IMG/VR virus record: IMGVR_UViG_3300025520_000068
Coordinates: 1-35,194 of that record
From: a virus
Length of the DNA: 35,194 nt
Direction: 5' to 3' (one strand)
In this document: one piece after another, positions 1 to 35,194 of the stretch
Position numbering within the stretch: the stretch's first letter is position 1
How the letters are laid out: each line of letters begins with the position of its first letter
The notes under the pieces: generated by a model
The model's input: the letters and a program-made list of their open reading frames with translations, nothing else
The model's database searches: none
Told to the model about the DNA's origin: nothing
Translations under genes and position numbers: made by a program

Positions 1-1337
1 GAAGTGAAGAGTTTACGGCTTGTTTTAAAGCTTGGTGTTCTTCGAGCAACTGCGACATTGATGCCATGCAGTATAATGCCAATCACTAGAAACATACCAC
101 CAAAGATAAAAGCTTCAAATGAGAGAGTGGTTTGATACACGCTAATCAGTAAGTTAAGTGCAATAGGAATAGAACACAATAAGACAAACAATCCTTGGTA
201 GAAGACAGATTCTTTTGAATAGATTCTCATCTTAGGATGATGTTTGAAGTAAGCGGTGATGTTGCTTTGTGCTGCGGTGATGGAGTTGTAGAAATTGTGT
301 TTAAGTTCTGTTGTGGTGACTGTATCACGATTTCTAAACAAATCATTAAACAGCATTAACTCAGCTTTGATTCCTTGATCAAGTTCTCTTAATTTAGTGA
401 AACGGACAGTCTTTTTATCGATTTCTTCAATAGTCATGTACCCTTGGCTTGCCCAATAGATGATGAGAGATAACACATCCTTGGTATCCACAAAACCATC
501 AAACACATAACCTACCATGGCGGAGGATAATCCTTGTGGTGGATTCCATCCGACCACTTCAGTGACTGGATCATCTTTTCCGTGTTTTTGGAAAACGATG
601 ACCATAAAGATGAGGATAATGACACTTAAAAGTAAGGAAATATAAGTATAATCAATGCGTGGTGGAAAATCAAAGAAACCACGTGGTAAATCCATATCAA
701 TGGTAAATGCTTCGTAAGGATTAAGGTATTGATTGAATGTTCCACTGATGGAATTGGAAGTGATGGTCAGTTGAGGTATCACTGAAGTACTGTTGGAGGA
801 CATTCCAGCGTAAAAGCGAGGCGTTAATCCAATGATGCTTTTCTCAAACTCCACATTGAAAGTGACTTTCTCTGTTGGGACTTCCCACTCACTTCCAATG
901 AAATTAAGATAAAAGCGTTGTCGTCCTTCTAAACGCAAATCTCGAGTGTTCATTGTATAGGAGTAAACATAGGTTTGAGGGCCATTCACATAAATGCCTT
1001 CTTCACCAAGCTTTAAAGTAACTCCTTGACGATAACGTTCAATGAGTCCGGGAGTATTAAGAATTTGAATGTTAGTTAGAGGAAAAAGGTATTCTCTCAC
1101 CTCCGTGTTACCATCAAGTTCCCATCGCATTTGATAGGCTTGAGGGATGTTCACAAAGAGTCCGTAGTAAGGAGATGAAAATGTCACATTCAGGGTATGT
1201 TTAAAATCATACTGACCATTTTCTTTAACGAGGATGTCGATGTGATGGTTATTAACGATGATGTCTTGATTGGCATGAAGGGGAGATATCCACAGAAACA
1301 ACCAAATCAAAGACATTAAGACGATTTTCTTCTTCAT
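1..1337 (-). CDS. DUF2207-type membrane protein, 3' end outside window
   Basis: This is a minus-strand frame that starts at 1337 and runs off the left edge after 445 codons. The N-terminus is a signal peptide: a KKK stretch, then a hydrophobic run ending near SPLHA. An extracytoplasmic beta-rich domain of about 200 residues follows, with the pattern typical of DUF2207 proteins. A first membrane segment lies near residue 230, followed by a soluble domain containing GWNPPQGLSSAMVGYVFDG, and two more membrane segments near the window edge. DUF2207 proteins are predicted membrane proteins of unknown biochemical role that often lie beside lemA, as here. The gene begins 5 bp after the stop of the upstream 135-aa gene, so the two are probably cotranscribed. 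It is host chromosome, outside the prophage. The family call rests on architecture and context rather than a profile search. Confidence 0.8.
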   Translation of the reverse strand, partial: MKKKIVLMSLIWLFLWISPLHANQDIIVNNHHIDILVKENGQYDFKHTLNVTFSSPYYGLFVNIPQAYQMRWELDGNTEVREYLFPLTNIQILNTPGLIERYRQGVTLKLGEEGIYVNGPQTYVYSYTMNTRDLRLEGRQRFYLNFIGSEWEVPTEKVTFNVEFEKSIIGLTPRFYAGMSSNSTSVIPQLTITSNSISGTFNQYLNPYEAFTIDMDLPRGFFDFPPRIDYTYISLLLSVIILIFMVIVFQKHGKDDPVTEVVGWNPPQGLSSAMVGYVFDGFVDTKDVLSLIIYWASQGYMTIEEIDKKTVRFTKLRELDQGIKAELMLFNDLFRNRDTVTTTELKHNFYNSITAAQSNITAYFKHHPKMRIYSKESVFYQGLFVLLCSIPIALNLLISVYQTTLSFEAFIFGGMFLVIGIILHGINVAVARRTPSFKTSRKLFT

Positions 1338-1342
1338 TTTGA

Positions 1343-1750
1343 CTAGTTGACCTTCTTTTTCTGAGTCCAAGTGATGATTAAATCAAAGAGCACACTAATG
1401 ATTGAACCGATTAAAATAATGTAGATGTACATGAGAGATCCAGTTAATGAGGCAAAAGCATTGGATCGTTGTGAGAAGTAAAATAAGTAAAGGCCACACG
1501 CATTCAGGAAAGTCACTAAGAAAAGAGCTAATCCTAAACGACGTTGGGTTTTGATGAGACCAAAAATGACTAAAGAAGCATATAGCGCGAATGGAACAAG
1601 TTCCAATATGGTGGTTAGTTCACGCTCATAGCCAAGTAAGACGAAGTTTCCCACAAGAAACACAACAACAGAGATAATCAATGCCCCCAAAGCGACCCAT
1701 AGCGCATTCTTTCTATTAAATAGTTGGCTCATATAGCTCCTATTGAACAA
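1343..1750 (-). CDS. Small multi-pass membrane protein between lemA and DUF2207 gene
   Basis: The 135-residue protein shows four hydrophobic segments: about 18-38 (ALWVALGALIISVVVFLVGN), 48-66, 70-90 and 100-125, consistent with a four-helix inner-membrane protein. It ends in a basic tail (QKKKVN). It follows the LemA gene by about 20 bp and precedes the DUF2207 gene by 5 bp, all on the minus strand, so it is probably the middle gene of a three-gene envelope operon. I do not recognise the family and assign no function. Confidence 0.75.
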   Translation of the reverse strand: MFNRSYMSQLFNRKNALWVALGALIISVVVFLVGNFVLLGYERELTTILELVPFALYASLVIFGLIKTQRRLGLALFLVTFLNACGLYLFYFSQRSNAFASLTGSLMYIYIILIGSIISVLFDLIITWTQKKKVN

Positions 1751-1769
1751 AGAAAGGGCGTCCCCTTTC

Positions 1770-2321
1770 TTAGAATTGCACCTTCACGTTTTGACGTTGA
1801 CTTGGATCTTCAACCTCAAAGAGTGGTTTGCGTGTAAATTTGAATATTCCCGCGATAATATTGTTTGGGAATGTTTCGATGGTGGTGTTGTATTGACGAG
1901 TGGTACCATTATAAAACTTACGAGACTGCGCAATGTCATCTTCGATAAGTTTTAACTGGCTTTGAAGATCAAGGAACTGTTGGTTTGCTTTTAAATCTGG
2001 ATAAGCTTCAGATAAAGCGAAAAGACGGGAGAGTACTCCACTGAATTCACCTTCAGCTTTCATCTTATCTTCAGGGGAAGAAGCATTCACAGCCATGTTA
2101 CGGGCTTGAATGACTTTTTCTAATGTTTCTTGTTCATGTTTGGTATAGCCTTTGACGGTTTCAACTAAATTTGGAATTAAATCATAGCGCTTCATCATGA
2201 AAACATCCATGGTTGAGAATGCTTCTTCTACACGGTTTCGTAGTGATACAAAACTGTTGTATGAATTAGCAAAGAAAAGTCCAATGACAATGATGACACC
2301 TAAACCAATTAGGAATTCCAT
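1770..2321 (-). CDS. lemA: LemA family protein
   Basis: The 183-residue protein has the LemA layout: a single N-terminal membrane segment (residues 3-18, IGLGVIIVIGLFFANS) with a very short outer end, followed by a long helical cytoplasmic domain. Family signatures are visible in order: SLRNRVEEAFSTMDVFMMKR, DLIPNLVETVKGY, EQETLEKVIQARN, and near the end ARKFYNG-like SRKFYNGTTRQYN and FPNNIIAGIF. LemA proteins are membrane-anchored helical bundles of unclear role, frequently linked to DUF2207 or peptidase genes as here. The start at 2321 has an AGAGAGG ribosome site about 8 bases upstream. The gene diverges from the tmRNA gene and is host chromosome. Confidence 0.92.
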   Translation of the reverse strand: MEFLIGLGVIIVIGLFFANSYNSFVSLRNRVEEAFSTMDVFMMKRYDLIPNLVETVKGYTKHEQETLEKVIQARNMAVNASSPEDKMKAEGEFSGVLSRLFALSEAYPDLKANQQFLDLQSQLKLIEDDIAQSRKFYNGTTRQYNTTIETFPNNIIAGIFKFTRKPLFEVEDPSQRQNVKVQF

Positions 2322-2344
2322 AGATAATACCTCTCTTTTTATGT

Positions 2345-2350
2345 ATTATA
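2345..2350 (-). promoter_or_regulatory. -10 box of the lemA operon
   Basis: Read on the minus strand this is a perfect TATAAT located 23 bases upstream of the lemA start codon. No good -35 hexamer lies at 17 bases (TTGCAT is too close), so only the -10 is called. Confidence 0.45.
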
Positions 2351-2404
2351 TCACTGTTTTTATGCAAGTATGTTAAAGAGGAGTGAAAGTTGTATCATTT
2401 GTGA

Positions 2405-2410
2405 TATAAT
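2405..2410 (+). promoter_or_regulatory. -10 box of the tmRNA gene
   Basis: A perfect TATAAT ends 12 bases before the first base of the mature tmRNA. The -35 region is weak (GTGAAA about 16 bases upstream). The position fits initiation just upstream of the RNase P-processed 5' end. Confidence 0.6.
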
Positions 2411-2422
2411 GTGCATGCAAAC

Positions 2423-2771
2423 GGGGATGTCATGGTTTCGACAGGTCGTTGTTTGATTCAAAGGGCAGTGGTGTGGCTACCTAAAGGCCAACAAAAATAT
2501 CTGGAAACAGACTTTCTTTCGCTGCTTAATTAGCTAAATACTGCTATCAGCGTGCACCTTATGGGTTGGTCTTTGGCTCATAAACGTGTATCACAAACAA
2601 AGAATAAGGTTCACAAGTTGACTCTACGCGTGTTCCCGACAATCCCATTGAGTCAATCATCTCTTGCTTGTCATGTCCTTAAGAGGTGATTAATAGCGAT
2701 ATGACTAAACTGTAGAACTTTGAATGTGAGACACTTCTTGGACAGGAGTTCGACTCTCCTCATCTCCACCA
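2423..2771 (+). ncRNA. ssrA: Transfer-messenger RNA
   Basis: tmRNA rescues ribosomes stalled on broken messages, acting first as alanyl-tRNA and then as mRNA for a degradation tag. The 5' end GGGGATG pairs with the 3' CATCTCC before ACCA (one G-U), forming the acceptor stem. The 5' half of the T-arm-like domain contains GGTTTCGACAGG, and the 3' end has the T-loop GTTCGACTC. By alignment to the Bacillus-type resume region (UAUCUGGA here, UAACUGGC there), the tag reads from GGA at 2503 to TAA at 2527: encoded GNRLSFAA, i.e. AGNRLSFAA with the charged alanine. The last 11-12 bases (from about 2761) come from the phage arm of attL but restore the gene exactly. The encoded CCA is at 2769-2771. Length is about 349 nt, normal for the family. 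Confidence 0.95.
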
Positions 2772-4294
2772 ACCTTACCTTGTGTCACTTCCTTTCCAGT
2801 GGAAGTGACTTTTGCTTTATTGCCAATTGGATCAAGTTTGAAATTGATGTTTACTTCATCATCATGAATGATGATATTATCCACCAGTGCATCAATGATT
2901 TCTTTCTTCACATTAATATCTGCTTCATGAATTTTATCTCTCATGTCATACATGTATGCTTTAATTTTTTCAACTTCAAGATGCTCAAAATGACTGTGGT
3001 TCAGTTCATTTAGTCTTGATTCATAATGCTCAATCTGTTCTTTGATTTTATTTGTTTTAGTTGTGAGTATTCCTTTATCAATGTCACCTTCAAGATACAA
3101 ATCAAATAGTTTATCAACTTGGAACTTAAGAGAGTTCCTTTTTTTATTGATGTCCTCAGCCAATTCTTTATTGATGCCAATCGCTTTATCAGCAATTTCA
3201 ATAATCATCTTTGAAAGTTCATTGATTGCTTCATCACTTAATATTTCATCACGAATCATATCAAACACATAATCTTCAAGCAGATCAGCACGAATGGCCT
3301 TATTTTTGCAATCACCATTCTTTCTTTGTCGCTGGTTGCACGCATAGATAAAATACTTTGTTTCTTTATCTCGACCACGATAATAAGAAGCACCAACATA
3401 AGATGATCCACAGTGGCCACATTCCAGCTTGCCAGTGAGCAGATAAACACGAGTTGCATTCATACGTGGTTTTTGATTTTGATTAAGTTTAAGCTGTACA
3501 CGATTCCACAAATCATCTTCTATGATTCTTGGAAGCGCATCATCAATACGTGTGATATCTTCATCTTTTTTTAAAACACGATTGCCTAACTTCTTGGATG
3601 CACGTTTATTGAACACATACCTTCCTATGTACTTTTCATTACGAAGAATATCAAAAATGCTATTCTTACCAAATGGCCGGTTAAGTTTTGTTTTATAACC
3701 ACCATCATTGAGTGCATTAGCAATCATGTTATATCCATAACCATTAGCGTACATTTCGAAGATAAGGCGCACAGCTTGCGCTTCTGTTGGATTTATTGAG
3801 TATGTCTGATCCTTATTCACATTGAAACCTAAAGGCGCTACACCACCATTGTGAAGCGCTTTAAGAGCATTCTCATTCAATCCCTTGCGAACTTCACGTG
3901 CTAGGTTCTTTGAATAGTACTCTGCCAGTCCTTCCAGCACTGATTCAAGAATGACTGATTCAGGGCTATCATCAAGCTGCTCAAGAACAGAGATAATCCT
4001 TACACCATGCTTCTTCAGTTCGTTTTTATAAAATGCACTGTCATATCGATTTCTAGCAAAGCGGTCAAGCTTGTGAACAATAATCAAATCAAAGATTCCT
4101 GACTTGGAATCATGTATCATCTGAAGAAATTGTTCACGTTGATCAGTGGTTGCACTTACAGCTTCATCTTGGTAAATCCTAACTATCTCATGTCCACTTT
4201 TCTTGCAATAATCATTAATGGCACGCAATTGAGCATCTATGGATTCTTGGCGCTGGTTATCACTTGAAAATCTTGCATACAATGCTGCTTTCAT
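2705..4294 (-). CDS. int: Large serine recombinase (phage integrase)
   Basis: This 529-residue protein catalyses integration and excision at ssrA. The N-terminal resolvase domain (1-140) contains YARFSSDNQRQ with the nucleophilic serine at S10 and the conserved arginine R8, plus KLDRFARNR. A recombinase domain with GFNVNKDQTYSINPTEAQAVR and a C4 zinc ribbon (CGHC near 294, later C-x6-C) follow, with a coiled-coil insertion around residues 380-440, the usual large serine integrase plan. The start at 4294 has an AGGTGA site. It is the last gene of the leftward lysogeny operon, 9 bp after the HIRAN-like gene. Oddly, codons 512-529 (from 2761 down) are host ssrA sequence read antisense, ending at a TAG in tmRNA. 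In the excised circle, the frame instead continues into 34093-34025. Confidence 0.95.
   Translation of the reverse strand: MKAALYARFSSDNQRQESIDAQLRAINDYCKKSGHEIVRIYQDEAVSATTDQREQFLQMIHDSKSGIFDLIIVHKLDRFARNRYDSAFYKNELKKHGVRIISVLEQLDDSPESVILESVLEGLAEYYSKNLAREVRKGLNENALKALHNGGVAPLGFNVNKDQTYSINPTEAQAVRLIFEMYANGYGYNMIANALNDGGYKTKLNRPFGKNSIFDILRNEKYIGRYVFNKRASKKLGNRVLKKDEDITRIDDALPRIIEDDLWNRVQLKLNQNQKPRMNATRVYLLTGKLECGHCGSSYVGASYYRGRDKETKYFIYACNQRQRKNGDCKNKAIRADLLEDYVFDMIRDEILSDEAINELSKMIIEIADKAIGINKELAEDINKKRNSLKFQVDKLFDLYLEGDIDKGILTTKTNKIKEQIEHYESRLNELNHSHFEHLEVEKIKAYMYDMRDKIHEADINVKKEIIDALVDNIIIHDDEVNINFKLDPIGNKAKVTSTGKEVTQGKVGGDEESRTPVQEVSHIQSSTV
2760..2772. repeat. attL core
   Basis: The 13 bases TCATCTCCACCAA are identical to 34092-34104 and lie at the 3' end of the tmRNA gene. 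Immediately to the right, bases 2771-2781 (AACCTTACCTT) form the right arm of attP. Their exact reverse complement occurs at 34072-34082, left of attR. The likely exchange point is the TC at 2760-2761, because it sits at the centre of the attP arms. Confidence 0.9.
2784..2820 (+). terminator. Phage-supplied hairpin just downstream of tmRNA
   Basis: A perfect 9-bp stem (GTCACTTCC at 2784-2792 with GGAAGTGAC at 2801-2809) with an 8-base loop is followed by TTTTGCTTTATT. It begins 12 bases after the tmRNA CCA end and lies inside the coding sequence of the convergent integrase. The tract is not pure T, so efficiency is uncertain. It is the first plausible stop signal for ssrA transcription in the lysogen, because the native terminator now sits at 34115. 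Confidence 0.55.
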
Positions 4295-4303
4295 AAAATC
4301 ACC

Positions 4304-4954
4304 TCAAGTGTAAATTTCATTAAGTTTATCAGTTGCATCTGATGATAATCTAAAATCAACAATCACACCAAAACTTTTATCATTACCACCAATAATTTTA
4401 CTGACTACAATTTTAGTACAATAATCTTGCAACAATGTTAGTTCTTCTGCTTCTTCTTTTGGAATTGAACCAATTGATAATCCATCATGCATAATTTCTA
4501 CTGCAGGTTTACCTTTAAAGTCATAATATCTTGCTGTTAAAGTATCTCTTCTGTTTAACAAAGCAATATTATCTTGTCTATTATCAAAGGTAACTCCTGT
4601 TAGTTTAATGAATTTACCATATCCAAAACTTAATCTTTTCCATTGACCATAATTAGTATTATAAAGACTTTTTAGATCATCATCTTCATCATCCTCATCA
4701 TTTTCATAATCTTCATCATAGTTGTCAATTTCAAAGTTTAAATTAGGTTTATTATTTTCAACCTTAATCTTTAGCTGATTTTTATGTTTAAGTTTTGCAG
4801 CATAAATTAGAAATACAATAATGAAGTATGATATCAAAAATAACAGTCCAACGAAAAATAGATCACTAAAAATAAAAGCAAATGAAATCATGATCCAAAA
4901 CAAAGATAAAATAGCAAATGCAATGATAAAGAATAAGTTAATGATTTTTTTCAT
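4304..4954 (-). CDS. Membrane-anchored HIRAN-like protein
   Basis: The 216-residue protein has two tight hydrophobic segments (about 5-28 and 32-52) separated by a short SDLFF turn, forming an N-terminal membrane hairpin. A basic stretch follows, then a very acidic linker (residues 75-93, rich in D and E). The C-terminal domain from about 112 has a HIRAN-like pattern: KLTGVTFDNRQDNIALL, then LTARYYDFKGKPAVEIM, then GLSIGSIPKEEAEEL. HIRAN domains bind DNA ends in some helicase-associated proteins. A membrane-tethered one is unusual, and its role here is unknown. The start overlaps the repressor stop by 4 bp (ATGA), so it is translationally coupled to the repressor and probably expressed in the lysogen. 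A superinfection-exclusion or signalling role is only an inference. Confidence 0.65.
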   Translation of the reverse strand: MKKIINLFFIIAFAILSLFWIMISFAFIFSDLFFVGLLFLISYFIIVFLIYAAKLKHKNQLKIKVENNKPNLNFEIDNYDEDYENDEDDEDDDLKSLYNTNYGQWKRLSFGYGKFIKLTGVTFDNRQDNIALLNRRDTLTARYYDFKGKPAVEIMHDGLSIGSIPKEEAEELTLLQDYCTKIVVSKIIGGNDKSFGVIVDFRLSSDATDKLNEIYT

Positions 4955-5574
4955 AGTTCCCTCCGTATCTCAACCACCTTACCAATTATAGTCACTGGTA
5001 AAAGTGAGATTTGCTCTTTGTTATAATGAATGACATTAAATAAGTTGTTCAATGGAATAAGTGTAATTCCATTATCTTCAAATATAATTTTCTTACAAGT
5101 CGCTTCATCACCATTAACTTTTACAATAGCGATGTTACCGTTATCTACCAATTCTTGCTGTCTAACAATTAGAGTATCACCATTCTCAATCTTTGGAAGC
5201 ATAGAGTCACCCTTTGCTTTTAATCCAAAGAAATTACCACGATTTGCCATTTCCAATGATATCTCTTCAAAATCAATTATTTCTTCAATTGCACTAATTG
5301 GAACTCCGCAAGGCACTGTACCAAGCACAGGGATTTTTATACCATATGATTCTTTGAAATAACTTTTGTCCTCAACTAATTCAGATTTATAGACACCAAA
5401 GTAATCCGCCAATTGTTGCAACTTATCAATACGTGGATATTTTTTCCCATTCATCCACTCAGAGATAGTTGTTTGGCTAACTTTTAAATCGTGAGCTAAA
5501 TCCATTTGTGTCTTACCGTTCAGTTTCATAAACTTACTTAAGTTCTTAGATAAGACTTCTCGATTACCAATCAT
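4951..5574 (-). CDS. LexA/CI-type phage repressor, self-cleaving
   Basis: The 207-residue repressor has an N-terminal XRE helix-turn-helix (residues about 10-62, with KTQMDLAHDLKVSQTTISEW) and a C-terminal S24 peptidase domain. The predicted cleavage bond is C89-G90 in TVPCG. The catalytic serine is S124 in KGDSMLP and the lysine is K161 in EATCKK, 37 residues later as in LexA. It should hold the prophage silent and be inactivated by RecA-stimulated autocleavage after DNA damage. The start at 5574 has an AAGGAGG site 7 bases upstream. It is divergent from the Cro-like gene across a 129-bp control region and heads the leftward operon repressor-HIRAN-integrase. This part is confidently recognised. 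Confidence 0.93.
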   Translation of the reverse strand: MIGNREVLSKNLSKFMKLNGKTQMDLAHDLKVSQTTISEWMNGKKYPRIDKLQQLADYFGVYKSELVEDKSYFKESYGIKIPVLGTVPCGVPISAIEEIIDFEEISLEMANRGNFFGLKAKGDSMLPKIENGDTLIVRQQELVDNGNIAIVKVNGDEATCKKIIFEDNGITLIPLNNLFNVIHYNKEQISLLPVTIIGKVVEIRREL

Positions 5575-5703
5575 ATGAACACCTCCTTAAAGTTATTATA
5601 TGCCTAACAAAGAGAAATAAAAAGCATAAAAATGTAAAAAAATTCACTTTTAGCGTTGACAATATAACTTAAAGCAATATAATTTAATCAAAGGAGGTAT
5701 GTT
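5575..5703. promoter_or_regulatory. Divergent lysogeny/lysis control region
   Basis: This 129-bp AT-rich gap separates the repressor and Cro-like genes. A rightward promoter is clear: TTGACA at 5656-5661, a 16-base spacer and TATAAT at 5678-5683, 20 bases before the cro start. On the minus strand a TATAAT lies near 5599-5604 for the repressor, with a weak -35. Two near-identical 9-mers, ACTTTTAGC (5646-5654) and ACTTAAAGC (5667-5675), lie 21 bases apart and bracket the -35 box. Their spacing of two helical turns makes them candidate repressor operators. Operator identity is inference. Confidence 0.7.
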
Positions 5704-5931
5704 ATGCCAACATTTACCATTACTCTAAAGGCAGCACGTGTTAATGCTAACAAGAAAATTGATGAAGTAGCCAATTATATTGGTGTTTCCAGAAGAACTA
5801 TTATCAATTGGGAATCAGGAATGACCGTTCCAGATCATGATTTAGCTAAAAAAATGGCTGACTTTTATGGAATTGATTTATCACACATTTTTTTTGGTCG
5901 TAATATCGCTTTAAGCGAATTAGAAAACTAA
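5704..5931 (+). CDS. Cro-like XRE regulator
   Basis: The 75-residue protein is almost entirely an XRE-type helix-turn-helix (LKAARVNANKKIDEVANYIGVSRRTI is the core region, about 8-33, with NWESGMTVPDHD following). It lacks the peptidase domain of the divergent repressor and is the first gene of the rightward early operon, with an AAAGGAGG ribosome site. This position and size are typical of Cro, which opposes the repressor at shared operators. It probably binds the sites in 5646-5675. Confidence 0.85.
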   Translation: MPTFTITLKAARVNANKKIDEVANYIGVSRRTIINWESGMTVPDHDLAKKMADFYGIDLSHIFFGRNIALSELEN

Positions 5932-5955
5932 AAGTAATAAAGAGAGGAAATAAAA

Positions 5956-6141
5956 ATGATTAAATTCAAAGGTAAAAGATATCGACCAACAATTCTAATG
6001 ATGTATTTGTCGCTGATTATGTTCATTGCATTATCAACATTAGTGAATAACCAAATCAATTTATTAGTGCTTATACCAATTCAAGTAACAGCATTCACAT
6101 TTGCAGTCATCCTAGCAATTGGTGTAATGAGCCATGAATAA
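5956..6141 (+). CDS. Small two-helix membrane protein
   Basis: The 61-residue protein has a short basic N-terminus (MIKFKGKRYRP) followed by two hydrophobic segments, about 13-31 and 36-57, joined by NNQIN. It has an AGAGAGG site 9 bases upstream of the start and follows cro by 24 bp. I do not recognise a family. Early-region membrane proteins of this size occur in many siphophages, and exclusion functions have been found among them, but nothing here shows that specifically. Confidence 0.65.
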   Translation: MIKFKGKRYRPTILMMYLSLIMFIALSTLVNNQINLLVLIPIQVTAFTFAVILAIGVMSHE

Positions 6142-6283
6142 AATAGGTGAAAGAAAAGTTACAACTAACGTAACAAAATCAAACGTTGATTATAAGCAGC
6201 TGGCAAAAGTCATTCTTGAGGCATATATGAAATCGAGGTGCATCGTAAATGAACAAAAAAGAGATGTATCAAGTTCTGGATGA
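6134..6283 (+). CDS. Hypothetical small protein, 49 aa
   Basis: The frame starts at ATG 6134, overlapping the stop of the membrane protein by 8 bp, and ends at TGA 6281-6283. It thus overlaps the tyrosine recombinase gene by 35 bp. The product is basic and mostly helical in its middle (YKQLAKVILEAYMKSR). No strong ribosome site is seen, so expression would depend on coupling. The intergenic space would otherwise be empty, and such frames are common in phage early operons. No function is assigned. Confidence 0.4.
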   Translation: MNKIGERKVTTNVTKSNVDYKQLAKVILEAYMKSRCIVNEQKRDVSSSG

Positions 6284-7082
6284 ATTCATCCTGGAACTAA
6301 AGTATCAAGAGAAAGCTGAAAGAACGCTAAGCAAATATAAAGCAGATATTCTTAAGTTTCTTGATTCAATTAAACACGAAAGTGAGATTACCAAAGATGA
6401 TGTGTTGCTTTTCAAAAAGATGATAAGTGAAGGAAAATACAAGCCACGTAGTATCAATTCTTACATAGTTGCAGTAAACAAATTTCTCAAGTGGTGTGGC
6501 AACGAAGATATGAAAGTTAAGAAGTTGAAAATGCAAATGAAGAATAGCATTGACAACATCATAAGCATATCCGATTATAAGCGACTTCTAAGATTTGCAA
6601 AGAAGCTGAATCATGATGATATTTACATGATTATGAAGATAATCGCTACAACTGGAATCAGAATAAGTGAATTAAGATTCTTCACAGTTGAATCTATTAA
6701 GTCATCATTCTACATTCACGTAAGAAACAAAGGTAAGGACAGAGATATCATCCTGACTCAAGAACTAGCTAGAGAATTGAGAAAGTACTGTAAAGACCAC
6801 AATATCAATTCCGGTCGAATATTTAATTTAGGTGATTTAGCGATATGGCGAAAGCTCAAAAAGATTGCAGGTGCTGCACGTGTCAATAAAGATAAGGTAC
6901 ACGCACATTCATTTAGACATTTATTTGCTAAAGAGTTTATCTCTGAATACAACAATCCATTGGAACTAGCAGACATACTTGGTCACAGTTCATTGGAAAC
7001 AACCAGGATCTACACTAGATCAACCAACGAGGAAAAGCGCAAGAAGCTTGAACAGATGAAAATCAAAGGGGTGAAAAAGTGA
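6249..7082 (+). CDS. Tyrosine recombinase (XerC/D-like)
   Basis: The 277-residue protein has an N-terminal SAM-like core-binding domain (1-100) and a C-terminal catalytic domain. The catalytic set is intact: R138 in TTGIRISEL, lysine K161 or K163 in the NKGKDRD turn, H220 and R223 in HSFRH, H246 in LGHSS and the nucleophile Y255 in TTRIYTR. It is compact, like XerC/D or transposon recombinases. It is far from both att sites and lies inside the early operon, while the prophage already has a serine integrase at the boundary. It is therefore more likely a resolvase, dimer-resolution or inversion enzyme than the integrase. An AGGTG site precedes the start. Confidence 0.92.
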   Translation: MNKKEMYQVLDEFILELKYQEKAERTLSKYKADILKFLDSIKHESEITKDDVLLFKKMISEGKYKPRSINSYIVAVNKFLKWCGNEDMKVKKLKMQMKNSIDNIISISDYKRLLRFAKKLNHDDIYMIMKIIATTGIRISELRFFTVESIKSSFYIHVRNKGKDRDIILTQELARELRKYCKDHNINSGRIFNLGDLAIWRKLKKIAGAARVNKDKVHAHSFRHLFAKEFISEYNNPLELADILGHSSLETTRIYTRSTNEEKRKKLEQMKIKGVKK

Positions 7083-7258
7083 CACTCGAGCAAGCAAAAG
7101 AGTATTTAAAAAGTTTTGATAAGTTATCAGATGAAGCAAAAGCAATTAATAAGAGAGCATTTGAAGATGCACAGCAATTGTCGGCTTGGGTATCAATTGC
7201 AGAACATGGTTCAGATGAATATAAAAAACAAGCATTAAGAATCATTAAAAGCATTTAA
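7079..7258 (+). CDS. Hypothetical helical protein, 59 aa, GTG start
   Basis: The frame begins at GTG 7079, overlapping the recombinase stop as GTGA, with AAAGGGG ten bases upstream. It ends at TAA 7256. The product is entirely predicted helix (TLEQAKEYLKSFDKLSDEAK, then FEDAQQLSAWVSIAEHG). It fills the space before the next regulator and has a good ribosome site, so it is probably real. I do not recognise a family. Confidence 0.65.
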   Translation: MTLEQAKEYLKSFDKLSDEAKAINKRAFEDAQQLSAWVSIAEHGSDEYKKQALRIIKSI

Positions 7259-7274
7259 AAAGTGAGGTGAAAAA

Positions 7275-7796
7275 ATGATTAACTACTATGAATCCATTCC
7301 AATTGGTAAAGAAAATGCAGTGTTAAGAAGTCAGTTGTGTGTGCTGTGGAATATGGATGAGCGCCAAGTGAGATTCACGATTGCGAAGCTGCGAAGTGAA
7401 GATAATGGTGATGACTTTGTTATCATATCCACTGCCAATAAAGCAGGGTATTACAGAAGTGATGATCGCAGTGTGATATCAAACTTTAAACAAGAAGTAT
7501 CACGCAGAGCTAGACATACATTCATTCCACTTAAAAAAGTAAATAGAATTCTTCATACACATCAGAATCAAGCATCAATGACCAATTCATTGAAGATGGC
7601 AAGACTTGATGCAAATCTAAAGGGTTCTGATGTTATCAAAGAATTAAAGAAGCTAGATCGTAGGTTTGATAAAAGTCTATTATCAAAAATTGAGAATGGT
7701 TTATGTCTGCCAACTCCTGATCAAGTTAGAGTGCTTACAAAACTCTATAATAAGCCAATTAATGATTTGATAGGTATTTATATCAATCATGATTAA
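7275..7796 (+). CDS. Two-domain phage regulator (winged helix plus XRE)
   Basis: The 173-residue protein begins with a winged-helix-like region (residues 1-60): YYESIPIGKENAVLRSQL, then RQVRFTIAKLR, then AGYYRSDD. This pattern occurs in Firmicutes phage early regulators and initiators. The C-terminal half (about 100-160) is an XRE-type helix-turn-helix (SLKMARLDANLKGSDVIKEL, then LLSKIENGLCLPTPDQ). It probably regulates the replication operon that follows. It has an AAGTGAGG site upstream. Precise targets cannot be read from sequence. Confidence 0.7.
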   Translation: MINYYESIPIGKENAVLRSQLCVLWNMDERQVRFTIAKLRSEDNGDDFVIISTANKAGYYRSDDRSVISNFKQEVSRRARHTFIPLKKVNRILHTHQNQASMTNSLKMARLDANLKGSDVIKELKKLDRRFDKSLLSKIENGLCLPTPDQVRVLTKLYNKPINDLIGIYINHD

Positions 7797-7807
7797 AAAA
7801 CGATTTA

Positions 7808-7827
7808 AAGGCGGTTGCAACTGCCTT
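7808..7827. promoter_or_regulatory. Near-perfect 20-bp palindrome before the SSB-like gene
   Basis: AAGGCGGTT and AACTGCCTT (7808-7816 and 7819-7827) are inverted with one G-U or mismatch and a two-base centre. It lies between the regulator stop and the SSB-like start and is not followed by a T-run. It is more plausibly an operator or leader structure than a terminator; the binder is unknown. Confidence 0.4.
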
Positions 7828-7849
7828 AGAACTGAAAGGAACACATTGA

Positions 7850-8197
7850 ATGGCAGACATCAGAGGGAAAGGAACACTTTATAAAGGTCAATATGGTTGG
7901 TCAGTAAGCCAAACCAAGAAAGACCAGCATGGAAACCAACTCACATTTTATATTCCAGTGAGATTTATCAAAAATGCATTACAACGTGTAGCTGATAGAA
8001 AGTTTATTGAATTTGAAGGGTTCACGAACCATTACAAAACTAAAGATGGAAAAACAATGACTGACTATGTGATCACTCACATCATGGAAACAGAGTACAG
8101 TCAACCAACTGCAACACAACTAGAACAATCACTAGCAAATCAAACAGATGAAGATAAACCTTTATTAAATATTGATAGTGATGACTTGCCATTCTGA
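7850..8197 (+). CDS. SSB-like single-stranded DNA-binding protein
   Basis: The 115-residue protein has a short N-terminal beta-rich domain (MADIRGKGTLYKGQYGWSV, then FYIPVRF, then YVITHI) followed by a flexible Gln- and Thr-rich linker. It ends in the acidic tip IDSDDLPF, matching the C-terminal peptide by which SSB proteins recruit replication partners. The OB fold is not a standard SSB domain by eye, so the call relies on the tip, the size and its place directly ahead of the replisome organiser and helicase loader. It would coat single-stranded DNA during phage replication. Confidence 0.72.
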   Translation: MADIRGKGTLYKGQYGWSVSQTKKDQHGNQLTFYIPVRFIKNALQRVADRKFIEFEGFTNHYKTKDGKTMTDYVITHIMETEYSQPTATQLEQSLANQTDEDKPLLNIDSDDLPF

Positions 8198-8211
8198 AAG
8201 GTGGTGAAAAT

Positions 8212-9003
8212 ATGGCAGAGGTGAAATGGATTAAGTTAGTTTCAAATTTGTTTGACAATAGAAAAGTTAAGCAAATAAGAAAGATGCCAGAAGGTGATGC
8301 AATCATAGTGATTTGGTTGCAACTACTATGCTTGGCAGCAACGATCAACGATAGTGGTTTAGTTTACTTTTCAAAAGACATACCATACACAGATGAAATG
8401 CTATCAACAGAATTTGATAGACCATTAAACACTATAAGAATGGCACTTAATATTTTTGTGAAATTCAATATGGTTGAAATAGTCAATGATATCTTGCTTG
8501 TATCTAACTGGGAAAAGTATCAAAACACAAATGGGTTGGAAAGAATCAGAGAACAGACAAGAAAAAGAGTAGCAAAACATCGTGATAAATTATTGCTTAC
8601 TAATGAAAGTAACGTTACTGAAACGCTACATGTAACGTATAGTAACGCAATAGATAAGAAAGAAGATATAGATATAGATAAAGATATAGAAATAAATATA
8701 GTGTCTGATATCTTCAAAAATTATTCAAATGGTGACCAATCACTTTATCAATCATTGAAGGATTTCGAAAAAATGAGAAAGTCTATTAAAAAACCAATGA
8801 CTGATCGTGCAAAGGAAATGCTTCTTCTTGAGTTAGACAAATTATCAGCTGCTGGCGAAAACATTATTGAATGCTTAAATCAAAGCATATTTCACAGCTG
8901 GCAGGGAGTGTTCCCAGTGAAACGAGGTGATAACAATGGAACAGTTAAGCAACCTGATGAAAAACGTAAACCTATCTATGAATACGAATCCATCAAGTTA
9001 TAA
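8212..9003 (+). CDS. Phage replisome organiser (DnaD-like initiator)
   Basis: The 263-residue protein starts with the phage replisome-organiser N-terminal domain (residues 1-120): VKWIKLVSNLFDNRKVKQIR, then IVIWLQLLCLAA, then NGLERIREQTRKRVAKHR. A low-complexity Asp/Ile linker follows (IDIDKDIEIN, about 150-160), and then a small C-terminal helical domain. Such proteins bind an origin usually within or beside their own gene and recruit the helicase loader. Here the linker coding sequence contains repeated GTAACG motifs and a very AT-rich stretch. The start has GGTGGTG upstream, 14 bp after the SSB-like gene. The stop lies inside the next gene. Confidence 0.85.
   Translation: MAEVKWIKLVSNLFDNRKVKQIRKMPEGDAIIVIWLQLLCLAATINDSGLVYFSKDIPYTDEMLSTEFDRPLNTIRMALNIFVKFNMVEIVNDILLVSNWEKYQNTNGLERIREQTRKRVAKHRDKLLLTNESNVTETLHVTYSNAIDKKEDIDIDKDIEINIVSDIFKNYSNGDQSLYQSLKDFEKMRKSIKKPMTDRAKEMLLLELDKLSAAGENIIECLNQSIFHSWQGVFPVKRGDNNGTVKQPDEKRKPIYEYESIKL
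8609..8712. other. Candidate phage replication origin
   Basis: Inside the replisome organiser gene, GTAACG occurs at 8609, 8632 and 8642, and the first copy extends to a perfect palindrome GTAACGTTAC (8609-8618). Directly to the right, 8651-8712 is almost pure A/T with GATATA-type repeats that suit DNA unwinding. Iterons beside an AT-rich element within the initiator gene is a recurring arrangement in low-GC siphophages. This is inference from structure only. Confidence 0.5.
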
Positions 9004-9745
9004 ACAAGCGAATGTGGATGAGTGGAACAACAACGAGGGTGAGTTGACTGGGTATAAATGCAGTGAATGCAAAAACAAAGGTTACATTATGTTTCTAAAT
9101 GATGACAACATTGAAACACTTCGTGATTGCAGCTGTAAGAAGATTAGATCCAGTCTGAAAAACATCAAGCAGAGTGGCTTAGAAAACTTATTGGAAGATT
9201 ACTCATTTGAAAAGTTCACCACTGAAGAATTATGGCAGAAGAAAATCAAAGATTCTGCAATTAGATTCATGAGTGATACTTATGGAAATTGGTACTTTAT
9301 CGGTGGTCAAGTCGGATCTGGCAAAAGCCACGTATGTACAGCGATTGTAAAAGAGCTTCTGCTTAAAGGCAATGAAGCGCTATACATGAAATGGCGAGAT
9401 GATAGCGTTGGACTTAAAAAAGCAATCACATCAGACAACAACGATTATTCACCTGCAATCAGTCGATACAAAAATGTGAAGGTGCTATACATTGATGACT
9501 TTTTGAAAACAGAGAAAGGCAAACAACCAAGTGCAGCTGATATCATGCTGGCATTCGAAATCTTAAATCACAGATACATCAATAAGGACTTGATTACCAT
9601 CATCAGCACTGAACGTTCAGTAGATGAATTGATTGAAATTGATGAAGCGATTGGTTCACGTATCTATCAACGTTCAAAGAATTACTGCATTGAGTTAGCA
9701 CCAGACAAAACCAAAAACATGAGGATGAAAGGATTGTTCAAATGA
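8936..9745 (+). CDS. DnaC-like helicase loader (AAA+ ATPase)
   Basis: The 269-residue protein has a zinc-binding N-terminal region (C42, C45, C65, C67) and an AAA+ ATPase domain. Walker A is GGQVGSGKS at 123-131 and Walker B is VLYIDDF near 186-192. An arginine-rich sensor region lies near GSRIYQRSKN. It loads the replicative helicase onto the origin with the replisome organiser. I chose ATG 8936, six bases after GAGGTG, over the GTG at 8927. The gene overlaps the end of the organiser by 68 bp and is coupled by ATGA to the next gene. No phage helicase gene is seen, so the phage presumably uses the host DnaB. Confidence 0.9.
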   Translation: MEQLSNLMKNVNLSMNTNPSSYKQANVDEWNNNEGELTGYKCSECKNKGYIMFLNDDNIETLRDCSCKKIRSSLKNIKQSGLENLLEDYSFEKFTTEELWQKKIKDSAIRFMSDTYGNWYFIGGQVGSGKSHVCTAIVKELLLKGNEALYMKWRDDSVGLKKAITSDNNDYSPAISRYKNVKVLYIDDFLKTEKGKQPSAADIMLAFEILNHRYINKDLITIISTERSVDELIEIDEAIGSRIYQRSKNYCIELAPDKTKNMRMKGLFK

Positions 9746-10035
9746 ATCGATTTAGAAAAGAAATTGATTATTATCTGTATAATTTCGCAAAGCTCAAGAC
9801 CAGCACCAAGAAGGAAGATATCAAGTGGGTTAAGATCATAAGCGAAATTAGAGAGAAGTATGAAGGCACAGAGTATGGCCGGTTGATTGAACTTAAGTGG
9901 GATCAGAAGTTGAGTGAAGAAAAAATTAAGATGTTGATGCACATTGAAAAAACAACCCTATATGCATGGATGAACAAAATCATCAATGAAATCACATTGA
10001 AAGCAGCGTATCAAAGATTAATTAAACCTTACTGA
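9742..10035 (+). CDS. Sigma-region-4-like small DNA-binding protein
   Basis: The 97-residue basic protein overlaps the loader stop by 4 bp (ATGA). Its C-terminal half, LSEEKIKMLMHIEKTTLYAW followed by MNKIINEI, looks like a helix-turn-helix of the sigma-70 region 4 or ArpU/RinA regulator type. In other Gram-positive phages such proteins act on late or early promoters. The call is weak because only the HTH-like segment supports it. Confidence 0.5.
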   Translation: MNRFRKEIDYYLYNFAKLKTSTKKEDIKWVKIISEIREKYEGTEYGRLIELKWDQKLSEEKIKMLMHIEKTTLYAWMNKIINEITLKAAYQRLIKPY

Positions 10036-10081
10036 TATCGAGTAAGAGGAAGTAATTTTTGCACAAAATTAAGGAGGCATA

Positions 10082-10624
10082 ATGGAGGAACTACTTAATC
10101 GAGTTCATCAAAAAATGAACGAAGAAATGAACCAACCACATTCCAGATTTGAAGATGCAATTCATAACTGGCTATCTGAACAAACATCAAATCAAAAGTT
10201 GCTAGAATCAATCTTAAAAGAAGGCAAAACCATTAAAGATGCAGCATCATTTGTAATCAACAAAGCACAAAAACAAGCAGAAAGAAATGTAGCTGCAGTA
10301 AGTGATGATCAAGTTTGGAAATGGGTAGTTGAATACTTTACTGGAAGTGAAACTAAAGTATCAGGTGGATCAAGCGCTAAAGTTAGTAAATCAGATTATC
10401 AAGAAGAAAAGATTGAAAAGGTGGACAAGAAAACCGCAAAATCAATTGATTCAATCCTCGAAATGACTATTGATGATTCAGAGAAGATTAAAATGATTCA
10501 ATCGTTAATTTCATCTGATAAGAAAGAATCTAAAGAACCAATAGTGAAAGTAGAAGATGCCACAATGTCAATATTTGATTTCGGTATCGAGGATGATCCA
10601 GATGAAGAATACTGTGAATCTTGA
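10082..10624 (+). CDS. PcfK-like protein
   Basis: The 180-residue acidic protein has an N-terminal helical domain (to about 85: FEDAIHNWLSEQTSNQKLL, then AASFVINKAQKQA, then DDQVWKWVVEYF) matching my recollection of the PcfK family, followed by a charged linear tail. Pcf proteins take their name from a region of enterococcal plasmid pCF10. The pairing with a downstream PcfJ homologue is the strongest evidence. It has a strong AAGGAGG site. Biochemical function is not established. Confidence 0.75.
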   Translation: MEELLNRVHQKMNEEMNQPHSRFEDAIHNWLSEQTSNQKLLESILKEGKTIKDAASFVINKAQKQAERNVAAVSDDQVWKWVVEYFTGSETKVSGGSSAKVSKSDYQEEKIEKVDKKTAKSIDSILEMTIDDSEKIKMIQSLISSDKKESKEPIVKVEDATMSIFDFGIEDDPDEEYCES

Positions 10625-12077
10625 AGAACTATCCAAAGATATTCCACTTGAATTTTCGATACATGATTTGGTTAAAAAGAACGCACATCATTATCATTTT
10701 AGAAAAGGCAAAGAATATACATGTTCAAACTGTGGCAAAGTTGTTGAAGATTCTTATCCATCATGTCCAAATTGCCATTGTGAGCTAGAGCCATTTCAAA
10801 TTAAATCTAATACAAATTATGCAAGGTTAAGTAAGCAGTTTTGGATAATTGCTCTACAAAAGACCAGTGATCGTATCGTGGAAAGATGGTTCATAGCATG
10901 TTTAGAAATAAATCGATTTTCTTTAGTTTCTGAAGTATCGTATGAAGAAGTCGAAAGAAACACCATTATGAATGGTCAAATATCTTCAATCAGTAAAAGT
11001 AGATATTACTTAAATCAAGGTGAATGGTGCTATGGGTATAAGTATGTAGATAATTTCAATGGTAAAACTCCAAGAAAGAGAATTGAGATATATCCTCAAT
11101 ATAGTCAAATGAAATCTTGGTTAAGTGATACTGAGTTGAAATATACAACTATTGGTGATTGGTTCGAAAAACAAGAAGAACCTAATACAAAATCATATGC
11201 AGTATTTGCAAAGTTAGCATTTGCAGCTAAATACTCATGGATTGAAAAAGTGTACAAGTCCGGTTTAGTCAATTTGTGGCTTGATCTAATTCAATCTTAT
11301 CAAGTTGATTTTAGAAGAGCTAAACCATCGAAGATACTGAAGTATAGAAATTTATTAATCAAAGTCAATGCTGGATGGCCACAGTTTTATGCAATAGATA
11401 GATTTACTCAAATTAAGCAATCATTCTCACTAGATTTGATTAAAAAGATCAACACTGCTGATCAAGTCAACAATATTGTCAAAGTATATCAAATAACCAA
11501 AATGCCAATTCAAAAGATAATGAATTACATCAATACGTTTGATGTTGGTGGGTACAGTATCGCAACTTACATTGACTATCTGAACATGATGAACGAAGTG
11601 TATCAAGCAGATTTCAATGAATTAATGGCATTTCCAAAGGATTTAATCAAAGCTCATGATGATGCTGTTGAAAAATTCAATGCGCCAACACATGAAAAAG
11701 AAGTAGAACAATGGAAAACAGTTAAATCATCAATCATGAAATATGCTTATCAAAATAGCAAGTATGCAATAGTTATCCCAAACTCTATACAACATGTACT
11801 TAACGAAGGTAAAGCATTACATCACTGTGTTGGTTCATACGTTCCTAAAATAGTTGAGGGTAAAACAACAATCCTGTTTATAAGAGAAGTTGATAACATC
11901 AATAAACCATTCTATACGCTCGAATATAACAATAATTCTGTAATTCAATGCAGAGGAATGAGAAATCAAACAGCACCAATTGAAATCAAAGAGTTCTTAA
12001 GCGAGTGGGAAAGACACTTGAATAAAAAAGCAAAGAAGAAGCAAGTCAGAATGCCTGAAATGGCTATGTGTGCATAA
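10602..12077 (+). CDS. PcfJ-like protein with N-terminal zinc ribbon
   Basis: The 491-residue protein carries a zinc ribbon near the N-terminus (CSNCGK and CPNCHCE, about residues 37-62). Its C-terminal PcfJ signature includes LNEGKALHHCVGSYVPKI, then TTILFIRE, PFYTLEYN and QCRGMRNQ. I chose ATG 10602 over 10557 because GAGGAT lies 8 bases upstream and the overlap with the pcfK-like gene falls to 23 bp. PcfJ proteins are widespread on Firmicutes plasmids and phages with unproven roles; a nucleic-acid role is suggested by the ribbon. The histidine and cysteine of HHCVGSY are the most conserved-looking residues. It is tightly coupled to its partner. Confidence 0.85.
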   Translation: MKNTVNLEELSKDIPLEFSIHDLVKKNAHHYHFRKGKEYTCSNCGKVVEDSYPSCPNCHCELEPFQIKSNTNYARLSKQFWIIALQKTSDRIVERWFIACLEINRFSLVSEVSYEEVERNTIMNGQISSISKSRYYLNQGEWCYGYKYVDNFNGKTPRKRIEIYPQYSQMKSWLSDTELKYTTIGDWFEKQEEPNTKSYAVFAKLAFAAKYSWIEKVYKSGLVNLWLDLIQSYQVDFRRAKPSKILKYRNLLIKVNAGWPQFYAIDRFTQIKQSFSLDLIKKINTADQVNNIVKVYQITKMPIQKIMNYINTFDVGGYSIATYIDYLNMMNEVYQADFNELMAFPKDLIKAHDDAVEKFNAPTHEKEVEQWKTVKSSIMKYAYQNSKYAIVIPNSIQHVLNEGKALHHCVGSYVPKIVEGKTTILFIREVDNINKPFYTLEYNNNSVIQCRGMRNQTAPIEIKEFLSEWERHLNKKAKKKQVRMPEMAMCA

Positions 12078-12086
12078 GGATAGATT

Positions 12087-12287
12087 ATGCCAAAAATCAA
12101 AAAGAATAATCACATTTATGCGATTTATAAAGGTGAAGAATTCTTGTTCGTTGGCAGCAAAGAAGAGTGTGCTGAATATCTAAACGTAAAGCCATTTACT
12201 ATTTACTTCATGAGTTCACCAACGTATCGAAAAAGAAGAGCTAATAGTAAAAATGCTTTATTAACAATCAGATTAGAAGATGAATAA
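12087..12287 (+). CDS. Hypothetical phage protein, 66 aa
   Basis: The 66-residue basic protein contains a segment (YKGEEFLFVGSKEECAEYLN, followed by VKPFTIYF) that reads like a small DNA-binding or regulatory fold in which a beta hairpin is followed by a helix-turn-helix ending in a basic RKRRANSK tail. It follows the pcfJ-like gene by 9 bp. I do not recognise a named family. The compact early operon and the AAGGA-type site support expression. Confidence 0.6.
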   Translation: MPKIKKNNHIYAIYKGEEFLFVGSKEECAEYLNVKPFTIYFMSSPTYRKRRANSKNALLTIRLEDE

Positions 12288-12314
12288 TTAATCAACCAAT
12301 GAAAGGTACTAAAT

Positions 12315-12488
12315 ATGATAAACAAAATTGTCAAATTATTAGGTTCAAAACAACCAGAAGCAGAATTCCCTATTGCTGCATTCACCAATCCACCAGGCGC
12401 AGGATTTAATAACTGGATCAACTACTGCATGGCAATGCGAAGAAAAAACATCCTTAAAATCAAACAAAGAAACAGAAAGAGAGGTTGA
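12315..12488 (+). CDS. Hypothetical protein, 57 aa
   Basis: The frame from ATG 12315 to TGA 12486 encodes a basic protein with a hydrophobic centre (FPIAAFTNPPGAGFNNWINY) and a very basic C-terminus (KQRNRKRG). GAAAGG lies 8 bases upstream. It fills most of a gap between annotated genes and ends 3 bp before the next start. No family is recognised. Confidence 0.5.
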   Translation: MINKIVKLLGSKQPEAEFPIAAFTNPPGAGFNNWINYCMAMRRKNILKIKQRNRKRG

Positions 12489-12491
12489 TCA

Positions 12492-12653
12492 ATGGGATAT
12501 GTCGCAATGGCCATGTTTGGTGGCACAGTAGGATTCATAGTTGCAGTGTTGATGTGTGCATCTGGTAGAGCAGCTGCAGAAGAAGAATTATTTAGAATGT
12601 ATGAAGTGTTAAAACAATATAAGGAGATTGAACATGATCATCAAAACAGCTAA
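12492..12653 (+). CDS. Small single-pass membrane protein, 53 aa
   Basis: The frame begins at ATG 12492 with AGAGAGG nine bases upstream and ends at TAA 12651, overlapping the next gene by 20 bp. Residues 3-24 (YVAMAMFGGTVGFIVAVLMC) form one membrane segment, followed by a charged helical tail. Function is unknown. Confidence 0.6.
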   Translation: MGYVAMAMFGGTVGFIVAVLMCASGRAAAEEELFRMYEVLKQYKEIEHDHQNS

Positions 12654-12876
12654 TGGTGAGATTATAGCAGATGTCGACTTAATTCATATTGAACAATCAG
12701 ATTCAGGATTAATTGCGATATTTGGAAAAACAATAAGTGGAATTAAAATTCTACTTGCTAGATGTGAATCACTTGAACAAGCAAAGCAACTGGTCAATAA
12801 CATCTATCAATTGATTCCAAATGCATTGAGTTTAGATCCAGCTGATGCAGTTCAAAAAGGGGTAGAAATCTCATAA
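12634..12876 (+). CDS. Hypothetical protein, 80 aa
   Basis: I take ATG 12634 as the start, 7 bases after AAGGAG, rather than the TTG six bases earlier. The 80-residue protein begins with strands (MIIKTANGEIIADVDLI) and continues with a helix (ESLEQAKQLVNNIYQLI). It is the last gene before a 136-bp gap and thus closes this part of the early operon. No family is recognised. Confidence 0.6.
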   Translation: MIIKTANGEIIADVDLIHIEQSDSGLIAIFGKTISGIKILLARCESLEQAKQLVNNIYQLIPNALSLDPADAVQKGVEIS

Positions 12877-12927
12877 AAAAACACATCGATTTTTTCAAAA
12901 AGTATTGAGTTTAAAAAACACGCAAAA

Positions 12928-12948
12928 AAGCCAGTGTTTTACTGGCTT
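12928..12948. terminator. Hairpin in the 12.9-kb gap, best T-run on the minus strand
   Basis: AAGCCAGT (12928-12935) and ACTGGCTT (12941-12948) form a perfect 8-bp stem with loop GTTTT. On the plus strand it is followed by AAATGC rather than T. On the minus strand it is followed by TTTTTT, so it would terminate leftward transcription better than rightward. It may instead act as an attenuator between two early transcription units. Confidence 0.45.
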
Positions 12949-12971
12949 AAATGCATGTTTGGTTAGTGAAA

Positions 12972-12977
12972 TATAAT
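12972..12977 (+). promoter_or_regulatory. Candidate -10 box for the second early operon
   Basis: A perfect TATAAT lies 36 bases before the next start and follows the hairpin. No convincing -35 is present, so an activator would be needed if it is used. The surrounding 136 bp (12877-13012) otherwise contains only the hairpin. Confidence 0.4.
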
Positions 12978-13012
12978 GTTAGGGTTATTTTACATTAGAA
13001 AGATAAGGAAAT

Positions 13013-13444
13013 ATGAATACTTTAACAGCAATTCTTAAGCGACAAAATGAATTGATTCTGTTCATGAAAATGAAAAAAGTGTCAGTTCAAGAAATGTCTA
13101 GATTAACCGGTATGTCTATGAAATCAATACAAGGATATATTGATGGAACATATTCGATAACATCATTCAAGTGGGACATTATCAAAAGTGCTATGGATAA
13201 ATACTGCAATAACATCGTTCCACCACCAGCACCAAAGGTAGACAATAAAAGCATCATTCCTGCATTCGTGATTGAATCATTAACAACACGTGGAAACACA
13301 ATTATCTTGAAAAAGAAGATTAAAAAACGAGAGCAGCAGTTCTTGGATGAGCTGCTGAAACGTGGATTCAATTGCAGGATGTATGACACCGGTGATGATC
13401 ACTGGGTAATTGAAGATACAGAAAGGTACACCAAGACAATATGA
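13013..13444 (+). CDS. HTH-containing hypothetical protein, 143 aa
   Basis: The N-terminal half (residues 1-60) reads as a helix-turn-helix: NELILFMKMKKVSVQEMSRL, then TGMSMKSIQGYIDGTYS. A proline-rich hinge (VPPPAPKV) links it to a basic C-terminal domain (TIILKKKIKKREQQFLDELL). The gene opens the second early cluster, with AAGGA eight bases before the start, and its stop overlaps the next start (ATGA). It could regulate the cluster, but no target is visible. Confidence 0.55.
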   Translation: MNTLTAILKRQNELILFMKMKKVSVQEMSRLTGMSMKSIQGYIDGTYSITSFKWDIIKSAMDKYCNNIVPPPAPKVDNKSIIPAFVIESLTTRGNTIILKKKIKKREQQFLDELLKRGFNCRMYDTGDDHWVIEDTERYTKTI

Positions 13445-13647
13445 GTGAAGCTGCAGAAGTATTAAAAAGAAAACTTGGTTTAGTGGTCACTGATTTAATA
13501 AATATAAAAAACAAAATCAAAACCATTGAAGATAGAAAAGTGTTAAGAGATTATGCTGAAACTATCGCAAGTTTATCAAGTGAGATTTATTGGTTAATTA
13601 ATGATGCACCAGTAAGGCCAGAGGTCACAGATGGTGAAGAAGATTAA
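13441..13647 (+). CDS. Hypothetical coiled-coil protein, 68 aa
   Basis: The 68-residue protein is helical (LKRKLGLVVTDLINIKNKIK, then DYAETIASLSSEIYWLI) and ends in an acidic tail. It is coupled to the preceding gene by ATGA and overlaps the next by 17 bp. I recognise no family. Confidence 0.55.
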   Translation: MSEAAEVLKRKLGLVVTDLINIKNKIKTIEDRKVLRDYAETIASLSSEIYWLINDAPVRPEVTDGEED

Positions 13648-13813
13648 CAAACTGCCATGTGACTTCTGTGAGAAGTGGCAAGAAGTCAAAACACACAAAG
13701 GATATGTGTTGTGTGATGAGTGCATTAAGTTGTTTGAAATCAAGCAACCACTAAAACACGAAAGGATTCAATTGGATCTATGGAAAAGACAATCAAACTA
13801 TACTCAATCGTAA
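13631..13813 (+). CDS. Small zinc-finger protein, 60 aa
   Basis: Two CxxC pairs (CDFC at residues 10-13 and CDEC at 28-31) about 15 residues apart form a likely zinc ribbon. The C-terminus is basic and helical. GAGGT precedes the start. It overlaps both neighbours, as expected in this compressed cluster. Its target, nucleic acid or protein, is unknown. Confidence 0.6.
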   Translation: MVKKINKLPCDFCEKWQEVKTHKGYVLCDECIKLFEIKQPLKHERIQLDLWKRQSNYTQS

Positions 13814-14031
13814 TCACGCTGCTTGCAATAGCATTACTGTTCACAAATCAAAAACTCACAACATTGAATCGTGAGCTGCTGGAAGTGAATTATGAATTGA
13901 TTAACATCAGCAATGAACTACTTGAGCAAATTGACACAAAGCAAACAGAGTACACTGATTTGATGGTTATGTACTTAAATGCTGAATATGATGCTATGAC
14001 ACGAGTTGTAAAAATCTACTGTGGTGATTAG
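13780..14031 (+). CDS. Single-pass membrane protein with coiled coil, 83 aa
   Basis: A membrane segment at residues 6-23 (KLYSIVITLLAIALLFTN) is followed by heptad-patterned sequence (LTTLNRELLEVNYELINISN) typical of a short coiled coil. The start lies 34 bp inside the zinc-finger gene. The shape resembles spanin- or Rz-like subunits but its early location argues against lysis. Function is unknown. Confidence 0.55.
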   Translation: MEKTIKLYSIVITLLAIALLFTNQKLTTLNRELLEVNYELINISNELLEQIDTKQTEYTDLMVMYLNAEYDAMTRVVKIYCGD

Positions 14032-14042
14032 AAAGGGAACAT

Positions 14043-14408
14043 ATGAAAGTTACAGACAAATTAAGATTAATTGCTGATCTAATGGAAGAAGGAACTGATT
14101 TTCAAATCAAGTCAGATTTAGATATCAATCCAAAGAATGTGATTATTGGATTACAAGAACTTGATTATTGCTATATTGCTGAGCCAATTAGTATCAACAA
14201 TGAAGAAAGATTCCTGCTCAAGCGATTTGCAACAAAGTATAAATGGATTAAAAGAGATGCAAATGGTGTGATTATTGTAATTGCAGCAGGTAGTTTACAA
14301 CGAAAAATGCCTAATGTGTTCTTTGAATTATTTAACTTCATGAATGAAAATGAAGAATATGTCATTGATGATTTATTAAGTGGTAAAGTATGCAAGATAC
14401 ATCGATGA
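14043..14408 (+). CDS. Hypothetical protein, 121 aa
   Basis: The N-terminus (MKVTDKLRLIADLMEEGTDF) resembles a winged-helix dimerisation motif, with DINPKNVIIGLQELDYCYI behind it. The remainder is mixed alpha-beta. The start has a GAAAGGGAAC site. Its stop overlaps the next start by ATGA. I recognise no family. Confidence 0.55.
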   Translation: MKVTDKLRLIADLMEEGTDFQIKSDLDINPKNVIIGLQELDYCYIAEPISINNEERFLLKRFATKYKWIKRDANGVIIVIAAGSLQRKMPNVFFELFNFMNENEEYVIDDLLSGKVCKIHR

Positions 14409-14569
14409 GTGAAAAGAACATACCAAAACCAATGGTTAAGGTGGAAGTTGATTTATTTGGTGATTATGAGTACCAGTGTCCAAATAGGTGTGGATTTATA
14501 AGAAAAGGAAGGACATATGAATCTAGGTGTCCTATATGCGAACAAGCAATTCAATGGGAGGAACGATGA
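14405..14569 (+). CDS. Small zinc-ribbon protein, 54 aa
   Basis: The frame is coupled to the preceding gene (ATGA at 14405) and to the next (ATGA at 14566). CPNRC (residues 25-29) and CPIC (42-45) give a four-cysteine zinc ribbon ending in a QAIQWEER tail. It is a second small zinc protein in this cluster. The tight coupling on both sides supports it as a real gene. Confidence 0.65.
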   Translation: MSEKNIPKPMVKVEVDLFGDYEYQCPNRCGFIRKGRTYESRCPICEQAIQWEER

Positions 14570-15096
14570 ACATTAATGAATTAAAAAAATATACAGGTTA
14601 CTATGATACACTTGGCCAAGCAATTTATCAGGATGATATTATCATTGCAACAATGGGTAATATTACGGAAACTCATGTTGTTCAGTACAACGAAGGTGTT
14701 TGGTCTTGGAATGGCTATGCTTTGAAAGATGTGATTAAAAGTAGCAATACAAGAGTGGTTGGAAAAATGCAAAAACAATCTCAAACTTTGGATAGTTATC
14801 ATCAAGATATCAGATATTGGTCATTGAAAAGAGGACTAAATAAAGCTGATCCAATGAAACAGATGGTAAAACTTATGGAAGAAATCGGTGAATTGGCAAA
14901 TGGACTTAATAAGAGTAATGAAGAAGTGATTATTGATAGTATTGGTGATGTATTTGTGGTTTTAACGATATTGTGTCAGCAATTAAAAATTGACTTAACT
15001 TCATGCGTTGCAGCTGCATACGATGAAATCAAAGACCGCAAAGGGAAACTGGTTAATGGGATATTTGTTAAAGAGCAGGATTTAAAAAAGGAATGA
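14566..15096 (+). CDS. YopX-MazG fusion protein
   Basis: The 176-residue protein joins two domains. Residues 1-68 match YopX-type phage proteins, with TGYYDTLGQAIYQDDIII and a closing VVGKM strand. Residues 78-175 look like a MazG-type nucleotide pyrophosphohydrolase, with the metal-binding LMEEIGEL motif (E105, E106, E109) and D124 and D128 in DSIGDVF. MazG enzymes hydrolyse NTPs or alarmones such as ppGpp; a phage copy could alter host nucleotide or starvation signalling. I chose ATG 14566, 6 bases after GGGAGG, rather than the upstream GTG at 14527. Substrate is unknown. Confidence 0.78.
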   Translation: MNINELKKYTGYYDTLGQAIYQDDIIIATMGNITETHVVQYNEGVWSWNGYALKDVIKSSNTRVVGKMQKQSQTLDSYHQDIRYWSLKRGLNKADPMKQMVKLMEEIGELANGLNKSNEEVIIDSIGDVFVVLTILCQQLKIDLTSCVAAAYDEIKDRKGKLVNGIFVKEQDLKKE

Positions 15097-15098
15097 AT

Positions 15099-15278
15099 AT
15101 GAAAATAGATCCAAAAGAAATTAATTTATTGCTTGAAGATTCTTTAACAAGAAACATACTATTCTCACATATAGAAAATGAAAGTCTTAATCAAGAGAAC
15201 AGTATTCGAAAAGCAAAAAGAAAAGAAATTTATGAACCAGTACGATTTAAGTGTGAGGTAAAAGATGAAACCAAGTAA
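15099..15278 (+). CDS. Hypothetical protein, 59 aa
   Basis: ATG 15099 lies 6 bases after AAAAGGA and is preferred to ATG 15093, which overlaps the upstream stop and would sit directly on the ribosome site. The product is charged and helical (INLLLEDSLTRNILFSHIEN, then RKAKRKEIYEPV). It overlaps the next gene by 14 bp. No family is recognised. Confidence 0.5.
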   Translation: MKIDPKEINLLLEDSLTRNILFSHIENESLNQENSIRKAKRKEIYEPVRFKCEVKDETK

Positions 15279-15417
15279 AGAACACCTAATTGAATACATT
15301 AAGTTGACTATTTTATTTCACGAACCTAAAGACCATGTGACTTTGTTGGGTGATATCTTTGATGAAATTGATATATTAAAAGCAATCAAAGATGAGCTAG
15401 AAAATGAGAATAGGTAA
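15265..15417 (+). CDS. Hypothetical protein, 50 aa
   Basis: This short frame starts at ATG 15265 with GAGGT eight bases upstream and ends at TAA 15415. The helical acidic product (SKEHLIEYIKLTILFHEPKD, then IFDEIDILKAIKDELE) overlaps both neighbours by about 14 bp. Its fit between two genes and good site support it. Function is unknown. Confidence 0.5.
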   Translation: MKPSKEHLIEYIKLTILFHEPKDHVTLLGDIFDEIDILKAIKDELENENR

Positions 15418-15655
15418 GTTCGTAGTTAAGCAAAGCACATTGAAGTCAAAGAAGATTGACACGAAGTTCTATTTACAGGTTCTATTTAGATCAGCAGTGA
15501 TAGTCAGTGAAGTAGTTAATAAGCTCAATAAAACAATTGAATATAAAGCCATTTGTGATCAATTCGATGATGTAAAAGAAGGTGATGAAGTACCATACTA
15601 CACCTATCAAATCATTAGGAAAGAAAACAAAGTTAAGTTCACAAAGGTTACATAA
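15404..15655 (+). CDS. Hypothetical protein, 83 aa
   Basis: The 83-residue basic protein is mostly beta-patterned near the end (EVPYYTYQIIRKENKVKFTK) with a helical middle. It is the last gene of the early unit and is followed 5 bp later by a rho-independent terminator. No family is recognised. Confidence 0.55.
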   Translation: MRIGKFVVKQSTLKSKKIDTKFYLQVLFRSAVIVSEVVNKLNKTIEYKAICDQFDDVKEGDEVPYYTYQIIRKENKVKFTKVT

Positions 15656-15659
15656 AAAA

Positions 15660-15690
15660 AGTTCGGAACAATCCGAGCTTTTTATTTGTG
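15660..15690 (+). terminator. Rho-independent terminator ending the early region
   Basis: AGTTCGGA (15660-15667) pairs with TCCGAGCT (15672-15679) with one G-U pair and loop ACAA, followed by TTTTTATTTG. It divides the early unit from the packaging and structural genes. Confidence 0.85.
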
Positions 15691-15724
15691 ATATTTTTAG
15701 TATAGAGAGGTAGGTGATTTGCAC

Positions 15725-16174
15725 ATGGCACAAAGTAAATGGCCACAAGTTGAAGATAAATTGTTGCTAATTGAAAAGTGGGCAAGAGATGGTTTAACAG
15801 AGTTGCAAATCGCTAAAAATCTTGGGATTTCAAAAACAACACTTGAACAATACAAGAAAAACTATCCTCACTTAAAGAACACCTTAAAAAAAGGTAAAGA
15901 AATTATCATTACTGAACTTGAAAATGCGCTCATAAAAAAGGCGCTTGGTTATGAATACGAAGAAAAAAAGGTGTACACAAAGACTGAAGATGGTGTCACC
16001 ACAACCTATACAGAGATTACAAAGAAGCACCAACCACCAGACACTGGTGCATTGTTTGGTTTGTTGAAGAATAAAGATCCTGAACACTATTCAGACAATC
16101 CTCAAATGCTAGAACTTAAACGACAAGAACTAGAATTGAGAAAGAAGCTAGCAGAAACAAATGGGGATTGGTAA
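15725..16174 (+). CDS. HTH protein, small-terminase-like
   Basis: The 149-residue protein has an N-terminal helix-turn-helix (LLLIEKWARDGLTELQIAKN, then LGISKTTLEQYKKNYP) followed by a helical middle and an EITKKHQPPDTGALFGLLKN motif. It ends with a coiled-coil-like segment rich in E and K. This layout resembles small terminase or packaging-linked DNA-recognition proteins of Firmicutes phages. A separate P27-type small terminase lies downstream, so this one may be an accessory recognition protein or late regulator. I chose ATG 15725 over TTG 15719, with AGGTGA upstream. The stop overlaps the HNH start (TAATG). Confidence 0.65.
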   Translation: MAQSKWPQVEDKLLLIEKWARDGLTELQIAKNLGISKTTLEQYKKNYPHLKNTLKKGKEIIITELENALIKKALGYEYEEKKVYTKTEDGVTTTYTEITKKHQPPDTGALFGLLKNKDPEHYSDNPQMLELKRQELELRKKLAETNGDW

Positions 16175-16875
16175 TGGCATCTCATAAATTATTATCTGAC
16201 TTCTACAAATCAAAAGCATGGATTAACTTAAGAAAAAACCTAATGCTGGAACGCACAGATCCATTGCAGGGATTACTGTGTGAATACTGCAAGCAACCTA
16301 TACTTAAAGACATTGAATGCATCGGACATCACAAGAAAGAACTAACAGTTAACAATGTGAGTGATGCAAATGTATCACTGAATCCAGATAACATCATGCT
16401 GGTGCATCATCGTTGTCACAATGCAATTCATGATCGCTTTGGTCAGTGGATGCCACAGAAAGTATTCATCGTATATGGTTCACCATTAAGCGGTAAGACC
16501 ACATATGTAAAGAATAGCAAAGGAAGAAAAGACATTGTGCTTGATATGGATGAACTTTATGAAGCAATTACACTTCTTCCAATCTATGAGAAGCCAAATG
16601 AATTGGCGCTTAATGTGTTTCAAATCAGAGATTTAATTCTAGATCAAATCAAAACAAGAACAGGTAAGTGGCAGCAAGCATGGATCATTGGTGGTTATCC
16701 ACTACAAACAGAACGTGAACGCTTGGCCAATCAACTTGGCGCAGAGCTTATCTATGTAGAAGCATCGGAAGAAGAATGTTTATCACGCTTATATTCCGAT
16801 GAGAAGAAACTTCCTTATCGTTCCGAGTGGGAACAGTACATAAGGGATTGGTTTATCAAGTACAGACCGGATTGA
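16174..16875 (+). CDS. HNH endonuclease fused to a P-loop kinase-like domain
   Basis: The 233-residue protein combines an N-terminal HNH nuclease (C36 and C39, GHHKKE at about 52, then MLVHHRCHNAIHDRF near 77-92) with a P-loop NTPase (VYGSPLSGKTTYV at about 101-113) that resembles small zeta- or AAA_33-type kinases (IVLDMDELYEAI, IIGGYP). HNH proteins next to the terminase of cos-type HK97-like phages help cut the packaging site. The kinase-like extension is an extra and its substrate is unknown. Start ATG 16174 overlaps the preceding TAA. Its last codons form one arm of a 12-bp inverted repeat spanning the following gap. Confidence 0.85.
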   Translation: MASHKLLSDFYKSKAWINLRKNLMLERTDPLQGLLCEYCKQPILKDIECIGHHKKELTVNNVSDANVSLNPDNIMLVHHRCHNAIHDRFGQWMPQKVFIVYGSPLSGKTTYVKNSKGRKDIVLDMDELYEAITLLPIYEKPNELALNVFQIRDLILDQIKTRTGKWQQAWIIGGYPLQTERERLANQLGAELIYVEASEEECLSRLYSDEKKLPYRSEWEQYIRDWFIKYRPD

Positions 16876-17064
16876 AATAAAAGTTCCTCCTTCCTTTTCC
16901 CTTTCAAAGACCCCCCCAAGTCCATCTACATCCGGTCTGTAGTTGAACTGTGCAAGGGGCAACAGATACACGCAAAGGGAAAAAATCAGATTTCTTGAAA
17001 AGTTTTGGGAAAAGTTTTGAAAGTATAACAAGCAGTTCAAAAAGTACAGAAAGGCGGTGATGTC
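16876..17064. other. Non-coding gap between HNH and terminase, candidate cos region
   Basis: No gene fits this 189-bp interval. A 12-bp inverted repeat (TACAGACCGGAT at 16861-16872, its complement at 16930-16941) brackets a 57-base loop containing a pyrimidine-rich tract and a run of seven C (near 16911-16917), all unusual in this AT-rich phage. The right half has two AAAAGTTTTG copies (17001-17021). In related HK97-like cos phages the cohesive-end site lies between the HNH gene and the terminase genes, exactly this place. The exact nick positions cannot be read. Confidence 0.5.
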
Positions 17065-17406
17065 ATGATAAATTCAAGCAATAATCCAGAGCTTGTTAAA
17101 CTCATTTCTATTTTTGAAAAAGTAGATGCAGAGAAACAAAAACTGGTTGAAAAAACGATTGAACACACTGTGTTTTTGTCAGATGAATTAGATCGATTAA
17201 AGGTTCAAATTTCAAACACTGGTGGAATGGTAAGAATTCATCCAGACAATCCAAACCTTCAGAAGCCAACAGAAGTTGGAAAGCAGTACTTGAAAACACT
17301 TCAAGCATATAACTTATGCATCAAAACCCTTAATAGCATTCTGAGCAGAAACCAAGTGGATGAAGAAGATGGATATGACCAGTTCATACAAAGATACGAT
17401 GACTAA
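17065..17406 (+). CDS. Terminase small subunit, P27-like
   Basis: The 113-residue protein has an N-terminal coiled-coil-like helix and the pattern GMVRIHPDNPNLQKPTEVGK followed by YLKTLQAYNLCIKTLNSILS, which resembles the P27 small-terminase family. It recognises packaging DNA and presents it to the large subunit. AAAGGCGG precedes the start. It overlaps the large terminase by 47 bp and lies directly right of the candidate cos region, as expected for a small subunit. Confidence 0.75.
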   Translation: MINSSNNPELVKLISIFEKVDAEKQKLVEKTIEHTVFLSDELDRLKVQISNTGGMVRIHPDNPNLQKPTEVGKQYLKTLQAYNLCIKTLNSILSRNQVDEEDGYDQFIQRYDD

Positions 17407-19093
17407 TGTTGAAGTTTATCAGTCAATCACATCAGGTATCTCTTACAAAATCACTTATTTAGAACAGTATTTCAATGAGATCAACACTGGCAAAATCATT
17501 GTTGGCCAAGAATTATACACTGTACTTAGTAAACTAATTCAAGATTTAAAGAGTGATAAGTATTTCTATGACACTAAAGAATCACATCGAAGAATTAGTT
17601 TCATTGAAACGTTCTGTAAGCACAGCAAATCACCGTTCTATGGTAAACCATTCATTCTCGAACTTTGGGAAAAGGCACTGATTGAAGTCATTTATTCATT
17701 CAAAAGAGTTGCGACAGGATTAAGAAGATTCAAACGTGTAATCTTGCTGATTAGTCGCAAGAATGGGAAATCAACTCTAGCAGCTGCATTAGCATTCACT
17801 GAATTAATGCTAGGCAATGGTGGTTCAGATATCGTGTGTTCATCCAATGATGATGCACAAGCTGGAATTATCTTTGATGAAATTGCAAATATGAGAGAAC
17901 TGTTTGATCCTAAAGATAAACGAACTCATAAGAATCGCAAAATCATCATCAACAAAAAGAATAAATCGAAGGTGTTCAAGCTCACAGAGAAAACGCAGAA
18001 AAAAGAAGGTTACAACATTGAGTTTGGCATCCTGGATGAATCGCATGAGATGAAAGACAATTCGATTGCGAAACCAATTCAGCAATCACAATCCACCAAA
18101 GATGAACCGTTGTTTATCAACATCACCACTGAAGGATTTATCAATGATGGGTATCTAGATAAAGAGCTGCAGTATGCAAGACGTGTAATTGCTGATGAGA
18201 TTGAAGATGAAACGATTCTTGCATGGCTATATACGCAAGATTCAGAAGCTGAAATATGGCAAGATGAAACATCGTGGCACAAGTCAAATCCATCACTTGG
18301 CATTATCAAAAAATGGGATTACTTACGAGATGAAATCAATAAAGCCAAGCATGATAAAGGTGATCGTATGTATGTGCTTGCTAAAGATTTTAATATCAAG
18401 CAGAACAATGCTGAAGCATGGTTGATGGAACAAGATTACATCAATAACTCAAAATTTAATCTTGATGATTTTATTGGTTCAATCGCTCTTGGTGCAGTGG
18501 ACTTGGCAGAAACAACTGACTTAACTTGTGCCAAAGTTCTACTGATGAAAAAGGGTGATCCTACAAAATATGTTTATACCAAGTACTTCATTCCTGAATC
18601 CAAAGTTACACAAGGGTTCATTGATGATAAGAAAGACTATCTAGAATGGGCAAGAAAAGGATTTATTGAGATTACTGAAGGAAATGAAGTTGATTTATCA
18701 CGTGTAGCTGACTGGTTCTATGAGTTGTTCAAGAACTATAAGATTCGATTATTTAAAGCAGGGTATGATAATCGATTTGCTAAAACGTGGTTAAAGTCAA
18801 TGGACAACTATGGATTTGAAACAGAGCGTGTTGATCAGAATCGCTGGACAATGTCCAATCCAATGAAACTTCTTGAAGCAGATTTAAAAGCTGGTCTTGT
18901 CAATTACAACGATAACGAAGTTGATCGTTGGTGTCTTGGAAACACTGGCATCAAAATTGACAATTTAGGATTTGTCATGCCAGTCAAAGTGAATGATGCG
19001 AGAAATCGAAGAATTGATGGTGCTGTGACAAAAATTATTCTATATGCTATGTGGCAACGATATCGGACAGAGTTCCTAGAAATGTTGAGGTGA
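17360..19093 (+). CDS. terL: Terminase large subunit
   Basis: The 577-residue packaging motor has an N-terminal ATPase domain with Walker A SRKNGKST at 132-139, and Walker B plus catalytic glutamate in FGILDESHE (D226, E227). A coupling TTEG motif lies near 258. The C-terminal RNase H-like nuclease contains GAVDLAETTDLTCAKVLL and later AGYDNRFAKTW and DGAVTKIILYA aspartates. It matches the Terminase_1 family and length. The start at 17360 lacks a strong site; ATG 17375 is an in-frame alternative. It powers packaging and cuts the genome at cos, and the portal gene follows 5 bp later. Confidence 0.95.
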   Translation: MKKMDMTSSYKDTMTNVEVYQSITSGISYKITYLEQYFNEINTGKIIVGQELYTVLSKLIQDLKSDKYFYDTKESHRRISFIETFCKHSKSPFYGKPFILELWEKALIEVIYSFKRVATGLRRFKRVILLISRKNGKSTLAAALAFTELMLGNGGSDIVCSSNDDAQAGIIFDEIANMRELFDPKDKRTHKNRKIIINKKNKSKVFKLTEKTQKKEGYNIEFGILDESHEMKDNSIAKPIQQSQSTKDEPLFINITTEGFINDGYLDKELQYARRVIADEIEDETILAWLYTQDSEAEIWQDETSWHKSNPSLGIIKKWDYLRDEINKAKHDKGDRMYVLAKDFNIKQNNAEAWLMEQDYINNSKFNLDDFIGSIALGAVDLAETTDLTCAKVLLMKKGDPTKYVYTKYFIPESKVTQGFIDDKKDYLEWARKGFIEITEGNEVDLSRVADWFYELFKNYKIRLFKAGYDNRFAKTWLKSMDNYGFETERVDQNRWTMSNPMKLLEADLKAGLVNYNDNEVDRWCLGNTGIKIDNLGFVMPVKVNDARNRRIDGAVTKIILYAMWQRYRTEFLEMLR

Positions 19094-19097
19094 TCGA

Positions 19098-20357
19098 ATG
19101 GGACTAATTGATTCATTAAAAAATTTATTCAAAGAACAGAAGCCATCAACATCTTCTTATGCTGATTTATTAAGTGGATATTTGCCAATGTATTCTCAAT
19201 TTGGTCAAAACATTTATTCAAGCGATGTTGTTCAGCAAGCAATCAATTGTATTGCATCTGAAATAAGCAAGTTGCAACCAAGACATGTTCGATTTGATGG
19301 TGACATGCAAATCAACGTGAATAGTTCATTGAATAAACTCTTGAAAAGATCGCCAAACGAACTAATGACCACAAGAGATTTTCTTGAAAAATGCACTTGG
19401 CTATTGTTCTTCAATTACAACGTGTTCATTTATCCAATTTTTGATTTCAAAGTTGAGAATGATGGTTCAGTATCGAGGAATTATAAATCTTTATATCCAT
19501 TACAACCTCAACTTGTTACGTTTTTACAAGATGCATCAGGGAAAATGTTCGTTGAAATGACATTCAAGAATGGTCTGAAATCTACACTTCCATATGATCG
19601 TTTAATCCACTGGCGATATCGATACTCAGTGAATGAATTCATGGGTGGTAATGACAATGGACAACCAGATACAGCTGCACTACTAAAAACAGTGCAGATG
19701 AACCATCAATTGCTCGAATCAGTATCTAAATCACTTGAGTATTCAATGAAAATTAATGGTCTACTTAAAATCAACACCATGCTAGATGGTGAAAAGATGG
19801 AAGCAGAGATTCGAAGATTTGAACAAATGATTGCAGATAACAAAAGTTCAATCCTTCCTGTTGATTTGAAATCAGATTATGTACCAATAAGACCTGATCC
19901 AAAGTTGATTGATCCTAAAACACTTGAATTTATTGATTCTAAAATCTTGCGACACTTTGGTGTATCAATTCCAATATTAACCGGTGATTACACTGATGAG
20001 CAGTATCAGGCATTTTATGAAAAGACAATCGAACCGCTTATTATTTCGTTAGGACAAGCATTTACAAAAGATTTGTTCACAGATAGAGAAAAGGATTTCA
20101 ACAATGAAGTCATCTTCTATCCAAACAAGTTGTTATTTACAAACACATCAAAGAAAGTGGCCATTGCTGACATTCTAGGTAATCGTGGTGCATTAACAAA
20201 CAATCAGCTGCTTGAAATGTTTGGTTATCCACCATATGAAGGCGGTGATGTTCGATTAGTATCACTCAATTATGTGGATGTAAAGATAGCAAATAAGTAC
20301 CAGATGATAAAAGCAAAAACAGAAGGGAGTGGTGATGATGCAAAAAACGAAAAATGA
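19098..20357 (+). CDS. Portal protein, HK97 family
   Basis: The 419-residue protein has the HK97-type portal plan: N-terminal SSDVVQQAINCIASEISKLQ, then RSPNELMTTRDFLEKCTWLL, YDRLIHWRY, and the C-terminal FGVSIPILTGDYTDEQYQAF with EQYQAFYEKTI helix. Portal rings form the packaging vertex and bind the terminase and connector. AGGTGATCG precedes the start. Its stop lies 23 bp inside the protease gene, a normal coupling in this cluster. The C-terminus ends in charged residues. Confidence 0.93.
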   Translation: MGLIDSLKNLFKEQKPSTSSYADLLSGYLPMYSQFGQNIYSSDVVQQAINCIASEISKLQPRHVRFDGDMQINVNSSLNKLLKRSPNELMTTRDFLEKCTWLLFFNYNVFIYPIFDFKVENDGSVSRNYKSLYPLQPQLVTFLQDASGKMFVEMTFKNGLKSTLPYDRLIHWRYRYSVNEFMGGNDNGQPDTAALLKTVQMNHQLLESVSKSLEYSMKINGLLKINTMLDGEKMEAEIRRFEQMIADNKSSILPVDLKSDYVPIRPDPKLIDPKTLEFIDSKILRHFGVSIPILTGDYTDEQYQAFYEKTIEPLIISLGQAFTKDLFTDREKDFNNEVIFYPNKLLFTNTSKKVAIADILGNRGALTNNQLLEMFGYPPYEGGDVRLVSLNYVDVKIANKYQMIKAKTEGSGDDAKNEK

Positions 20358-21006
20358 ATTGCCAATTAATGAATTAATCGCTCGTGATCGTTTCTTTGAA
20401 ACAGAATTCAGAGCTGAAAGCACTGATGATTCCAATAAAATTATTGGTCGACCAGCAGTGTATGGCCAACAAACTAATATTGGTGGAATGTTCTTTGAAG
20501 TAATTGATCGTGGTGCATTTGATGAAACAGACTTCACAGATGTGTTGTTATTCATCAATCACAAGATTGATAAGATTCCACTTGCACGAAGTCGCAGAAA
20601 CAATGGAAGCAGCACCATGTTGATTAAACCTGATGATGAAGGTATTCTGATTGATGCTTCTGTTGACACAGATAACCACTACGAAGCAAAGGCACTTTAT
20701 TCTGCAGTGTCACGTGGTGATATCAAAGGTATGAGTTTCATGTTCCGAGTTAAAGAACAGAAATGGGAAAACTTGGATTCTGACATGCCAACTCGTAGAA
20801 TCACAAAGGTAGCAAAAGTGTTTGAAGTAAGCGCAGTAAACTGGCCAGCTTACGAAGGCACAGATATAAACGCACGTGATGCTAGGTCGCTGGAGAGCGA
20901 TTTGAAAGCGCTGGAAAGCGCTCGTGCTGCATTGGACAATGCAAAACCAAAAAGCAGTGAATTAGAAGTGTTGAAGTTAAAATCTAAAATACTTGGAGGT
21001 AAATAA
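20335..21006 (+). CDS. Prohead protease, HK97 family
   Basis: The 223-residue S78-type protease matures the capsid. The likely catalytic histidine is H76 in LFINHKID and the serine is S134 in KGMSFMF, near the RGDIKGMS turn. Early strands (IIGRPAVYGQQTNIGGMFFE) and the AYEGTD motif also match. The C-terminal third is a helical, charged segment. I chose ATG 20335, 5 bases after GGGAG, among GTG 20329, ATG 20335 and ATG 20338. The gene overlaps portal. Confidence 0.92.
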   Translation: MMQKTKNELPINELIARDRFFETEFRAESTDDSNKIIGRPAVYGQQTNIGGMFFEVIDRGAFDETDFTDVLLFINHKIDKIPLARSRRNNGSSTMLIKPDDEGILIDASVDTDNHYEAKALYSAVSRGDIKGMSFMFRVKEQKWENLDSDMPTRRITKVAKVFEVSAVNWPAYEGTDINARDARSLESDLKALESARAALDNAKPKSSELEVLKLKSKILGGK

Positions 21007-21007
21007 C

Positions 21008-22219
21008 GTGATTTTAGAACAATTAAAGAAATTACTTGCGACAAAGGAAGCTCGTAAACAAGAGCTTACTACCAATGCTGACAAATCTGAAGATGTGGTT
21101 GAACTTCGCTCAATTAACAGCGAATTAACATCATTAAATGGTGAAATCACTGAACTTCGTGGGATGATTGCATCTGCTGAACAACAAGAATCTTTGAATC
21201 CAGTTCAAACTTATGTTCAAAACGTGGCTACTCAAGCACGTGGTGCTGATGCAGATCCATTTGATACTCTAGAGTATCGCCAAGCATTCATGAAGTTCGC
21301 TCAAACTGGTGCATGGGAACAACGTGCTGATGCAGTTACAACTGTGACTGATGCAGCTAAAGTCATTCCTACCACCATCATGAACGAAATCATCAAAGAA
21401 TTAAAAGTTCGTGGACAACTGTTTGCACGTGTTCGCAAACTTAATGTACAGGGTGGTGTTCAATTCCCAATCTTGTCATTAAAACCAGAAGCATCTTGGA
21501 TCACTGAAGCATCTGCTTCTGAACGCAAAAAAGTTCAAGCCAATACTGCAGTAGTATTCAACTACTATGGTCTAGAGTGTAAAGTTGCGACTTCATTAAT
21601 CGCAAACATTACTTCACTTCCAATGTTTGAAGAAGTCATTCGTAGTTTAATCGTTGAAGCAATGATGACTGCTCTTGATTCTGCAATCGTTGTTGGTGAT
21701 GGAAGTGGTAAACCTCTTGGAATCACTCTTGACACACGTGTTGCAAGTGGTCAAAAAGTCACTTTAGATCAAGCTGAATTCTCTACTTGGTCTGCATGGA
21801 AGAAGAAAGTATTTGCAAAAATCCCTCTTGCTTATCGTTCTGGTGGATTATTCATCATGGCTGCTTCCACTTGGGAAGGTCAAATTGATGGAATGGTTGA
21901 TGAAAACAAACAACCAATTGCACGTACCAACTACAACATTACTGATGCAATCCAAGAACGCTTCAGTGGTAAAGAAGTACTACTCGTTGAACCAGATGTT
22001 GTTGCTGATTACGATGCAGCAGCTGAAGGCGATGTAGTAGCAATTTACTTCAAGCCAAGTGATTATGGAATCAACTCAAATCTTCAAATGACAATGAAAC
22101 GTTATTTTGATGAAGATAAGAATCAATGGGTTGACAAAGCAATCATGGTTGCTGATGGTAAATTACTCGATCCTAAAGGTGTTGTGATTATCAAAAAAGG
22201 CGCAGCACCAGCTGAATAA
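21008..22219 (+). CDS. Major capsid protein, HK97 fold
   Basis: The 403-residue protein starts with a coiled-coil scaffold-like delta region (LEQLKKLLATKEARKQELTT, then LNGEITELRGMIASAEQQ, to about 75), which the protease should remove. The HK97-fold body follows (GADADPFDTLEYRQAFMKFA, then VIPTTIMNEIIKELKVRGQL, then AKIPLAYRSGGLFIMAAST). The start is GTG 21008, since GGAGGT lies at the right distance; the frame is also open upstream. Codon use is richer in abundant codons (GGT, CGT) than neighbouring genes, fitting a highly expressed structural gene. Confidence 0.93.
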   Translation: MILEQLKKLLATKEARKQELTTNADKSEDVVELRSINSELTSLNGEITELRGMIASAEQQESLNPVQTYVQNVATQARGADADPFDTLEYRQAFMKFAQTGAWEQRADAVTTVTDAAKVIPTTIMNEIIKELKVRGQLFARVRKLNVQGGVQFPILSLKPEASWITEASASERKKVQANTAVVFNYYGLECKVATSLIANITSLPMFEEVIRSLIVEAMMTALDSAIVVGDGSGKPLGITLDTRVASGQKVTLDQAEFSTWSAWKKKVFAKIPLAYRSGGLFIMAASTWEGQIDGMVDENKQPIARTNYNITDAIQERFSGKEVLLVEPDVVADYDAAAEGDVVAIYFKPSDYGINSNLQMTMKRYFDEDKNQWVDKAIMVADGKLLDPKGVVIIKKGAAPAE

Positions 22220-22241
22220 ACACTAAAGGAGTAACTGACAT

Positions 22242-22526
22242 ATGACAGCGGTTGAATTATTGAATAAAGTTAAAACTGGTTTAGGTGTCAATGGAACGTA
22301 TCAAGATTCTACTATTACACTTTACATCAATGAAGTTAAAGCATTCTTGAAATCATCCGGTGTTCATGAATCAGTGATCAATAGTGATTCCGCTGTCGGT
22401 GTCATTATTCGAGGTGTTTCTGATTTATGGACACTAGAAGGTGGTTCAGTACGTTTCAGTGATTACTTCAACAAACGTGTAATTCAATTATCATTAGAAC
22501 CACCAATTGAGGTGGAAGATGTATAG
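22242..22526 (+). CDS. Head-tail connector, gp6-like
   Basis: The 94-residue helical protein (AVELLNKVKTGLGVNGTYQD, then STITLYINEVKAFLKSSGV) resembles HK97 gp6-like adaptor proteins that attach below the portal. AAAGGAG precedes the start. It directly follows the capsid gene, the standard slot, and its end overlaps the next gene by 8 bp. Confidence 0.8.
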   Translation: MTAVELLNKVKTGLGVNGTYQDSTITLYINEVKAFLKSSGVHESVINSDSAVGVIIRGVSDLWTLEGGSVRFSDYFNKRVIQLSLEPPIEVEDV

Positions 22527-22872
22527 ACCAAAAGAAGCATCAACAATGATTGTTCCAGCAAAGCTACTCAAAAGAGTTGTAACCACAGTCAGTGGTGCTA
22601 AAGAAATCAGCTATGTTGATGCACCACAAAACGCAATCTTCTTCTGCAACTTTAAGACATTTGGTGGAACTGAAAGTGTGGTCAATGGAAAACTAGTGAT
22701 TGAAAACACTGCTCAAGTCACCACATGGTTTAGACCAGATGTGAAAGCATCTGATCGAATGATCCTTCTTGATGATTTGTCGGAATGGGATATCATCAGT
22801 GATCCTGAAAACATTGAAAGGCGCAATCAATTCTTGGTTTTCAAAGTCAGAAAGGTAACTGGTGGTGCATGA
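22519..22872 (+). CDS. Head closure / stopper protein
   Basis: The 117-residue beta-rich protein starts at ATG 22519, 4 bases after GAGGTGG, inside the end of the connector gene. Strands such as AIFFCNFKTFGGTE and QVTTWFRPDVKASDRMILL fit the SPP1 gp16/HK97 stopper type that plugs the connector. It sits between the adaptor and the gp10-like gene as expected. Recognition is mainly from order and strand pattern. Confidence 0.7.
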   Translation: MYRPKEASTMIVPAKLLKRVVTTVSGAKEISYVDAPQNAIFFCNFKTFGGTESVVNGKLVIENTAQVTTWFRPDVKASDRMILLDDLSEWDIISDPENIERRNQFLVFKVRKVTGGA

Positions 22873-23273
22873 TGGCAAATTCAATAAAACTTAATTTAAA
22901 AGGTCTTGATGAGCTGCTTGAAAGAATAAAAAAAGCCGGTGGAAGCATTGAGCAAGCTGCAGAAAAAGCACTTGTTGAAAGTGCTGAACCTTTCTTTGAT
23001 GATTTAAAAGCTGGTATTGCTGAACATCGATTAACTGGTGAAACTGAAAGATCATTGAGAAAAAACAAAGTTGAGTGGGAAGGTGGTAAAGCATCAGTTA
23101 AGATTGGTTTTGATATCAACAATGGTGGCTTACCAGCATTATTTGTGGAGTATGGAACACCAACTCAAAAAGCACAACCATTTATCAGACCGGCCATTGT
23201 CAAGAATAAACCGAAGGCAAAACGCATTCAGCAAACTGTTCTCAATAACATACTGAAGGATCTAGAAAAATGA
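22869..23273 (+). CDS. HK97 gp10-like head-tail joining protein
   Basis: The 134-residue protein has an N-terminal helix (LKGLDELLERIKKAGGSIEQ) and the gp10-like pattern DLKAGIAEHRLTGETERSL, followed by GLPALFVEYGTPTQKAQPFI and RPAIVKNK. It overlaps the stopper stop by 4 bp (ATGA) and the following gene by 4 bp. It helps join head and tail. The family's YGT..QPF motif is clear. Confidence 0.88.
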   Translation: MMANSIKLNLKGLDELLERIKKAGGSIEQAAEKALVESAEPFFDDLKAGIAEHRLTGETERSLRKNKVEWEGGKASVKIGFDINNGGLPALFVEYGTPTQKAQPFIRPAIVKNKPKAKRIQQTVLNNILKDLEK

Positions 23274-23620
23274 ACGTAAGAGATATATTAATCAATGCGC
23301 TTCAACCAATAGGTTATGAAGTAAGTTTACAGGGTAGTTATGCTGCTGATGAACCTTTGCCGGATTCCTTTATCACTTACCAAATTGTCACTAGTAATGA
23401 TCGCTCATTCTATGACAATAATCCTAAAATTTCAAATTACACAATTCAAGTTGTGTTCTACTCAAAGAAAATGAGTTTAATCAAGACTGTTCCTGATCTA
23501 ATTTATTCCGGTTTGAAAAATGCCGGTTTCACTAGACAGGGAAAAGGTCGAGATATACCATTCAACACTGATTATTATGGTTGGATGGTTGAGTATTTCT
23601 ACACAGAAAGGAATGATTGA
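23270..23620 (+). CDS. Tail terminator / completion protein
   Basis: The 116-residue protein (VRDILINALQPIGYEVSLQG, then PDSFITYQIV) has the DUF3168-like pattern with a C-terminal YFYTERND end. In this order it should be the tail-tube terminator that stops tube growth and joins the tail to the head. It is coupled by overlap to the neighbour. Recognition is from gene order and pattern. Confidence 0.72.
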   Translation: MNVRDILINALQPIGYEVSLQGSYAADEPLPDSFITYQIVTSNDRSFYDNNPKISNYTIQVVFYSKKMSLIKTVPDLIYSGLKNAGFTRQGKGRDIPFNTDYYGWMVEYFYTERND

Positions 23621-23622
23621 AT

Positions 23623-24246
23623 ATGCTTGAAGCTCACAAATATGAAGAATATCAAGGTTTTGATTCACTCTACTATGCTGAAATTACAAAGGATGATGCT
23701 ACTGGTTTCACAGCTGGCACACCTGCAATTTTAGCACCAGCTGGCGAAATTTCAGTATCAACTGAAAATGCTTCTGCTATCCGATATTATGACAACCAAG
23801 CATGGGCAGTGGTAAGTTCTGAAGGTGCTGACACTGTGAACTTGGTTGTACCAATTCTTCCAGCTGCACTGAAAGGATTATTGACTGGTAAAGTGGTTGA
23901 TACAGTCACTGGCGCAGTGTTTGATACTGGCGAACCAGAAACAAAGTACTTTGCGATTGGGTATCGTTTACGATTCACTGATGGTTCATATCGATATGTA
24001 TGGCGACACAAAGGAACGTTCCGTATTGATTCAGAAGAAGCCAAAACAAAGGACAATTCAACTGATACCAATAACCAAACACTTATCTTTACTGGCATGA
24101 ACACCAAGTTCAGATTTGATATGCCAGATGGTAAGAAAAAACCAAGCAAACAAATTGTGGTTGATGAACGTGATGAAAAAGCAGATGTAACCAATTGGTT
24201 TACTACTGTTATCACACCAGAAACCATCGTGCCACTAGTAGAATAA
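23623..24246 (+). CDS. Major tail protein
   Basis: The 207-residue protein is beta-rich and follows the tail terminator. Segments such as YEEYQGFDSLYYAEITKDDA, then VPILPAALKGLLTG, and RYVWRHKGTFRIDSEEAKTK match the Siphoviridae tube-protein family. It polymerises into the tail tube, whose length is set by the tape measure. I prefer ATG 23623 over TTG 23617; GAAAGGA lies upstream. Its codons are biased like those of the capsid gene. Confidence 0.9.
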   Translation: MLEAHKYEEYQGFDSLYYAEITKDDATGFTAGTPAILAPAGEISVSTENASAIRYYDNQAWAVVSSEGADTVNLVVPILPAALKGLLTGKVVDTVTGAVFDTGEPETKYFAIGYRLRFTDGSYRYVWRHKGTFRIDSEEAKTKDNSTDTNNQTLIFTGMNTKFRFDMPDGKKKPSKQIVVDERDEKADVTNWFTTVITPETIVPLVE

Positions 24247-24256
24247 GGGGTAAAAC

Positions 24257-24553
24257 ATGAAGCCAACAATCAATTTGAAAATCTATGATGAACAAGACAA
24301 TGTAATTGCTGAATTTGAAACATCTCGAATCCGTTGGGGTTTTCTTGAAGATGTTGTTGAAATCAACGAAATCATGAAAGATAAAAGCGAAGTTGAACAG
24401 TTCAAAATGATGGGTGAAATGGTTCAAAAATTGTTCCCTGCATTAACTAATGAACTGTTGCGACAAGCCGATTATCTAGATGTTCAAAATTGCTTTAATC
24501 AAATCAAGAACATTGCTAATCGAATTGAGGGTACTGGCTCAAAAAACGTGTGA
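24257..24553 (+). CDS. Tail assembly chaperone G
   Basis: The 98-residue helical protein lies between tube and tape-measure genes, the G slot. Its helices (LEDVVEINEIMKDKSEVEQF and LFPALTNELLRQADYLDVQN) bind the tape measure during assembly. The frame ends in TCA AAA AAC GTG TGA, and the A AAA AAC heptamer two codons before the stop allows slippage into the downstream frame. Most ribosomes should make this short form. AAGGGG precedes the start. Confidence 0.88.
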   Translation: MKPTINLKIYDEQDNVIAEFETSRIRWGFLEDVVEINEIMKDKSEVEQFKMMGEMVQKLFPALTNELLRQADYLDVQNCFNQIKNIANRIEGTGSKNV

Positions 24554-24584
24554 GTGGGGTAGCAACTGAACATGCTACTCCACT
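24541..24584 (+). promoter_or_regulatory. Programmed -1 ribosomal frameshift signal
   Basis: A canonical A AAA AAC heptamer (24541-24547) is in the zero frame of G. Five bases later an 11-bp stem forms: AGTGGGGTAGC (24553-24563) with GCTACTCCACT (24574-24584), all paired with one G-U and a 10-base loop. A -1 slip moves ribosomes onto CGT GTG AGT, exactly the frame of the downstream open reading frame. This gives a 177-residue GT fusion. Confidence 0.93.
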
Positions 24585-24789
24585 ATCACTTGAAATGTTC
24601 GAGATGATCATCAATATATGCAATGTGTTTCCTTCGCTTAATCCAATTTCAATACGAGATACAGATGCATTAGAAGTGATCAATTTGATTAACAAGATGA
24701 TTTGCAAAGGCAAACATCATGAAGAAATGGTAAATCAACCAAAAAAACAAAGAGTATTGAAGTATGCAGATGAAGTTAATTGGTGCTGA
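24547..24789 (+). CDS. T extension of tail chaperone (GT fusion by -1 frameshift)
   Basis: After slippage at 24547 the frame adds 80 residues (RVSGVATEHA onward) to the first 97 residues of G. The extension is helical (SLEMFEMIINICNVFPSLNP, then INLINKMICKGKHHEEMVNQ). A GTG at 24550 might allow separate initiation, but no ribosome site is present and the position immediately downstream of the slip signal argues for fusion. In lambda-like phages the G:GT ratio is critical for tail assembly. Confidence 0.85.
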   Translation, partial: RVSGVATEHATPLSLEMFEMIINICNVFPSLNPISIRDTDALEVINLINKMICKGKHHEEMVNQPKKQRVLKYADEVNWC

Positions 24790-24806
24790 AGGGCAGGTGA
24801 TGGAAT

Positions 24807-26753
24807 ATGTCAGAAAGTATTGGTGGTAAATGGACATTAGATATTACTGATTTGCGTAGTGGAATTACTGAAGCAAATCGTTTAATACGTGTCGCTGATT
24901 CTGAATTCAAAGCTGCTGCAGCTGGAATGGGTGACTGGACTAAAAATGCAGATGGCCTAACAGCAAAGATTAAATCATTGAATACTATTGTGGATGTTCA
25001 AGAACAGAAGGTTAGTGCATTAAAAAAAGAATATGCTGATGTTGTCAAAGAAAAAGGTGCTAACTCTAAAGCTGCTCAAGATTTAGAAGTTAAAATCAAT
25101 AATGAAACAGCATCTTTGAATAAGAATAAGCTTGAACTTGAAAAGACACAAACAGCACTAAATAACTTTGGTGTTGAAACTGTTGATACTGCTAAAAAGC
25201 AAGAAGAATTAAAGAACAAAACTGAGCAAGTGACAGAAAAAGTCAATGACTTTGCGAAAAAGGCATTGGTTGCAGTAACTGCTGCAGCTGCAGCTGCTGG
25301 TGCTGCTTTGTTTAAACTTTCTTCTGATGCAGGTAAATTTGCTGATGACATCATCACCATGTCAAATAAGACAGGGATATCAGTAAGAGAACTTCAAGAG
25401 TTGGATTATGCAGCACGATTTGTTGATGTTTCTGTTGATACAATGGCATCATCAATGAACAAGTTAACACGTACAATGGATTCTGCACGTGATAGCATGG
25501 CCGGTGGCAATAAAAACTTAAATGCACAAGCACAAGCTTATCAAAAGTTAGGTGTTCAAGTTACTAATACTGATGGATCACTTCGAAACAATAAAGAAGT
25601 GTTTTATGAAGTCATTGATGCATTAGGTCAGATGACCAATGAAACTGAACGTGATGCAATTGCAATGGAGTTGTTTGGTAAATCTGCTGTTGAGTTAAAT
25701 CCATTAATTAAAGCAGGTTCAGATGAGTTAAATCGATTGGCTAAAGAAGCTCATCAAGTTGGTGCAGTTGTCAGTGATGATGCAGTTACTGCTTTAGGTC
25801 AATTTGATGACAATATGAACGTTTTGAAGGCATCAACAGAAGGGTTAACTAGACAAGCATTAGCCGAATTAATGCCATATATTAATGATTTAGTTAATTC
25901 TTTGAAAGAAAATATGCCAGCAATCATTGAAGGCATTAAAGGATTCATTGATTTTGTGATTGAAAATGCACCTAATTTGATTTCATTAATTGGTGGTATT
26001 GCAGCAGGATTATTGGCATGGAATGTTGTTTCAATGATTCAAGGCATAATCACTGGTATTAAAGGGTGGCAAGCTGCAACTGAAGGTATGACACTTGCAC
26101 AGAAATTACTAAACATCGTAATGGCAGCAAATCCAATTGGCATAATCATAACTCTTATTGCAGCTTTGATTGGTTGGTTTGTAACCATGATGGCAACGAA
26201 CGAAGAATTTAGAAAAAAAGTAATTAAAGTTTGGAATGATGCATGGGCAAAAATTAAAGAAGTTGGCGATAACATCAAAAAGTTCTTTACTGAAACATTA
26301 CCAGAAGCATTCAACAATATAGGTGAATTCTTTAAGGACATTGGTAAGTGGATAGTCGAAGGTGTGTGGAATGGAATCAAAGGAATGGGCAATTGGATTA
26401 ATGATAAAGTTGGTGGTTTCTTTGGTGGCATGGTTGATGGTGTTAAAAAATTTCTAGGAATCAATTCACCATCAAAAGTGTTTGCTGGAATTGGTGAGAA
26501 CATGGCTTTAGGTTTAGGTGATGGTTTCACTGATGAAATGAAATCAATCAATAAAGAAATTCAGAACGCTATTCCAACATCAATTGGTACAAACATAGGT
26601 GTTGGGTTTAATCATGGCACTGGTGGAGTTGCAACTGGCTCAAACTTGAATTTCACACAAAACATCTACTCACCAAAGGCATTAACACCTTATGAAGTCT
26701 ATCGACAAACCAAAAACGCAAGCCAGCAGTTGGCATTAGGGGTAGTTCGATGA
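24807..26753 (+). CDS. Tape measure protein
   Basis: The 648-residue protein sets tail length. Residues 35-135 are coiled coil (LTAKIKSLNTIVDVQEQKVS, then LEVKINNETASLNKNKLELE). An alanine-rich hydrophobic segment lies near 150-167, and two further hydrophobic stretches lie near 385-415 and 435-455 (IGIIITLIAALIGWFVTMMA). A C-terminal domain contains the INSPSKVFAGIGENMALGLG motif typical of the family. At 648 residues the tail would be short-to-medium. An AGGTGATGG site precedes the start, and the stop overlaps Dit by 4 bp. Confidence 0.94.
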   Translation: MSESIGGKWTLDITDLRSGITEANRLIRVADSEFKAAAAGMGDWTKNADGLTAKIKSLNTIVDVQEQKVSALKKEYADVVKEKGANSKAAQDLEVKINNETASLNKNKLELEKTQTALNNFGVETVDTAKKQEELKNKTEQVTEKVNDFAKKALVAVTAAAAAAGAALFKLSSDAGKFADDIITMSNKTGISVRELQELDYAARFVDVSVDTMASSMNKLTRTMDSARDSMAGGNKNLNAQAQAYQKLGVQVTNTDGSLRNNKEVFYEVIDALGQMTNETERDAIAMELFGKSAVELNPLIKAGSDELNRLAKEAHQVGAVVSDDAVTALGQFDDNMNVLKASTEGLTRQALAELMPYINDLVNSLKENMPAIIEGIKGFIDFVIENAPNLISLIGGIAAGLLAWNVVSMIQGIITGIKGWQAATEGMTLAQKLLNIVMAANPIGIIITLIAALIGWFVTMMATNEEFRKKVIKVWNDAWAKIKEVGDNIKKFFTETLPEAFNNIGEFFKDIGKWIVEGVWNGIKGMGNWINDKVGGFFGGMVDGVKKFLGINSPSKVFAGIGENMALGLGDGFTDEMKSINKEIQNAIPTSIGTNIGVGFNHGTGGVATGSNLNFTQNIYSPKALTPYEVYRQTKNASQQLALGVVR

Positions 26754-27598
26754 AAGAAATAAGATTCGTAAATGATCGAGGATCATCACTGACATTAGGT
26801 GATGATTCCGATTATGTGATATTTGATATCAGTGGAATCAGTCCACCAAATGCAAACATCAGCACCAGTGCAATTGCTGGATTTGATGGTGCTACATTCA
26901 TCAATAGTACTGTCAATCAAAGAAACATTGTAATCACACTCCATTTACGTGGTGATATCGAAGCTAATCGATTGAAATTGTATGATGTGTTCAAGATTAA
27001 GCGAAAAGGCACGTTTTATTATCACAGTGATCTCATTGAAGCTAAAATTGATGCTTATGTTGAAAGTGTAAATATCCCACCAATGTCATATCCTGTTCGT
27101 GCATTTATTTCATTGTTGTGTCCAAAACCGTATTTTGAATCATTAAATGAAAGAGCTGTAGACATCACATCAATTGATTATTTATTGGATTTCCCACTTG
27201 AAATCGTGTCACCTGGCATTGAATTAGGTTCACTCAACACAACAGATCCTGTCAACGTGATTAATAATGGTAATATTCCTATTGGCATGATTATTCAAAT
27301 GAGAGCAAATGGTGCAGTAGTTAATCCAAAATTAATCAATACACAAACATTAGAGTTTATTGAACTGAACACTGAAATGGAAGCTGGTGATGTCATTACG
27401 ATAAACACTGAAATTGGCCAAAAGAGAATTCAAAGAAATCGCAATGGCGATATTGATAATCTATTTAATGCTTTAGAGTTAGGTTCAACTTTCATTCAGC
27501 TGCATGAAGGCGATAACGTTTTAATTGGAGTTGCAGAAAGTGGTTCAAACTCATTATTTATTGAAGTTCAATATCGTGTGAAATACAGTGGGGTATAA
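26750..27598 (+). CDS. Distal tail protein (Dit-like)
   Basis: The 282-residue protein forms the ring at the tail tip between tube and baseplate. Its N-terminal belt domain includes ISGISPPNANISTSAIAGFD and RNIVITLHLRGDIEANRLKL, then SLLCPKPYFESLNERAVDIT, a standard Dit signature. The C-terminal half is beta-rich. It follows the tape measure directly and overlaps it by 4 bp. Confidence 0.87.
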   Translation: MKEIRFVNDRGSSLTLGDDSDYVIFDISGISPPNANISTSAIAGFDGATFINSTVNQRNIVITLHLRGDIEANRLKLYDVFKIKRKGTFYYHSDLIEAKIDAYVESVNIPPMSYPVRAFISLLCPKPYFESLNERAVDITSIDYLLDFPLEIVSPGIELGSLNTTDPVNVINNGNIPIGMIIQMRANGAVVNPKLINTQTLEFIELNTEMEAGDVITINTEIGQKRIQRNRNGDIDNLFNALELGSTFIQLHEGDNVLIGVAESGSNSLFIEVQYRVKYSGV

Positions 27599-27600
27599 TC

Positions 27601-29652
27601 ATGGAATTATTAGTCTACAATCATGATTTAGAACTCATTGGAATTATCGATGATGCTAAATCAATTATATGGCATCGAAGATATTACACTGCCGGTGATT
27701 TTGAAATTATTCTACCAGTCAATGAAATTAACATTGAATTGATTCAAAAACAGTACATTATCACCAAAAATGATTCAGTGGAATGTGGAATCATTGAAAA
27801 CATTACAATTGAGCAAAGTGATGATGGTGAGCTGCTTAAAGCCATTGGCCGATTTGGTTCATCACTATTATCAAGAAGAATTGTGTTTAACACCACAATC
27901 ATCATTGATACTTATGAAAATGCAATGCGACAGTTAGTGTATGAAAATGCAATAAATCCTGAAATTGTTGAACGCATTATTCCGAACTTACTTCTTGGAA
28001 CACTTAACTCATTTTCTGATTCAGTTCAATTCCAAGTATCGTACAGAAATCTATTGGCCACACTTACAGGATTGTCAGAGAACAGTGGTATTGGGTTCAG
28101 AGTAAGGTTAAATCCTGCATATAAGAAGTTATATTTTGAAACATACAAAGCACTTGATAGATCAGTCAATCAAAGTGTTAATCCAAGAGTTATCTTCAGT
28201 AATGACTACGACAATCTTCTAGCATCGATTTATCAATCAAGTGACATGAAGTATTCCAATGTGGCACTGGTAGGTGGTGAAGGTGAAGGCGAAGATAGAA
28301 AAATGGTCATTGTTGGTTCAGGTGCTGGTTTAGATCGATATGAAGTGTTTGTAAATGCCAAAGAGATACGCATGGAAGATGACATCACTGAACCTCAATA
28401 CTTTGCCATGTTAGCAACAAAAGGTGCAGAATCATTAATGCCTAAAGTTGAATATTTTGAAGGTAATGTTCTAGCTGAAAGTAATGTGATTTATAAAGTT
28501 GACTATGACTTGGGTGACATTGTAACGATTGAGAACACCAAATGGAATAAACGAATCAATGTTCAAATCACAGAAATCACTGAAGTCTATGATGAGAATG
28601 GTATTCAAGTTATACCAGTGTTTGGTCAATCATCACCAACGATTCAAGACACCATTCCAGAACGTGATACTTCTGGATCAGGTGGTAGTGGAAGTGAAAT
28701 TGTAGTTACACCAAACAAAGCTCTAGTTTCTGATGCTGATGGCAATGTTGTATCATCAAGTGTTAGTGACACTGAACTTGAATATTTATCTGGTGTTACT
28801 TCAAACCTTCAAACTCAATTGAATGGTAAACAAGCAACAATCAATGGTGCTGCATCCACTGTAGTATCAAGTAATTTGACTGTCAATCGTGCTGTGATTT
28901 CAGATGCAAGCGGAAAGATTGCAGTATCTGTTGCAACATCTACTGAACTTGGATATTTATCTGGTGTATCATCAAACCTTCAAACTCAATTGAATGGCAA
29001 ACAAGCAACAATCAATGGTGCTGCATCCACTGTAGTATCTAGCAACTTAAATGCTAATCGTGCTGTGATTTCTGATGCTAGTGGAAAAATTGCAGCATCA
29101 GCTGCAACATCAACTGAAGTTGGATATTTGTCTGGTGTAACATCAAATATTCAAAATCAAATAAATGAAAAAGCAAATAAGATCATTAATCTAATTGCTG
29201 GTAATGGGTTAACTGGTGGTGGAACATTAGAAATTAATCGAACATTTACACTAGGTACTCCAGGAACAATAACACCAACTTCTACAAACAGTGTATCATC
29301 AACATCACACACACATGATATAAGTTTTGATGTTGTTGAGTCATTTGGAACTAATTCAAACGGAAGTTATATTCGTTTTTCTGATGGGACTCAAATATGT
29401 TGGTATAACGATACAACTGGCATTACTACATCTAATGCAACTACACCTATTCGATGGAATGCTCGTGCTTTCACTTTCCCGGCTGCATTTATATTAACAC
29501 CTTCAATATTACCAACTGTTTATAGAAGCACAAATAGTTTTGCATGGTCTGGGATTCAAGAAGAAAGTTCCAATGGATGCTCACTCTATATTTTATCGCC
29601 ATATAGCACAACTGGATTTATTAGATATATTGCAATAGGAAGGTGGAAATAA
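27601..29652 (+). CDS. Tail tip protein (Gp37-like) fused to fibre repeats
   Basis: The 683-residue protein has an N-terminal baseplate domain (1-355) resembling siphovirus ReqiPepy6 Gp37-like proteins: YNHDLELIGIIDDAKSIIWH, then YYTAGDFEIILPVN, then GIGFRVRLNPAYKKLYFETY. A Gly/Ser hinge at about 360-365 follows, then three copies of a 57-residue fibre repeat from residue 373 (KALVSDADG / RAVISDASG, LSGV.SN.QTQLN). A C-terminal carbohydrate-binding-like end contains SSTSHTHD, the trimeric fibre HxH motif, and a FSDGTQICWYNDTTGIT segment. It is thus baseplate hub and receptor fibre in one. Repeats are shared with the gene at 30097. Confidence 0.85.
   Translation: MELLVYNHDLELIGIIDDAKSIIWHRRYYTAGDFEIILPVNEINIELIQKQYIITKNDSVECGIIENITIEQSDDGELLKAIGRFGSSLLSRRIVFNTTIIIDTYENAMRQLVYENAINPEIVERIIPNLLLGTLNSFSDSVQFQVSYRNLLATLTGLSENSGIGFRVRLNPAYKKLYFETYKALDRSVNQSVNPRVIFSNDYDNLLASIYQSSDMKYSNVALVGGEGEGEDRKMVIVGSGAGLDRYEVFVNAKEIRMEDDITEPQYFAMLATKGAESLMPKVEYFEGNVLAESNVIYKVDYDLGDIVTIENTKWNKRINVQITEITEVYDENGIQVIPVFGQSSPTIQDTIPERDTSGSGGSGSEIVVTPNKALVSDADGNVVSSSVSDTELEYLSGVTSNLQTQLNGKQATINGAASTVVSSNLTVNRAVISDASGKIAVSVATSTELGYLSGVSSNLQTQLNGKQATINGAASTVVSSNLNANRAVISDASGKIAASAATSTEVGYLSGVTSNIQNQINEKANKIINLIAGNGLTGGGTLEINRTFTLGTPGTITPTSTNSVSSTSHTHDISFDVVESFGTNSNGSYIRFSDGTQICWYNDTTGITTSNATTPIRWNARAFTFPAAFILTPSILPTVYRSTNSFAWSGIQEESSNGCSLYILSPYSTTGFIRYIAIGRWK
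28717..29187 (+). repeat. Three 171-bp coding repeats in the tip protein
   Basis: Units run 28717-28887, 28888-29058 and 29059 to about 29187 (last partial), encoding 57 residues each. The first two are nearly identical at DNA level over the LQTQLNGKQATINGAAST part. The same unit recurs three times at 30610-31074. Confidence 0.9.
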
Positions 29653-29918
29653 TGTTAATTTTTAGCCCTCAATTTAGTAATATTAAGTCTTCTTATAAGC
29701 TTGAAAATCAAAAGTTGACAATATCTATAGATGGAATTGAAGAAGTATTTGATTTTTCTGTAATGCCTGATGGAATTTTAGAACATGTTGAAGTTGAAAT
29801 TTTGCCAATAAATCCAATATTATCAGCAAAAAAAAGTAACGGTATCTTAGAAATAATCGTTATCAAATTTTATGATGATGATGAAAAAATGCTTTATGAG
29901 GTAAATCATGAAAATTAA
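29652..29918 (+). CDS. Small tail-associated protein, 88 aa
   Basis: The ATG at 29652 lies 6 bases after AAGGTGG and overlaps the TAA of the tip-protein gene; the upstream GTG at 29643 is less likely. The product is beta-patterned and acidic (LENQKLTISIDGIEEVFDFS, then MPDGILEHVEVEIL). It occupies the XkdW-like slot between baseplate and fibre genes. No specific function is assigned. Confidence 0.6.
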   Translation: MLIFSPQFSNIKSSYKLENQKLTISIDGIEEVFDFSVMPDGILEHVEVEILPINPILSAKKSNGILEIIVIKFYDDDEKMLYEVNHEN

Positions 29919-30081
29919 ATGGAAAAAACAAAATGAAATAGAATTTGAAAATGAAACAGAAAATGAACTTTCCATTAATATCGAAAAGTTTAAAGACAGA
30001 AAATTTTGTGACCTATCATCAAAAGAAAAAGATGAGCTGTTAAGACTTATTGCATTAAACAATGGACTTATAAAACAATAG
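29908..30081 (+). CDS. XkdX-like slot protein, 57 aa
   Basis: The frame begins at ATG 29908 with GAGGT upstream and overlaps the preceding stop by 11 bp. The 57-residue, strongly charged product (MKIKWKKQNEIEFENETENE, then SSKEKDELLRLIALNNGL) fits the size and place of PBSX XkdX-type proteins but sequence similarity by eye is weak. Function is unknown. Confidence 0.5.
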   Translation: MKIKWKKQNEIEFENETENELSINIEKFKDRKFCDLSSKEKDELLRLIALNNGLIKQ

Positions 30082-30096
30082 AAGGGAGTAAATGCT

Positions 30097-31182
30097 ATGG
30101 CAATTAGAAGTGGATTTTTTAACAGCATCGGTGGTGATAGAACATACGATGCTTCTAGATTTGCTGAATACTTTTCAGCATTCATTGGAACTGGTGTATT
30201 TCCTGAACCAACAACCGGATTGCAAATTCAAGCAGACACAGGAATGGACATCAAAATCAAAGCTGGGAAAGCCTGGATCAACGGTTACATTCTAGTTAAT
30301 GATGCGGATTATACTGAAGCAATTCCTTCAGAAGCAATTCTAAATCGAATTGATAGAATTGTTGTCAGATTACATTATGCAAATCGTGAAATGACAATAG
30401 TTCGCAAAGCAGGAACAGCTGCATCAACACCATCAGCACCAGCAGTGACACGTGATGCAAATATGTATGAATTGTCGCTTGGAACGATTGCTATCAATGC
30501 AGGAACAAGCACAATTACATCTGGCATGATCACAGACACACGTTCTGATAGCAATGTATGTGGTTTCGCTTCATCAACCATCACCAATCTTCCATATTTG
30601 ACACCACAACGTGTTCTTATCTCAGACACAGATGGAACACTTATTGCAAGTTCAATAACACAAACACAACTTGAGTATTTGTCTGGTGTCAATTCAAATA
30701 TTCAAACACAACTGAATGCAAAACAGGCCACAATCAACGGTGCTGCATCTACGATTGTGTCAAGCAACTTAACAGCCAATCGTGCTGTAATTTCTAATTC
30801 AAGTGGTAAAGTTGCAGCTTCAAGTGTGAGTAATACTGAACTTGAATATTTATCTGGTATCAATTCAAATATTCAAACTCAACTGAATGCAAAACAAGCC
30901 ACAATCAACGGTGCTGCATCAACAGTTGTATCAAGCAACTTAACTGCTAATCGTGCTGTGATTTCTGATTCTAATGGCAAGATTGCAGTATCAGCTGCAA
31001 CATCAACTGAAATTGGATATCTATCCGGTGTTACATCAGCAATTCAAACTCAATTGAATAATAAACTTGGTTCAACTGCACAAGCAAATGATTCATTAAG
31101 AGTTAATGGCCGAAGGGTAACAGTGGCAACTACTGCACCATCATCACCATCAGTCAACGATGTATGGATCGATACAAATTAA
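30097..31182 (+). CDS. Tail fibre protein with 57-residue repeats
   Basis: The 361-residue protein has an N-terminal attachment domain (RSGFFNSIGGDRTYDASRFA, then EYFSAFIGTGVFPE, and RIDRIVVRLHYANREMTIVR) of the type found at baseplate-attached fibres. From residue 172 it carries three copies of the 57-residue repeat shared with the tip protein. The C-terminus is a short VNGRRVTVATTAPSSPSVND tail. GGGAG precedes the start. It is expected to be a receptor fibre or an adaptor for the protein that follows. Confidence 0.85.
   Translation: MAIRSGFFNSIGGDRTYDASRFAEYFSAFIGTGVFPEPTTGLQIQADTGMDIKIKAGKAWINGYILVNDADYTEAIPSEAILNRIDRIVVRLHYANREMTIVRKAGTAASTPSAPAVTRDANMYELSLGTIAINAGTSTITSGMITDTRSDSNVCGFASSTITNLPYLTPQRVLISDTDGTLIASSITQTQLEYLSGVNSNIQTQLNAKQATINGAASTIVSSNLTANRAVISNSSGKVAASSVSNTELEYLSGINSNIQTQLNAKQATINGAASTVVSSNLTANRAVISDSNGKIAVSAATSTEIGYLSGVTSAIQTQLNNKLGSTAQANDSLRVNGRRVTVATTAPSSPSVNDVWIDTN
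30610..31074 (+). repeat. Three 171-bp coding repeats in the second fibre gene
   Basis: Units run 30610-30780, 30781-30951 and 30952 to about 31074 (last partial), all in frame. They begin RVLISDTDG, RAVISNSSG and RAVISDSNG and share the LSG-NSN-QTQLN-AKQATINGAAST core with the repeats at 28717-29187. Confidence 0.9.
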
Positions 31183-31196
31183 AGGTGGTGGCGTAA

Positions 31197-31829
31197 ATGG
31201 CACAAGCTACATTTGGTTATAGCGCATTGAATCCTAACTGGGCAAGATGGGGTGGCATTCCGTACTTTGCCAACGTTGCTTTAAGAACAACTATGCCTGA
31301 AGATGGTACAGTCATAAAGATTGCTCTAAAGCTTGGAAGATATCGTGATGTGGATGTTCCACAAGCATGGGGTGCAATTTGGAATCGCAGTACAGGAAAT
31401 CTGTTGTGTGCTGCAATCAGTCCACAATATCCAAATAATACTTATACCAATCTAGCATCACTTCAAACCTACACATTCGATCTACCAGAAACAAAGATTG
31501 CAGCTGGAACACCTTTATGGATTGGTTATGCAAAAACATCGAATGAAAGTAACAGAGCATTATACTGGGGTTCTAGACAATCATTAAGTGGACAAACAAC
31601 TGATTATCAAGATGTATCACGTTCCACACCTGGAAACTTCAGTTCAGTATCTGGATCATATTCTAGTGAAGCATTGTGGGTAGAAGTGACATATCGAACT
31701 GGTGGACAAGTCAAAGTGTGGACTGGTGCTGTATGGGCTGAAAAGCCAGTGAAAGTATGGAATGGTAGCGCATGGGTTGAAAAGCCAGTCAAAGCATTTG
31801 ATGGATCATCATGGAAAGAAAGCAATTAA
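31197..31829 (+). CDS. Fibre-associated protein with C-terminal 13-aa repeats
   Basis: The 210-residue protein has a beta-sandwich-like domain (residues 1-170: WGGIPYFANVALRTTMPEDG, then IKIALKLGRYRDVDVPQAWG, then SSEALWVEVTYR), plausibly a carbohydrate- or receptor-binding lectin-like module. It ends in three tandem 13-residue repeats (VKVWTGAVWAEKP, VKVWNGSAWVEKP, VKAFDGSSWKE). GGTGG precedes the start. It lies between fibre and holin genes, the usual host-range locus. Confidence 0.6.
   Translation: MAQATFGYSALNPNWARWGGIPYFANVALRTTMPEDGTVIKIALKLGRYRDVDVPQAWGAIWNRSTGNLLCAAISPQYPNNTYTNLASLQTYTFDLPETKIAAGTPLWIGYAKTSNESNRALYWGSRQSLSGQTTDYQDVSRSTPGNFSSVSGSYSSEALWVEVTYRTGGQVKVWTGAVWAEKPVKVWNGSAWVEKPVKAFDGSSWKESN
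31710..31820 (+). repeat. 39-bp tandem repeat at the end of a fibre-associated gene
   Basis: Three in-frame units begin at 31710, 31749 and 31788 and encode the VKxW-x-G-x-x-W-x-EKP motif. Tandem aromatic repeats like this occur at the end of phage adhesins. Confidence 0.85.
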
Positions 31830-31849
31830 TGAAAGTGAGGTAATTCAAA

Positions 31850-32218
31850 ATGAATACAACATTATTGCTCGAACAATTAACAGTGGCTATTGTGGTATCA
31901 GCAGTGGTCGTACCGACAGTCCAACGTGTCAAAGGATGGTTTCCTAGCGCTCGATGGGTGGAAGCATTTAGCGCATTGATTGCTGTCATGCTTGGATTCA
32001 TCATGTCAAAGTACTACGCAGGATATGACACTTCAGCTAGCGCTTGGGTTGGATTCTATTCACTCATTGGCGCTGAAACGATTTATCGTTTAGTTGCTGA
32101 AAAACTAACAACTTATAAAAAATTACATGAGAATGATGAATTAGGTTTAGTCACTGGTATTGTTGCTGAAGAAATACTTGAAGAAAATAATGAGGTCGAT
32201 GAAGGGAAGGTGGGTTAA
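31850..32218 (+). CDS. Holin
   Basis: The 122-residue protein shows three hydrophobic segments: about 6-24 (LLEQLTVAIVVSAVVVPTVQ), 36-56 (VEAFSALIAVMLGFIMSKYY) and 62-82, then an acidic C-terminus (EEILEENNEVDEG). It lies just before the endolysin and fits small phage holins that open the membrane for lysis. It has a GTGAGG site. The acidic tail is common in holins of this kind. Confidence 0.8.
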   Translation: MNTTLLLEQLTVAIVVSAVVVPTVQRVKGWFPSARWVEAFSALIAVMLGFIMSKYYAGYDTSASAWVGFYSLIGAETIYRLVAEKLTTYKKLHENDELGLVTGIVAEEILEENNEVDEGKVG

Positions 32219-32219
32219 C

Positions 32220-33011
32220 ATGAATGTTGTCAATCACGTTCTTAAAGCCACATCCTATAAAGTTACTTCACCATTTGGAATGAGAACATTAACTATTGGT
32301 GGGAAAACAACTACATCGATGCATTATGGCATTGATTTAGGGCCAAGAGTTGAAGTCATATCACCTGCACGTGGCAAGATAATTGAAGTTAGGACTACTG
32401 TGAAAGAAAGTCAAACAGCAGAGATTATTGCTAAAGCTATAACTTCATTGTACAGAGGTAATTACGTTTTTATTAAACATGGTAATGTAGTCACACGTTA
32501 TGTGCATCTTGCATTTGGTTCAATTCCTACAAGAATTAAAGTTGGTGCAATTGTTGAAAAAGGTGAAGTTATTGGTACTGTTGGCAACACCGGTTACAGC
32601 ACTGGGCCACATTTGCATTTTGAAGTATTAGAAGGATCTAAACAAGTTGATCCTGCAATTTACTTGACTGGTCAAAAAAACTTTGTTGATTACTACGATA
32701 TTATTCCAATTAATCGTGAAGGAATGCCAACATTAAAAGTTAATGTCCAGCAATTAAACTATCGCAAAACACCAAATGGTGATCGAATTGGAACATTGCC
32801 ACAAAACATAGTTCTACCTTACTTTGGTAAGTCACCATTAATTGGTGGCTATGAATGGGCAGAAGTGCTGTTTGAAAATCAGATTGTCTATTGTGCAATT
32901 CATCCAGAATGGAACTCAATTAACATTCCATTCAAAGTGCAAGAAGTTGAAAAATCAATTAACACAACATTGTCAAACGGTCAAATTGAGGTGACAGTAA
33001 AAACATTGTAA
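32220..33011 (+). CDS. Endolysin: M23 endopeptidase with SH3-like wall-binding domain
   Basis: The 263-residue enzyme cleaves peptide bridges of peptidoglycan. The M23 domain (1-145) has zinc ligands in TSMHYGIDLG (H-x3-D) and HLHFEV (H-x-H), and its early fold TSPFGMRT is characteristic. A C-terminal SH3-like domain (about 165-235: LKVNVQQLNYRKTPNGDRIG, then EWAEVLFENQIVYCAIHP) should bind the wall. I chose ATG 32220 (GGTGGGTT upstream) over an earlier in-frame start at 32160. It shows that the host has a wall, so it is not a wall-less mollicute. Confidence 0.93.
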   Translation: MNVVNHVLKATSYKVTSPFGMRTLTIGGKTTTSMHYGIDLGPRVEVISPARGKIIEVRTTVKESQTAEIIAKAITSLYRGNYVFIKHGNVVTRYVHLAFGSIPTRIKVGAIVEKGEVIGTVGNTGYSTGPHLHFEVLEGSKQVDPAIYLTGQKNFVDYYDIIPINREGMPTLKVNVQQLNYRKTPNGDRIGTLPQNIVLPYFGKSPLIGGYEWAEVLFENQIVYCAIHPEWNSINIPFKVQEVEKSINTTLSNGQIEVTVKTL

Positions 33012-33028
33012 GTAGAAAGGCATGTGTT

Positions 33029-33277
33029 ATGGATCAAACATCATTTAATGGCCAACTGCTGGTCGCAATTGCTATGATTGCTTCAATCTCAATTCCTTTA
33101 GGAACAATTATGTTGAAGCTCAATACAACACTCAATCGATTATTATTCACAATGGATGTAATTGAACGTAGGGTTGATAATCATGACATCCGATTGGATG
33201 AACAGGATGATGCACTTCGCAATGTTCAAATTAATTGCGCTAGGCATGGATATCGATCAGATGAAAGAAACCGCTAA
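33029..33277 (+). CDS. Small membrane protein after the endolysin, 82 aa
   Basis: The N-terminal segment at residues 10-30 (LLVAIAMIASISIPLGTIML) is a membrane helix, followed by amphipathic helices (TTLNRLLFTMDVIERRVDNH). It resembles the small XhlA-type or second lysis proteins near phage endolysins, but the family is uncertain. Its stop is inside a convergent terminator palindrome. AGAAAGG precedes the start. Confidence 0.6.
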   Translation: MDQTSFNGQLLVAIAMIASISIPLGTIMLKLNTTLNRLLFTMDVIERRVDNHDIRLDEQDDALRNVQINCARHGYRSDERNR

Positions 33278-33293
33278 TCATTAGCGGTTTTTT
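33269..33293. terminator. Shared convergent terminator built on the two stop codons
   Basis: AACCGCTAAT and ATTAGCGGTT (33269-33278 and 33280-33289) are a perfect palindrome with one central base. The plus-strand T-run (TTTTTT) makes it a good rightward terminator. Both stop codons (TAA 33275-33277 and the minus-strand TAA at 33281-33283) are inside it, and both proteins therefore end in Asn-Arg. Confidence 0.85.
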
Positions 33294-33736
33294 GTTAGAT
33301 AATTGTAAAGTTCTTCAGCTGTGATTTCTAATGTTCTGCAAACAGTCATAATGTTTGAAAACTCTGCTTTTAAAATGTTTTTCTTTCCAGTGATCCAATC
33401 ACTGATAGTTGATTGTGGAATATTGGTAATCTTAGCCAGTTTATATCCACTCAATTCTTTCTGTTTAAGTAAGTCTCTAAATGTTCTTTTTGGATTCAAA
33501 CCTAACATTTCAAACAGTTGAACGTGTGCTGAGTAAATTTTAGTTTGATCACGAAATGCGTTTGTAGTTTTTGAACTGATGAATGCTAATGCTTTTTCAT
33601 CTGTTATTTCAATTATTTCTCCATTATTTTGATTTTCAATGAAAAATCTATAATCATGTCTTTCATCACCATTTATCCAGCGAAGATATAAACCATATTC
33701 ATTTTGTAAATCTCTTTTGTTTTTAAGTGTTGTCAT
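33281..33736 (-). CDS. XRE-type regulator in the right-end cassette, 151 aa
   Basis: The start is the ATG at 33736, with AGAGGAGAA upstream; the frame is open to 33856 but that start lies within the upstream gene in another frame and lacks a site. The N-terminal 80 residues (EYGLYLRWINGDERHDYRFF, then EIIEITDEKALAFIS) are of unknown fold. The C-terminal third is an XRE helix-turn-helix (LLKQKELSGYKLAKITNIPQ, then STISDWITGKKN). It is antisense to the structural operon and part of a two-gene minus-strand unit between lysis genes and attR. It may autoregulate from the palindromic operator upstream, and could be an antitoxin-like or conversion gene. Confidence 0.8.
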   Translation of the reverse strand: MTTLKNKRDLQNEYGLYLRWINGDERHDYRFFIENQNNGEIIEITDEKALAFISSKTTNAFRDQTKIYSAHVQLFEMLGLNPKRTFRDLLKQKELSGYKLAKITNIPQSTISDWITGKKNILKAEFSNIMTVCRTLEITAEELYNYLTKNR

Positions 33737-33755
33737 TTTATTTTCTCCTCTTTCA

Positions 33756-33911
33756 TTATTTCCAATCAACATTAGTGCTATTTTTGATTGATTGTTTTGC
33801 TTCTTGAATTTGCTTTTCTGTTGGTGCTTTTCCATAGCATCGTGTGATGAATGCAATTGCTTGATCCAATGTCATTCCATCGAAGTAAGTATTAATCAAT
33901 AAGTTTTTCAT
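33756..33911 (-). CDS. Small first gene of the right-end cassette, 51 aa
   Basis: The 51-residue product (MKNLLINTYFDGMTLDQAIA, then FITRCYGKAPTEKQIQEAKQ) starts at 33911, with AAAGGAAAAGG upstream and a consensus promoter 37 bases further. It ends at 33756, 19 bp before the XRE start. I do not recognise a family. Its position as leader of a regulator operon, like small toxins or anti-defence peptides, makes it interesting, but nothing shows a toxin. Confidence 0.65.
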   Translation of the reverse strand: MKNLLINTYFDGMTLDQAIAFITRCYGKAPTEKQIQEAKQSIKNSTNVDWK

Positions 33912-33947
33912 GTTCTGTACCTTTTCCTTTATTTACCTTACACCTAT

Positions 33948-33976
33948 ATTATAACGCTATGGCGTTATACTGTCAA
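33948..33976 (-). promoter_or_regulatory. Promoter with overlapping palindromic operator
   Basis: On the minus strand TTGACA (33971-33976), a 17-base spacer and TATAAT (33948-33953) form a full-consensus promoter. TATAACGC and GCGTTATA (33950-33969, four-base centre) form a palindrome covering the spacer and the -10, an ideal operator. The XRE-type protein of the same operon is the likely binder. Confidence 0.88.
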
Positions 33977-34002
33977 CCAATATATGTAAAAAATTATAAA
34001 AA

Positions 34003-34023
34003 AATACCACTTTTTTAAGTGGC
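34003..34023 (-). terminator. Orphaned integrase terminator
   Basis: On the minus strand, CCACTT and AAGTGG (34007-34012 and 34017-34022) form a 6-bp stem with loop AAAA, followed by TATTTTTTT. It lies directly after the stop of the phage-encoded integrase tail (34025) and would end integrase transcription in the circular phage. In the lysogen it terminates nothing of its own. Confidence 0.7.
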
Positions 34024-34024
34024 A

Positions 34025-34093
34025 TTAACTAGCTTTGCTATATGCATAAATTTGGGTTCTAGTTCTGACAAAAGGTAAGGTTAGGTACGGTTC
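34025..34093 (-). pseudogene. Detached phage 3' end of the integrase gene
   Basis: Joined to codon 511 of the integrase across the attP core, this minus-strand stretch continues the same frame for 22 codons and ends at TAA 34025-34027. The tail begins EPYLTLPFVRTRTQ and ends SKAS. It replaces the 18 host-derived residues present in the lysogen and would give a 533-residue integrase. It is not expressed as a gene in the integrated state. Confidence 0.85.
34072..34082. repeat. Left arm of attP inverted repeat
   Basis: AAGGTAAGGTT is the exact reverse complement of AACCTTACCTT at 2771-2781. In the circular phage the two arms are separated by 20 bases whose centre falls between T34092 and C34093 (equivalent to 2760/2761). 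Confidence 0.9.
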
Positions 34094-34104
34094 ATCTCCA
34101 CCAA
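34092..34104. repeat. attR core
   Basis: These 13 bases repeat the attL core. Sequence to the right (34105 onward) is the host sequence that originally followed ssrA, including its terminator. Confidence 0.9.
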
Positions 34105-34111
34105 AATGCAA

Positions 34112-34137
34112 AACAACCGCTGAAAAGCGGTTTTTTT
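34112..34137 (+). terminator. Native ssrA terminator, displaced by the prophage
   Basis: AACCGCT and AGCGGTT (34115-34121 and 34126-34132) with a GAAA tetraloop are followed by a seven-T run. In the uninterrupted chromosome it would start about 11 bases after tmRNA CCA, the expected place for the ssrA terminator. Confidence 0.9.
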
Positions 34138-34256
34138 GACAGAAATATTCGATGTGTTAAGTAACGATTGATGCAACGATAAGATAACTATTAACGTGGT
34201 TTTTAAGGTAACTCTTACTGAATAGTTGACTGAACATATAAATGATAGTTATTCGA

Positions 34257-34315
34257 CAAATCACTCCATCTAATTAATGCAAATCACTCCATCAAAATAT
34301 TGCAAATCACTCCAT
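34257..34315. repeat. Three 13-bp direct repeats at 23-bp spacing
   Basis: CAAATCACTCCAT occurs at 34257-34269, 34280-34292 and 34303-34315, exactly 23 bases apart. The array ends seven bases before the -35 of the downstream ATPase gene. It looks like a regulatory protein-binding array. The region 34138-34256 to its left shows no gene or clear signal. Confidence 0.9.
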
Positions 34316-34321
34316 TAAATG

Positions 34322-34350
34322 TTGCGTATTACATCTTAATGTTATATTAT
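34322..34350 (+). promoter_or_regulatory. Promoter of the ATPase gene
   Basis: TTGCGT (34322-34327), 17 bases, TATTAT (34345-34350) make a fair sigma-A promoter 20 bases before the start codon. The direct repeats lie just upstream, where an activator would bind. Confidence 0.55.
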
Positions 34351-34370
34351 TCTTGTAAAGGGAGAAGTGT

Positions 34371-35194
34371 ATGAACGCAAGATACCTTAGTAGAGTGATT
34401 GACAAAGAAATTGAATCCTATCTCGAAGCTTTTGGAGCGATACTGATCTCAGGGCCAAAGTGGTGTGGGAAGACGACTAGTGCATCAATGAAATCAAAAA
34501 GCATTTTGAAATTACAAGATCCAGACAAATCACAAGGATTTTTATTGACGGCACAAACTAAACCATCTCTACTACTTGAAGGTGAAAAACCAAGATTAAT
34601 TGATGAATGGCAAATGGCTCCAGTTTTATGGGATGCAGTTAGAACATCCGTTGACGAGACTGGATTAGAGGGACAGTACATTTTGACGGGGTCAACAGCT
34701 ATTGACGAATCAAAAATAATGCATACAGGTACTGGTAGAATTGCTAGACTAAAAATGTATACAATGAGTTTGTTTGAATCATTGGAGTCAAATGGAACCA
34801 TATCTTTATCAAATCTATTCAATAACAAAAATGCTAACATTGATGGATGCAAGTCTGATTTGACAATTGAAGAGCTAATCTTTGCAACATGCAGAGGAGG
34901 ATGGCCATCCAGTTTAAACAAAAAAACAGAGTCTGCAAAGTTACTTGTCGCAAAGTCATATGTTGAGAATATATTCTATAGTGATATTTCAACTGTCGAT
35001 GGTAAACAAAGAGATCCTCTAAAAGTTCAAAGTTTACTCAGATCCTATGCTCGTAATATTGGTACAATCACTTCAAATAAAACAATTATTGATGATGTAA
35101 ACTCAAACACAAACTTGTCAGAATCAGCTTATTATGAGTACATTAATGCTTTAAATAAGCTATTTGTGATTGAAGATATTCCAGCTTGGAATCC
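34371..35194 (+). CDS. AAA_14/DUF4143-type ATPase, 3' end outside window
   Basis: The frame starts at ATG 34371, with AAGGGAGAAG upstream, and runs 274 codons off the right edge. The AAA_14 domain has Walker A SGPKWCGKTTS (about 28-38), a Walker B-like RLIDEWQ (about 75-81) and sensor ILTGSTA near 104. A DUF4143-like winged region follows (ARNIGTITSNKTIIDDVNSN, then ESAYYEYINALNKLFVIED). This family of ATPases is common and of unknown substrate. It is host chromosome immediately right of the phage and may be an accessory gene itself. Confidence 0.88.
   Translation, partial: MNARYLSRVIDKEIESYLEAFGAILISGPKWCGKTTSASMKSKSILKLQDPDKSQGFLLTAQTKPSLLLEGEKPRLIDEWQMAPVLWDAVRTSVDETGLEGQYILTGSTAIDESKIMHTGTGRIARLKMYTMSLFESLESNGTISLSNLFNNKNANIDGCKSDLTIEELIFATCRGGWPSSLNKKTESAKLLVAKSYVENIFYSDISTVDGKQRDPLKVQSLLRSYARNIGTITSNKTIIDDVNSNTNLSESAYYEYINALNKLFVIEDIPAWN

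Follow-up and report, generated by a model that had tools for sequence, protein, structure and literature searches.

A phage large serine integrase gene predicted to exchange its C-terminal codons with host ssrA on integration

The 3' end of the integrase gene (int) of a prophage inserted in host ssrA holds the whole of attP, with the crossover downstream of every recognised Pfam domain. Int is therefore 529 aa long over attL and 533 aa over the rejoined attP. As read from the window (the whole analysed stretch of 35,194 nucleotides, positions 1 to 35,194 of IMG/VR virus record IMGVR_UViG_3300025520_000068), the final 21 codons of int are swapped for antisense codons of ssrA upon integration and regained upon excision. 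The full explanation proposed here is that attP lies in the end of int, that a conserved, folded tail would be lost on integration, that the loss would stabilise lysogeny, and that the phage would supply ssrA with a new terminator. Judged from sequence comparison and structure prediction, it has a slightly better than even chance of being right.

Table 1. Features of the window that bear on the exchange of the int end.
Feature	Position	Strand	Basis or remark
Host ssrA (tmRNA), kept intact after insertion	2423..2771	+	Rfam RF00023, 116 bits; ARAGORN
int, large serine integrase, lysogen (attL) form, 529 aa	2705..4294	-	ORF; Pfam domains; PHROG 95 integrase
Host-read tail, lysogen Int residues 513-529, ESRTPVQEVSHIQSSTV, and stop	2705..2758	-	antisense of ssrA
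attL core TCATCTCCACCAA	2760..2772		crossover dinucleotide TC 2760-2761; dyad centre
P' arm of attP, AACCTTACCTTGTGTCA, within int codons	2771..2787		inverted match to 34066-34082, 16/17 bases
Replacement terminator-like hairpin for ssrA, opposite strand to int linker codons	2784..2809	+	same place in relatives; shuffles
Gene between repressor and int, no assigned function	4304..4954	-	4-bp overlap with repressor gene, 9-bp gap to int
S24-type phage repressor gene, first of likely operon ending in int	4951..5574	-	Pfam Peptidase_S24 and HTH_3; same order in L004
Terminator-like hairpin overlapping attP-form stop of int; parted from int by integration	34003..34026	-	sequence
attP-encoded tail, Int residues 513-533, PYLTLPFVRTRTQIYAYSKAS, and stop	34025..34090	-	homologous tails in G001, L093
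P arm of attP, TGACAAAAGGTAAGGTT, codes for part of attP tail	34066..34082		inverted match to P' arm
attR core	34092..34104		crossover TC 34092-34093
ssrA's own terminator, stays at attR after insertion	34115..34132	+	same in G001 attR

The att sites and the two forms of the integrase

By sequence, the window holds a phage with a large serine integrase, inserted as a prophage in host ssrA. It carries portal and HK97 capsid genes, and the insertion is in ssrA, not rumA. lemA adjoins the ssrA site, as it does in the relative G001. The core is present in two exact copies with no third in the window, and the intact tmRNA gene ends in the left one. The tmRNA tag given by ARAGORN for the window (2423-2771) is odd (ANKNIWKQTFFRCLIS), and GNRLSFAA is given for the relatives L004 and L012; the bases of that tag are present here too, and GNRLSFAA is probably the true end of the window's tag.

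The attP of the window consists of 17-bp inverted arms with one mismatch and a 20-bp gap. Its dyad centre falls on the TC that forms the first two bases common to phage and ssrA. Serine integrases contact about 50 bp of an att site and exchange the central dinucleotide (PMC3783163). A dyad centred on the exchanged TC is thus the form expected of a serine-integrase attP, which makes the junction credible. When attB is joined, ssrA adjoins a good terminator, and the same is seen in G001. It is very improbable that the att sites were misassigned and that the core repeat is a coincidence. The core is just 13 bp long, but the crossover is dyad-centred, joining attB gives ssrA its terminator back, the ends are the same in two relatives, and one further relative has a contiguous attP. 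A pattern scan for further attP arms matched only two contigs that were already known.

Int is a large serine integrase. The Resolvase, Recombinase and Zn_ribbon_recom domains follow in order at residues 3-143, 169-273 and 285-348, all above the Pfam cut-offs (E = 8.7e-29, 7.1e-26 and 2.5e-14). The predicted model of the attL form has a coiled coil inserted in the zinc domain, with helices 354-401 and 407-432 between zinc-domain strands. The model of the relative L093 has as its best Foldseek matches the solved structures of SPbeta, Bxb1, phiC31 and A118-family integrases. An R-x-x-[ILVM]-Y motif, considered as a general feature of serine integrases, is present in a subset only. Enzymes of this class depend on a recombination directionality factor (RDF) to excise, for which no gene was identified here. 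The prophage also has a second recombinase, an intact-looking tyrosine recombinase gene at 6249-7082 in the early region. Two tail-fibre-like ORFs (27601-31182) have common 171-bp repeats at 28771-29167 and 30671-31059, through which they could exchange sequence.

The two forms of Int have residues 1-512 (2759-4294) in common. In the lysogen the reading frame crosses the core and terminates in antisense ssrA, as the preliminary description had stated. The codons of the attP tail are contiguous with 2759-4294 only once the phage ends rejoin. Joining the ends at the core, which is how the 533-aa form was built here in place of a junction read, gives a protein ending ...EPYLTLPFVRTRTQIYAYSKAS, with its stop at 34027-34025. 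The preliminary description had the last 18 lysogen residues as host-specific and 22 different residues in the attP form. The antisense origin of the former and the open frame of the latter both stand, and the counts become 17 (attL) and 21 (attP), the first E of the tails being common. The terminator hairpin that it placed at 34025-34003 is there, beginning one base earlier at 34026. It had further described a serine integrase tail that is exchanged and not broken; the Pfam domains are indeed untouched, although the principle was already known from the streptococcal rumA elements and Mx8 discussed below. An open frame of about 20 codons is of unremarkable length and proves nothing by itself. 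Chance read-through is disfavoured because the layout recurs in relatives and the attP-encoded tail is conserved.

The arrangement of att sites is the same in the relatives that retain both ends, G001 (integrase 73% identical) and Moorella phage OR602863 (43% identical). Both use the ssrA site and both have the two cores. Their joined attP tails are EPYLTIPLVRTRKDIYQYCKAN in G001 and GPLSIISLSKREEVYNLVQHN... in the Moorella phage, and their lysogen tails are EEN and GGSRTPVRRC..., respectively. L093 (integrase 64% identical) is a contiguous natural attP form whose tail, KAYLTIPFVFSRLDMYDYFKMYQA, is homologous to the attP-encoded tail of the window. Three natural pairs show the tail switch directly. 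Up to the core GTGGAGCTGA, the DNA of L070 matches that of L068 at 99.9% identity; beyond it one continues into an attP arm and the other into tmRNA. The L061/L062 pair (98.1% identical DNA) makes the same end switch at tRNA-Arg, and L019/L021 (94.6%) at tmRNA. Among homologues with complete ORFs, an antisense tRNA or tmRNA gene called by Rfam or ARAGORN lies at the int end in 23 of 64 clusters. The integrase at L013:1043-2611 is 70% identical to that of the window and has neither ssrA nor an attP arm past its core; its target site may be a different one.

Conservation and predicted fold of the tails

The first 8-9 codons of the attP tail are at the same time attP arm DNA, and the arm is identical at 22-23 of 25 bases among the window, G001 and L093. 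The 13 codons that follow (beyond +25 of attP) lie outside the contacted site. Their identity was compared with that of fourfold sites of the same genes as the neutral reference, in a small test of three close attP tails: 26/39 between the window and G001 against 0.37 (p=1.6e-4), 21/39 between G001 and L093 against 0.30 (p=1.3e-3), and 16/39 between the window and L093 against 0.29 (p=0.08). Conservation as attP DNA alone thus holds for about the first 25 bases and is insufficient beyond them, where identity is above the fourfold rate. A DNA-level constraint that reaches beyond +25 may be an additional source. The codon-position bias in the tail is weak by itself (3:3:7). The attP tails of the Moorella phage, L014, L001 and L002 are weak matches chosen after viewing.

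AlphaFold predicts a strand (515-522) and a helix (523-534) in the attP tail of L093, with block mean pLDDT of 80 and 74 and a disordered linker before them; this fold was predicted for the relative, not for the joined form of the window itself, and the alignment under the tail is shallow (30 rows). In the attL form of the window, residues 492-529 are predicted to be disordered (pLDDT below 50) and the tail has no structure (pLDDT 27-40). The host tails past the first shared residue are 17 residues in the window, 2 in G001, 2 in L012 and about 37 in the Moorella phage, with no mutual resemblance beyond the RNA gene.

These observations can also be read as a neutral by-product, in which attP is placed at the end of the gene to save space, the part beyond the zinc-ribbon hairpin is not required, and the two enzymes are equivalent. 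All recognised domains finish well short of the crossover. Host tails among the relatives are free to vary from 2 to about 50 residues, which implies that the lysogen enzyme tolerates any end, and the arm DNA is sufficient for the conservation of the first 8-9 tail codons. Past the arm, however, the attP-encoded tail is by this comparison conserved above neutral expectation in two of the three pairs, and it is predicted to fold. The by-product reading is a serious possibility, although the balance is against it.

The proposed explanation is instead that integration strips a folded C-terminal element from Int, as we infer from the conservation and the models. The attP tail would likely matter for Int activity. 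The host-read tail probably does not serve as an alternative functional end, since it runs for just 2 residues past the shared E in G001 and L012, at the same ssrA site, and is predicted to be disordered in the window. As a general case a functional host-read tail is rejected on account of these two relatives. Loss of a conserved attP-encoded element therefore appears to be the better reading. Integration and excision may be run by differently ended enzymes, as the preliminary description suggested.

In the proposed mechanism the attP-encoded tail would be a real C-terminal element of strand and helix, situated beyond a flexible linker and the zinc-ribbon hairpin. The 533-aa form would be made while the genome is circular (in infection and after excision) and would favour integration. 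The prophage would make a tail-less Int with the known domains intact, probably via the repressor operon. That enzyme would differ in its activity, its stability or the way it responds to the directionality factor, which would stabilise lysogeny.

Transcription and terminators at the two ends of int

The repressor gene, the gene at 4304-4954 and int are likely on one transcript, and tail-less Int would therefore be made in the lysogen. The product of 4304-4954 has no Pfam and no PHROG match. A perfect sigma-70 consensus promoter, unique in the window, is found at 33948-33976 (-), with the palindrome TATAACGC-N4-GCGTTATA between its hexamers. It lies upstream of an HTH gene (33281-33856).

Integration also rearranges terminators, detaching the int terminator, now at attR, and parting ssrA from its own. 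The lysogen ssrA would then be terminated by a phage-supplied hairpin opposite the int linker codons. This hairpin, GTCACTTCCTTTCCAGTGGAAGTGAC TTTTGCTTT, lies 12 bases past the tmRNA end on the ssrA-sense strand. A hairpin is found at the same place in 6/6 elements tested (window, G001, L012, L013, L093 and the Moorella phage), with 0/60 in the shuffle control for each. It is near-identical in G001 and differs in sequence in L012, L013, L093 and the Moorella phage. The int linker codons probably double as a replacement tmRNA terminator, since the hairpins recur at the same place in close relatives. A replacement terminator is not a general rule of such phages; it is present in all six close cases, yet absent in many more distant ssrA integrators. 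A second strong terminator-like hairpin, GGAACTTAAGAGAGTTCC TTTTTTT, lies within int at 3121-3138 (+) and also faces ssrA transcription.

In the retroregulation of phage lambda int, sib is an RNase III site that lowers int expression, and integration separates int from this 3' RNA element. Integration likewise parts int from a 3' element in the window phage, where the element is an intrinsic-terminator-like hairpin. The switch could act on RNA and not on protein. Loss of the int terminator would let the prophage int message run on antisense to ssrA and would alter message stability or ssrA expression. A terminator-like hairpin sits over the attP-form stop of int, or immediately behind it, in all three of the window, G001 and L093, and no leftward terminator-like site was found between the lysogen stop of int and lemA. 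On the other side, a terminator past a gene is ordinary, and the Moorella tail is without a clear T-run terminator. An RNA-level switch is rather unlikely to be the explanation, although it is compatible with a role of the protein tail, and the two are not exclusive.

Known systems and the meaning of the exchange

Tail swapping by integration is already known, for a tyrosine integrase in Mx8 and for serine integrases in the rumA ICEs. In the streptococcal rumA ICEs the att site is in the serine integrase gene, integration alters the sequence and length of the C-terminus, and the authors suggested functional differences between the integrase forms (Ambroset et al. 2016, PMC4701971). The exchange of a serine integrase C-terminus upon integration is common to these elements and the window phage. 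The ICEs are conjugative, their target is a protein gene, and rumA is altered too, whereas the window holds a phage and its target, ssrA, stays intact. Myxococcus phage Mx8 (and Mx9) has attP within int, and the prophage integrase has a new C-terminus and altered activity (PMC6070905, PMC4701971). The Mx8 enzyme is a tyrosine recombinase in which 112 residues are replaced by 13, whereas in the serine integrase of the window 21 are replaced by 17 and all Pfam domains are kept.

In the integration-dependent immunity of mycobacteriophage BPs, attP is in the repressor gene and integration changes the C-terminus of that protein (PMC4557955); in the window the repressor gene is separate and attP is at the int end. 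Elements that integrate in tmRNA or tRNA genes restore the target RNA gene and usually have tyrosine integrases (Islander, PMC4383910). The target is restored in the window as well, but int is of the serine class and overlaps the target on the opposite strand. A literature search, with most subscription papers outside it, found no description of a lost tail that is conserved and predicted to fold, of how frequent this layout is among tRNA/tmRNA-targeting serine integrases, or of a tmRNA terminator within an integrase gene.

It is possible, with somewhat less than an even chance, that in a widespread group of tRNA/tmRNA-targeting serine integrases attP also codes for a folded C-terminal element without which the enzyme does not integrate, and that integration thereby disarms it, and that in the ssrA subgroup the int linker serves as the replacement tmRNA terminator on the other strand. 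If true, this use of both strands of the linker would be an elegant example of one sequence with two functions. An integrase taken from a prophage genome ends in a host-read tail and lacks the native one. Because 23 of 64 clusters end on an antisense RNA gene, screens for genome engineering in which the annotated prophage form is synthesised may be working with a truncated enzyme. A recombinase gene edited by its own reaction would be a simple built-in memory of the integrated state.
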